Shown here: one piece after another, positions 1 through 38,446 of the stretch
How the letters are laid out: each line of letters starts with the position of its first letter
How positions within the stretch are numbered: the first letter of the stretch is position 1
NCBI GenBank assembly: GCA_021824125.1
Contig: JAKALO010000010.1
Span: forward strand, 1-38,446
Origin: Deltaproteobacteria bacterium
GTDB lineage: Bacteria > Desulfobacterota > Deferrimicrobia > Deferrimicrobiales > Deferrimicrobiaceae
Length of the DNA: 38,446 bases
Direction: 5' to 3'
Translations under genes and position numbers: made by a program
The notes under the pieces: model-generated
Told to the model about the DNA's origin: nothing
Seen by the model: the letters and a program-made list of their open reading frames with translations, nothing else
The model's database searches: none

Positions 1-1
1 C

Positions 2-895
2 GACGAGCATCGGTTCGACTCGACCCGGTGGAGCCCCGACCGGCGCAAGGAGTTGATCCTCTCGAAAATATCAGACCCGTGGCTTGACCACTTGGACCGG
101 AATCTGTCGAGGAACTATGCGTTGCAGCAACGTCGGTTCCTTTTAAGCCACATCATCCCGGCCATGGGAGATGTGGACGTACGGGACATCCGCGGACTGG
201 ACGTGGAAACGCTACAGGTGAAGCTCTCCGACATGGGGTTGTCGGGGAATACGGTGCGCAACATCCTGACGACGCTGCGAACCCTCCTCCACTGGCTCAA
301 GAAAAAGGACGTGATTGAGCGGGTCCCGTCCTTCCCGTCGCTGTCGGCGCTCCCGCGCGCGAACGTCGGATGGATCGAGCCGGAGACGCAACGGGCGATC
401 CTTGATCACATCCGTCCAGACGTGCGCCTACTGGTAGAAACGATGATGGCGGCGGGGGCCCGGCCAGGGGAAGCGGTTGCGTGGAAGGTTCGGGATCTAC
501 AGGGTGGGGAATTGAAGATCGAGCGAGCGCTCACCCCGCGGAGGGAAGTAAAGAGCACGAAAACCGGCGCGGTGTCGTCGCACCTCATCGCCGAGGGGCT
601 TTACGCACGCCTGAAGGAACACTCCCGGGGGAAGCTCCCCGAGGCGTGGCTGTTCGTGAACGCGGCCGGTCGACCCTACCATACGACGCAGGTGTCCTGG
701 TTGTGGCGGCAGGCGGCGGTCAAGGCGGGGGTGGAGGTCTGCCTGTACGTGGCGTCCCGGCACTCCCGGGTGTCGCAACTTCGGCAGGAATTGGAGCGGA
801 GGGTATCGGAGGAACTGCGCAAGGAACTCGCCCACGAGTCGTCACGAACGACGATGAAGCACTACTGCCGGGACGAAAGGGAACTAAAACGGTAG
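2..895 (+). CDS. int: Tyrosine-family site-specific integrase (3' part; gene begins at 38403)
   Basis: Catalyses phage integration and excision between attP and a host attB. The frame is open from position 2, so the gene enters from the left edge; a TTG at 53 lies inside the open frame and is unlikely to be the true start. Numbered from that TTG, the catalytic signature is visible: Arg137 in AGARPGEA (box I), Lys170 in STKTGA, Arg236-His237 in ASRHS, His261 in LAHES and the nucleophile Tyr271 in MKHY. Residues about 1-85 form the core-binding SAM-like helices. Joined to the 44 bases at the right edge the gene is 939 nt (312 aa), a normal length for a compact phage integrase. It would be the last gene of the plus-strand early operon, with attP presumably just downstream. 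The family is certain; joining across the ends is inference. Confidence 0.95.
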   Translation, partial: DEHRFDSTRWSPDRRKELILSKISDPWLDHLDRNLSRNYALQQRRFLLSHIIPAMGDVDVRDIRGLDVETLQVKLSDMGLSGNTVRNILTTLRTLLHWLKKKDVIERVPSFPSLSALPRANVGWIEPETQRAILDHIRPDVRLLVETMMAAGARPGEAVAWKVRDLQGGELKIERALTPRREVKSTKTGAVSSHLIAEGLYARLKEHSRGKLPEAWLFVNAAGRPYHTTQVSWLWRQAAVKAGVEVCLYVASRHSRVSQLRQELERRVSEELRKELAHESSRTTMKHYCRDERELKR

Positions 896-902
896 CCCGC
901 CC

Positions 903-1029
903 GCGTCCCAATTGTGTCCCGGCCCCCCGCAAGTATTCGATATATAAGACCCTTCAAGTCTGTGGTGATGATCTCCACATTGTGGATTATCGCATAGTTG
1001 GGCCTGAAAACCGTGTCCCCGCGTGTCCC
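903..1029. other. attP: Candidate attP: palindromic core flanked by paired TGTCCC boxes
   Basis: The 310 bp between the integrase stop (895) and the end of the late operon (1206) contain no convincing gene. Within them, a 13-bp palindrome TCCACATTGTGGA (974-986) is flanked on the left by two GTCCC boxes (905-909 and 916-920, period 11) and on the right by two CGTGTCCC boxes (1012-1019 and 1022-1029, period 10). All boxes point the same way. Paired helically phased short repeats on both sides of a core, next to int, are the usual arrangement of arm-type integrase sites around attP. The core assignment is inference; no attB is available for comparison. Confidence 0.45.
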
Positions 1030-1190
1030 ACGGGGGATCACCCTGCCAACGGGAACGATGATCCCACGATCAACCTGAGCCATCCTCGTGCGAAATCCCG
1101 CCTTCCCGCCCGCCCCCTCCCTACGGCTCGTCGACGGGCTGGATCGTGGCGCAGGCGCAGGCGTGGGCTACGGGCGGGGGTAGAACGATC

Positions 1191-1225
1191 AAGGGGCGGG
1201 TGGAGTTACGCCCTCCCCGCCTTTT
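1191..1225. terminator. Candidate bidirectional terminator between int and late operon
   Basis: GGCGGG (1195-1200) pairs with CCCGCC (1216-1221). The stem can extend by G-U and A-T pairs into AAGG/TTTT, leaving a TTTT run at 1222-1225 on the plus strand. It lies between the converging int and late-gene transcripts and overlaps the last codons of the minus-strand gene ending at 1206. The loop is about 15 nt and the minus-strand U-tract is weak, so efficiency is uncertain. Confidence 0.4.
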
Positions 1226-1517
1226 CGTCCGAAGGCCACTCCTTCCTCTCGTTATCCGCCATCGTGACGATCCCCCGGGCGACCTGCTCCAGCGTCCACG
1301 CGAGTCGAGGGAACTCATGGACCGACCGCTGGAAGAGCGTCATCAGCGCGTTGCCGATCAGATCGCTGGACCCGTAGGTCAGCATGTGGCATCCCGGGGG
1401 ATCTGCGGGAACGCTTGTCAGCAGCAGGAACGCGGATATGGGAACGCCCTCGGCCCCGTCGAAGTGAATATCCTGCGCGTGCCCCCTCTCATCGAGGTGG
1501 ATCGTGGCTTCCTTCAT
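1206..1517 (-). CDS. Hypothetical late protein, 103 aa
   Basis: Last gene of the minus-strand late operon. Its ATG overlaps the stop of the preceding XhlA-like gene in an ATGA, implying translational coupling. The product is soluble, with a mixed alpha/beta look and no signal peptide or membrane span. Its first half resembles a small beta domain (MKEATIHLDERG...), and it has a charged C-terminus. I do not recognise the family. Its position in the lysis cassette does not by itself prove a lysis role. Confidence 0.7.
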   Translation of the reverse strand: MKEATIHLDERGHAQDIHFDGAEGVPISAFLLLTSVPADPPGCHMLTYGSSDLIGNALMTLFQRSVHEFPRLAWTLEQVARGIVTMADNERKEWPSDEKAGRA

Positions 1518-1765
1518 GGCGTCACCCCGAGTAACGCCGGGAGGAACGCCTTCAGCAGGAACGCGATGATCCCTCCGGCGGTGACAAGGGATGTCCAGAA
1601 GATTCGGTCAAGCTTCTTGCCGTGGGCTTCGGTGGCCCTTTCCACGGCGGCTACGCGCTGCATGTCTCCCTCCCGTTTGGCGCACCCTTCGCGCATCAGG
1701 AGCTTGATATCGCCCCGGAGGCCGTCGATGGCCCCCCATACCGAGTCTGGAGTCCCGTTGCCCAC
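1514..1765 (-). CDS. XhlA-like small membrane protein (holin accessory)
   Basis: An 83-aa protein with a charged amphipathic helix-forming N-terminal half and one C-terminal hydrophobic span (about residues 56-78, IFWTSLVTAGGIIAFLLKAF). This is the layout of the haemolysin XhlA family, small proteins often found with phage holins and endolysins and thought to assist membrane permeabilisation. Basic residues just before the span (HGKKLDR) favour an N-in topology. It couples to the next gene by ATGA overlap. Assignment rests on architecture and location; sequence similarity could not be tested. Confidence 0.65.
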   Translation of the reverse strand: MGNGTPDSVWGAIDGLRGDIKLLMREGCAKREGDMQRVAAVERATEAHGKKLDRIFWTSLVTAGGIIAFLLKAFLPALLGVTP

Positions 1766-1804
1766 GCCTCACCCCCAATCCGCGATTACTGCGAAGTATT
1801 TTTG

Positions 1805-2395
1805 TCAGAATCTCATGTCAATTAAAGCCACTGCCCCGAAATCCGCACCGCTCCTATCGTCGCGCTTCCCATAACCGCGGACCTCGACGGTCACCGGCCC
1901 CACTCTCAAGGGTCGGGCATAGATCTCGCCGAGTACAAGCCCCACGGTCCCCATGCCCGCTCTGACGCCGAACTCCTTCTGGACGGCAAAGAATGGGGGC
2001 GTCGCTGGCCTGTACTCGATACTTCCTACCCCCACCCCGTCCGGCCCCGTGCGGAGGATGGCCGATGCGGTACCACCGGCCACGGAGGGAGGGATCGTAG
2101 CGGACGCGATGACATGGGCAGCGTTGTCCTGTATCGTGGACGGGGTGAGGACGTCAGGAATCTTCTCGATGTATTTTACTTTTTCGATGACCCGGATGCG
2201 CTCCGGACCGGGGATCAGGATCCGCTCCACCTTTGCCGCCGGGTCTTTCGGTTGGATGGCCGGCTGCGGCGTGTTCGTCCACGGCTTCATCGAGTCGGGT
2301 GCAAACTTCAGATAAACAAAGGCCGCAAGACCGATTACGACAATCATCGCCAAGTTGTTTGACATGGCAGATGATCCGATCTTTTTCCAATCCAC
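1805..2395 (-). CDS. Membrane-anchored hypothetical protein of the lysis region
   Basis: A 196-aa product starting at GTG with an AGGAGG site five bases upstream. There is one N-terminal span (about residues 13-30, NNLAMIVVIGLAAFVYL), then a proline-rich stretch, a charged segment (about 55-75), and a C-terminal region of alternating hydrophobic residues (about 100-196) that looks like beta strands. The topology, one inner-membrane anchor and a long external domain, is that of an inner-membrane spanin-like or anchored accessory protein. It lacks the long periplasmic coiled coil typical of Rz, so I leave the function open. Confidence 0.7.
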   Translation of the reverse strand: MDWKKIGSSAMSNNLAMIVVIGLAAFVYLKFAPDSMKPWTNTPQPAIQPKDPAAKVERILIPGPERIRVIEKVKYIEKIPDVLTPSTIQDNAAHVIASATIPPSVAGGTASAILRTGPDGVGVGSIEYRPATPPFFAVQKEFGVRAGMGTVGLVLGEIYARPLRVGPVTVEVRGYGKRDDRSGADFGAVALIDMRF

Positions 2396-2404
2396 GATCT
2401 CCTC

Positions 2405-2728
2405 CTACTCCTTCGGGGCCGCCGGATCGGAGACCTTCGGTGCCTCCCCGATCGGGCTGTTGTACTTACTGGAAATCGTGTACCCCCACGTATGCTTGAT
2501 GAGGATGGCCCCGACGATAAGGAACAGGACGCCGGTCGGTCCCCACCACCAGTCCGGGACGCGGAACCAGTCGAACGTCGCGTGAAGATACGCCATCACC
2601 ATCGTGTTGATGACGAGGAACGCGACAAGACAGAGTGGATTCACATCGAAGGCGTTGATGAAGTCTCGCAGTGCACGGCAGAGCGTTCCCCAAAAGTTGT
2701 CGGCGAACCCATTGGCGCGGTCGGCCAT
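2405..2728 (-). CDS. Putative holin, two transmembrane helices
   Basis: A 107-aa protein; ATG at 2728 chosen because it overlaps the stop of the preceding 44-aa gene (TGATG) and has AGGGAA upstream. An upstream in-frame ATG would run through that gene. Two hydrophobic spans, about residues 27-49 (NPLCLVAFLVINTMVMAYL) and 60-80 (GPTGVLFLIVGAILI), separated by an aromatic WWW segment, with a charged C-terminus. Size, two spans and placement a few genes after the endolysin suggest a class II-like holin that releases the lysozyme. Confidence 0.65.
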   Translation of the reverse strand: MADRANGFADNFWGTLCRALRDFINAFDVNPLCLVAFLVINTMVMAYLHATFDWFRVPDWWWGPTGVLFLIVGAILIKHTWGYTISSKYNSPIGEAPKVSDPAAPKE

Positions 2729-2862
2729 CACAGCTTCCCTGCTGTGTTCTTCAGGATGCGCATCGCTTTCATTGTCCGCTCCTTGTGCTTGCCGCCGACG
2801 AAGAACCCCGCGACGAATGCCCCTGCCACGAGCGACAACCATACGGCGGTTACGATGTCCAT
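2728..2862 (-). CDS. 44-aa single-span membrane protein of the lysis cassette
   Basis: A small gene starting ATG at 2862 behind a strong GGGAGGA site, with its stop overlapping the next ATG as TGATG. The peptide has an N-terminal span (about residues 4-24, VTAVWLSLVAGAFVAGFFVGG) followed by a strongly basic tail (KHKERTMKAMRILKN). The AGGAGG site and one-base coupling to the putative holin support a real gene. It may be a holin partner, antiholin or pinholin-type peptide; the sequence does not decide which. Confidence 0.65.
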   Translation of the reverse strand: MDIVTAVWLSLVAGAFVAGFFVGGKHKERTMKAMRILKNTAGKL

Positions 2863-2875
2863 AACATTCCTCCCT

Positions 2876-3265
2876 TTACGGCCTTGTAATGGTGATGCTG
2901 TGCGGCGTGGACGGCGCGAGGTAGGCTACCGTGTACGTGTAGTACGGCGCGTAGCCAGACTCGACATTCTCCGCCGGTATCGTGGCGGTAGCCGTCACGT
3001 AGATGGTCCCTCCCGGCGCGACGTTCAGGTTTCCGGACCACGATGTCGCGCCATTGAGCACGGTCGCAATCGCCGTTCCCCACGTGATGTGATCAAGGGA
3101 CTTGTAGAGCTTCGTCGTGATCGTCGCCCCCGCCCCAGAACTGATTGCGGACCCGTCCGTATAGGTGGTCGGCAGGGACCACGATATCGTTTCCGCCCGG
3201 GCGTGCCGGGTGAGGATCATGACGGCGAGGATGCACAGCGCGAAGATGAAGATGCGGCGTTTCAT
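2876..3265 (-). CDS. Exported Fn3-like protein
   Basis: A 129-aa product from the ATG at 3265, which overlaps the stop of the preceding lipoprotein gene (ATGA). It has a clear Sec signal peptide (MKRR, hydrophobic core to about residue 19, ARA cleavage before ETISW). The mature part is about 105 residues of alternating strands with the spacing of a fibronectin type III-like domain (W-x-L-P near the start, G-x-x-Y-x-V near the middle). It resembles its upstream neighbour in plan, so the two may be an old duplication. Its role in the periplasm or cell surface is unknown. Confidence 0.7.
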   Translation of the reverse strand: MKRRIFIFALCILAVMILTRHARAETISWSLPTTYTDGSAISSGAGATITTKLYKSLDHITWGTAIATVLNGATSWSGNLNVAPGGTIYVTATATIPAENVESGYAPYYTYTVAYLAPSTPHSITITRP

Positions 3266-3639
3266 GGGGCCTCCCACCAGCACGGCGTCCCGTAATCGGA
3301 CGCCGCGTTGTCGATTGATATGGACCGCACGGTGACGTAGCAATTCGGCCGGATGCCGTAGGCCGCGAGTAACGAAAGGTCGAACGTGCTGACCGGTACT
3401 CCCACGTTATCCACTCCCGCGAGGGCCGCCCGGAGCGTGTTGTCGTTCCATGCCGCGTTATCGGACACGTGGACCTCGTACCAACTGATCAACCGGAGAT
3501 CCATCGGGGAATTGTCGTTCCACTTCGCATCCTGTATCCACGTGAGCATCGTCTTCTCGACGGGGGCGGGAGGTCCCGAGGACGACCCGCACGACATCGC
3601 GAGGAGGCAAAGAAGGGGGATCCACCATTTCCTCATCAT
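3262..3639 (-). CDS. Putative lipoprotein with Fn3-like domain
   Basis: A 125-aa protein beginning MMRKWWIPLLCLLAMSC. The hydrophobic core ends in AMSC followed by GSSSG, a usable lipobox with Cys17 as the lipidation site, although Met at -2 is not the commonest residue. After a short linker comes one Fn3-like beta domain. Overlaps both neighbours by ATGA. A small outer-membrane lipoprotein beside the endolysin recalls outer-membrane spanins, but those are usually shorter and proline-rich; a surface or superinfection role is equally possible. Confidence 0.65.
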   Translation of the reverse strand: MMRKWWIPLLCLLAMSCGSSSGPPAPVEKTMLTWIQDAKWNDNSPMDLRLISWYEVHVSDNAAWNDNTLRAALAGVDNVGVPVSTFDLSLLAAYGIRPNCYVTVRSISIDNAASDYGTPCWWEAP

Positions 3640-4136
3640 AGGAACGTCTTCAGAGCGTCATAGCATCGGTTCACGGTGCCCTTGCGGCATTCCTTCGGCG
3701 TCTTCACGTTGTGCTTCTCGATCCGGAGCGCGACGTACACGGTCGCCTCGAGGTACGGCCGCGCCATGTTAAACAAACCGCTCTCCCCGTAGGCGCTCCC
3801 GAGGTTTGCGAACAGGTCCGTCAGGTGGCTGACGATCTTAGGGACCTCCGGGAGCATGACCTCCACGTCGTCCAACCCGAGGTTGACCGCGCAGTCGAAC
3901 ACCACGCAGTCCAGCGGGTACGAGAGATGGTCGCACCCGGCGGGGATCCAGTAGTCCGATAGATACATCCCCGCGATTTCGTCGTCGGAGAGGTCGCGGG
4001 CGATGATCCGGTGGCGCAGGTACGGGTACTGCCGCGCGGAGATCCCCTTCCAGGTCGGCCCTCCGGAATCTACGGTGTACCCACCCTCCTTGGCGAGGGT
4101 GAAAGGCAACGCCTTCATGCGGAAGTTCTCGCGCAT
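3636..4136 (-). CDS. Endolysin, GH108-type N-acetylmuramidase
   Basis: A 166-aa lysozyme-like protein. The N-terminus contains the GH108 signature KEGGYTVDSGGPTWKG, with Glu17 the expected catalytic acid, followed by the typical second half with a DCAVNLG segment. It would cleave the MurNAc-GlcNAc backbone of peptidoglycan at the end of infection. There is no signal peptide or SAR-type span, so it needs a holin for export, consistent with the holin candidates downstream. ATG has GGAGGA seven bases upstream. It is the first gene after the UUCG-loop terminator at 4157-4176. Family length is about 160-180 aa, so it appears complete. Confidence 0.9.
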   Translation of the reverse strand: MRENFRMKALPFTLAKEGGYTVDSGGPTWKGISARQYPYLRHRIIARDLSDDEIAGMYLSDYWIPAGCDHLSYPLDCVVFDCAVNLGLDDVEVMLPEVPKIVSHLTDLFANLGSAYGESGLFNMARPYLEATVYVALRIEKHNVKTPKECRKGTVNRCYDALKTFL

Positions 4137-4156
4137 GCGTCCTCCATCGAAACAAA

Positions 4157-4176
4157 AACGGCCCCGAAGGGCCGTT
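4157..4176 (-). terminator. Rho-independent terminator with UUCG loop upstream of lysis genes
   Basis: On the minus strand AACGGCCC, loop TTCG, GGGCCGTT, then a T-rich tract (TTTTTGTTT): an 8-bp perfect stem with a stable tetraloop. It ends the tail-module transcript only about 20 bp before the endolysin start, leaving no room for an ordinary promoter between them. Late antitermination or partial read-through is therefore expected. Confidence 0.85.
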
Positions 4177-4209
4177 GTTTGCGCTGTCTGACCGACAAGC
4201 AGGTTGGAA

Positions 4210-4614
4210 CTAAAACCTGATCTTGACCCCGATGGAATGATTTTTTCTCACAAAGTCCACCTCATAAATGATCCAGAACGTCTGCCAGATCCGTCGATAC
4301 GGATTGGGGAGGGCGATCGATACGGCCGTCGCCCCCACGAGGAAACCAATAAAATACCTGTCGACCTTTCTCATGCTCGGATACTCGCCGAGGAACGGAT
4401 TCGTTTCCTTGTAATGCACCCCCTCTTCCTGGTGCTCCGCTTGCCGGTTCCAGTCCCTCGCTGTGTACCGGGTCTGAGCCCAATCAGCGACCAACGCCGC
4501 CGTTTGCGCAGCCTGAAAGGCCGTATCGGTTTTTGTCCACTCGAATCCGTGGCAGGTAGTAGATACAACCAGAGCCGCGGCCACCACCATCATGCGAATA
4601 TGCAATAATGCCAA
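4210..4614 (-). CDS. Exported hypothetical protein, 134 aa
   Basis: I chose the TTG at 4614 because a perfect AGGAGG lies six bases upstream; an ATG further upstream would place that site inside the gene. The N-terminus (MALLHIRMMVVAAALVVSTTCHG) is a signal peptide. The mature part has the pattern D-W-x-Q-T (about residues 44-48), E-x-NPFLG-x-P (about 71-79), then a hydrophobic segment (about 88-105) and a C-terminal strand-rich tail ending in Phe. I recall proteins with this pattern in phages and proteobacteria but no function for them. It is directly upstream of the terminator. Confidence 0.65.
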   Translation of the reverse strand: MALLHIRMMVVAAALVVSTTCHGFEWTKTDTAFQAAQTAALVADWAQTRYTARDWNRQAEHQEEGVHYKETNPFLGEYPSMRKVDRYFIGFLVGATAVSIALPNPYRRIWQTFWIIYEVDFVRKNHSIGVKIRF

Positions 4615-4624
4615 GGGATACCTC

Positions 4625-4843
4625 CTATAGGGACAGCGCAATTAAGTTGTCCTGTAAGTTCTTGCTCGTGAGTTCGAAGTATCTCTTCGTTCCCACATTG
4701 ATGTTTTTACTCGCTCCGCTGTAGATCGCGGCGAAAGCGAGAGGGAACAATTCATCCGGAATTGCGGTTGAATTGCCGCCGTCAAAAGATACGATTCCCA
4801 TTCTCGGAACTCCTGCACCGCTTATTCCGGTGGGGATGTGCAT
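4625..4843 (-). CDS. Small hypothetical protein downstream of the tail tip gene
   Basis: 72 aa from the ATG at 4843. The frame stays open further upstream to a CTG at 4900 (91 aa) with plausible residues (LPNRAPSNTIIGSDAVEHSM), but no standard start codon exists there. The only good ribosome site (AGGAAGGA, about 4930) is out of register because of a 22-bp tandem duplication at 4885-4923. Removing one unit would place a CTG five bases from that site and in frame. The gene may therefore be disturbed at its 5' end. Soluble, no motif recognised; probably an accessory of the tail tip or fibre. Confidence 0.45.
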   Translation of the reverse strand: MHIPTGISGAGVPRMGIVSFDGGNSTAIPDELFPLAFAAIYSGASKNINVGTKRYFELTSKNLQDNLIALSL

Positions 4844-4884
4844 GCTGTGTTCAACGGCATCGGAACCGATGATGGTGTTGCTTG

Positions 4885-4923
4885 GCGCGCGGTTTGGCAG
4901 TAATTTGCGCGCGGTTTGGCAGT
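4885..4923. repeat. Tandem duplication, 17-bp identical core, period 22
   Basis: GCGCGCGGTTTGGCAGT occurs at 4885-4901 and again at 4907-4923. The 22-bp period is not a multiple of three and shifts the frame of the gene reading leftward from here. Confidence 0.95.
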
Positions 4924-4973
4924 TGAATCCTTCCTATTAAGCAAGTGGACTTCCTACATATACGCATCACGCG

Positions 4974-7900
4974 TCATGCGATCAACGAAGCCAAGGTGTC
5001 TTGTACGGTCGCATTGGTCACTTTCTCGTATTTATAAAGAGCCAGATAAACCAACTTATACTGATTGTACATCGAGCTGTTGGCGAGGGTTCCCAGGTAC
5101 GGAATATACCCCAGACCCAGCCCGGAGCTCGCGCTATTCAGCGGGGAATACATCTGCTTGTTCGGATTATTGACTGCCCAGGCATACTTGGTGATGATCG
5201 ACAGGAGAAGGTTACTATCCGCATCCCTGATTTGAATGGTATCGGTGTACGAGGCGGACTCGGATATAAACGCCATGATCGGTGACGTCGAGATCTCCGC
5301 CACATGGATCGCGCAAACCGGGTAATTCGCCACCCCGATCGCCCCATGCGATTTCGCATTCGACACCGCCTGATTGGAGATCAGGAAGTCGAAGCTATAT
5401 ACGTTGGTCGTAGCGTCGTTCCTCAGAAATATCCTGTACGGCAGGTTATGGCTGTTCGGATCGCTGCCGATCCTGGCATATCCGATGATGGAGAACGCAC
5501 CGCTTACGGGACAACTGTAAAGCAGCATCCGGGCGACGGTGATCGCCCCGGTGGTGTCATTCTGCTGTAGATAATGGATCTCGTTGGGAGTCGCCGCACG
5601 GTTCACGAACATGACGCCCGACTCCGCACTATCGTACTTGATGGAGATCGGGGTGTAGTGACTTCTCGGGGTCTCCGATTCCACTATTGTCATGGCACGA
5701 GCCATGGCCCCCGTGCTGAAATCGTACAGACCTCTGTAAAATCCGGGGGTCGCCCCCGAATTTCTCGATACGCTGAGAGCGACCTGCGCGCTGCCCTTAT
5801 GCAACATATCCAGGCCATAAACCACGTCGGTTTGATTCCATAAGACAGCGAGGGAATTGATCACCGCAAGGTCGGCAGAGACCACGCCTCCGTAGATATT
5901 ATTATTGGAATCGCGCCTGCCCACGAACACATTTCCATCGAATCCCTGCAACCCGAACGCCATCCCCTCGTCCGCGAAAGGCCACCTCCACGGGGCAACA
6001 GTCTTGAGGATATGGGTCTCATCCATCTTCATGTACTTCTGCTTCAGCGTGTCGCCCTGCTCGAACGTGATGTTCCCCGCGGAGTCCTTGAACCTCGCTC
6101 CATAGGCTCCGCTCCCGAGGTCCCCGATCCTCACGCGCTCCACGGACCCGCCGTCGTACTGGACGATCGCCGGGCTCGCTTGCGTGGCGGAAAAATCCGT
6201 GGTCGTCGTCGACCCGAACCGATCGTGGGTCACGATCCGGAAATAGATCGTCCCCGGGACGCCGGCGCCGCCGAAGTCCGCCCGGATCTGGTCATAGGTG
6301 TAGATGAACCCCGGACTCTGCATCTCGACCGTCCGCTTCAGGACCGTCCGGGCCGCGTCCGAGTAGATCGTCAGCACCCATTTCGAGAAGTCGAGATCCG
6401 GGGACGCTCCCCACTTAACGATGCAATCGCGACCGATATAGTCCGTCGTCACGCTTGGAGCCGTGGGAGCACCGTTCGTCAGCGTCTTCGTCGCGAAGGT
6501 CGTCGAATAGTTGCCGCTCGTGTCGATCGACTTCAGGTAAACGGTGTAGGAGGCGGCCGTTGCCTGCACCCAGAAGGACGTTCCCTTTCCGAGGTACAGC
6601 CGATTCGTCGCGTTCCCCCAAATCGTGTCCGTCCGCAGCTCGTAGTTTCCAAGGTCCGTATCGGGTATCGGCGACCAGTTCAGGACCACGCGATCCGTGA
6701 AGGTGCAGGTCGCGTCGACGAACGCCGGAGCCGTCGGAAGGCCCGTCTTCCCGGTGGGAGCGATGTAGGCGTACGCCCCGGAGGGAAAGAACCGGACGCC
6801 GTTGATCGTCCGGATGACGACCATCACGCTCCAGAGGGTCGCTTCCTTCACCGGACCGACCTCGTACACGCCGGAGCGGGTTTCACCGACCTTCACGTAT
6901 TGATTGGAGCCGGAAGTGCAGTCCCGCAGATAGATTTCGTAGGCCGCCGTGTACGGGTAATTCGTCGGTTCCGCGAACGTCGCCCGGATCCATGACGACC
7001 ATGTGCCGTCCCGCAGTTGCCGCCAAAATTCCGTCAACGTCAGGCCGGTCACCTCCGGGGGAGGCCCGTAGGAATGCGCTCCCTGGCTGATCCCGTGATC
7101 TACGATCGAGGCCGTCTGCGGGTCGTCGATGTAATTCGCCGCATTATACTCGATCAGGGAGAGCGACACGGTTTCGGAGGCGATCACGTCGGAGCATTCC
7201 ACGACCCGGAATTCCTTGTTTACCCACCCGGCCGCCGGATGCGTGACCGTCACCTTGTCGCCCGGCTCGAGGATCAACCCCTGCAGGTTGGTCTTGAACA
7301 TGCACTTGATGCTGCTGCCGATCAGCGCGGCATGCGTTCGGGCGATCCGTTCCACCACGTCGATGTTGTTGCAGGAGTACAGCTCGAGAGTCAGCTCGCG
7401 GCGATCGCTGTCGATCCCCGGAAGGTCGACCAGGTAATCCTTGACCTTCCAGTTCTCCATGGGGTCGATCCACTTCGCCCGGACCCGCGTGGGGATCTCC
7501 GAGATCCCCGGAACCTGCCAGGAGAACGTTCCGTCGATGATGTTGTTCGTGCCGTCCTCGAGACCGCCCGACTGGAACGACGCGACGGTCGTCTCCGGCT
7601 TGTCGATCTTCACCTTGTAATATCCGCCGGAGTAGATCAGGAACCCCCGGAACTGCGAAAGCAGCGACCGGATGGCATCCAGGCCGGATCCGCCGTCGAT
7701 GGCGAAGTAGTTCGTGAGGAACCTCGGGCCGGAGCCCGCCTGGTAGGAAACCTTGATCGGATCGAGCCGTGGAGGCGACAGTTTCCAGGTGAAAATCATC
7801 CTACCGGTGGAATAATCGATCGTCCCTGACCCGCCGAGAGAGCCCGTCAGCACTCCCAGCCCATTATCTGAAACGGTCTCGTCTGTGGAAGAGAAGGCGA

Positions 7901-9047
7901 TCGATCCGGGGACGATCGGCGCATACAGCAGGTAGTCGTCCATCTTGCGCCAGCCATCCCTGTATGTGATCCACCATGCTGACTCCGGCATTCCCGCTTC
8001 ATAAGGGAACGCAGGTGCGGCAGTCAACGTCAGGAGTTTCGTTGCGTAGTTGATCGTTCCTGCGAATCCGCCCCCGGTGATATTTCCGGCGCCGTCGTCG
8101 TGCCCAACCGTACCGATTACAATCGTGTTGGGACACGGCTTTCCGCGCGGGAGCGTAACCGACGATGGCAAAGCACCCGGCGCCCACGTGAAATCAACGA
8201 TATCCGCCCAACCCCAACGCAGGAACTCGGTAACGCCCAGCGGAGTGGAGCGGGTCACGACCTGGTCGGCATAGTTCGCCGCCTCGCCGAGCGTGATGTC
8301 GTCCATCTTCGTCTGTGGGATCGCCACCCCGAACCGGTCGTTCGTCATGACGTCCCGAAGCTGGAGGATGCCGTTCTGCGTGAATTTCGTCTGGAGGTCC
8401 CGGGGGTCGTACACCTTCCGGCCACGGATGAGGAAGTTGACCTGCGGCACGCCCTGGAACAAGTTCTGGTCGTAAATCAGCTTCAAATACACGACGGCCG
8501 TGTTGGGATAGGTGTCCTCGAAATCCGGGTCGATCGCCTGGATTTCGGAGAACGGCGTCTGGACGTTCGTTCCGAGCCGATAGCTCATCGCGAAGACCCA
8601 AAGATAGGGGGTGTTCAGGATCCCGCCGTTTTCCGTTTGCGCGTCCCAGACCAGCGTATCCCCGAAGTACATCCTTTCGATCCCGGCGATCTCCCCCTCG
8701 CACAGGCCGAGGACGCAGTGCAGCTCGTTGTTATTGGATCCGGTGGCCTTCATGTAGAGGTAATTTCCGCCAATTTTCTGCCAGCCATAGATAAGCGGTA
8801 TTGGAGTTTGGGAGGAGCGGGTGTTTGCCTGGAGCCCCGCGGTCATGCTCTGCGCCCGGGCAAGCTGCTCCGCCATCTCCTTTTTCGCCACCTGGTTGAG
8901 CAGCATAGACCCGCCGGTGGACAGCGCCAGGATGCTCCCGTAATACGCGAGCTTGGACCATATGCCCGCCCCCGGCGAAAAGAAGACCGTCAGGACAATG
9001 GCGGCGCCGATAGCGACGTATCCGATGATTTTCTTAGCGTCACCCAA
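4974..9047 (-). CDS. Tail tip attachment / host-specificity protein (J-like)
   Basis: A 1357-aa protein starting at TTG with GGAGG upstream. Two N-terminal hydrophobic segments (about residues 8-28 and 32-50) precede a conserved tip region beginning QANTRSSQTPIPLIYGWQKIGGNYLY, as in lambda gpJ and GTA megatron-like proteins. About residues 290-450 contain two related beta modules (GTINYATKLLTL and GTIDYSTGRMIF). Two Fn3-like domains follow at about 690-870 and 880-970. The C-terminal 350 residues look like a variable fibre or receptor-binding part, with less GC-rich DNA. It closes the tail tube and contacts the receptor. It follows DUF2163 and NlpC-like genes, the order seen in GTA-like and many siphophage tails. 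Confidence 0.88.
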   Translation of the reverse strand: MGDAKKIIGYVAIGAAIVLTVFFSPGAGIWSKLAYYGSILALSTGGSMLLNQVAKKEMAEQLARAQSMTAGLQANTRSSQTPIPLIYGWQKIGGNYLYMKATGSNNNELHCVLGLCEGEIAGIERMYFGDTLVWDAQTENGGILNTPYLWVFAMSYRLGTNVQTPFSEIQAIDPDFEDTYPNTAVVYLKLIYDQNLFQGVPQVNFLIRGRKVYDPRDLQTKFTQNGILQLRDVMTNDRFGVAIPQTKMDDITLGEAANYADQVVTRSTPLGVTEFLRWGWADIVDFTWAPGALPSSVTLPRGKPCPNTIVIGTVGHDDGAGNITGGGFAGTINYATKLLTLTAAPAFPYEAGMPESAWWITYRDGWRKMDDYLLYAPIVPGSIAFSSTDETVSDNGLGVLTGSLGGSGTIDYSTGRMIFTWKLSPPRLDPIKVSYQAGSGPRFLTNYFAIDGGSGLDAIRSLLSQFRGFLIYSGGYYKVKIDKPETTVASFQSGGLEDGTNNIIDGTFSWQVPGISEIPTRVRAKWIDPMENWKVKDYLVDLPGIDSDRRELTLELYSCNNIDVVERIARTHAALIGSSIKCMFKTNLQGLILEPGDKVTVTHPAAGWVNKEFRVVECSDVIASETVSLSLIEYNAANYIDDPQTASIVDHGISQGAHSYGPPPEVTGLTLTEFWRQLRDGTWSSWIRATFAEPTNYPYTAAYEIYLRDCTSGSNQYVKVGETRSGVYEVGPVKEATLWSVMVVIRTINGVRFFPSGAYAYIAPTGKTGLPTAPAFVDATCTFTDRVVLNWSPIPDTDLGNYELRTDTIWGNATNRLYLGKGTSFWVQATAASYTVYLKSIDTSGNYSTTFATKTLTNGAPTAPSVTTDYIGRDCIVKWGASPDLDFSKWVLTIYSDAARTVLKRTVEMQSPGFIYTYDQIRADFGGAGVPGTIYFRIVTHDRFGSTTTTDFSATQASPAIVQYDGGSVERVRIGDLGSGAYGARFKDSAGNITFEQGDTLKQKYMKMDETHILKTVAPWRWPFADEGMAFGLQGFDGNVFVGRRDSNNNIYGGVVSADLAVINSLAVLWNQTDVVYGLDMLHKGSAQVALSVSRNSGATPGFYRGLYDFSTGAMARAMTIVESETPRSHYTPISIKYDSAESGVMFVNRAATPNEIHYLQQNDTTGAITVARMLLYSCPVSGAFSIIGYARIGSDPNSHNLPYRIFLRNDATTNVYSFDFLISNQAVSNAKSHGAIGVANYPVCAIHVAEISTSPIMAFISESASYTDTIQIRDADSNLLLSIITKYAWAVNNPNKQMYSPLNSASSGLGLGYIPYLGTLANSSMYNQYKLVYLALYKYEKVTNATVQDTLASLIA

Positions 9048-9348
9048 CCCGCAACCCTCCGACGAACGAGGTTTTCACGAATCTCCACGGGATCAGCACA
9101 ACGCCGGTCTCCTTGAAGGACGTGACGACCTTCCCGTTCCCGAGGTAGACGCCGATGCCGTAATCGGGCGCGTCATCATTCTCGCCGAACACCACGACAT
9201 CTCCCACCTGGACGAACTCCGGATCGACCTCTCTGGCTCCGCGAAGCGGGACTCCATACAAGGCATCGACGATCTTCCAACAGGGGACCTCGGCGTGAGG
9301 CTTGCCGATCAGCGGCTGTATCCGCTCAAAGATCGAGACTTCGGTCAT
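9040..9348 (-). CDS. NlpC/P60-fold tail protein with degenerate active site
   Basis: A 102-aa product; ATG at 9348 overlaps the stop of the preceding gene (ATGA). It keeps the family frame: a Cys in VPCWKIVDALYG (about residue 23), the VGDVVVFG strand, and the GIGVYLGNGKVV strand that normally reads HVGIYLGDG. At the position of the catalytic His there is Gly (DYGIGVYLG), and the following polar position reads TS. The nucleophile is retained but the His is not, so peptidase activity is doubtful. Location between the DUF2163 hub protein and the J-like tip protein matches the peptidase gene of GTA-like tails. Confidence 0.75.
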   Translation of the reverse strand: MTEVSIFERIQPLIGKPHAEVPCWKIVDALYGVPLRGAREVDPEFVQVGDVVVFGENDDAPDYGIGVYLGNGKVVTSFKETGVVLIPWRFVKTSFVGGLRVG

Positions 9349-10028
9349 GCGCGATACCGCTGGATTCCCACGTGCTGATCGGTCTGAGGTATGTCCGGAG
9401 CGGTTTTCCCCCACCAAAGCGGGGAGGATTCGAGTTTCGGGAGATGACGGAAACCGGAGAACCTGGACTGATTCGCCAATGCCTTGCACCGTTCCCACGT
9501 CCGGTTGCACCACGTCTCCGCGCCGACGTAACCGCACCCCGCGGACTTGAACGCCCATGCGCACGTCGCCTGATACTGCCGACCCGGAAGGGACTTCTGC
9601 CAGTACGCCAGGTCCGTGCGGAGGGTCACGGTAATGATTGCCGTCGTCGCTTCCTCTTTCGCCGTGATGTCGTCCATCAGGCCGTCGAACACGATGAAGG
9701 GGACAGTGATCGTGTAGTCGTCGGAGAGGAACACCCGGCGGATCACCGCGCGTTTGCCGGCGAACGATTCGGACAGAAGCAGCGCGGAGATTTCCCGGGT
9801 GACGTTCGACAGGACGAGGGTCACATCGTCCGTCAGGCCCACGGAGGACTTCTTGATCTCACCGATCTGGATCGGGAACGGATAATAGGTGTTTCCCCCA
9901 TAAAGGAGGGGGCGGTCGCAGTTCGTGAAGTACTGCGTGGTTGTGAGGTAGAACTCGAACAGGAGGGCCGATCGCGTGAAGGCCGCCTGTGCCTGCGCCT
10001 GCGTCCCCGGGTCGATGACGATCGGCAT
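9345..10028 (-). CDS. Tail hub protein, DUF2163 with BR0599-type C-terminal domain
   Basis: 227 aa. The N-terminal part (about residues 20-150) has the DUF2163 pattern of tail hub proteins (LYGGNTYYPFPIQIGEIKKS). The C-terminal part holds the cysteine pattern of the BR0599 domain: CAWAFKSAGCGYVG, then C..TWERC, then RFSGFRHLP. Cys residues may bind metal or an Fe-S cluster, as seen in related GTA and siphophage hub proteins. SD AAGGGG before ATG. Overlaps the NlpC-like gene. Confidence 0.85.
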   Translation of the reverse strand: MPIVIDPGTQAQAQAAFTRSALLFEFYLTTTQYFTNCDRPLLYGGNTYYPFPIQIGEIKKSSVGLTDDVTLVLSNVTREISALLLSESFAGKRAVIRRVFLSDDYTITVPFIVFDGLMDDITAKEEATTAIITVTLRTDLAYWQKSLPGRQYQATCAWAFKSAGCGYVGAETWCNRTWERCKALANQSRFSGFRHLPKLESSPLWWGKTAPDIPQTDQHVGIQRYRA

Positions 10029-10155
10029 TCTGGATCCCCTTACCGGTCCCGATACCGGTGGCCGGCGTCTCCGCCGATTTTGTGTCGGGTGACGTGCTCA
10101 CCTGCGACGGGCTTGTTGTGATGCGGGGCAAAATCCATGTCGACCCCGAGACAAG

Positions 10156-10593
10156 TCATATCCGTTCCGAGACCAAGCCTCGGGCAGGAACTGGATCTCC
10201 CGTTATCGGGTCCCACCCTCCAAATGTATGTGCGGGGCGCGTCTCCACCACGACATCCCCGACGGCAATCCTCTCCCCAAGGCCGATGATCCGTTTCCTT
10301 CCCGGCGCCTTGGCGTCAGCCACTTCCTGCACGGTGATGAGGTCGTAGACGTCCGGATTCTTCGCCTTCACCCCGGCGAGACCCGCCCCGAGGAACTCCG
10401 GCTCGGCGGCGATCGCCGCGTGGACCTCGTCTCCCACGACGGCGGCCCACACCGGAATCCCGCCTCCATCGTCCGGAGCGAGGCATATCGGCTGATCGAT
10501 CCGCTTCCCTGCGATCTCCACATAGGCCGTCGGAGGACCAAGGATCGACTCCACGGTGGTCGGCTTGCTCTTTACGTAGACGAGCTTCGGCAT
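10156..10593 (-). CDS. Hypothetical tail-region protein, 145 aa
   Basis: Starts at ATG with AGGAGGTTTCCC before it, ten bases after the fibre gene. Soluble, with a basic N-terminus (MPKLVYVKSKPTTVES), a beta-rich middle and a Pro/Gly-rich C-terminus ending in GGWDPITGDPVPARGL. The location between the lectin-like fibre protein and the DUF2163 hub suggests a tail or fibre accessory. No family recognised. Confidence 0.7.
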   Translation of the reverse strand: MPKLVYVKSKPTTVESILGPPTAYVEIAGKRIDQPICLAPDDGGGIPVWAAVVGDEVHAAIAAEPEFLGAGLAGVKAKNPDVYDLITVQEVADAKAPGRKRIIGLGERIAVGDVVVETRPAHTFGGWDPITGDPVPARGLVSERI

Positions 10594-10603
10594 GGGAAAC
10601 CTC

Positions 10604-12265
10604 CTACCCGGTAATGGCGATCATTTCGGCGTCGGTCAGGGCGCGGTTGAAGATCATGAGGTTTTTGATGTGCCCATAGAGATGCTGAATTGCGGCATGA
10701 CTCCCGATATAAACTGTAGATATTTCAGTTACCGGAGTTCCACGCCCTCCTGCGGTTCCATTCACTCCTTTACGGAAAACGTCTTGATTTGTACCATCGA
10801 ATCTCCAACCTCTCTTGATTGATTGTCCGTATTCGGCGGGTACTTCCATTACTAACCCTAAGGCATCACCCGCATTATTGTAAAGAGACGATCTGATGCC
10901 GTTTGTCTGAATTAATGCATATCCAGCATAATTCACATCGCTTCCTACGACTTGTTGGTTCCCATTTAGATTTCCCAAAACATCTACAGTCGATACAATG
11001 GTAAAAGGAGATAAAGTAACCATATTTCCACTGCTCGGAACAGACAGGGTGTCCGCATTTCTCGTCACCGCCGCCGAGGTCGTGGGAATATAGGACGACG
11101 GGAAAGCCGCCTGTTCCAGTTGATGGCCGAAAGCATACAAACCCTTGGTAACGTCGCCTAAGTACGACGACGCTCCGGTATCATCCCGCAGATAAACGAA
11201 TGAGTTAATTGACGTCGCCGTGTTCGTCACCGCATGAATCCACGCTCTGTAATACCCGTTCGGAGCAATATCTATCCCATCAGTGAGAGTAGTAAACCCC
11301 GTGCCGAGTAATGTCGCTGCCTCAATAGTCCCAACGGATAAATCCACAAGGGCATACATACCATTACCGGCGCCATCTTCTATTTGAATCCTGGCCTTTG
11401 TACGTTCTACCGCCTTCAGGTAAACCGAAAATACGTAATCCAATGCAGAGGCGGCTTTTGTACATACTTGGGCAACATAATGATTATTGTTAACCGCCGT
11501 CTCGACAATCTTATCCGCCGTCGTCGTGCCCATAGGATCGGTAGTGGCATTCGCGGTAATGGTCACATTTCCTTTGACCCACACCGCGTCATCCAGCGCT
11601 TCCGACCACAACACCACGTTCGTCCGCTGCCCCTCGATCAATACACCCTGAGGAGAGTAGGCAGGAGAGGAACCGGACTTCTTGTACCGGGTGGCCGCAG
11701 CCGCGTCCTCAAGTTGCGCCCCCCACGCATAGACCGCATCTCCGCTGGCTACGATCCGGATGCCGAAGGAGGGATTCGCGAGGGGCTGCGTCGCGCCGAG
11801 GCGCACCCATTCGCTCGTCACCGCAACCGTGGTCCACGTCGATCCGCCGTCCAGCGTCACCTGAATGGTCCCGGTGCCGGTCTTTCGTTTCAGGTAGATC
11901 GACCCGTATCGCACCCGGCTCACATCTGTGACGGCCTGCAAGCACGTACCGTTGGCCGCTGCAGCCGTGAGCGACTGCGCGACGGCTTTCCCGTTCGGTG
12001 CCGCCGCATTGTCGGAGGCTACCGTGACGCTGGATTTCGCCCAGTTCGCCTGCGAAAAGTCCTCGGAATAATAGAGCCGGTTGAGATACTGCCGCCCGTC
12101 CTCCCGCAGATCCCCCGAAGCCACGGACTCGATCAGATTCGTGTCCGGATTGAGCCGCGTGGCCGTCGTGGCGGGGGTGAAAGACAGGGGGCCGGTGCCC
12201 TTGTCCACACGCTTCAGGTCGGTCTGCGTCTTCCCGACCAGGGGGAGCATGAGGGAGATCGTCAT
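10604..12265 (-). CDS. Tail fibre / carbohydrate-binding protein with two jelly-roll repeats and a LamG-like end
   Basis: 553 aa, ATG behind AGGAGG. Two related modules are visible: about residues 60-205 starting NRLYYSEDFSQANWAKSSVTV, and about 220-405 starting NVVLWSEALDDAVWVKGNVTI. Each ends in a segment with GAQLEDAA or GHQLEQAAFPSSYIPT. This is a carbohydrate-binding type repeat frequent in phage fibres and head spikes. Residues about 415-553 form a concanavalin/LamG-like lectin domain ending IKNLMIFNRALTDAEM. A receptor- or polysaccharide-binding role is likely. The central DNA (about 10.7-11.5 kb) is visibly less GC-rich than the tail genes around it, as expected of a swapped host-range gene. 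Confidence 0.8.
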   Translation of the reverse strand: MTISLMLPLVGKTQTDLKRVDKGTGPLSFTPATTATRLNPDTNLIESVASGDLREDGRQYLNRLYYSEDFSQANWAKSSVTVASDNAAAPNGKAVAQSLTAAAANGTCLQAVTDVSRVRYGSIYLKRKTGTGTIQVTLDGGSTWTTVAVTSEWVRLGATQPLANPSFGIRIVASGDAVYAWGAQLEDAAAATRYKKSGSSPAYSPQGVLIEGQRTNVVLWSEALDDAVWVKGNVTITANATTDPMGTTTADKIVETAVNNNHYVAQVCTKAASALDYVFSVYLKAVERTKARIQIEDGAGNGMYALVDLSVGTIEAATLLGTGFTTLTDGIDIAPNGYYRAWIHAVTNTATSINSFVYLRDDTGASSYLGDVTKGLYAFGHQLEQAAFPSSYIPTTSAAVTRNADTLSVPSSGNMVTLSPFTIVSTVDVLGNLNGNQQVVGSDVNYAGYALIQTNGIRSSLYNNAGDALGLVMEVPAEYGQSIKRGWRFDGTNQDVFRKGVNGTAGGRGTPVTEISTVYIGSHAAIQHLYGHIKNLMIFNRALTDAEMIAITG

Positions 12266-12281
12266 CGTTGCTATCCTCCTG

Positions 12282-12572
12282 TCACGTAAGCCTTGCGATG
12301 TTCCGTGCGAACCGCTTGTACGTCAACGCGCCCCAGACCCCTGTTACCTCGAAGGAGTAGGCGCCCGTCGGATTCACGCCGGAGGTGGTCTGCCAGTCGG
12401 CCACGTACACACCCGTCGCGATCTTCGTAAGCGTTGCAAACGTCGCAACGACGATGTTGGCGGCGTCGTAGACCTTGCCGGTCGTCGAAGTTGGATCGAA
12501 GAGCGCCCCGGCCGAGTCCCGGAAACTCGCCTTGAACCGGACCGCATCTCCCAGGGTGAACTCCTTCTGCAT
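12282..12572 (-). CDS. Small beta-rich tail accessory protein
   Basis: 96 aa from the ATG at 12572, which overlaps the previous stop as TGATG. Begins MQKEFTLGDAVRFKASFRDS and has the alternating pattern of an Ig-like or BppU-type N-terminal beta domain (TGKVYDAANIVVATF, TGVYVADWQTT). Such modules often tether fibres to the baseplate. It precedes the lectin-like fibre gene, which fits that role. Family assignment tentative. Confidence 0.7.
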   Translation of the reverse strand: MQKEFTLGDAVRFKASFRDSAGALFDPTSTTGKVYDAANIVVATFATLTKIATGVYVADWQTTSGVNPTGAYSFEVTGVWGALTYKRFARNIARLT

Positions 12573-12880
12573 CAGAGCGCCTCCAGGCTGATGTACGGAT
12601 CCGCCACCCCGACCGTGACGTCCAGTTGGTCGAGCAGATGGATATAGGAGCCGTCGACGAAATCGATCTCCACGATCAGCCCGGCCGCCGGCGCCGTCCG
12701 GAAGACGAGATAGTCGAGCCCGTACTCTCCGGCTGCGTTCAGGATCTCGTAATCCGGCCCAAGCATGAATTCTGTGCCGCCGCGTTCCCGGACCGTTAAA
12801 AACGTCCATCCCGTAACGGGCAGGAGAAACACTCGCGTCGAGCCGTCCGCGGTGGCAATGTAGACCTGGTCGGCGGTCAT
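12572..12880 (-). CDS. Paralogue of the second half of the upstream DUF2460 protein
   Basis: 102 aa, ATG overlapping the DUF2460 stop (ATGA). Its residues 6-100 align with residues 89-188 of the neighbour: GS-x-RV, LP-x-x-x-W-x-FLTV, GPDY(D/E)-x-L, AG-x-x-G-x-D, LVFR and a final SL motif appear in the same order. The pair therefore comes from duplication of one beta domain, fused in one gene and free in the other. It probably forms part of the tail tip or a fibre attachment point. See findings. Confidence 0.75.
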   Translation of the reverse strand: MTADQVYIATADGSTRVFLLPVTGWTFLTVRERGGTEFMLGPDYEILNAAGEYGLDYLVFRTAPAAGLIVEIDFVDGSYIHLLDQLDVTVGVADPYISLEAL

Positions 12881-13476
12881 GATGCGAAGGGATCCACATC
12901 GGCCTTCACCTCGGTCAGGGAAAGCCTTGCGTTGAACCGTCCGTACCGGACGTGGTCGTCCTCATAGAGGTCCGTCGCCCGGACGTACGCGACGAACCGT
13001 GCATTCCCCCCATCCGCCTCGATGACCGCCGTGTTGGCGACCGACACCCGGAACACGACCAGGTCCGACCCTCCCGGACCGGCTCCGGAGAGGACGTCGT
13101 AATCCGGCCCCTGGAACACCTCGGCCCCGCCGACGTAGACGGTCAGGAAATCCCACTCGAGGAACGGCAGGACCCACACGCGCCTGGATCCAGTTCCGGT
13201 ACCGACGAAGACCTTCTCCCACGTCCGTTTCGACCGCGTGATGAAGAGAAACGGCTCGAACGCCCCTTTCCGTGCATGGATGAAGTTCAGGAGAACGTCC
13301 GCCTCCGCGGACTGCTCCATCAGGTTGGCGATGACCTCGAACTGTCGGATCGGCCGCCCCCACTTGGCGACCCGTTGCTCGACGCCGCCCTCCGACTGGT
13401 TGGCGAGGGTCTTCCAGTTCTCCTTGTACGGAGCGCGCTCGTACAGGACGCCGGATGGAAATACCGGGATCGTCAT
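12877..13476 (-). CDS. DUF2460 distal tail protein with inserted domain
   Basis: 199 aa. The N-terminal part (MTIPVFPSGV, then KTLANQSEGGVEQRVAKW, FEVIANLMEQ, LLNFIHARKGAFEPFLF) is the DUF2460 pattern, the first tail-tip ring protein after the tape measure in GTA-like tails. Residues about 89-165 form the beta domain shared with the next gene. The C-terminus (YGRFNARLSLTEV) returns to a strand expected of DUF2460. Follows the tape-measure stop by one base. Confidence 0.85.
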   Translation of the reverse strand: MTIPVFPSGVLYERAPYKENWKTLANQSEGGVEQRVAKWGRPIRQFEVIANLMEQSAEADVLLNFIHARKGAFEPFLFITRSKRTWEKVFVGTGTGSRRVWVLPFLEWDFLTVYVGGAEVFQGPDYDVLSGAGPGGSDLVVFRVSVANTAVIEADGGNARFVAYVRATDLYEDDHVRYGRFNARLSLTEVKADVDPFAS

Positions 13477-16209
13477 CTACCGGTACCTCCTCACGGCGTC
13501 ACGGACCAGGCCGGCCCGGGCGAGCGAGTCCGCCATCATCCCGTCGATCGTCGATTTCCGGCTGGCGAGCAGTTGGTCGAATCCGTTCGCGTCGAGCGTG
13601 TTGATGGTCCACTCGTTCCGGACGACGATCGTCCTTTCGTCGCCTCCCTGCATCTTCACAGGGATCGCCTTGCCGTCCGGCAGGGGGACGACGGCCTCGT
13701 TCTGCCCGCCTTCGCCGACCAGCCCGACGGTCGGACGCTTCACGATGCCACCGGAAGAAAACGCCCGGAACGGCATCGACCCTCCGCCGGGAATCGCAAA
13801 AGCCGGCTGGAACCCGCCCTGGAAGATCCCGCCCAGCGCCGCAACCGCGGTGACCGAAGCGCCGCCGCCGGCCGGGCCGAATCCTCCCACCGCACCTGCC
13901 GCCGAATTCCCCGGGGTGAAGATCGATCCGAGCCCCGCCACGATCCGCAGTGCGATCATCTTGGCGATGATCTCCGACGCCGCCTTCAGGATCGACAGTC
14001 CCATTGACTGGAACATCTCGCGGACCTTGAACGTCCCCTGGGACGCGGCGAACAGGAAATCGCCGATCGCGCTCTCCATGCCGCCGACCGACTTATCGAA
14101 GAAATCCCGGCCGCGGTTGTACTCGTTGCCGGAGGCGTCGATGTAATCCCGCACTGCGTCCTTCAATCCCTCGAACGACGTGCCGTAGATCCGCTTGAGG
14201 TCCTCGTTCAGCCGGTATTCCCGGGCCGTGACGAAGGCGTCGTACTGCTCCCAGGTCGCCTTCTTCTGGTTCACCTTCTCGCGGAACGCCGCCAGATCGT
14301 CCTCGTAGGCCGCCTTAAGGTCCGCCGCCTCTTTCTGGTAGCCGGTAAGATAGAACCCGGCGGTCTGCTCGTTGATCTTCCGAAGCTCGGAGGCGCGGGC
14401 CTCCACGGCGGCGAAGAACCGCCGGTTCTCCTCGGTGATATACGCCTCTTGGAGCCCTTGGGCGTCCTTGTACTGGAGCCGGATGCGGTCGAGCTTCAGC
14501 CGGTGGATCTCCTCGTCGGAGTCAAGGGATAGCTCCGCAATCCGCTCATTGGTCTGCGTCTCCCACAATTCGGTTTTCGCCATGTAGATTTTGCTCGCCA
14601 GGTCCCGGAGCTCCTGTATCTTGTCGAGGTTATCCTTCACCTGCCGGCGACCTTCAGCGGACAGCTTGCCGGATACTTCGCCCTTTTCGTCCACCAGTCC
14701 CGCCTGCCGGAGCGACATGACCTTCGCGCGGATCTCCTCGATCCTCTTTTCGTACTCGGTCTTGAACGCGGCGGCTTCGTCCCCGTGGAGGGCCTTCAAC
14801 TCGCCGGACATCTGGATCGACTGCGCCTTATACCAGTCCATGAACTCGCGCAGGGCCTTCCGCTGATCGGCGGACAGGGCCGGCGCGGGCGGGGGCTTGC
14901 CAAGGTCTTTGGTCGCCTTCGCTTGCTCCTTCGTGATTTTCAGCCCCTCGGTCTGGATCTGGAGGAATTTCTTGTTCGCCTCGATCGCCTTCGACCAGTT
15001 GCTCTCCCCAAGGTCGGCCGCCTTTGCCGCATCGACGAGGGTCTGCTCGAGCTTCTCGGCCCCAGCGGCCGACCAGGTGACGAACTCCCGGATTCCGGCC
15101 GCGGTTTCCTTGAACCCGAGTTTTTCGGCGAGCGTGCCGCCCCAGGAAAGGAGCAGCCGTAAGGGGGCGATGAATGCCTTGTCGAGCATCCACCCGAGGG
15201 CATATATGCCGATCTTGATGTAATTGATCCAGTCAGCGATGAGCGCGATCGCCAGGTTTGCAACCTTCAGGGCCGCAGTGAACCCGGTCCAGAGGATACC
15301 CAGGGCGCCGCTGTCCTTCAGAAGTTGACCGATATTCTTGACTATCGATTTTATCGACGCGGCCATGCTTCCGCCCATGATGCCGGACATCTTTTCGAGC
15401 GTTGGGCCGAATTCGTCCCGGATCTCCTTCGCCTTCTGCGCCAGCCCGCCGAAGACGGTTTCAAGGGCGGCGATGCCGGAGCCGAACACCTTGATCTCGA
15501 TCTGCCCGACGGTCCGCTTGAATTCCTCGACTTTGAGCCGCATCCGGGTGATGTGATCATCGGTGGAATCCGTGACCTTGCCGAAGTCCTTCACCTTCTG
15601 CTCGAGGCGGGAGAGCACCAGCATGAGCCGTTCGGCCTGCTTCTGCTCCTCGGAGAGGGCCTCGAAGCCCTCCCCGAAGATTTCCTTCATGTCGGCCACG
15701 CCGACGATGCGCTTGAGCGCCCTGTCGGTCCCCTTGGACACCGCCTCGCTGATCTGTTCGAAAGATTCGGCAGTGGACTGCCCAGTGATCTTCGCCATCA
15801 CGACGGCGCCAGCTGCGAACTTTTCGAGCACCCGCGGGTCCATGTTCCGCTTGATGGACTCGCCGAGCGTGTCCATGATGGTCTTCACGCCGATCAGCCC
15901 GTGCGACTGTCGCTGGATGTTCCCAACGATGCCCTCCGTGGTCTGGTCGTACTTCGCCAGGAGGCGATCGAGCGATTCCTGCTGCTCCTCGAACGTAGCC
16001 GCCTGATCAAGCAAGGAAAAAGCCCCGCGGATGGTTTTCGTCGCGGCGTAGACCGCGGCGGCCATGCCGGCCCAATACGACTGGACGAAAGAGGCTACGC
16101 TTTTCATCTGAGAGCCGAAACCGGACAGGGAATTCCTGATTTTCGATAATTCCTGCGAAGCAAAGTCCTTCGCACGAATGACGATTTTCAGTTCATTTGC
16201 GGGCGCCAT
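13477..16209 (-). CDS. Tail tape measure protein
   Basis: 910 aa from the ATG at 16209 (AGGAG ten bases upstream); a start seven codons earlier lacks a site. Long helical protein: N-terminal helical region to about 110, a conserved tape-measure core (about 75-235), hydrophobic segments at about 310-370, and a lysine/glutamate-rich coiled-coil region at about 380-700. The C-terminus is Gly/Ala-rich with VGEGGQNEAVVPLPDGKAIPV, a motif common at the end of tape measures. It sets tail length and passes into the cell with DNA. Placed right after the frameshifted chaperone pair, as in lambda (G, GT, H). Confidence 0.93.
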   Translation of the reverse strand: MAPANELKIVIRAKDFASQELSKIRNSLSGFGSQMKSVASFVQSYWAGMAAAVYAATKTIRGAFSLLDQAATFEEQQESLDRLLAKYDQTTEGIVGNIQRQSHGLIGVKTIMDTLGESIKRNMDPRVLEKFAAGAVVMAKITGQSTAESFEQISEAVSKGTDRALKRIVGVADMKEIFGEGFEALSEEQKQAERLMLVLSRLEQKVKDFGKVTDSTDDHITRMRLKVEEFKRTVGQIEIKVFGSGIAALETVFGGLAQKAKEIRDEFGPTLEKMSGIMGGSMAASIKSIVKNIGQLLKDSGALGILWTGFTAALKVANLAIALIADWINYIKIGIYALGWMLDKAFIAPLRLLLSWGGTLAEKLGFKETAAGIREFVTWSAAGAEKLEQTLVDAAKAADLGESNWSKAIEANKKFLQIQTEGLKITKEQAKATKDLGKPPPAPALSADQRKALREFMDWYKAQSIQMSGELKALHGDEAAAFKTEYEKRIEEIRAKVMSLRQAGLVDEKGEVSGKLSAEGRRQVKDNLDKIQELRDLASKIYMAKTELWETQTNERIAELSLDSDEEIHRLKLDRIRLQYKDAQGLQEAYITEENRRFFAAVEARASELRKINEQTAGFYLTGYQKEAADLKAAYEDDLAAFREKVNQKKATWEQYDAFVTAREYRLNEDLKRIYGTSFEGLKDAVRDYIDASGNEYNRGRDFFDKSVGGMESAIGDFLFAASQGTFKVREMFQSMGLSILKAASEIIAKMIALRIVAGLGSIFTPGNSAAGAVGGFGPAGGGASVTAVAALGGIFQGGFQPAFAIPGGGSMPFRAFSSGGIVKRPTVGLVGEGGQNEAVVPLPDGKAIPVKMQGGDERTIVVRNEWTINTLDANGFDQLLASRKSTIDGMMADSLARAGLVRDAVRRYR

Positions 16210-16516
16210 ACGAGGCAATCTCCTGGTCAACGATTAAAAGGGCCGTCATGAGGGTCGCAGACTGGTCGAGCCAGCCGCCGGCCACCGGCAGAAGGCCGGA
16301 TTGTTTGTGGTTGTGCGCTTTGGCAACCCCTAAAATTTCGGGGGTAAGGTACGTCGCGGGGCATCGCTTCATAGGTGTCCCGTCTGGAAAATTGAAAACG
16401 GACACGGGGGCGTCTTCCGTACATCCCCGGATCCGCTTTTCTTCCGTCCCGCATTGCTCGCAGTCGTAGCCGGACAGTTCGCCTGCGATAAACGCCGCGA
16501 GCACGATCAGTTTTTT
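16193..16516 (-). CDS. T-like extension of the tail assembly chaperone, read by -1 frameshift
   Basis: This frame has no convincing start of its own. It is entered from the upstream chaperone at the AAAAAAC heptamer and contributes about 105 residues (LIVLAAFIAGELSG...) to a fusion of about 232 aa. It contains five cysteines, including CEQC and a later C-x16-C pair, suggesting metal binding. In lambda the equivalent gpGT binds the tape measure and recruits tail-tube subunits. The stop overlaps the tape-measure start by 17 bases, matching its job. Confidence 0.8.
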   Translation of the reverse strand, partial: KKLIVLAAFIAGELSGYDCEQCGTEEKRIRGCTEDAPVSVFNFPDGTPMKRCPATYLTPEILGVAKAHNHKQSGLLPVAGGWLDQSATLMTALLIVDQEIASYGARK

Positions 16517-16890
16517 CTTTCCGTCTCCGTGACGCGGGTCTGCTCCGTGACAGCGTTCGCCAGCTCCCGCCGCCAATCTGGGGTGAGATAGTCCCAGTTT
16601 TCGGGTCGCGGCGCACCGTTGTTCTCCCGGAACGGCACCTCCCGGCCCTGGGCGTCCTTGAAGTTGCGCCACCCTTTAAGCCCCACGTTCAGAATGTTGA
16701 TGACCTGCGTCCCACTCCGAAACTCGATGTTCCCGGAGACGTCGGCCCGGGCGGACCCGTCTTCGATCTTGGCAAGTTCCCGGGCGGTGAGCACCTTCAG
16801 CTCGAACATGGTCTGCTCCTCGGGGGGCAGATCCCGGTCGCACAGCAGGACGTATTCGATGACCTTGGTCGGATCGATGGCGATCGGCAT
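16507..16890 (-). CDS. Tail assembly chaperone (G-like)
   Basis: 127 aa, ATG behind AAGGAG. Begins MPIAIDPTKVIEYVLLCDRD, a mostly helical chaperone-like protein between the tail tube and the tape measure. Its last codons read AGA AAA AAC TGA; the heptamer A AAA AAC immediately before the stop is a canonical -1 slippery sequence. Normal termination gives the short G-like chaperone and slippage gives the GT-like fusion. Confidence 0.88.
   Translation of the reverse strand: MPIAIDPTKVIEYVLLCDRDLPPEEQTMFELKVLTARELAKIEDGSARADVSGNIEFRSGTQVINILNVGLKGWRNFKDAQGREVPFRENNGAPRPENWDYLTPDWRRELANAVTEQTRVTETERKN
16510..16516 (-). promoter_or_regulatory. Programmed -1 ribosomal frameshift site, AAAAAAC
   Basis: The zero frame of the upstream chaperone reads A AAA AAC TGA; a simultaneous slip by one base reads AAA AAA CTG into the downstream frame. 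GCTCGC (minus strand, 16497-16502) and GCGAGC (16456-16461) can pair a few bases downstream as a stimulatory stem around a loop of about 35 nt. Frame, heptamer phase and gene context all agree. Confidence 0.88.
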
Positions 16891-16905
16891 GCGGTCTCCT
16901 TCTTT

Positions 16906-17826
16906 TCAGGTAAAGGCGATCGACAGTTCGTCGTCCCCGGCGTTCTGCGCGAGTCGGATCGGGACCTCGTAGGTGTACAGCCCGTCCCGTTCCGCCGGGT
17001 TGATTTCGCGGTACTGCACTTTCGGCGCGGTGATCGTGCAGATGTTCCCGGCCGCGGATCCCACAACGATTGACATGGCCGCCGCGGTGCCGGCCTTCCA
17101 GATCGAGTGGAAGTTGTGAGTCGCCACGGTCACGGCCTCGGGGTCGAACGACCCGCCGCGCTCATCCCAGTCGGTGATGAGGACCTCCCGGATGCCGTTC
17201 GCGTTGCTCAGATCGCGCCGAAAAGCCAGCCGGTTCGCCGCCGAAAGCGCCAGCTTCGTCGCGACTGCCGAGTACGCCTGGATCGAGAACGCCGCCGAAA
17301 GGATCGGAGGCGGCACCGTCGAATCGTAGGTGCCGTCGATAAGGGCCGCGTCGATCGGCGCCACGTAGAGCCCCTGGAATGTCCAGTTGATGACACCGTA
17401 CTTCCCGACGGAAAGGTCGATGTCGAACGTCCCTCGGCATCCGTTCATTTCGTACAGGATGCCGTCCCGATAGAAGTAGATCGTGCAGGAGGGGAACGTG
17501 TCCGACTCGGGGAGATACGTCACGGAGGTCAAGGCGACGATCGTCTCGGAGAATCCGCACGCCTGGAACAGGGGAGAGAGTTCGGGGGCTGTGCCGGCGG
17601 CCCCGGAGCCCTTCAACTCCGTGGAAAACTTGATCTCAGAGTACACCTCGCCGATCACGTGGGCCAGCGGGGAGAGCTTCGACCGGTGGTAGTCCCGCAC
17701 CAGGGCATCGCCGATCACCCGGAACCCGTCCACCTTGCAGAGAACGGCGTCTCCCGCGACGGGCGTGGGGTCCGTGCCATAAACAGTTTCCTTTTTCGCA
17801 AGAAGCGTCGTTCTCCTGGTCAGCAT
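16906..17826 (-). CDS. Major tail tube protein
   Basis: 306 aa, ATG with AAGGAGACACG upstream. Begins MLTRRTTLLAKKETVYGTDPTP, the usual tail-tube opening (loading tag followed by a short linker), then ELKGSGAAGTAPELSPLFQACGF, typical of lambda gpV-like and phage tail tube families. Beta-rich throughout. Polymerises into the non-contractile tube. Its place between the tail terminator and the chaperones is the canonical siphophage order. Confidence 0.88.
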   Translation of the reverse strand: MLTRRTTLLAKKETVYGTDPTPVAGDAVLCKVDGFRVIGDALVRDYHRSKLSPLAHVIGEVYSEIKFSTELKGSGAAGTAPELSPLFQACGFSETIVALTSVTYLPESDTFPSCTIYFYRDGILYEMNGCRGTFDIDLSVGKYGVINWTFQGLYVAPIDAALIDGTYDSTVPPPILSAAFSIQAYSAVATKLALSAANRLAFRRDLSNANGIREVLITDWDERGGSFDPEAVTVATHNFHSIWKAGTAAAMSIVVGSAAGNICTITAPKVQYREINPAERDGLYTYEVPIRLAQNAGDDELSIAFT

Positions 17827-17838
17827 TTTCGTGTCTCC

Positions 17839-18276
17839 TTATTGCTTTCGGTATGTGACGGAGAACCGGACAATGGCGATCCCCGTCTTCACGTTGTTTT
17901 GGGAGAGCTGCTTCTCGTCTCCCGCGTAGACCGTATCCTGTGCGAGCCCCCCGAAAGTCACATCCCCGGAAAGCATCGCCTTCAAGATGTCTTCAAGGAT
18001 TAGGTTCATTTCACCATCGGTATCCGACCCGGCCGCTGCGAATCCGCAAACGACGATCGTAAGTTTGTAATCCCTTATGGTTTGGGTATATTCCCCGGCA
18101 AGGGATCGGGCCGGATCCCGGACGTCAATCGTCGGGCAGGCGGATTCCGCCGGCTCGTTCGCACGCCAGCGGGTGACGCTTCCCCCCACATCCGTGTTGT
18201 ACCCGTTGACCTTGGTGATGGCCTGCATCCGGGCGACAATCGCGTCTACGATCGCGTCTCTATTGTCGGCGGCCAT
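17839..18276 (-). CDS. Tail terminator / minor tail protein (gpU-like)
   Basis: 145 aa. Begins with a helix (MAADNRDAIVDAIVARMQAI), then mixed strands with TIDVRDPARSL and a TIRDYKLTIVVCGFAA strand, ending in VRFSVTYRKQ. This helix-strand pattern and length match the tail-terminator fold (lambda gpU, SPP1 gp17) that caps the tube and joins it to the connector. The ATG shares one base with the previous stop (TAATG). Assigned by pattern and gene order. Confidence 0.75.
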   Translation of the reverse strand: MAADNRDAIVDAIVARMQAITKVNGYNTDVGGSVTRWRANEPAESACPTIDVRDPARSLAGEYTQTIRDYKLTIVVCGFAAAGSDTDGEMNLILEDILKAMLSGDVTFGGLAQDTVYAGDEKQLSQNNVKTGIAIVRFSVTYRKQ

Positions 18277-18593
18277 TATGCGGGGTCCTCCGACAGGACG
18301 AGCATGGTAACTCCCGTGCCGTCCGGCTTAACGAGGATGACGTTGTAGGTAGTGCCTCCAACCTCGAGGAGATCGTCGGGGGCGGCATACGGAACATCGG
18401 CGGTTTTGCAAACCGCCACCGGTGCGGTCGATCCGATGCCCCGGCCCTCCACTCCCTCCGTGACGATGTACTCGTTGTCGAAGATCACCGGGATCTGCAC
18501 GGCGGCGTACCACTGCCGGGTATAGGTGGCAAGCACGGCGTGCTCGGCGGTACTGAACATCGTGTCCAGGTCGGCGGCGAAGTCCAAGGCCAT
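18276..18593 (-). CDS. Head-tail joining protein (FII-like)
   Basis: 105 aa, beginning MALDFAADLDTMFSTAEHAVLATY and ending in a GTTYNVILVKPDGTGVTMLVL strand pair. The helix followed by a small beta barrel is that of the lambda gpFII / phage head-tail joining family. Position just before the tail terminator supports it. Confidence 0.75.
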   Translation of the reverse strand: MALDFAADLDTMFSTAEHAVLATYTRQWYAAVQIPVIFDNEYIVTEGVEGRGIGSTAPVAVCKTADVPYAAPDDLLEVGGTTYNVILVKPDGTGVTMLVLSEDPA

Positions 18594-18599
18594 CGATTC

Positions 18600-18896
18600 T
18601 TACGCCCCCTCGACGGCCTTGGGGTGCCGCCCAGGCTTGCCCTTCCCTTCCGTCCCCTCGACGGTCTTTGGGTTGGCCTCCACGGGCGAGAGGTCCTGCA
18701 GGAGTATTTTGTTTACCTCGCCGTCGAACCCGATCTCCTCTCCGCGCTTGAACTGCACGGGCTGTAATATCCGGAAGACTCCCTTCTCCTTCGTAGGGAC
18801 CAGTGCATGCCGGCGAGACGCGAACTGATCCGCCGAAAGAGAAAGCCTTCCGCTGCTGAATCCGGCGGACAGAGCGATCACGCGAAAGTACTTCAT
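18600..18896 (-). CDS. Hypothetical head-completion region protein, 98 aa
   Basis: ATG behind CGGAGGTGAT, immediately after the terminator that follows the capsid gene. N-terminal half compact (MKYFRVIALSAGFSSGRLSLSADQF), middle with VQFKRGEEIGFDGEV strands, and a disordered Lys/Pro/Gly-rich tail (about residues 72-98). It occupies the slot of lambda FI between capsid and head-tail joining genes, but I see no FI similarity. The tail could contact DNA or other proteins. Confidence 0.7.
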   Translation of the reverse strand: MKYFRVIALSAGFSSGRLSLSADQFASRRHALVPTKEKGVFRILQPVQFKRGEEIGFDGEVNKILLQDLSPVEANPKTVEGTEGKGKPGRHPKAVEGA

Positions 18897-18909
18897 ATCA
18901 CCTCCGAGG

Positions 18910-18941
18910 AAAAGGGGGCCCAGTGGATCCTGGGCTCCCCC
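18910..18941 (-). terminator. Terminator after the major capsid gene
   Basis: On the minus strand GGGGG, AG bulge, CCCAG, loop GATCCA, CTGGG, CCCCC, then TTTTCC: a ten-base-pair GC-rich stem with a two-base bulge and a short U-tract, 23 bp past the capsid stop. It would uncouple the abundant capsid message from the downstream tail genes. Confidence 0.65.
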
Positions 18942-18963
18942 GTGGGTTTCATCCTGCTTACGA

Positions 18964-19908
18964 TCAGGTCAGCGTGACGAGGCAGCCGTGCTGCCAGTAG
19001 CCGTATCCGACGTTCCGGGAGGCTTTCACGCCGTACTGGTGCTTGTTCTCCTTGAACTCGAGCTCCGACCCTTCCGCGATCGCGTCGAGGGAAACGGCCT
19101 CTTCCTCCTGGCGGATGAAGGGCTTGGCGTTGCCGTCCGCCCGAAACAGCGCGCACTCCGTGGTCCAGGTCAGCCGGGAATTGACATCGAGGGCGAACCG
19201 GAAGTCCCCGATCACCCCTTTGAGATTGGTCAGCGTGTTCGTCCTGGACCCGCTGGCGTCCACGATGACCGGGTTTCCGATCGCGGCGGCCGCGGCAGCC
19301 ATGAACGGAACGGGGACCATGACCCGGAAGTACTTCGCCCCCTCGTTCATCGGCTCGCCCTGGTCGTCCTTGAGACCCAGGAGCTGCTGCACGGCGGACA
19401 GGATGACCTGCTCCATCTCCGCCGCCGTCGGCGCAGTGGGCGTGACGACGTTGTAGCTGATGTCGTTGCTCTGCGACCCGGAATCCCCCTCGCTGTGGTC
19501 CGTGTCGAAGAAGTATTGCCCGTCGTAGCAGACGGTCGATTCGCCGTTGATGATGAGGTCCGAGAGCAGCTTCGCCCAATGGGCGTTCGTGCGATCGGCG
19601 AGTTCGTTGATCCGGACCATGATCTGACCGGTCTTGTCGCGCCTGAGTTCCTTGACCAGGACCTCGATCGTCGCCTCGAAGTCCTTGTTCCGGATGATGA
19701 TGCCGTTCTCGCGGAAGCCCTTGGCGTTCCTTCCGCCGATCCACTCCCGCATCGCCGGGGCCATCCCGAGCCAGCGGTACTCCTCCGATGCCTGGTCGGA
19801 CGTGAAATACATGGAAAGATCGGGAACCCACTCGGCCCCCACATTCTGCTCCAGCCGCTTGTAGAACGAGCCGATGATCGCTCGGCTTGAAAGCGTTCCT
19901 GCACCCAT
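18964..19908 (-). CDS. Major capsid protein, Mu gpT-like
   Basis: 314 aa, ATG behind GGGAGG. The sequence follows the Mu-like major head subunit gpT pattern: LSSRAIIGSFYKRLEQ near the N-terminus, then YRWLGMAPAMREWIGGRNAKG, ELADRTNAHWAKLLSDLI, and YDGQYFFDTDHSEGDSG. The C-terminus ends in GYGYWQHGCLVTLT. Expected HK97 fold; gpT-type capsids have little N-terminal scaffold region, and here a separate scaffold-like product is provided by the protease gene. Combining a Mu-type capsid with lambda-type terminase and portal shows modular exchange. Confidence 0.9.
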   Translation of the reverse strand: MGAGTLSSRAIIGSFYKRLEQNVGAEWVPDLSMYFTSDQASEEYRWLGMAPAMREWIGGRNAKGFRENGIIIRNKDFEATIEVLVKELRRDKTGQIMVRINELADRTNAHWAKLLSDLIINGESTVCYDGQYFFDTDHSEGDSGSQSNDISYNVVTPTAPTAAEMEQVILSAVQQLLGLKDDQGEPMNEGAKYFRVMVPVPFMAAAAAAIGNPVIVDASGSRTNTLTNLKGVIGDFRFALDVNSRLTWTTECALFRADGNAKPFIRQEEEAVSLDAIAEGSELEFKENKHQYGVKASRNVGYGYWQHGCLVTLT

Positions 19909-19927
19909 GATGTACCTCCCGAAAATG

Positions 19928-19954
19928 AAAAAGGCCCGGAAACTTACGCTTCCG
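19928..19954 (-). terminator. Weak hairpin with T-tract between decoration and capsid genes
   Basis: On the minus strand CGGAA, eight-base loop, TTCCG, GGCC, TTTTTC in the 97-bp gap. The five-base-pair stem is weak; it may act as a partial attenuator or be incidental. Confidence 0.3.
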
Positions 19955-20005
19955 AACCGTCCGATGTTTGAATCCGTAATCCCGCGAAACCGTTGAAGCC
20001 GCCGG

Positions 20006-20770
20006 TTACGCCTCGCGCGCCCAGGTGCCGCGCATCTCCGTGATGACCCAGCCGTTGGGGTCGCCGTACTCCAGGACGACGTAGTCGCCGCGCTTGGCCG
20101 TCGCCTTGGTGTTGATGATGTACTTGGCGTCCGCTCCCGTGATGTTCGGACCCTCGATCATGTCGAGGGCGTTCGGGAGGACCTTCACGGCCACCGCGCC
20201 GTAGGCGCCGATGTTGACGATCTTGATCCCGGCCATCCCCTCGACGGCCGGAAGGGTCACGGTCTTTGCATCGGTGTCGACGAAGAACACCTTGCCGCTG
20301 TCCACCGCCGCGAGCGTCTTGTCGACGGAGACGGTCTCCCGCACCGTGTCTCCGTACGGATCGACGAAGTTGTCGGCATCGAACTCGACGATGACCACGC
20401 CGGAAGAGACGAACCGGCGGACGAACCCGATGAACACCCCGCCGGTCGGCGTGAAAACGAAGGTGTTGTCGTCGGTGGCGTACACCGGCACTCCCACGTC
20501 CGTGATGACCGCCCCCGAGACCGAGAGTTGCGCCGAACCTTTTTTCAGGACGCGGACGTTCAGGTCCGCGGCCGCCCCCGCGGAGTTATCGACCTTGCTC
20601 TCCGCGAAACCGGCGAACCTATCGCCGGCCGCCAGGGGCCGGGCATGGCCCGAGGCGGGTACGACCCCGACCGCCGCGCCTTCGTAGATGATGTCGGCCG
20701 CGATGACCGGTATTTCGTTGACGTTCCCGAGCTCGAAAACCCGGGGGGAATCCTTTGCCAACGTCGTCAT
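20006..20770 (-). CDS. Head decoration / capsid cement protein, DUF2190-type
   Basis: 254 aa, ATG behind AAGGAG. Residues about 1-110 match the DUF2190-type cement pattern: an early DIIYEGAAVGV, then ARPLAAGDRFAGFAESKVDNSAGAA, VRVLKKGSAQL and a DVGVPVYATDD segment. The remaining 140 residues are an extra beta-rich domain (VDSGKVFFVDTDAKTVTLPAV...). Stabilises the shell after expansion, like lambda gpD; located between protease/scaffold and capsid as in lambda. The extra domain makes it longer than usual. Confidence 0.82.
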   Translation of the reverse strand: MTTLAKDSPRVFELGNVNEIPVIAADIIYEGAAVGVVPASGHARPLAAGDRFAGFAESKVDNSAGAAADLNVRVLKKGSAQLSVSGAVITDVGVPVYATDDNTFVFTPTGGVFIGFVRRFVSSGVVIVEFDADNFVDPYGDTVRETVSVDKTLAAVDSGKVFFVDTDAKTVTLPAVEGMAGIKIVNIGAYGAVAVKVLPNALDMIEGPNITGADAKYIINTKATAKRGDYVVLEYGDPNGWVITEMRGTWAREA

Positions 20771-20814
20771 GGCTTTGTCTCCTTCGCTGTTCGGAATGAA
20801 TTACGTTTGTGGAT

Positions 20815-21318
20815 TCAACGCTTCCGGGAGAGCACCCTCACCCGGCCCTGATCTTCCGCCTTGCGGTAGGACAGGAAGGCGTCGTAGTCGCCGCCGAACT
20901 CCGCCCGCAGCTTCTCGTCCTTGTCCCACTCCGCCTTCGCCCTGTCCTCGACGGAGGCGTTCTCGTCGACCTTGCCTGCGGGGCCTTGGATCCCGTCCAC
21001 GGGGGGCTGTTCCACCGGTTTCGGGGCCTCGGCGCGGATGTCCCCCAGTTTCTTTCCCCGGATTTCGTTCTCGGCCTTGACGATCTTCAAGGCCACGTCC
21101 GCCCCTGTGCTCTTGCCGTCCTTCTTCGCCTCGGCGACGATCTCCTCGTGTCCGGGAAGGGCATTCTCCTCGATTCCCCGGATCCGCTCCCGCTCCGCCT
21201 GCGCGCCTTCCAACCGGAAGGACTCGGCGATCTCGGGGGCGTTTTGGGAGATGAACTTCGAGTCGATCACCGTCGACTCCTGCACATCGATTTCCGCATG
21301 TCCGAATTTCACCTTCAT
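20815..21318 (-). CDS. Scaffold protein from an internal in-frame start (Nu3-like)
   Basis: Inside the protease gene, codon 280 is an ATG preceded by AAGGAGG five bases upstream, the strongest ribosome site in this neighbourhood. It would yield 167 aa (MKVKFGHAEIDVQEST...), helical and charged, without the protease domain. This is the organisation of lambda Nu3 inside C. The site is visible; separate translation is inference. Confidence 0.72.
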   Translation of the reverse strand: MKVKFGHAEIDVQESTVIDSKFISQNAPEIAESFRLEGAQAERERIRGIEENALPGHEEIVAEAKKDGKSTGADVALKIVKAENEIRGKKLGDIRAEAPKPVEQPPVDGIQGPAGKVDENASVEDRAKAEWDKDEKLRAEFGGDYDAFLSYRKAEDQGRVRVLSRKR

Positions 21319-22155
21319 GGATGCCTCCTTGGAAAGTTTTCCGATCACCTGTTCCAGGGTCGAAACACCGTCGACCAGTCCTGCTGTTACTGCCTGCCGG
21401 CCGAGGAACAACCGTCCGTCGGCCATCTGCTCCAGCACCTGTTCCTCCGATACGCCGCGATGTCTTGCCACGTCCCCGACGAACGCCGTGTAGATGTAGT
21501 CCACCAACTCCTGGATCGTCTGGCGGCCCTCCTGGGAGAGGGGTTCGTACCGGGAGGCGATCCGCTTGTACTTGCCGGCGGTGATCTCCGTGGTCTTGAC
21601 GCCGTATTTTTCCTCGGCCTTTGAGACGTCCACATGGGAGGCCACTACCCCGATCGATCCCACCTGGGCCGTGTCGCCGGAGATGAAGATGGAGTCCGCC
21701 GCGGAGGCGATCCAGTAGGCGGCCGATGCCATCATGCCGTCGGTAAAGGCGACGATGGGCTTTTTGCCGCGCATCCGGTAGATGTGATCTGCGAGTTCCG
21801 CCACGCCGTCGACCGAGCCCCCGGGGGAGTCGACGTTCAGCGCGATCGCATGAACGTCCCCGTCCGCCATCGCGGCGTTGATCTGCTCCTGAATGTGATA
21901 GGTCGACATCCCGCCGGAGATCTTCGTAAAAATCGACATCCGCTTGGCGACGATTCCCTCCATGCAGATCACCGCCACGCCGTCGACGACATCGTAGGGC
22001 TTCTGCTCGTTCGAAAGGGGTTTGCCGAGCCTGGCTTCCACCACGGACAGGTCGATCTTTTCCCCACGGAGGTGCACCCGATAGATCTCCTGGATTTCGA
22101 GGAGTTTCTCGGGCACGATGGCCCACGGGCTGGTCAGCACATCGATGATTCTCAC
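20815..22155 (-). CDS. Head maturation protease, S49 family, fused to scaffold
   Basis: 446 aa, GTG start overlapping the portal stop (GTGA). The S49/ClpP-like protease domain covers about residues 55-265: NVDSPGGSVDG at 107-117, nucleophile Ser144 in DGMMASAAY, and general base Lys195 in ITAGKYKRI. The C-terminal part, from about 280, is helical and charged, with EAQAERERIRGIEE and a long Lys/Glu-rich stretch typical of scaffolds. The arrangement equals lambda C with nested Nu3. It processes scaffold and portal during prohead maturation. Confidence 0.92.
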   Translation of the reverse strand: MRIIDVLTSPWAIVPEKLLEIQEIYRVHLRGEKIDLSVVEARLGKPLSNEQKPYDVVDGVAVICMEGIVAKRMSIFTKISGGMSTYHIQEQINAAMADGDVHAIALNVDSPGGSVDGVAELADHIYRMRGKKPIVAFTDGMMASAAYWIASAADSIFISGDTAQVGSIGVVASHVDVSKAEEKYGVKTTEITAGKYKRIASRYEPLSQEGRQTIQELVDYIYTAFVGDVARHRGVSEEQVLEQMADGRLFLGRQAVTAGLVDGVSTLEQVIGKLSKEASMKVKFGHAEIDVQESTVIDSKFISQNAPEIAESFRLEGAQAERERIRGIEENALPGHEEIVAEAKKDGKSTGADVALKIVKAENEIRGKKLGDIRAEAPKPVEQPPVDGIQGPAGKVDENASVEDRAKAEWDKDEKLRAEFGGDYDAFLSYRKAEDQGRVRVLSRKR

Positions 22156-23792
22156 CTTGCTTCCCCCCTTTCGGGTTGGTCTTCTTCCTCGGGCGGCATC
22201 TCTTCTATCATCGGGCGCCCCTCTTTGCCCTCGGTGTTTTCCTTCTCCTGGAGGAGTCCCGCATCCTTCAGGAGTTTCCGTTCCTTTTTGATCTGGACGA
22301 TATTTCGTTCGAAGTCCCCGCCCGTGATGGCTGCCGTCTCGTCGTCCAGGGTGCTGATCCCTTCCTCGATCCGGAGCTTGGAGGCATTTATTTCTTTTAG
22401 CTCGTCAATCTGCCCCGGAGCATCCCCGATCCACTTCGAGCCGAGATACGCCTTCCTGATAATGGGGTCTCCGAAATATCCCGGGGCCTTGATCCGGCCG
22501 AGCGCCACGGCTTCGTCCATGAGATTTTCGTACACGGCCTGGCAGAAGTTCGCGGCAAGCCAGGTTCTGCGGGCCTTGAAAAACCGCCACGCCTCGAGGA
22601 TCGCCGCACGGGCGGCGGAATACGAAGCCGTGAAGTGCTTGACCAGGATCTCGAACGGCAACTCGAGCGCGACCCCGATCTGCCGCAACACGGACATGAC
22701 GAACGGATCGAAGGCGGCGTTGGGCCGTCCGGGATTGGCGGTCTGTATCTCCTCTCCTTGCGCCAGGTTCAGAATCGCCCCGGAGGCCAACTTGAAGTCC
22801 TCGTCCGCCTCGGCGCCGCCGACCTCCGAAGTCGGTGCCATTGGAGAAAGACCGACGCTCCCGGTGGCGGACTTGACGAAGACCGTGAACATCCCGGAAA
22901 TCACCGCGGCGGTGATCTCAGCCTCCGTGTAGCGATCGAGCCCCTTCAAAGACTCGATTACGGGCGCCAGGTAGGGGACACCCCTTGTCTGCCCGGGCCG
23001 CAAAACCTTGTAGAGATGCAAAACGTTTCGACGACCGGTCCGGTTTCCGAACGCCTGGACGACAGTCCAGGATCGACGGATCGGCCCGATGAGTGCCCCG
23101 GGATGCTGATCCATGATGTGGTAGGCGACGGGAGCGCCGTTTTCATCCCGTTCCACCCCGCCTGCCAGCGTCCGCGTATCCTTGGCGTTGTCCTTGTTGC
23201 AGATCCGGTCCCCTTCGACCACCTGCAGCCGCATCCCATAGGGCTGCCCGGTCCGCAGGATGGAGGGCATCAGGATGAATACGTCGCCGTTTTCAAGCAC
23301 CTGCCGGAATACGAGGTCCTGTATCGCCGCGAAATCAAGCGTCCTTGCCACATCGCATTCGGCTGTTTTGGCCCACAGTCTCCATTCGCGCTCCGTCTGA
23401 CGTTCCCAGGCGTCCGCGGCGGCCTCGTCCATCTTCAGGATTTCCCGGTCGATCCGGGATCGGAGTTTCAGCCCCGTTCCAACGACGGACGTGCAGACCG
23501 TGTTGATCGCACCGCCGGCCAGGGGAGCATTACGGACGAGATCCCGCGATCGTTCTCTCAGCGCCGGCAGATCGAAAAGGATCGCCCCGTCGGGGTCCGT
23601 GCCGAACGGGTTCCAGGCTTTCAGCGATCGGCGGACGCGGGATCCCCCGTAGTAGCCGCCGGCGATGGCTGCCATGAGGCGGGCCTGCATCCGTTTGTTC
23701 CCGCGCGCCGGATCCAGATAGTTGACTACCTGGTCCACGAAATTTCCTTGTACGGTGATCCCGCCGTCGCGGGTTTTTATTTCCGCCTTCAT
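22152..23792 (-). CDS. Portal protein, lambda family
   Basis: 546 aa; ATG at 23792 overlaps the stop of the connector gene (ATGA), and the longer frame upstream lies within that gene. Conserved portal_2 features: SRDLVRNAPLAGGAINTVCTSVVGTGL (about residues 70-97), WRLWAKTAECDVARTLDFAAIQ, RRNVLHLYKVLRPGQTRGVPYLAPVI, and LELPFEILVKHFTASYSAARAAILEAW. Forms the dodecameric DNA entry ring. The C-terminal 40 residues are acidic and Pro-rich (EEMPPEEEDQPERGEAR). Gene order TerL - small connector - portal - protease is lambda-like. Confidence 0.93.
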   Translation of the reverse strand: MKAEIKTRDGGITVQGNFVDQVVNYLDPARGNKRMQARLMAAIAGGYYGGSRVRRSLKAWNPFGTDPDGAILFDLPALRERSRDLVRNAPLAGGAINTVCTSVVGTGLKLRSRIDREILKMDEAAADAWERQTEREWRLWAKTAECDVARTLDFAAIQDLVFRQVLENGDVFILMPSILRTGQPYGMRLQVVEGDRICNKDNAKDTRTLAGGVERDENGAPVAYHIMDQHPGALIGPIRRSWTVVQAFGNRTGRRNVLHLYKVLRPGQTRGVPYLAPVIESLKGLDRYTEAEITAAVISGMFTVFVKSATGSVGLSPMAPTSEVGGAEADEDFKLASGAILNLAQGEEIQTANPGRPNAAFDPFVMSVLRQIGVALELPFEILVKHFTASYSAARAAILEAWRFFKARRTWLAANFCQAVYENLMDEAVALGRIKAPGYFGDPIIRKAYLGSKWIGDAPGQIDELKEINASKLRIEEGISTLDDETAAITGGDFERNIVQIKKERKLLKDAGLLQEKENTEGKEGRPMIEEMPPEEEDQPERGEAR

Positions 23793-24019
23793 ACGGGCGT
23801 CCCGCCGTAGACCTTGATGGTGCGCACCACGTTGGACGTGCCCCCGAGTTCCTGGCACTTCTTATCCCAGTAGTCGATCTGCTGCTGGATCGCCCTCGCA
23901 TCCGCGCGGGTAAGAGATCGGCTTCCGATGGTGTAGGACTGCCCAGAGGCCACCGCCGTGGAGGCTGCGAGCCACGATGCGAGCTGCGCCTCCGCCTGCG
24001 CCAGCGTGATTCCCGCCAT
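23789..24019 (-). CDS. Small head protein between terminase and portal (gpW position, DUF6148-like)
   Basis: 76 aa, ATG behind GGGAGGTAG. Two helices, ITLAQAEAQLASWLAASTAVAS and TRADARAIQQQIDYWDKKCQELG, separated by a short beta turn (SYTIGSRSLTR). This matches the DUF6148-like proteins seen between GpA-type terminase and lambda-type portal genes, in the place of lambda gpW, which plugs and joins head and tail. The function is inferred from location and shape. Confidence 0.75.
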   Translation of the reverse strand: MAGITLAQAEAQLASWLAASTAVASGQSYTIGSRSLTRADARAIQQQIDYWDKKCQELGGTSNVVRTIKVYGGTPV

Positions 24020-24023
24020 CGAT

Positions 24024-25907
24024 CTACCTCCCTACCCCGCGGCTTAATACCCTGCGGCCGCGGCCTTGGGGCTTCAGGTCCTCGGGCGTTCTGATTTTTT
24101 CTTTCATCTCCCGCGACTGGGCCTGGATCATCGCGGCATACCGTTCCAGGTCGGGGTTGAGGGCGATCAGCGCCGCGTAGCCATAAACCCTGGAATCCAG
24201 TCCCTCGTTTCTCTCCCGGTTCTTCTTCCAGATGAACTTGACTTCGCCCTTCTCGCGGATCTTGATGAGCGACTCGGCCGTGAGCTGCTTAAAATACTCC
24301 TCGTCCGCCGCCATCGGAAAATGCATGTACCCGGGGCCCGGGCCCTCAAGCTTGAGCCGCGACAGAATCGTGCGCTTAAGAGCGTCCGTCCCGATGATAC
24401 GCAGGGGGACGTTGCCTGCGTTGTTACGGTTCGGCCGGCCGACCGCCGGCAGTGCCGGCTTGCTTCCCCCCTTGACCGCCCATATTCGCCGGTCCTCTCT
24501 GGGCTTGCAGAACTCGTAGACCTTCGTCGTCGCGTGGCCGCCGGAGTCGATCGCAGCCGCCATGACGACGAGGGTTACCCCGAGCTCGTGCTGGTACCGC
24601 TTCGACAGGAGGATGTCCAGATCCTGCCAGGGGCGAAGGTCGGTTTCCGTGCGCCCAGGGATGACCGCGTATTCGATCTGCCACGACTCCTCGCCGGGGG
24701 CCCACCCGATCACCTCGGCCTCGATCCGGTCGTCTTGGACGTCCACTCCCACCGTGATCGCGCAGACCCGGGCGGGGACGAGCGGGCCGTATTCCTCGCG
24801 GCGGGCAAGAAGGCCGCTCTCGTCCACCGTGGTGGTGTCCTCCTTCCACGTCTCCCCCAGGGCGGCGTTTATGAACACCCGGAGTTGCTCGGGGCTCTTG
24901 GACCGGACGGCCTTGACGAACCGGATCGCGAGTTTGTGCAGCGTCGTCCAAGGGGAATAGAGTGCCGATATATGAAATCCCGCGATCCCCTTGACCCATG
25001 GCCGCGTAATCTCCCACCGGCCCTTCCGGACCATCCGGTAACGCTCGTGCTCCTCGATGCGGCCGCGGCAGTACGCGCATTCGTAACGGACGTCTACGGG
25101 GTTGCCCCGCTCGTCCTTGCTCCATTTGACCTGCGGCCATATCAGGCGCTGGTGCTTCCTACACCCCTTGCGGGGGCAGGGGACCATGAAGTACCGCTGG
25201 TCCGAGCCGTCCCATTCCGCCTCGATCCGCGAGATCTCGTGAACCGTCGGGGTGGAACCCTTGTACGTCTTGGAGTTCCAGAACGTCTCGGTACGGACGG
25301 TGCCGAGCTCGATCGCGTCCCCCTCCTCCTTCACGGAGGGAGGGTACTTGTCCACCTCGTCGAACAGCACGATCCGGATCGGACGGGAGGCGAGGTCCGC
25401 CGGGGATCCCGCCGTGGCCACGGCGAGCATCCCGCCCTCGAAAACCTTCTCCTGGATCGTATTCGATGAATTCTTCGTCCGCGGCTCGGCGATCACCCCA
25501 CGGAGCGCCGGCGTGTCCCGAAGCATCGGCGAAAGCCTGGTCTTGCTCCAGGAGTTCGCCATCTTGATGTTGGGCTGCACCACCAAAATGGAAGCCGGGT
25601 CCTGGTGGACGTGAAACCCGATGATGTTGTTGATGACCTCGGTGGAGCCGACCTGCGCCGCCTTCATCAGGACCACGGTCGAGACGTCCGGATCCGAGAA
25701 GGCATCCATGACGCCGCGCAGATATTCAGCCCGCGCGGTGCTCCACTTGCCCGGCTCGGCGCTTGCCTCTGCGGACAGGACGCGGTGCAGGTCCGCCCAC
25801 TGACTCACCATCAACTGCGGAGGCGCCTTCACTATCGCCGTTGCCCGGTGCAATGTCTTCGACAGCCCGGCCAAGGATTCCGGAGTAATCAGCGCCGGCA
25901 AGCTCAT
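24024..25907 (-). CDS. Terminase large subunit, GpA family
   Basis: 627 aa. ATPase motor: Walker A region MKAAQVGSTE at about 81-90, Walker B IRIVLFDEVDKY at about 177-188. A zinc-like pair follows (CPRKGC, then CAYC), as in lambda gpA relatives. The nuclease domain begins near VGVDVQDDRIEAEVIGW, with a conserved Asp, and continues through AIDSGGHATTKVYEFC. Packages DNA and cuts at cos. The start at 25907 (GAGG upstream) puts the first 61 codons inside the terminase small subunit gene; a later Met at residue 33 is an alternative. Confidence 0.95.
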   Translation of the reverse strand: MSLPALITPESLAGLSKTLHRATAIVKAPPQLMVSQWADLHRVLSAEASAEPGKWSTARAEYLRGVMDAFSDPDVSTVVLMKAAQVGSTEVINNIIGFHVHQDPASILVVQPNIKMANSWSKTRLSPMLRDTPALRGVIAEPRTKNSSNTIQEKVFEGGMLAVATAGSPADLASRPIRIVLFDEVDKYPPSVKEEGDAIELGTVRTETFWNSKTYKGSTPTVHEISRIEAEWDGSDQRYFMVPCPRKGCRKHQRLIWPQVKWSKDERGNPVDVRYECAYCRGRIEEHERYRMVRKGRWEITRPWVKGIAGFHISALYSPWTTLHKLAIRFVKAVRSKSPEQLRVFINAALGETWKEDTTTVDESGLLARREEYGPLVPARVCAITVGVDVQDDRIEAEVIGWAPGEESWQIEYAVIPGRTETDLRPWQDLDILLSKRYQHELGVTLVVMAAAIDSGGHATTKVYEFCKPREDRRIWAVKGGSKPALPAVGRPNRNNAGNVPLRIIGTDALKRTILSRLKLEGPGPGYMHFPMAADEEYFKQLTAESLIKIREKGEVKFIWKKNRERNEGLDSRVYGYAALIALNPDLERYAAMIQAQSREMKEKIRTPEDLKPQGRGRRVLSRGVGR

Positions 25908-26337
25908 CCAGTGCCTCGCAAACCATGCCGGTTAATATTTTCTCCTTCGCCGCATCGCCCGAGACGCCCCGCAGCCTCGGTATGGCTTTCCGGGGGATCG
26001 AGAGCACCCGGGAACGAAACGCCCCCGCAACGCGCTCCCAGACTTTTCCGACCAGGGACGTGGGAACGAACTCTCCGAGGGCTTGGGCGAGTTTGAGTTC
26101 GTGGATCTGCGCCTGGGCGGTTTTAAGGCGGGTCTCGGCCTCTACCAGAGTGGGGTTTTTCCCGCCTCCCTTTACGAACTGCTGCCACCACTCCATCGCC
26201 TTGACGCGATCGAAGCGGCCTGGCGCCGTCTGTGGAAGCCCTTTTTTCAGGTAGTTCCGGACCTGCCTGGGTATAACCCCGAAATCCCGGGCGATTACGT
26301 CAATACCGACGATTTCTGGCTTTCTGGGCCTACCCAT
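25726..26337 (-). CDS. Terminase small subunit (Nu1-like)
   Basis: 203 aa, ATG behind GTGAGGTCCG. N-terminal winged-helix DNA-binding region: GIDVIARDFGVIPRQVRNYLKKGLPQT, the MerR-like helix-turn-helix of Nu1-type subunits (about residues 11-38). Then a helical coiled-coil region (TLVEAETRLKTAQAQIHELKLAQALGEFV) and a C-terminal basic tail (RPVRRGKRRAG). Recognises cos and recruits the GpA subunit. Overlaps the GpA gene by about 180 bp in another frame, unusually long. Confidence 0.88.
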   Translation of the reverse strand: MGRPRKPEIVGIDVIARDFGVIPRQVRNYLKKGLPQTAPGRFDRVKAMEWWQQFVKGGGKNPTLVEAETRLKTAQAQIHELKLAQALGEFVPTSLVGKVWERVAGAFRSRVLSIPRKAIPRLRGVSGDAAKEKILTGMVCEALDELAGADYSGILGRAVEDIAPGNGDSEGASAVDGESVGGPAPRPVRRGKRRAGQVEHRAG

Positions 26338-26355
26338 CGGACCTCACGACGACAG

Positions 26356-26380
26356 AAAAAGGGTATCGGCCTACGCCGAC
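26356..26380 (-). terminator. Hairpin with T-tract before the terminase genes
   Basis: On the minus strand GTCGGC, loop GTAG, GCCGAT, ACCC, TTTTT: six base pairs including one G-U, with a U-run. It lies in the 110-bp gap between the GpZ-like gene and the terminase small subunit, which is also a possible cos position, so the hairpin may belong to either. Confidence 0.45.
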
Positions 26381-26447
26381 AAATCTGTAACAATCGATCG
26401 GGGTCGCGGGATACCCTCGATTACATTTTCGTCGGAAGGACCCGCCA

Positions 26448-27089
26448 TCAAAAACCCTGCTCCGCAATGGCTGCCGCGATCGCCTGGCTGATCGATTTCT
26501 CTGCGTGTTCGTTCGCCACGCGCTGCGCAACGTCGAGGACATGCACGCGCTTGGGGATCCTGACGGTTTTCTCAAGTGCCCACATCGGGACGAGCATCGA
26601 TATCGTCTTGCGGGCCTTGCCTCTGCCGGCCGCGCCCTTCACTCGCTGGAACAGCACCGGTCCCTTCTTCGTCCGGATGCGCACGAGTTTGTCGCCCATG
26701 CGAGCCGGAGTCAGCCTGCGCGGGATAGGCGCAGTCTCAGTCCGGGAACTACGCACCTGCGGGAATGGAACGATAAGGAATTCGGATTCGCGTGGCTTGT
26801 GAATCACATCTGACTCCTGCTCGACGAGCCACGGTGCCTTTGTGGAGATAGTGGCCTCCAGGTTGTTTTTCGTCGCCGCCTTGCGGTTGATGCCGTACTT
26901 CGTCCCCGGCCTGATCCAGTGGCCGCGGACGGTGAGGTTCTGCATCGCCTCTTCGATCATCGCAGTCTGCACCTTGTCCGCAACCCCGGTGATTGCCCGG
27001 GCAACGTAGTTCGGAATACGCTGCGAGCCCAGCGCATGAAGATCCCGAACCATCTTGTCGATTCCCTGGATCTCGATCTTCAGTTCCAT
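26448..27089 (-). CDS. Putative minor tail / morphogenesis protein (GpZ-like)
   Basis: 213 aa, ATG behind AAGGACGGC. Begins MELKIEIQGIDKMVRDLHALG, followed by helices (IPNYVARAITGVADKVQTAMIEEAM) and a basic strand-rich middle (RIRTKKGPVLFQRVKG), ending in a long helix (VANEHAEKSISQAIAAAIAEQGF). This pattern matches the lambda gpZ/HK97 gp10 group of tail completion proteins. The position is odd: it is upstream of the terminase genes, away from the head-tail joining block. Confidence 0.65.
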   Translation of the reverse strand: MELKIEIQGIDKMVRDLHALGSQRIPNYVARAITGVADKVQTAMIEEAMQNLTVRGHWIRPGTKYGINRKAATKNNLEATISTKAPWLVEQESDVIHKPRESEFLIVPFPQVRSSRTETAPIPRRLTPARMGDKLVRIRTKKGPVLFQRVKGAAGRGKARKTISMLVPMWALEKTVRIPKRVHVLDVAQRVANEHAEKSISQAIAAAIAEQGF

Positions 27090-27099
27090 GCCGTCCTTC

Positions 27100-27306
27100 T
27101 CACGCCGCGAACGGCGCCGCGTTCTGCCGCCTGCTGTGCGCCGCCAGTTGCCGCGCCCTCTTCGTCCCTACGACGCAACAATCGCAGGCCCGGATCGTCA
27201 ACTCCTTGCCGCCCGCGGGGAAGATGCGGCGCTTGATGCACGCCTGTTCCCGGTCCCGCAACCTGCACTTCCTCGCCGCGTGACCCGGGGGTAGGCGCTG
27301 CGCCAT
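27100..27306 (-). CDS. Small Cys-rich basic protein
   Basis: 68 aa from the ATG at 27306, which has AAGGAG five bases upstream. Highly basic, with Cys at about residues 14 and 22 and an ACDCC cluster at about 42-46; a small zinc-binding unit is possible. No family recognised. It sits between the structured non-coding stretch and the GpZ-like gene. Confidence 0.6.
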   Translation of the reverse strand: MAQRLPPGHAARKCRLRDREQACIKRRIFPAGGKELTIRACDCCVVGTKRARQLAAHSRRQNAAPFAA

Positions 27307-27511
27307 CTCGGCTCCTTGTGCCGGTAAAGGGGCGCGGCCCCGTCTGAGGGGGCCGCGGGAAAGGAGAAGCACGCCACCTTCTTGGCGGAGTGGCTGGAAT
27401 GACGGAGGGCCCGGAGGGAGTCTCCGAGCCCTTCACTGCCGGGGCCTTGACCGGGTTTCCCCGGGCATCTCCGCCCCACCGTTGCGCTGGTCGCGCGTGG
27501 TATTCCGACGA
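27307..27511. other. Structured non-coding stretch with three GC-rich hairpins; cos candidate
   Basis: No convincing gene. A 9-bp perfect stem CGCGGCCCC/GGGGCCGCG (27333-27341 with 27349-27357, 7-nt loop), a stem GGGC-c-CGGAG/CTCCG-a-GCCC with one mismatch (27407-27431), and CCGGGG/CCCCGG around a 14-nt loop (about 27439-27464). It follows an HNH gene of the type placed beside cos in HK97-like phages and precedes the packaging genes. Confidence 0.4.
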
Positions 27512-27847
27512 TTATGCGGCTTTCCCTGATCTTTTCATGGCATGCCACTTCCCGTGACAGGAAGCGCAAAGAGTGACGCCATTGTCGACTGAGTGCCGAA
27601 GTTGCGGGAACTTCCTGCGCGAAAATATGTGATGAGCGTGTAGATTTTCAAGAGAGCCGCACACCTGACAGGTCATGGCGTCTCGCGCCATCACTCCCTT
27701 TGACCATCTTTCGGTGTGTTTCGCCGTTGCTTTTCGTTCCGCCGAATCTCTTACTCTTCCGGCGTGGACGCGATTCTCGAACTCGCTTTGGGACGTGGCA
27801 ACGATGGTGCCGATATTTCTCTTTTGCAACCTCTTGGATATCCTCAA
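27512..27847 (-). CDS. HNH nuclease, probably packaging-associated
   Basis: 111 aa, TTG start at 27847 overlapping the previous stop (TTGA), with GGGAG upstream. Compact HNH motif: CQVCGS, then LHAHHIFSRRKFPQLRHSVDNGVTLCASCHGKWH. Two CxxC pairs bind zinc, and the HH and final CHGKWH give the catalytic beta-beta-alpha-metal unit. The N-terminal 50 residues are basic. Its location near the terminase genes resembles HK97 gp74, which helps cos cleavage, so this one is more likely a packaging component than a homing nuclease. Confidence 0.85.
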   Translation of the reverse strand: MRISKRLQKRNIGTIVATSQSEFENRVHAGRVRDSAERKATAKHTERWSKGVMARDAMTCQVCGSLENLHAHHIFSRRKFPQLRHSVDNGVTLCASCHGKWHAMKRSGKAA

Positions 27848-28080
27848 GGCTGGTTCTCCCTTATGGTCCCCATTGTGTGGATATTCGCCACCATGTCAAT
27901 ATCGGAATCTTTCAATTCTTTCACGCGACGGTTCCCGTGCCTGAAAAGATGCTTCAACCCGTTCACCTTCACGAAGCGATACGCCGTCGAATAGCTGACA
28001 TCGAACTCCTCCGCTACTTCGGGGATGGTCCACCCGCTGGCCGCGCAATCCATGACGGCCTCGCGGGTCATCTCACCCAA
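27844..28080 (-). CDS. Small helix-turn-helix DNA-binding protein
   Basis: 78 aa, TTG start with GGGAGGG upstream, overlapping the previous stop. Contains one HTH: AVMDCAASGWTIPEVAEEFDVSYSTAYRFVKVNGLKHLFR (about residues 8-47), similar to homeodomain-like HTHs of transposases and late regulators. It lies just before the packaging and structural genes, so a late transcription regulator is a reasonable guess. Confidence 0.75.
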   Translation of the reverse strand: MGEMTREAVMDCAASGWTIPEVAEEFDVSYSTAYRFVKVNGLKHLFRHGNRRVKELKDSDIDMVANIHTMGTIRENQP

Positions 28081-28492
28081 CGCTGATCCCTCCCTTGCGG
28101 AGAGCTTGCGCCATCCGTCGGATATCCCAGGACACCAGCCCCCGCAGCCGCCGCGGTTTCACGAACGCCCCACATGCGACGCAGTACACCCGCCCCTTGC
28201 CACGATCCTCCGGGGCCCGCCCCATACAGAGGGGGCAGACGCTCCACGCCGGGATCGACTGCCAGAACGTGCCGGCCACGTCGTCCGATACCTTGAGCCA
28301 CGCCTGCGCGTACCCCGTGCGGTCGTACTTCTCGACCACCACGCGGACGGAGACGGCGTATTCAAGCTGCCGGTTCCCGGCGTCGACCCGGATCGGAGCA
28401 GGAATCCCCCTCTGCGGGATCAGCGTCTTCACCCCGCCGATCGACATGATCCGCTCGGCCTCCTCGACGTGCTGGCGGAGAGTGCGGGGCAT
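28073..28492 (-). CDS. Zinc-ribbon protein of the replication/late boundary
   Basis: 139 aa from the ATG at 28492, chosen because it overlaps the stop of the short upstream remnant as TGATG. A helical N-terminus (MPRTLRQHVEEAERIMSIGG) precedes a strand region (RQLEYAVSVRVVVEKYD) and a zinc ribbon: CPLC and YCVAC at about residues 86-89 and 105-109. A basic helix follows (KPRRLRGLVSWDIRRMAQALRK). Probably binds DNA; family not recognised. Confidence 0.75.
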   Translation of the reverse strand: MPRTLRQHVEEAERIMSIGGVKTLIPQRGIPAPIRVDAGNRQLEYAVSVRVVVEKYDRTGYAQAWLKVSDDVAGTFWQSIPAWSVCPLCMGRAPEDRGKGRVYCVACGAFVKPRRLRGLVSWDIRRMAQALRKGGISVG

Positions 28493-28587
28493 CAGCCCTG
28501 CGCCCTCATGCACGTCCGTTCATGGAGCCTCCTCGCCCTGATCTCGTTCAGCTCGTTCAGGAACTGCTGCACGCTCGTGGCCACGAT
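28492..28587 (-). pseudogene. Displaced original 3' end of the VRR-NUC gene
   Basis: A remnant directly after the HNH stop encodes IVATSVQQFLNELNEIR, then ARRLHERTCMRAQG. It matches the C-terminus of the VRR-NUC protein (IVATSVDQFLRELDVIR, then NRRTRERQ) at 17 of 24 positions. Its stop overlaps the next ATG as TGATG, the coupling expected of the uninterrupted gene. A GTG at 28584 could start a 30-aa peptide, but no ribosome site supports it well. Homology begins at the ATC codon sharing its A with the HNH stop. See findings. Confidence 0.85.
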
Positions 28588-29072
28588 CAAAGTAAAAACC
28601 CCTGCTCTTGCATAAACCGGATCGGGTCTTTCCCGCCTTTCTTGGTGTTGCATTTGGGGCAGGTTAACTGGATATTCTTGTCTTCGTTCTTCCCACCGCG
28701 AATAAGGGGCACGATGTGGTCAAGATGAAATCCAGTTTTCTTTAAGCTCTTTTTACAGACAGAACACTTGCCCTTTTGAATCGCGAACAGCCTTGAAGCT
28801 ATATCCGGGGATAATTTCCCTCCGCTGCCTTTCTTCCGTGCATGGCGGTTTTTATTGTTGATCTTCACCTTTTCGCTATTTTCTTTCCGATATCCGGAGC
28901 TGTAATCCCTCCCTCTCGTCGGGTTCTTTTCACGCCACTTGTCCAGATATCCCTTCACCTTTTCCGGATTCCTCGCACGCCATGCGGCAATACTTTTTTT
29001 CACCCGCTCTTTGTTCTCGGCGTAATACGCAGCCCGATAAGCCCTCGCTTTTTCTTTTGACGCAAAGGACAT
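28587..29072 (-). CDS. HNH endonuclease inserted in the VRR-NUC gene (homing-type)
   Basis: 161 aa, ATG overlapping the VRR-NUC stop (TAATG). The N-terminal 80 residues are basic and repetitive (KARAYRAAYYAENKERVKK, AAWRARNPEKVKGYLDKWREKNP), a form common in free-standing HNH endonucleases. The HNH motif is CSVCKKS, then HLDHIVPLIRGGKNEDKNIQLTCPKCNTKKG (about residues 103-146). The gene is clearly less GC-rich than its neighbours, with A-ending and T-ending codons, indicating a foreign origin. It is flanked by two versions of the VRR-NUC 3' end, one on each side. Confidence 0.9.
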   Translation of the reverse strand: MSFASKEKARAYRAAYYAENKERVKKSIAAWRARNPEKVKGYLDKWREKNPTRGRDYSSGYRKENSEKVKINNKNRHARKKGSGGKLSPDIASRLFAIQKGKCSVCKKSLKKTGFHLDHIVPLIRGGKNEDKNIQLTCPKCNTKKGGKDPIRFMQEQGFLL

Positions 29073-29479
29073 TACTGCCTCTCTCTGGTTCTTCGATTAC
29101 GAATCACGTCAAGCTCTCGAAGAAACTGGTCAACGCTTGTCGCTACAATTCGTTCAAGCCCACATCTTCGGTAAATTTCTCCCCATTCAGCCTGCTCAGG
29201 TTCAAGGTCATTCCCCGCGAGTTTACATTCCACCATCACCACGCAGTTGGCGTCCGGCACGTAGACCGTCAGGTCCCACGTCCCCGCGGTGTGCAGGCGC
29301 ATCACACCCGCGTTCTTGAGCCCCCGGGCCAGCCCCGTGTTATTGCGCTCGCAGCGAAGGTGGAGCCGCCGGCAAGCATCCCTGATTGGTTCTTGAACTT
29401 CACTCGTTTCCCAGTTCTTCTGGGCGCCGGATCCATGCCGAACCTGCCGCGCCCAGGGGAGCTGCGTGAAGCGGGTCAC
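29072..29479 (-). CDS. VRR-NUC domain nuclease with replaced C-terminus
   Basis: 135 aa, GTG start overlapping the previous stop (GTGA). The nuclease core reads LKNAGVMRLHTAGTWDLTVYVPDANCVVMVECKLAGNDLEPEQAEWGEIY: Asp in TWDL, the E-x-K pair in VECKL, and Gln in EQAEW give the PD-(D/E)XK site (about residues 64-105). Such phage enzymes act as structure-specific nucleases in recombination or replication. Base composition switches near position 29235: upstream codons are GC-rich, while the last ~50 codons resemble the following HNH gene. The C-terminus therefore seems to have come with the HNH insertion. Confidence 0.88.
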   Translation of the reverse strand: MTRFTQLPWARQVRHGSGAQKNWETSEVQEPIRDACRRLHLRCERNNTGLARGLKNAGVMRLHTAGTWDLTVYVPDANCVVMVECKLAGNDLEPEQAEWGEIYRRCGLERIVATSVDQFLRELDVIRNRRTRERQ

Positions 29480-30111
29480 TTTGCCGAGGCCTCCGCTGGT
29501 GAATCCCCCGCGGCTTCCGCTGCCGGCGCCTTGGGCTCCAACCCAAGCACCTCCCGATATTTCACGGCGTACTCTCCGAACTCCGCCGCCTCGAGGACCT
29601 CAAGGATCCGCAGGAACGCGGCTCCATGCCTCTCCGCGATCGCACCCCAACAGTGGCGGTGCACGGCGATCTGGCCGATCATCGCCCACTCCGCCTCGGT
29701 GAACGTCTTGATCGGCTGCTTGTAGATCAGTGCAAGGAAGAAGTCGTGATTGTCGACGTAGTTTTTGGCGCCCCTCAGGTACGCGCCGCTCAGGTACGCG
29801 CCCCTCAGGTACGCGCCGCCGAGGTCCGCGCCCCTCAGGTACGCGCCCCTCAGGTCCGCGCCCCTCAGGTACGCGCCCCTCAGGTACGCGCCCGTCAGGT
29901 ACGCGCCCCTCAGGTCCGCGCCGCCGAGGTCCGCGCCCGTCAGGTCCGCGCCCCTCAGGTACGCGCCGCCGAGGTACGCGCCCGTCAGGTACGCGCCCCT
30001 CAGGTCCGCGCCGCTTTTCACGGCGGCCTCGAGGGTGAGCTTCAGGCTCTCCGTCTCCAGGCTGAACAGGATGTTCCCGCTGAAGCGGTGCTTGATCTCG
30101 AAGAGTTTCAC
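29476..30111 (-). CDS. Pentapeptide-repeat protein
   Basis: 211 aa, GTG start overlapping the previous stop. N-terminal 34 residues are ordinary. Residues 35-114 are 16 uninterrupted A-(D/Y)-L-(R/T/G/S)-G pentapeptides, about four turns of a right-handed quadrilateral beta helix. A C-terminal helical domain of about 75 residues (KTFTEAEWAMIGQIAVHRHCW...) and an Ala/Glu/Pro tail follow. Related helices mimic DNA and can protect or inhibit gyrase, but many have no known role. The absence of bulky residues in the i position and the Tyr/Asp alternation are unusual. It lies between nuclease and replication genes. Confidence 0.85.
   Translation of the reverse strand: MKLFEIKHRFSGNILFSLETESLKLTLEAAVKSGADLRGAYLTGAYLGGAYLRGADLTGADLGGADLRGAYLTGAYLRGAYLRGADLRGAYLRGADLGGAYLRGAYLSGAYLRGAKNYVDNHDFFLALIYKQPIKTFTEAEWAMIGQIAVHRHCWGAIAERHGAAFLRILEVLEAAEFGEYAVKYREVLGLEPKAPAAEAAGDSPAEASAK
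29770..30009. repeat. 16 tandem 15-bp units coding pentapeptides
   Basis: Near-identical 15-bp units (plus strand: GCGCCCCTCAGGTAC and close variants) fill 240 bp without interruption. Differences are mainly TAC/TCC (Tyr/Asp) and CCT/CCG/CGT (Arg/Gly/Thr) at two positions. Such uniformity at DNA level implies recent expansion or gene conversion and predicts copy-number variation. Confidence 0.95.
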
Positions 30112-30362
30112 CGCGCGCCTCCCGCTCTCCTCACCGGCGGCGCGTTCCCTGCCTCCACGCCCAGCGGCAGCGACGGCTGCTCAACCTCGATGTTCGCGAT
30201 GAAGGCGCCCTTCTGCCCGTCGGTGAGCTCGTCGACGGCGGCCTTCGTGGCGGTCCCGTCGATCTCGATGTGGAACTCTCCCCGCGCGTACTGCGTGGGG
30301 CCGTCCTTGGTCTGCCGGAGCCTGTAGGACACGTTGCGGATGAACATCTTCACGTTCGCCAT
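30108..30362 (-). CDS. Hypothetical protein, 84 aa
   Basis: ATG at 30362 has AAGGAGG seven bases upstream; longer frames lack a site. Begins MANVKMFIRNVSYRLRQTKDGPTQYARGEFHIEIDG, a beta-hairpin-rich pattern, then a helix (KAAVDELTDGQKGAFIANIEV). Ends in a flexible Pro/Gly tail. It is the first gene after the repeat field that follows the RepA-like helicase. No family recognised. Confidence 0.7.
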   Translation of the reverse strand: MANVKMFIRNVSYRLRQTKDGPTQYARGEFHIEIDGTATKAAVDELTDGQKGAFIANIEVEQPSLPLGVEAGNAPPVRRAGGAR

Positions 30363-30452
30363 CTGAAGCCTCCTTTTCGTCTGGGGGTGGGGTGCCTTTT
30401 TACTGCCGTCCACTTCGTCCGTCTGGTGATCAAAAAACGCTCCTCTGGCGAA

Positions 30453-30718
30453 TACCCCTCACGGGGTTACCCCTCACAACGAGGGAGGGGGAACCCCCCC
30501 CCGTAGGGGGGGGGTTGTGGTGAGGGGTAATCGAAGTAAGTGAAATGAAAGGGAAATATTTCCCCTCACAGGTGTTTTTTGAGGGGTAATCGTGAGGGGA
30601 AATCAATGTTGTTGATTTTATTGAGGATTTAATACCCCTCACCGAATACCCCTCAAACGTGAGGGGTATTGAGGGGTAATCGAAATGAGGGGTATTTTCC
30701 GCGTGGAAATGAGGGGTC
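30453..30718. repeat. Iteron-like field, 12 copies of TGAGGGGTA in both orientations; candidate replication origin
   Basis: Core TGAGGGGTA or its complement starts at 30453, 30468, 30521, 30560, 30580, 30593, 30633, 30647, 30660, 30670, 30686 and 30710. Nine copies are exact, two read TGAGGGGAA and one TGAGGGGTC. Five copies read as TACCCCTCA (or TTCCCCTCA) on the plus strand. An AT-rich patch with an inverted repeat AATCAA/TTGATT (about 30601-30632) lies inside. The field begins in the stop codon of the RepA-like helicase gene. Repeats next to a helicase gene suggest the phage origin. No gene is credible in these 354 bp. Confidence 0.75.
30492..30516. other. Hairpin of nine C and nine G
   Basis: AA plus nine C, loop GTA, nine G plus TT: an 11-bp perfect stem with a three-base loop inside the repeat field. 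The G-run could alternatively form a quadruplex. No T-tract follows, so a terminator is less likely than an origin or pausing structure. Confidence 0.8.
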
Positions 30719-31859
30719 ATTCAGCACCTCCAGAGGTGTCTTCCACCAGGGAGAAAATCCGGCCGTTGCCGCGACCGATGACGGGCCTCGATGTGACCAT
30801 GTTGACGAGGGGGGAAGAGGCGAACGCGACGGCGCGCTCGGCGGTCGCCTGGGAGACGTTCTTCAGCTCCTTGATCTGGGAATAGAGCTGCTTCCCCATC
30901 ATCTCGCCGCCGAAAGATTCGATGATCCTGGCGATCTCCACCGGGGGGATGTTCGACCGCAGCAGCTTGGGGGCTTTCGTCCCAGGGACGAGAACAACGC
31001 CCTCCCGGGTGAGCTCCATAGGGGCCGGGTCCTCGAAGTTCCGGAGGGTGAAGTCGAGATGGAATTTCTCGTCGGAGTCCTCTTTCGTGCGGGAGAGCAT
31101 CATGGCGCCGTCGACAAACCCGTCCAGTCCCGCGCCGCGCAGCTCGGAGATCCCCGAGTTGACACCGATCGACTTGCGCACGTGGTGAACCAGGAGGACG
31201 CACTTCCCTGCTTCCTTCACACGGTCGAGGACGTCCTGGACCCGCCGGGCATCGGCGTGGGAGTTCTCGTCACCCTCGGCGATGAACCGGTAGATGGGGT
31301 CAAGGATCACAACCTCGAAGGGATCGACCAAGCGCATGAGGGTGCGCTCGCCGGCGTCGGTGTCGATCTTGAGCTTTCCGTTGGTGGAGAGGTATTCCAT
31401 GCGCTGGAGGCCGTCTTCTTCGACTTCCGTGAAGGCGATCAGCTTCTGGAATCGCTCCCGGAGGCGCACCTCGCGGCCTTCCGCGGAGAGTAGCAGGACC
31501 TTGAAGGACCGGGTGGCGTTGAAGCCGAGCCAGGGCCCACCGGCGGCCGCGCACAGGCCCATCGACTTGATCGTCCAGCTCTTCATCGCCTTCGGTGGTC
31601 CGCCCAGAACGGTGACCTCCCCCATGGCCAAGAGGCCCTCGAAGACTTCTTCCGGAGATGTGAGGGTCTCGTCCTGTAGGAGATCCAGGACGGGCCGTGG
31701 GCGCATATTCTCGAGGACGACGAGCCTTGCCGCCTCCGCTGGCGTAAGTTGAGGGGCGCTCCAGCGGGTTTTACCTTTTTCGATCCGGGGGCCCGGCATC
31801 CGGCGGCCGACGTCCTCGACCACAGACCCAAGATCATCGTCGTCGGGTGTGTGCGGCAT
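30717..31859 (-). CDS. RepA-like replicative helicase / AAA_25 ATPase
   Basis: 380 aa from the ATG at 31859, which overlaps the previous stop (TAATG); a GTG three codons earlier is possible. RecA-like core: Walker A GGPPKAMKSW at 86-95, Walker B FEVVILDPIY near 165, sensor-like LLVHHVRKS near 205, and an Arg-rich end of the core. The C-terminal 90 residues form a winged-helix-like region (KQLYSQIKELKNVSQATAERAVAFA). This is the RSF1010 RepA/AAA_25 type of hexameric helicase often encoded by phages. Its substrate origin is probably the repeat field beginning at its stop codon. Confidence 0.85.
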   Translation of the reverse strand: MPHTPDDDDLGSVVEDVGRRMPGPRIEKGKTRWSAPQLTPAEAARLVVLENMRPRPVLDLLQDETLTSPEEVFEGLLAMGEVTVLGGPPKAMKSWTIKSMGLCAAAGGPWLGFNATRSFKVLLLSAEGREVRLRERFQKLIAFTEVEEDGLQRMEYLSTNGKLKIDTDAGERTLMRLVDPFEVVILDPIYRFIAEGDENSHADARRVQDVLDRVKEAGKCVLLVHHVRKSIGVNSGISELRGAGLDGFVDGAMMLSRTKEDSDEKFHLDFTLRNFEDPAPMELTREGVVLVPGTKAPKLLRSNIPPVEIARIIESFGGEMMGKQLYSQIKELKNVSQATAERAVAFASSPLVNMVTSRPVIGRGNGRIFSLVEDTSGGAE

Positions 31860-32044
31860 TACAGGCACAGATATTCCGTCAATTCGATGAGTCCCCTCTC
31901 GTATTCATCAGGCGGAAGATCCACAAGCAGCCGCTTCCCGCGCTCGTAGTCGATCCACGAACGGGAGCCGCGGGGCAGACGGGCCAGCACGAAAAGGGCG
32001 GCGAAAGAGACGATCCTCTTTGTGGAGAGCACATCGATCGCCAT
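31859..32044 (-). CDS. Small hypothetical protein, 61 aa
   Basis: ATG at 32044 shares a base with the previous stop (TGATG), with GAGGG nine bases upstream; an ATG three codons earlier is possible. Moderately basic N-terminal half with a short hydrophobic stretch (IVSFAALFVLARLP), and an acidic helical end (PPDEYERGLIELTEYLCL). Coupled to the RepA-like gene, perhaps a helicase accessory or loader; no family recognised. Confidence 0.6.
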   Translation of the reverse strand: MAIDVLSTKRIVSFAALFVLARLPRGSRSWIDYERGKRLLVDLPPDEYERGLIELTEYLCL

Positions 32045-32322
32045 CAGATCCATCCCTCTATCGCCAGCCGCAGCCGGTCCGCCTCAAGCGACCGGTGCCG
32101 TAGATCCTGCGTCGCCTTGGTCCACTCCGTTCCCCGGGTCGTCTGGCAGGTGAACGCCTTCTTCACGATCACGCCGAAGCGCAGCAGCTCGCGATCGATC
32201 TCACGCGCGCCCGGGCAGTTCCAGAGCACTACCTTCGGATCGTTGAAGAGGTACTGCGTCCCAACGGGGATCCGCAGCTCCGGCGCTGGGGCGGGGGATC
32301 CGCAGCATTTACATGGAGGCAT
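32044..32322 (-). CDS. Small Cys-containing hypothetical protein, 92 aa
   Basis: ATG at 32322 preferred: a G-rich site precedes it and the product begins MPPCKCCGSPAPAPELRIP, a knuckle-like Cys cluster. A later Cys at WNCPG is followed by a basic helical region (REIDRELLRFGVIVKKAF, then LRHRSLEADRLRLAIEGWI). Overlaps the previous gene by 14 bases. Possibly a small DNA-binding replication accessory; not recognised. Confidence 0.6.
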   Translation of the reverse strand: MPPCKCCGSPAPAPELRIPVGTQYLFNDPKVVLWNCPGAREIDRELLRFGVIVKKAFTCQTTRGTEWTKATQDLRHRSLEADRLRLAIEGWI

Positions 32323-32824
32323 TTCGCGCCCCCCGTTTCTCATCTCGGCACTCCTGGCAGGACACCGAACCGTAGGATTTTGACTCCCCACAGGCGTAGG
32401 TATCTCCCACGCGACCGGCGGAAGCCCTCTTCTTCGCCGCCTCCGCCTTGGCGCGCGCCACTCCCTGCTTGCAGTTCGTGCACGGGATCTCCCGACGCTG
32501 ATCTATCAGGGTGTTCGCGATCGGACGCATCGCCGCTTTGCGGACAGCCAGACATACGCCGTCGTCTATGCACGGGTTGATCTCGATGCGGGGCCGAGGG
32601 ACCGTGGGCGGAGATTGCGCTACAGGGGGGGGGGCTTCCGCGGGCTTACTGTCTTTTGCCCAAGGGTCACGGCCGAGGAGGCCGGCGATCTGCACCTTCC
32701 GTTTACTGTGCGGCGTGACGCGGAGGCGGTGCCACGAACTGATGTTAAATATCGATACGCCTGCTTCTTTCAGGCGGCGGTACTCGTCGTTGGAAAAGAT
32801 GCCCGGACCGGGAAGTCGGCTCAC
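32309..32824 (-). CDS. Zn-binding hypothetical protein with winged-helix-like N-terminus
   Basis: 171 aa. The N-terminal 50 residues look like a small HTH (GIFSNDEYRRLKEAGVSIFNISSWHRLRV), then a Pro-rich linker (PAEAPPPVAQSPPTVPRP) and a cysteine-rich end with CTNC, YACGES and CQEC, enough for one or two zinc knuckles. Overlaps the CII-like gene by four bases. Likely a DNA-binding replication or regulatory protein of the early minus operon. Confidence 0.65.
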   Translation of the reverse strand: MSRLPGPGIFSNDEYRRLKEAGVSIFNISSWHRLRVTPHSKRKVQIAGLLGRDPWAKDSKPAEAPPPVAQSPPTVPRPRIEINPCIDDGVCLAVRKAAMRPIANTLIDQRREIPCTNCKQGVARAKAEAAKKRASAGRVGDTYACGESKSYGSVSCQECRDEKRGARNASM

Positions 32825-33180
32825 TTCCGCCTCAGCTCCATCAAGGTCTTCGCAATCTCTGTGACCTGTTTTTCGAGCCGCTGGATCGTCAGCTCCCGCT
32901 GCGCCTGCTTCGGCACCAGGTCGCGGACGGCGAAATACTTCGCGATCATCTTTCCGCCGGTGGCGTTGCGGATGAGGTCCAGCTCGTTCGCGAAGAGGTT
33001 CGCCGCCCCGGAGAGCTTCATGGACAGCAGGTTGATCGACATGCCGAGCGCCGCTGCGATCGCCTTCGGCGGCTTGCCGCAGTTGTAGACGTCCCAGGCC
33101 GCGGCCTCCGTCGGGGTTTCGAAGTCCCGCGGATCGGGCTCGGTCTTTTCTGCGAAATTCAGGGATATCTGATCCGACAT
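32821..33180 (-). CDS. CII-like phage regulatory protein
   Basis: 119 aa, ATG with GAGG upstream. Centre contains YNCGKPPKAIAAALGMSINLLSMKLSGAANLFANELDLIRNATGGKMIAKYFAVRDL: an HTH followed by the ATGG segment typical of the phage regulatory CII family (about residues 32-88). Ends in a coiled-coil helix (AQRELTIQRLEKQVTEIAKTLMEL), suitable for oligomerisation. It stands directly after the Cro-like gene, as cII does in lambda, and probably controls the lysogeny decision. Confidence 0.78.
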   Translation of the reverse strand: MSDQISLNFAEKTEPDPRDFETPTEAAAWDVYNCGKPPKAIAAALGMSINLLSMKLSGAANLFANELDLIRNATGGKMIAKYFAVRDLVPKQAQRELTIQRLEKQVTEIAKTLMELRRK

Positions 33181-33210
33181 GGCAGCCCTCTTTAACGCGG
33201 CTGAAAAGAA

Positions 33211-33224
33211 TTAACGGTCGTTAA
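33211..33224. promoter_or_regulatory. Palindrome TTAACGGTCGTTAA upstream of the CII-like gene
   Basis: Six-base arms TTAACG/CGTTAA around GT, with a further TTTAACG half-site at 33191-33197, in the 84-bp gap between the Cro-like and CII-like genes. Different from the CI/Cro operator. A candidate binding site for the CII-like protein or another early regulator. Confidence 0.5.
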
Positions 33225-33232
33225 ATAGAACC

Positions 33233-33256
33233 TCGGATAAAAAAAGGCTATGACAG
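33233..33256 (-). terminator. Weak terminator-like sequence between Cro-like and CII-like genes
   Basis: After the Cro-like stop the minus strand reads GGCCGCTGTCATAGCC then TTTTTTT: only a three-base-pair stem before a seven-T tract. It occupies the place of lambda tR1, which would make it a site for antitermination, but the stem is weak. Confidence 0.3.
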
Positions 33257-33264
33257 CGGCCCAT

Positions 33265-33477
33265 TCAATCGTTGCTCGCCTTGCGGTACTTGGGGTGCTT
33301 GAGTTCCAGGAAGGTCACGGCCCCGTTGGTCGCCTCCTCGATCTTCGCGGCCAGGTCATCGGACGCCACCTTCAAGCCGCGCTCGATCTCGGAAATGAAG
33401 CTCTGGGCCGTCCCGACCTGCTCCGCGAAAGCCCCCTGGGTCACCTTCTCGCGCTCTCGCCATTCATCCAGACGCAT
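33265..33477 (-). CDS. Cro-like XRE-family repressor
   Basis: 70 aa from the ATG at 33477 with AGGAGGTGAT seven bases upstream. A compact XRE helix-turn-helix: WREREKVTQGAFAEQVGTAQSFISEIERGLK (about residues 5-36), followed by AAKIEEATNGAVTFLEL. It is expressed divergently from the CI-like gene and shares its operators (33503-33519 and 33536-33552), the arrangement of lambda cro. Expected to bind the same palindromes and favour lytic growth. Confidence 0.88.
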   Translation of the reverse strand: MRLDEWREREKVTQGAFAEQVGTAQSFISEIERGLKVASDDLAAKIEEATNGAVTFLELKHPKYRKASND

Positions 33478-33498
33478 GCAATCACCTCCTGCTCGAAT

Positions 33499-33527
33499 CA
33501 AATATCGCAAGGCGCGATAGATGTCAA
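33499..33527 (-). promoter_or_regulatory. PR-like promoter of the minus-strand Cro operon
   Basis: On the minus strand TTGACA (33522-33527), 17-bp spacer, TATTTG (33499-33504). The operator 33503-33519 fills the spacer and enters the -10, so binding blocks polymerase. Transcription would start near 33491, only about 14 bases before the Cro-like ATG. Confidence 0.8.
33503..33519. promoter_or_regulatory. Operator O1, TATCGCAAGGCGCGATA
   Basis: A perfect 17-bp palindrome with six-base arms TATCGC/GCGATA and a five-base centre, inside the PR-like promoter. The same sequence pattern recurs at 33536, 34460 and 34493. Confidence 0.88.
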
Positions 33528-33535
33528 GGGGAAAT

Positions 33536-33552
33536 TATCGTGATTTGCGATT
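33536..33552. promoter_or_regulatory. Operator O2, TATCGTGATTTGCGATT
   Basis: Same consensus with two arm changes, centred 33 bp from O1 and upstream of the -35 of the Cro promoter. Probably mediates cooperative repression and, being 17 bp before the repressor start codon, autoregulation. A degenerate half-site (TATCGC at 33562) follows. Confidence 0.75.
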
Positions 33553-33568
33553 TGACGGGGATATCGCT

Positions 33569-34003
33569 ATGAGCTATGTAACTTATATGCCTGAGAATAT
33601 TGGAGATATCATTCGTAAAGCCCGCGAGGGAAGAGATCTGACACAGGGGGAGTTGGCGGAAAAGATCAATGTCGTACAGTCCCTCATCTCAGAACTGGAA
33701 ACCGGGAAAAAAGATCTTACGGTTGACACGATCCGAGGTCTCCACCGGGAGCTGGGGATCCCCCTTCCGGCGCTACTTGGCATTGAGAGAACTACCCAGC
33801 CGCCCGCGGCCTCCCTTGTTGCGGAGCAAAGTGCCGGATACGGCAAGGGTCCACCGTTTTCTTTTCGTGTGATCGTGAAAGACGACGATGAAAACCTATG
33901 GATATATGATTCCGACAAGGGTGAATGGGATCGGAAGCGGATTCGCCCGCCCATAAAAGGCTTGCCAGGAAGGCGGTGGTACGATAAAAAGGAACCAGCA
34001 TGA
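33569..34003 (+). CDS. CI-like prophage repressor without a cleavable peptidase domain
   Basis: 144 aa from the ATG at 33569 (GGGG seven bases upstream); an in-frame ATG earlier lies in the operators. XRE HTH at about residues 8-60 (NIGDIIRKAREGRDLTQGELAEKINVVQSLISELETGKKDLTV), then a short C-terminal part (FSFRVIVKDDDENLWIYDSDKGEWDRKRIRPPIKG). No S24 Ser-Lys peptidase or Ala-Gly cleavage site is present, so RecA-driven self-cleavage is not expected. Divergent from the Cro-like gene, and it overlaps the next gene by ATGA. Confidence 0.85.
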   Translation: MSYVTYMPENIGDIIRKAREGRDLTQGELAEKINVVQSLISELETGKKDLTVDTIRGLHRELGIPLPALLGIERTTQPPAASLVAEQSAGYGKGPPFSFRVIVKDDDENLWIYDSDKGEWDRKRIRPPIKGLPGRRWYDKKEPA

Positions 34004-34428
34004 ATTGCCCCACCTGTGGGAAGCGCACCTATCGGCTCATCATCTGGTCGCTCGCTCTTTTCTTCGTGTCGGCTTACTATGCCATCCGGATCGTCTCCCC
34101 TCTCCTGAAAAACCCGCCGCACAGCAAGAACAATGAATTCGCCCAGCGCTCCGTTCCGCTCACGGATGCAGGCCGCCACGTAAAAGATACGCACGCGGAT
34201 TGGGACAACACCGATTGCAACCTGGTCTCCGAAAGCCGGATCCGCCTGCACATGACAAAACCCAAGGTCCTCGAGGCGTGGGGATCTCCAGCCCGCGTGA
34301 TCATCACGCACGACGCCGTCGATTTCAAGAAAGAGACGTGGATCCTCCCGGGCGACAGGAAGGTCACATTCAATCTGATCGGAGCGGTCGAATCCTTCGA
34401 GGAACCCACCCCCATCCTTTTCCGTTAG
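34000..34428 (+). CDS. Repressor-coupled membrane protein with zinc knuckle and SmpA/OmlA-like domain
   Basis: 142 aa, ATG overlapping the repressor stop (ATGA), so it should be made in the lysogen. Order: CPTC knuckle (residues 3-6), a transmembrane helix (about 13-32, IIWSLALFFVSAYYAIRIVS), a polar stretch, and a C-terminal part (about 78-140, IRLHMTKPKVLEAWGSPARV, ETWILPGDRKVTFNLIG) similar in pattern to SmpA/OmlA-type domains. It occupies the place of lambda rexAB between CI and PL. A lysogenic conversion or phage-exclusion role is plausible but unproven. Confidence 0.75.
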   Translation: MNCPTCGKRTYRLIIWSLALFFVSAYYAIRIVSPLLKNPPHSKNNEFAQRSVPLTDAGRHVKDTHADWDNTDCNLVSESRIRLHMTKPKVLEAWGSPARVIITHDAVDFKKETWILPGDRKVTFNLIGAVESFEEPTPILFR

Positions 34429-34459
34429 TTATCAGGGCAATACCCTCCCCTCAAAGATA

Positions 34460-34476
34460 AATCGCACTCCGCGATA
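34460..34476. promoter_or_regulatory. Operator O4, AATCGCACTCCGCGATA
   Basis: Same palindrome with one arm-end mismatch (A for T), 33 bp centre to centre from O5 and upstream of the -35 of the plus-strand early promoter, mirroring O2. Confidence 0.82.
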
Positions 34477-34484
34477 TTTTTTTC

Positions 34485-34513
34485 TTGACTTGTATCGCGT
34501 GCCGCGATAATGT
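34485..34513 (+). promoter_or_regulatory. PL-like early promoter
   Basis: TTGACT (34485-34490), 17-bp spacer, TAATGT (34508-34513). The operator 34493-34509 lies between the boxes, two bases after the -35, exactly as O1 does at the other promoter. Drives the plus-strand early operon starting at 34558. Confidence 0.82.
34493..34509. promoter_or_regulatory. Operator O5, TATCGCGTGCCGCGATA
   Basis: A perfect 17-bp palindrome TATCGC/GCGATA overlapping the PL-like spacer and the start of the -10. Confidence 0.88.
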
Positions 34514-34557
34514 TCCCTCACGCCTGCAGGTTCGGGCGACGGAGGGAGGGGAAGAAG

Positions 34558-34770
34558 ATGCCGAAACCCGCAACGCTCGACCGCGATGTCCTCGACTGCA
34601 TCACCCGCGACCTGCACGCCGCGCGATCCTTCGATGCCCTACTCGACACCGAGGGGAGCTACCGCCCCACCATCGACGTTCGGAACTCGGCGGGCCTGAT
34701 GCTGGCCAACGCGTACGACGCCGCCCAGGAAGCCCGCGGGGACCAGCGCCGGGCGTTCCGGCGGACCTGA
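34558..34770 (+). CDS. Small early protein, 70 aa
   Basis: First gene of the plus-strand early operon. ATG at 34558 has GGAGGGGAAGAAG upstream; an in-frame ATG at 34510 lies inside the -10 region and cannot be used from this promoter. Helical, with RDVLDCITRDLHAARSFDALL and a basic end (QEARGDQRRAFRR). No family recognised; lambda has several small regulatory proteins in this position. Confidence 0.65.
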   Translation: MPKPATLDRDVLDCITRDLHAARSFDALLDTEGSYRPTIDVRNSAGLMLANAYDAAQEARGDQRRAFRRT

Positions 34771-34782
34771 AAGGAGACGACG

Positions 34783-35019
34783 ATGGCGATCGCCCACGAG
34801 ACCTGCCTGAGATGTGGACGTGAAGAAACCCGCTGCATTTGCGAGATCGAGTTCGTGCACGGCCCCGCCTACGGAGAGCACCGCGGCTCTCGCATGCACG
34901 TGGACGTAGAGCCGATCGACGCCCTCTTTCACGATGCCGCATTCCGGGGCTTCGAGCCGGTGACCGAGGGAGAAAAAGAGGCGCTGCGGGAAAAGACGGC
35001 GCAGGGAGGCCGTCGATGA
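34783..35019 (+). CDS. Small Cys-containing early protein, 78 aa
   Basis: ATG behind AAAGGAGACGACG. N-terminal CLRCGREETRCICEIEF could bind zinc (Cys at 8, 11, 18, 20). The rest is polar with an acidic helix (EPVTEGEKEALREK). Function unknown. Overlaps the next gene by ATGA. Confidence 0.65.
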   Translation: MAIAHETCLRCGREETRCICEIEFVHGPAYGEHRGSRMHVDVEPIDALFHDAAFRGFEPVTEGEKEALREKTAQGGRR

Positions 35020-35243
35020 CCGCCCCCCTCGTCCCCGTCTGGCAGCGCCCCCCGGCGTGGAGCAGGACTCTTCCCCGCGAATGGCAGGGGCACGAGGCGA
35101 TCACCGGCGCAGACCGGAAGCGCCCGTCGCGGATCCGGCGAACGCTCAAGTTCGCCGTCGGAGTCCTGATCGGCGTGGCGATCTTCTTCCTCATCAATTT
35201 TATATTCACGCCGCAGTTCTGGGCGGCGGTGGCGGGAAAGTGA
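35016..35243 (+). CDS. Single-span membrane protein, 75 aa
   Basis: ATG at 35016 overlaps the previous stop (ATGA). N-terminal 40 residues are basic and cytoplasmic (ADRKRPSRIRR), followed by one helix (about 45-65, FAVGVLIGVAIFFLINFIF), and a short external end (TPQFWAAVAGK). Early small membrane proteins in phages may alter host physiology or exclude other phages; nothing more specific can be said. Confidence 0.65.
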   Translation: MTAPLVPVWQRPPAWSRTLPREWQGHEAITGADRKRPSRIRRTLKFAVGVLIGVAIFFLINFIFTPQFWAAVAGK

Positions 35244-35770
35244 TGAGGCCAGTATTCCGGAGAGCAGACAGCGAGGCGTTCTTCCGCCGCGCCCGATCGA
35301 AAGACCCCGAGACGTTTGACCGGCTCATGGTATCGGCCGACGTTCGCGAGTCGGGAGACTGCTGGCCGTGGACGCGATCAACCGCCGGGGGGTACGGAAA
35401 ACTCCGAATCGGCGGCCCAAAGCAGATAGCGCACCGCGTGATGTTCGCCCTCTGTTTTTATCCGCCAGGAGACCTCGAGGTCCGGCATATATGCCACAAC
35501 CCGGGCTGCATCAACCCTGCGCACCTTCGCGCCGGAACCCACCGAGACAACATGATCGACCGAATGCTGGCCGGCCGTGGCGGGAACCTGAAGGGAGAAG
35601 CGAACGGCCGCGCGAAGCTCACGGAGACGGATGTCCGGTTCATCCGGCGCCGGAGCTCCGCCGGAGCCAGCCTTCTCGATCTGTCCCGAGAATTCGGGAT
35701 CACGAAAACCGCGGTTTCATACGTTGTGAGAGGGAAAAACTGGAAGCACATCAAGAAGGAGGGAGCGTAG
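35243..35770 (+). CDS. HNH endonuclease with C-terminal HTH
   Basis: 175 aa from the ATG at 35243, sharing a base with the previous stop (TGATG). CWPWTRSTAGGYGKLRIGG precedes an HNH motif of the HNH_3 type: HRVMFALCFYPPGDLEVRHICHNPGCINPAHLRAGTHRDNMIDR (about residues 58-101). The C-terminus carries an HTH (AKLTETDVRFIRRRSSAGASLLDLSREFGITKTAVSYVVRGKNW), as in many free-standing homing nucleases. Here neighbours are intact, so no target gene is identifiable. Confidence 0.85.
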   Translation: MRPVFRRADSEAFFRRARSKDPETFDRLMVSADVRESGDCWPWTRSTAGGYGKLRIGGPKQIAHRVMFALCFYPPGDLEVRHICHNPGCINPAHLRAGTHRDNMIDRMLAGRGGNLKGEANGRAKLTETDVRFIRRRSSAGASLLDLSREFGITKTAVSYVVRGKNWKHIKKEGA

Positions 35771-36823
35771 ATGACGAACATGGCTTTTCAGAAGTCGGAA
35801 CGGAAAAAATCCCGCTTACGCCTTGCGCTGACCGGGCCCTCGGGGTCCGGGAAGACTTACAGCGCATTGCTGATCGCTAAGGGGATCGGAGGGAAGACCG
35901 CAGTTGTGGACACCGAGAAAGGGTCGGCATCGCTTTACACCCACCTGACCGACTTCGACGTCCTCGAACTAACCCCGCCCTATTCCCCGGAGCGCTTCAT
36001 CGAGGCCGTGGACGCAGCGGCAAAGGCCGGCTACCAGATTCTCATCATCGATTCCATCACTCACGAATGGTCTGGAGTCGGGGGATCCCTGGAGTTGGTC
36101 GACGAGATCGCCAGATCGAAATACAAGGGAAAATCCTGGTCGGCGTGGAACGAGATCACCCCGCGGCATCGGAAGTTTCTCGACGCCCTGCTGAGCGCTC
36201 CGCTTCACATCATCGCCACGATGCGCTCGAAGACGGAGACGGCCCAGACCGAGGAAAACGGGCGAAAGAAGGTCGTAAAGCTTGGGATGAAGGCTGAGCA
36301 GCGCGAATCGAGCGAGTACGAATTCACCACCGTGCTCGACATCGTCCACGACGGACACTACGCGGTTGCGTCGAAAGATCGGACCGGTCTGTTCACCGAC
36401 AAGGACCCGAAGCCGATCACCGTCGAAACCGGACGGACCATCCTCGCCTGGCTGAACGCCGGCGTCGAGCGAGCTCCGGCCCCTGCTGCTTCCGCTCCTC
36501 CCCCTCCCACGGAGGCGAAGGTCCCCCCGGCTTCGCCTCCTCCCGCCGCGGCAGCTCCGCCGGTGGAGGCCTCGTCCGCCCCTTCGGAGTCGGAGCCCTT
36601 CCCTGACGAGGAGGTGAAGGATCTCATCACCGACGCTCAGGTGAAGAAGATCCAGACGCTGTTTACCAGCCTCGGGATCAAGGATCGGGAAATGAAGCGG
36701 TCCTGGGTGAAGAGTTGTCTCGGCCTGACAATTCTCAACTCGATCAAGGACCTCATGAAGAACGAAGCCTCCCGGGTGATCGACTCCCTCGAACTCGAGG
36801 AGCAGAAGAAAGGAGCCGCGTAA
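35771..36823 (+). CDS. RecA-like AAA_24 ATPase, Sak4-type recombination protein
   Basis: 350 aa, ATG behind AAGGAGG. P-loop LTGPSGSGKTYSALLIAKG at about 20-38, Walker B ILIIDSITHEW at about 94-104, and a later HIIATMRSKTE strand. AAA_24 proteins of this layout act as Sak4-like ssDNA-binding/annealing ATPases in phage recombination, usually with SSB. After residue 225 comes a Pro/Ala linker (about 230-275), then a C-terminal helical domain (LITDAQVKKIQTLFTSLGIKDREMKRSW) not typical of the minimal Sak4 and similar to the C-terminal part of some RecT/RecA-like phage proteins. Operon with a Cas4-like nuclease and SSB. Confidence 0.82.
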   Translation: MTNMAFQKSERKKSRLRLALTGPSGSGKTYSALLIAKGIGGKTAVVDTEKGSASLYTHLTDFDVLELTPPYSPERFIEAVDAAAKAGYQILIIDSITHEWSGVGGSLELVDEIARSKYKGKSWSAWNEITPRHRKFLDALLSAPLHIIATMRSKTETAQTEENGRKKVVKLGMKAEQRESSEYEFTTVLDIVHDGHYAVASKDRTGLFTDKDPKPITVETGRTILAWLNAGVERAPAPAASAPPPPTEAKVPPASPPPAAAAPPVEASSAPSESEPFPDEEVKDLITDAQVKKIQTLFTSLGIKDREMKRSWVKSCLGLTILNSIKDLMKNEASRVIDSLELEEQKKGAA

Positions 36824-37710
36824 TGCCATGGACCGATTTCACCTGTCCTGACGGATGGGGAATCAAGATCGAGGACTGTCTGAAGAAGTGCCGGATGGAC
36901 TGCGGCCGTTGCGTCTCCAAGCCGACGCTGATGGCGATGGCCGCCGGTCGCCGGAAATGGGAGAACAAGATATCCGCCACCCAGGGGCTCAACGGAACGC
37001 GCCTTGAGTACCTGAAGATCAAGCATGACTTTGCCGAGGCCCCGGTCTCCCGGGCCTTTGCGCTGCTCGGTACGTTCCACCACGCCAAGCACGAGAAGCT
37101 CGAAATCCCGGAGGCCCTCCAGGAGGAGTTCATGGAGGACGAGCTCGGAACCGGGTTCTTCGACTACTACGACCCGGAGGAGAAGACCCTGTGGGACTTC
37201 AAGACGGCCGGCTCGTACAAGGTAGTGAAGGCCCTCGGGTTCGAGAAGGTAGACGTCCCCACCGATGAGGTCTACAAGTCCGGCGCGAAGAAGGGGCAGC
37301 CCAAGACCCGCACGGAGTGGCGGAAGGGAACTCCCGACATCTTCGAGTGGCAGATGCAGCTCTCCCGGTACGCCTGGATGATCCAGGACGCCAAGTTCCC
37401 GGTGGAGCGGTGCCTTGTACAGGCCACGGTGCGGGATTTCTCCGCGATGACTTCCCGGACGTACGGGCTCGATCGCCAGATCTACGTGATCGAGATCCCG
37501 ATGCTCCCCCGGGAGGAGGTCGTCTCCTTCTATCTGCAGAAGCAGCAGGCTCTCCTGGACGCCCTCTTCGATGGAGAGATGCCGCCTCCCTGCAGCGACC
37601 GGGAAACATGGGACGGGAGGCGCTGTGCCGGCTACTGCCCCGTTTGGCAGCGGTGCGACGTGGGGGTCAAGGCGCACGGGCAGACCGAACCGGCTGAGGA
37701 GGTGGCGTAG
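36823..37710 (+). CDS. Cas4-like PD-(D/E)XK exonuclease with Cys cluster
   Basis: 295 aa, ATG at 36823 overlapping the previous stop (TAATG). Cys-rich N-terminus (CLKKCRMDCGRC, about residues 19-30), helix with LLGTFHHAKHEKLEIP, then the nuclease strand LWDFKTAGS (Asp and Lys, about 125-133). The C-terminus has CSDRE, RRCAGYCPVWQRC (Cys spread over about 253-274). This is the Cas4/AddB-like arrangement where distant cysteines hold a 4Fe-4S cluster. Probably resects DNA for the ATPase upstream and SSB downstream. Confidence 0.85.
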   Translation: MPWTDFTCPDGWGIKIEDCLKKCRMDCGRCVSKPTLMAMAAGRRKWENKISATQGLNGTRLEYLKIKHDFAEAPVSRAFALLGTFHHAKHEKLEIPEALQEEFMEDELGTGFFDYYDPEEKTLWDFKTAGSYKVVKALGFEKVDVPTDEVYKSGAKKGQPKTRTEWRKGTPDIFEWQMQLSRYAWMIQDAKFPVERCLVQATVRDFSAMTSRTYGLDRQIYVIEIPMLPREEVVSFYLQKQQALLDALFDGEMPPPCSDRETWDGRRCAGYCPVWQRCDVGVKAHGQTEPAEEVA

Positions 37711-38097
37711 ATGGCGACGTTCAACCAGGTCGTACTTGTCGGGAACCTCACGCGGGACGTGGAAATTCGATTCGCACCATCGTCGGGAACGGCCATCGGA
37801 TCCTTCGGCCTGGCCGTCAACGAACAAGTCAAGGACGGCGAGGGGTGGAAGGACTACGCCAACTTCTTCGACATCACTGTATTCGGAAAGACCGCCGAGG
37901 CGTGCGCGGAGCACTTGGCGAAAGGGCGCTCAGTCCTTGTGGCCGGCCGCCTCCGGCACGAGCGGTGGGAAAAGGACGGGCAGAAGCACAACCGCGTGAA
38001 GGTGCTGGCGGACAAGGTGCAGTTCCTCGGGTCCAAGCCGGAGGCTGCCAAAGCTAAAGCCGCACCGCCTGCTGAAGACGACGACATCCCGTTTTGA
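37711..38097 (+). CDS. ssb: Single-stranded DNA-binding protein
   Basis: 128 aa. OB-fold with standard opening FNQVVLVGNLTRDVEIRF, then FFDITVFGKTAEACAEHLAKGRSVLVAGRLRHERWEKDGQ. The acidic tip DDDIPF is kept, so it can bind host or phage SSB partners. Short linker compared with bacterial SSB. Coats ssDNA during replication and recombination; same operon as Sak4- and Cas4-like proteins. Confidence 0.95.
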   Translation: MATFNQVVLVGNLTRDVEIRFAPSSGTAIGSFGLAVNEQVKDGEGWKDYANFFDITVFGKTAEACAEHLAKGRSVLVAGRLRHERWEKDGQKHNRVKVLADKVQFLGSKPEAAKAKAAPPAEDDDIPF

Positions 38098-38193
38098 ACC
38101 TTTTCCCCCCGCTCCGGCCGGGGGAACGTGCGGGCGGGCACGTAACGGCCCTGCGAGCCGCCCTTCCGTGGGGCCACGAAAAAGGAGAATCCA

Positions 38194-38403
38194 TTGGAGA
38201 AGAACGTCGTGATCAGTGAAGTCGGGAACGCCTACAAGATCCAGCTGCTGACCGGGGAGAACGGCAACCTGCAGGACCACGGAAAACCGGTGGTGGTGCT
38301 CGATACCGCGAAGGACGAGGCGATCGGCGCAGCCGTCCGCAGCCTCTTCCGGGCTCGGATCCGGACGAAGAAGGAGAAGAAGGGGGAGGAGGCCGCGGGA
38401 TAA
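38194..38403 (+). CDS. Small early protein, 69 aa
   Basis: Starts at TTG with AAGGAG seven bases upstream. N-terminal strands (MEKNVVISEVGNAYKIQLL) and a basic C-terminal tail (ARIRTKKEKKGEE). The stop overlaps the integrase ATG (TAATG). The 96 bp before it hold a C/G hairpin (about 38106-38125) without a T-run. Not recognised. Confidence 0.65.
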   Translation: MEKNVVISEVGNAYKIQLLTGENGNLQDHGKPVVVLDTAKDEAIGAAVRSLFRARIRTKKEKKGEEAAG

Positions 38404-38446
38404 TGGCCTCCCCCCTCGATCGCCCGCCCGTCGAGTTCACGGAGTT
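38403..38446 (+). CDS. int: Integrase 5' end, running off the right edge
   Basis: ATG overlapping the previous stop, with GGAGG upstream. Fourteen full codons (MASPLDRPPVEFTE) and two bases TT reach the window edge. The first base of the window completes TTC and the reading frame continues without interruption into the integrase frame of 2-895. See findings. Confidence 0.75.
   Translation, partial: MASPLDRPPVEFTE

Follow-up and report, generated by a model that had tools for sequence, protein, structure and literature searches.

HNH endonuclease gene lodged between a foreign live end and the displaced native end of a phage VRR-NUC-type gene, a layout recurring at five further loci

The window analyzed here, a stretch of 38,446 nucleotides, is the whole of one contig (C32) of a draft bacterial genome with 246 contigs, and includes phage genes such as that of the terminase large subunit (24024–25907). 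On the minus strand, a VRR-NUC-type nuclease gene encoding 135 amino acids (29479–29072; phrog_93 endonuclease, 8e-10) is followed by an HNH endonuclease gene encoding 161 amino acids (29072–28587; Pfam HNH_5, 3e-13; HNH, 1.5e-12), a remnant of a VRR-NUC 3′ end (28587–28492), and a zinc-ribbon-like gene (28492–28073). The VRR-NUC reading frame terminates in IVATSVDQFLRELDVIRNRRTRERQ, and its stop overlaps the HNH ATG as TAATG. The remnant, translated as IVATSVQQFLNELNEIRARRLHERTCMRAQG up to its own stop, takes the final base of the HNH stop as its first (28587; TGATC), and its TGA (28494–28492) shares the sequence TGATG with the ATG of the next gene. These overlaps, the identity of live end and remnant at 17 of 24 residues, and AGC as the sole codon shared among the first six had all been described in the original prediction and were borne out, save that we counted 31 codons plus stop in the remnant instead of 30. 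Of the 17 identical residues, 14 are encoded by synonymous codons and three by the same codon; in a comparison of tails against downstream sequences at 131 HNH loci, the live tail matched the remnant with E = 2.6e-7. Two further features lie nearby: a second, unrelated HNH gene between the zinc-ribbon and terminase genes (27512–27847, minus strand; PF01844, 5e-9), and dense short inverted and direct repeats at 30430–30600 (CCCCTCAC...GTGAGGGG and CCCCCCCCC/GGGGGGGGG), which lie upstream of both the pentapeptide gene and the VRR-NUC gene.

The window VRR-NUC protein had no Pfam match, and its homolog from locus L018 scored 19.2 bits against Pfam VRR_NUC, below the cut-off of 23.8. The best PDB fold match of the predicted model (mean pLDDT 66, locally 87–90) was the VRR_NUC structure 4qbn, a weak one (E 0.0095, probability 1.00). 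In this model, the last core strand comprises residues 109–113 and the final helix residues 116–134. The first codon of the remnant corresponds to codon 111 of the live gene and hence lies within this last strand, so the gene end needs restoring: as modeled, VRR-NUC would lose part of its core if an insertion at this point brought no new end with it.

To which lineage each of the two ends belongs can be read from relatives that lack the HNH gene. Single-sequence searches retrieved no VRR-NUC relatives from phage records or bacterial genomes, and those used here came from an alignment search of viral contigs (L002, L018, L019, and L020; later L237), all with an uninterrupted gene and no HNH gene at the site. 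L002 and L018 harbor the remnant-type end (QQF..ELNEI+ARR.HERTC) within their uninterrupted VRR-NUC gene. Across the 24 codons in common, nucleotide identity of the remnant is 89% to L002 and 88% to L018, and 18 of 20 and 17 of 22 shared residues, respectively, have the same codon (by blastn, 28511–28589 is 90% identical to L002 3329–3407), as compared with 57% nucleotide identity and three of 17 same codons between live tail and remnant. Conversely, live codons 85–110 are 85% identical to L019 in amino acid sequence and 62% identical to L002 and L018; the live tail is AT-richer than L019's own sequence. Since the remnant matches L002 and L018, and the live tail the L019 type, we infer that the remnant is the recipient's own gene end and that the live end stems from a diverged allele. 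The original prediction of a recoded, cut-resistant tail thus held insofar as the tail is foreign and differently spelled, yet with its L019-like amino acids it resembles a natural diverged allele and not a designed copy. Likewise, uninterrupted relatives with a remnant-type end were found as anticipated, but neither L002 nor L018 showed the expected overlap with the zinc-ribbon gene: in both, other genes lie downstream of VRR-NUC. A gene similar to the window's zinc-ribbon gene comes downstream in L019 (2127–2702). Both gene ends together in one HNH-free relative—an arrangement at odds with the predicted insertion—were found in none of the relatives examined.

An HNH gene flanked by two copies of one gene end might also be explained by partial duplication of that end in place, with one copy diverging afterwards. 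However, it is the untranslated copy that is conserved and native (88–89% nucleotide identity), whereas both composition and lineage mark the live copy as foreign, and the same polarity is found at three of the loci described below (L177, L046, and L011), which makes this route extremely improbable. Wider genome searches uncovered one further partial VRR-NUC copy only, L005 (genome G013, contig C297). Its contig ends at 3706, exactly inside IVATSV, the putative insertion point, possibly reflecting a mixture of strains with and without an insertion; no HNH gene joined to this VRR-NUC end was found in G013.

Third-position GC content delimits the foreign tract. Likelihood segmentation placed the main break at codon 83/84 (~29230), close to the left boundary previously estimated near 29235. 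GC3 is about 0.9 in the remaining gene and in the relatives and about 0.38 (20/51) past the break, in line with the AT-leaning style noted earlier for the last ~50 codons. The foreign 3′ end (codons ~84–135 plus stop; 29230–29072) begins 27 codons upstream of the remnant-start equivalent. A four-segment model added an AT-lean patch absent from the original prediction, at codons 24–35 (29410–29375), with a GC3 of 0.25 between flanks of 0.87–0.94 (p = 0.0016 in a shuffle test over codons 1–84 with an 18-codon window); codons 20–37 have a GC3 of 0.89–0.94 in all relatives. The gene is native at codons 1–19 and 38–84, with 88% and 84% nucleotide identity to L002, and the patch probably belongs, as a separate piece, to the same conversion as the 3′ end. 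Since a break repaired from a diverged template leaves such a pattern, this patchwork suggests patchy gene conversion. At the right border, native sequence (TGATCGTGG) resumes within the HNH stop. TGATC is common to native relatives and the ends of the family HNH genes at L049 and L177, so up to five bases of microhomology may have been available at this junction.

Frames are open and stop/start overlaps intact at every border of the locus. That the contig derives from a 246-contig draft assembly raises the question of a chimera of two strains, but such an artefact should hardly have left all frames and overlaps whole, and the layout recurs in other contigs as well as in the complete records of Synechococcus phages Ssp-JY40 and Yong-M3-232; we regard a chimera as scarcely credible.

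In alignments of the HNH family, the conserved cysteines and HNH residues are intact in the window's protein. Its nearest relative (L021) is only about 50% identical, so no recent transfer can be traced, and a donor phage with the same live tail plus HNH gene was not found. Searches of 27087–30979 gave no Rfam match indicative of an intron around the HNH gene, and the VRR-NUC stop precedes the HNH start; we therefore rejected an intron- or intein-encoded enzyme, in agreement with the original view that neither is needed.

To assess whether the layout recurs, we compared the upstream and downstream flanks of 131 distinct HNH-gene relatives drawn from collections of viral, phage, and bacterial sequences. 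Six loci including the window showed one gene end in duplicate at the borders of the HNH gene (E < 1e-3); the five additional ones are of the kind that the original prediction proposed to search for. Among 655 shuffled pairs, values below 1e-3 arose in only three alignments, all from a single pair of homologous phages (L026/L079). In all five other loci the HNH gene sits exactly between both gene-end copies, and in every case the foreign tract runs from the junction into the live gene, with the native end beyond the HNH gene. In the four 3′ cases, native sequence restarts 0–7 bases from the HNH stop. Several further candidates were rejected: L031 proved to be a tandem duplication of the HNH gene with a zinc-finger leader (2279–3500; HNH gene plus small zinc-ribbon ORF, copies about 62–67% identical at the protein level), L099 a terminator-like repeat, and L172 and L187 chance matches to DUF669.

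An empty site resolves the insertion at the 3′ end of a NinG gene (L177) to the base. The HNH-free phage CBW1004C-Prop1 (MZ188970.1) is 93% identical to L177 in nucleotides upstream of the insert and 86% downstream, and the comparison shows the native sequence split as ...CTGGAAGG|CCCACACG... (also written ...CTGGAAGG|CCCACACGACC...), with foreign tail and HNH gene in between and zero native bases lost. A few extra differences occur in the last ~20 bases ahead of the junction. In two further loci (L049 and L147), the 3′ end of the same small gene adjoining the terminase gene is affected. The two genes are 50% and their HNH proteins 44% identical in amino acids, and native sequence resumes at the identical place, CGTGCGTTG. 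That diverged genes and diverged HNH enzymes share one insertion point speaks for site-specific entry; no HNH-free relatives were found for either locus.

Recombinational mosaicism is common among phages, and the HNH gene could simply have hitch-hiked when homologous recombination with a diverged phage was completed by an illegitimate join on the far side, the nuclease playing no causal part. Such an accident does not readily account for five other HNH loci with the same layout and the HNH gene exactly between the copies, nor for insertion at the same site in two diverged phages (L049 and L147), and we consider it very unlikely.

The two remaining loci are mirror images, with insertions at 5′ ends. 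At L046, the displaced start of a portal gene (MARRPKQSETDSEIVREAQER) lies ahead of the HNH gene, with a foreign start behind it. This foreign tract extends to about codon 88, with ~47–81% nucleotide but up to 100% amino acid identity; past codon 88, DNA identity climbs to mostly 81–92% and the gene is native. HNH-free relatives have the displaced-type portal start. At L011, represented by the complete records of Ssp-JY40 and Yong-M3-232, the displaced start of a helicase gene is fused in frame with the HNH reading frame, such that the first 23 residues of the annotated Ssp-JY40 HNH protein are old helicase. The HNH-free L103 matches the displaced start of L011 at 58 of 63 nucleotides and the live start at 36 of 63; the boundary of the helicase tract is placed by GC3 only. 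In a Rhizobium phage (L012), an HNH gene directly precedes the same helicase, but there is no remnant and we did not count it as a case. The helicase start is overlapped by an HNH gene in three phages (L101 1915–2511, L012 2557–3390, and L011 2596–3414), of which L101 is Roseobacter phage CRP-901, whose HNH looks like a different type. This gene start looks like a hot spot for nuclease genes.

Ahead of many of the family's HNH genes sit an extended –10 promoter and a two-tier hairpin leader, which shows covariation and ends at the ATG (L046 2188–2266, L076 2204–2281, L156 2228–2302, L190 2093–2173, L205 2096–2176, L011 2690–2769, and others). Nine of its 12 pairs show compensatory changes. Three leaders matched the Rfam family symR on the opposite strand with 48.2, 32.6, and 28.6 bits, below the 61-bit threshold. 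The hairpin leader is present in both 5′-end insertions and apparently not in the 3′-end ones. Two more structured-looking leader types, TCAGGACAGGGC...TGACACCA and AGGACGGCCATCCCGAAAA, precede other HNH genes (L026 2207, L028 2330, L079 1983, L149 2267, and L178 1148; L045, L162, and L070), and one L070 stretch matched the int-alpA RNA below threshold.

Taken together, the locus comprises a hybrid VRR-NUC gene with a foreign live end and a native remnant, has HNH-free relatives, and belongs to a layout that recurs at both gene ends. The sequence comparisons support the original reading of an HNH unit inserted near the 3′ end with the host protein restored, and we consider it probable that a free-standing, homing-type HNH gene invaded the VRR-NUC 3′ end by way of cleavage. 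The HNH enzyme would cut the native, uninterrupted gene at or beside the IVATSV codons of the last core strand, where the remnant begins; in a VRR-NUC end of the L002/L018 type, this cut would fall near ATCGTGGCCACGAGC. The upstream side of the break would then pair with a diverged VRR-NUC allele carrying an HNH gene directly behind its stop, repair synthesis would copy the donor's gene end together with the HNH gene, and the copy would be joined to the other side of the break, leaving the native 3′ end untranslated behind the HNH stop. The expected outcome is a VRR-NUC protein that is hybrid yet full-length, while the native target is split and diverged on one side. Because of this split and replacement, the occupied allele should be immune to recutting, and because the two gene ends are too different in DNA sequence, the HNH gene should be hard to delete by recombination. 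The remnant, in turn, could act as right-hand homology arm in later homing. The 5′ cases would obey the same rule, with strand invasion from the gene side and joining on the far side of the HNH gene.

The right borders of the four 3′ cases are neater than random end joining would give. So sharp a border at the HNH stop points to a defined unit or else to later two-sided homing via the remnant. A fixed mobile cassette of recoded end plus HNH gene, its tail selected to restore the protein and resist cutting (the simplest reading in the original prediction), would fit these borders, as it would the L177 unit, which looks as if placed between two native bases without loss. Yet the foreign tract extends past the remnant start by differing lengths (about 27 codons in the window versus about 67 in L046), is broken into patches in the window, and carries the amino acids of a natural, L019-type lineage, and L177 has extra differences right before its junction; such a cassette is hence unlikely, and cut-induced, one-sided repair from a diverged allele remains our preferred explanation.

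The 3′ layout has a precedent, contrary to the impression in the original prediction that it was not a described class. In fungal mitochondrial gene hybrids (Allomyces macrogynus atp6; Glomus sp. atp6, atp9, cox2, and nad3), the native end is about 91–98% identical to relatives and the foreign end 64–81% (PMC3630166). As in the window, an endonuclease gene lies near the 3′ end, with a foreign in-frame end upstream and a native end downstream, and the window's native copy likewise matches insertion-free relatives (88–89% of nucleotides, L002/L018). Unlike these mitochondrial and mostly LAGLIDADG-type insertions, the window has an HNH gene among phage genes, and the phage cases include a one-nucleotide stop/start overlap (in the window) as well as mirrored insertions at 5′ ends. 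Intronless homing by T4 Seg and Mob enzymes and F-CphI, with its co-conversion of flanks (PMC2988022), resembles our loci in that a free-standing phage nuclease gene lies beside a diverged allele of a neighboring gene. However, the cleavage sites of those enzymes are hundreds to thousands of bases from the nuclease gene (PMC2988022), whereas here the putative cut coincides with the insertion point and a displaced gene end remains. One-sided illegitimate break repair has been described in phage T4 intron homing (Parker et al. 1999, as summarized in PMC2988022), and its combination of homology on one side of the break with end joining on the other is the route proposed here; that example concerns a group I intron in the laboratory, as opposed to the natural, intron-less HNH insertions for which we suggest it. 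We found no phage example and no 5′ version of the layout in a literature search that covered subscription papers thinly and is not proof of novelty; the phage occurrence, the HNH enzyme, and the mirror-image 5′ form look new.

It is conceivable, and we propose it tentatively, that these loci represent a class of self-mending phage homing elements, in which an HNH gene travels with a diverged 3′ or 5′ end of its host gene and the displaced end serves as second arm. If so, the diverged end would at once keep the protein whole, hide the target, and prevent recombinational deletion, and each remnant start would mark the cleavage site of its enzyme, providing predicted sites for six uncharacterized HNH enzymes. 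For annotation, the Ssp-JY40 HNH protein illustrates a consequence, since it carries old helicase residues. How nuclease genes without intron or intein enter essential genes without killing their host is a standing question. The phage loci offer snapshots of this process that preserve both the native and the replaced gene end and, for L177, include the empty site at base resolution. They carry a layout known from fungal mitochondria over to phages and also to the starts of genes, and point to a route by which nuclease genes give rise to hybrid host proteins and transfer gene ends from one phage to another.

Follow-up and report, generated by a model that had tools for sequence, protein, structure and literature searches.

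The repeat field at 30453-30718 of the window (the whole stretch of 38,446 nt that was analysed) is very probably a start site of phage replication, origin activity being inferred. In our reading it serves a temperate phage as replication origin, with the RepA-like helicase whose gene ends at the edge of the field as initiator; judged from sequence, we give this a probability of about 0.77, with both the origin activity and the binding of the helicase inferred. Directly observed are the array itself, its conservation, a rule of position that extends across helicases and the co-variation of the box with the helicase C-terminal domain. A previous sequence-only reading had called the field a candidate origin, and the comparisons described here support this strongly as far as an inferred activity can be supported. 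The window is one contig of a 2.6-Mb assembly of 246 contigs and reads as a temperate siphophage, with an integrase, a CI-like regulator, a Sak4-like annealing protein and an SSB, as well as terminase, portal, head protease, major head and tape-measure proteins.

Allowing one mismatch at most, 12 matches to TGAGGGGTA were found, all within 30453-30718 and none elsewhere in the 38.4-kb window. This number was reached by 0 of 100 shuffles. The twelve copies in both orientations described before are confirmed. Nine copies are exact, two read TGAGGGGAA and one reads TGAGGGGTC, giving a consensus of TGAGGGG(T/A)(A/C) with the order --+-++--++++ along the plus strand. The copy most distant from the helicase stop (TGAGGGGTA, 30453-30461, minus strand) and its neighbour, which is the outer arm of a palindrome (TGAGGGGTA, 30468-30476, minus), are followed by TGAGGGGTA at 30521-30529 (plus), TGAGGGGAA at 30560-30568 (minus), TGAGGGGTA at 30580-30588 (plus), TGAGGGGAA at 30593-30601 (plus) and then by TGAGGGGTA at 30633-30641 (minus), 30647-30655 (minus), 30660-30668 (plus), 30670-30678 (plus) and 30686-30694 (plus), the copies starting at 30647 and 30660 forming an inverted pair. 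The last box, TGAGGGGTC at 30710-30718 (plus), had been said to contain the helicase stop codon (30717-30719). It does overlap the codon, but shares only two of its three bases. The uneven spacing (10-51 bp), the mixed orientation and the lack of a Rep_3 match among the window proteins scanned agree with the earlier remark that the arrangement differs from simple plasmid iterons; the uniform direct repeats beside a Rep_3 gene which characterise a Rep_3-type plasmid iteron origin are not what the field shows. Outside the field, the whole 2.6-Mb assembly holds three exact box copies and no box pair within 30 bp. The 7-mer TGAGGGG/CCCCTCA occurs a further nine times at 29771-29996, but these copies are produced by the codon repeat of a pentapeptide-repeat gene and are unrelated to the field. 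This gene (29476-30111) adjoins the field. At the DNA level it matches pentapeptide genes of Caulobacter phages (about 80%), and its spurious TGAGGGG matches lie at multiples of 15 bp.

The AT-rich patch and the long C9/G9 hairpin that had been noticed within the field were both found. The hairpin (30492-30516) has the sequence AACCCCCCCCC-GTA-GGGGGGGGGTT, that is, a perfect 11-bp stem with arms of 11 nt and a loop of 3 nt, and shows a CCCTACGGG apex on the helicase strand. It stands at the centre of a box-hairpin-box palindrome (30467-30530), the plan of which recurs in the unrelated phage locus L203 (see below). Folded as single-stranded DNA, 30464-30533 yields -24 kcal/mol (z -5.4) and the L203 counterpart a z of -9.3. 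From the GC content of 20-bp bins, an AT-rich spacer was located at 30530-30562 and the most AT-rich patch (25-35% GC), a candidate unwinding element, at 30600-30636. That the hairpin might be a DnaG or ssi-like priming site is a guess, an idea only. GC skew at third codon positions, which had been suggested as a check, shifts in the expected direction beside the array; since this change is merely local, it is not decisive.

A single close relative of the window helicase was found in the related-locus search, on the IMG/VR contig 3300037692_000441 (L009), where the helicase is 87% identical over 369 residues. L009 keeps 11 of the 12 boxes in the same order and orientation together with an identical C9-TAC-G9 hairpin, and AATAAAATCAA of the AT-rich patch at 30600-30636 is retained as well. 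The two boxes most distant from the helicase stop are conserved; those at 30521 and 30633 read TGAGGGGAA in L009 and the one at 30593 reads TGAGGGGTA. Counted over all boxes, 82 of 84 positions in the 7-bp cores are unchanged, compared with 124 of 159 in the spacers (Fisher p 1.9e-5). Both core differences fall into the copy at the helicase stop codon, which is degenerate in L009 and thus not essential. Absence of the repeats from relatives that keep the helicase had been set as a refuting observation, and for L009 this is not the case. Among the other proteins, the CII-like upA is 88% and the small downstream 101-aa protein 95% identical between the two phages; for the upstream Zn proteins upB, upC and upD the values are 46%, 68% and 48%.

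The gene at the edge of the field (30717-31868, minus strand) codes for a RecA-fold helicase of 383 aa with a match to Pfam AAA_25 (1e-28). Its motifs GGPPKAMKS (Walker A), EGR and HH are conserved, as demanded of the catalytic residues in the AAA_25/RepA family. The best solved structure for the family profile is RSF1010 RepA (1g8y, 1.4e-17), therefore the name RepA-like, which the protein had been given before, is right. The proposed box reader is its C-terminal domain (approximately residues 305-383; 30717-30956, minus strand). A winged-helix/HTH nature of this domain is inferred from relatives, of which several match winged-helix families at their C-termini (HTH_IclR 3.6e-6, HTH_12 2e-4). 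The C-terminus of the window protein had no Pfam match, and AF2 models of the helicase and its C-terminus were poor (pLDDT 41 and 55), without a PDB fold match.

Which protein reads the boxes was left undecided before, with the RepA-like protein and the Zn proteins as possibilities. The former is favoured by co-variation. Across 37 loci with clear boxes, the boxes tend to be more alike where the last 85 residues of the helicase are more alike (Mantel r 0.28, p 0.0002), and this persists when the motor core is taken into account (partial Mantel r 0.17, p 0.0004); the reverse test, core given C-terminus, yields r 0.02 (p 0.31). The result was stable after pruning the closest members or using bare 7-mers. 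At r 0.13-0.36 the Mantel correlations are modest, and the partial test is the only control for phylogeny, an incomplete one. As an example, AGTTTCC (GGAAACT) boxes were found with all four helicases ending in an LGISKGQVSKI-like helix-turn-helix, and two close variants of this type have AGTTTAC and AGTTGAC boxes. Together, the change of the box with the C-terminal domain suggests that the enzyme itself reads the site, binding being inferred from the sequences compared. The Zn proteins, judged by the same means, are unlikely readers, since they are only 46-68% identical while the boxes are unchanged. As in the earlier impression that a gene for a separate initiator is not obvious, no RepC-like iteron binder was matched among the neighbouring proteins scanned and none is common to the array loci. 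Eight window proteins were compared with these loci, and beyond L009 relatives were found for the helicase alone; for the Zn proteins, upA and the 101-aa protein none were found at the other array loci examined.

We extended the comparison to the 3' ends of RepA-type helicases reached by protein similarity in phages, plasmids and prophages of the same phylum. Many of these are followed by a different short box, repeated in both orientations from the stop codon or shortly past it onwards, for instance GGCTGGAAA in Roseobacter phage CRP-406, GTTATTTTC in two Streptococcus phages, and TGGCACAA, CGGGACAT and ACCATCG in loci L222, L230 and L014. In the first set, 13 of 31 loci scored above every control window taken from that locus. 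A second set comprised 53 loci, was collected by profile after the hypothesis had been formed and included a few prophages of the first set; here 23 did so, compared with 2.2 expected. In the pooled, non-redundant set a 7-mer occurs at least five times at 30 of 84 helicase 3' ends, but at 0 of 76 helicase 5' ends and at 1 of 199 3' ends of other ORFs from the same loci (p 5e-17). By this exact test a clear array is present in only about a third to half of the helicases; this share is a lower bound, since exact 7-mer counting misses degenerate boxes. The comparative set comes mostly from one phylum. In the actinophages Sour and EmiRose no array was seen 3' of the helicase. As to the refuting observation named above, in distant relatives the array is often kept, but its box sequence differs.

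A second line of evidence does not depend on protein similarity. IMG/VR was scanned for three CCCCTCA boxes and the search was then refined with mixed orientation, which returned, among others, L119/L203. Here, seven TGAGGGG boxes (TGAGGGGTT) begin 10 nt past the stop of a large ORF with an AAA_25-type motor, and two of them are an inverted pair around a C/G hairpin. This phage was picked by its DNA pattern alone; its helicase and that of the window are about 28% identical. Hairpins of the form CCCT-(TAC)1-5-GGG are enriched in the 300 bp 3' of RepA-type helicase genes, 8-fold in the first set (p 2e-6) and 5-fold in the second (p 1e-5). A hairpin of C-run, TA-rich loop and G-run (CCCCTATAGGGG type) recurs at this place, often between inverted boxes, and was seen for example in L014, L016, L203, L222, L230, L298, L302 and L303. 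L225 shows, from about +190 to +270 past the helicase stop, a near-perfect palindrome of about 54 nt with a CCCCTTTAGGGG apex and no repeated 7-mer array; by analogy, this is possibly an origin consisting of a stem-loop only, as in pRN1.

If the helicase is the initiator, several of its subunits would bind the TGAGGGGTA boxes through their putative C-terminal winged-helix/HTH domains, and one or two hexamers may form on the crowded inverted and direct boxes. Opening would then occur in the AT-rich patches that separate boxes (30600-30636 and 30530-30562), and extrusion of the palindrome around the C9/G9 stem could provide a structure for loading or priming. The motor domain would then unwind the DNA, in the 5'-3' direction if it behaves like a RepA-type hexameric helicase. 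Binding, hexamer formation, melting, the role of the hairpin and unwinding are all inferred. Priming would be left to another enzyme, probably one of the host, because none of the window proteins scanned was recognisable as a primase.

The boxes could also be an origin that is read by a separate phage protein, such as upA (32821-33180), the 101-aa protein (30108-30413) or one of the Zn proteins. RSF1010, with RepC for its iterons, is an established precedent, and upA and the 101-aa protein are well conserved in L009 (88% and 95%). However, relatives of these proteins were found at none of the other array loci examined, box sequence follows the helicase C-terminus in the 37-locus comparison, and upB, upC and upD have diverged while the boxes stayed fixed, so that we regard a separate reader as unlikely, though not negligible. 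A transcription operator or regulatory array, bound by a phage repressor or by an autoregulating helicase and controlling the downstream genes, seems distinctly improbable. The field does lie between two genes of one leftward operon and a CI-like regulator is encoded at 33521-34003, but no sigma-70-like promoter was found in 29900-33600 and 12 sites in 266 bp, interrupted by AT-rich gaps and a hairpin, would be a high number for an operator. Moreover, the position rule, 3' of helicase genes and 0/76 at their 5' ends, fits replication modules.

TGAGGGG hairpin repeats are dispersed in some genomes (Sinomonas, Patescibacteria), and one might think of a REP- or MITE-like mobile repeat that came to lie here by chance. 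We consider this very improbable, as there is a single cluster in this genome without dispersed copies, it is kept in place in the diverged relative, and other helicases have equivalent arrays of different sequence. Hardly any weight remains for the hairpin as an intrinsic terminator and the boxes as a decayed repeat: a G/C hairpin past a gene end would be in the right place, but no T-run follows it on either strand, it is absent from the results of the terminator scan, and the box positions are more conserved than the spacers.

An origin bound by its own helicase, as inferred here, can be compared with several known systems. RSF1010 (IncQ), whose RepA is the nearest solved structure to the motor domain of the window helicase (1g8y), combines iterons with an AT-rich origin. 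Its RepA has no C-terminal reader domain and does not read the iterons, which are longer direct repeats and are read by RepC; no counterpart to the separate RepC-type initiator of such a RepA-RepC-RepB' replicon was seen among the neighbouring window proteins scanned. Lambda O is a winged-helix initiator that reads GAGGG-type boxes, and ori-lambda is located inside its own gene. Lambda O and RK2 TrfA share with our case such boxes and a winged helix, the latter being inferred for the window helicase, but they are not helicases and need a loader, and we saw no homology between them and the window protein. The TrfA iteron TGACA(G/C)(A/T)TGAGGGGC contains TGAGGGG (PMC9499019). ORF904 of pRN1 has a C-terminal winged helix, and the origin, situated past the 3' end of the ORF904 gene, contains a stem-loop that is essential (PMC4234260), but ORF904 is an SF3 helicase fused to a prim-pol and the origin is one large stem-loop without iterons, unlike the window. 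The closest parallel in design is offered by SaPI Rep and SCCmec Cch2. Both of these helicases bind to short repeats located immediately 3' of the genes that encode them (PMC7581432); according to that article, which cites Ubeda 2007, SaPI Rep does so by its C-terminal domain. As there, the window has iteron-like repeats directly 3' of the helicase gene, no separate initiator recognised among the proteins scanned, and inverted repeats, which can be present in those systems too. The motors differ: SaPI Rep and Cch2 are of the D5/SF3 type, a fold the window helicase does not show, having a RecA-fold RepA-type (SF4-like) AAA_25 motor (1g8y match). Repeat binding has been shown for SaPI Rep and Cch2 and is inferred for the window helicase. 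By analogy, it would work like SaPI Rep without being a member of its family.

For the majority of temperate phages and prophages, it is not known where replication starts. We think it rather likely that phage helicases of the RepA type (SF4-like) make up a large class of initiators which work on their own, each with an exchangeable C-terminal winged-helix/HTH reader, a matching box array just past the stop codon and often a C-run/TA/G-run hairpin within inverted boxes; origin specificity would be readable from the C-terminal domain and perhaps swappable with it. If this rule is true, origin and reader become predictable from sequence for many phages with such a helicase, and the natural pairs in which reader and box have changed together are data from which a code of protein-DNA recognition could be studied. 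The rule would also mean that the separate iteron binder and the helicase of a plasmid were merged into one protein, in parallel to the SF3 helicases of SaPI and SCCmec. No published description of such origins was found in the open full-text literature searched, subscription journals and preprints being outside the scope of the search.

TGAGGGG boxes were met in other contexts, too. A scan of 84,980 genomes with a three-site pattern returned mostly dispersed hairpin repeats and is therefore uninformative on origins; L160-L198 (Sinomonas, Patescibacteria, Chlamydiae) are REP-like TGAGGGGT hairpin repeats of this kind, with many loci in Sinomonas. Arrays near Rep_3, DUF3987-like, VirE-like and HTH_36/O-like initiators were considered as relatives of the window field and are treated as convergent use of GAGGG boxes, their initiator classes having been named by reading the sequences and not by profile. 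Such an array lies near a DUF3987-like gene in L027, and in L150 (2640-2730), L153 (732-804) and L159 (3342-3444) the boxes are inside HTH_36/lambda-O-like initiator genes, as in ori-lambda. Three related contigs (L155, 1331-1817; L156, 6852-7338; L157, 788-1274) carry eleven TGAGGGGT boxes over 490 bp, close to a divergent terminase and to a gene (774 aa) that reads as VirE/SF3-like. In L158 (IMGVR_UViG_3300013105_000019, 3339-3787), ten TGAGGGGT boxes with an AT-rich core are placed between a ParA gene and what reads as an initiator gene of the Rep_3 type, which looks like a phage-plasmid origin with the same box core as the RK2 TrfA iterons.
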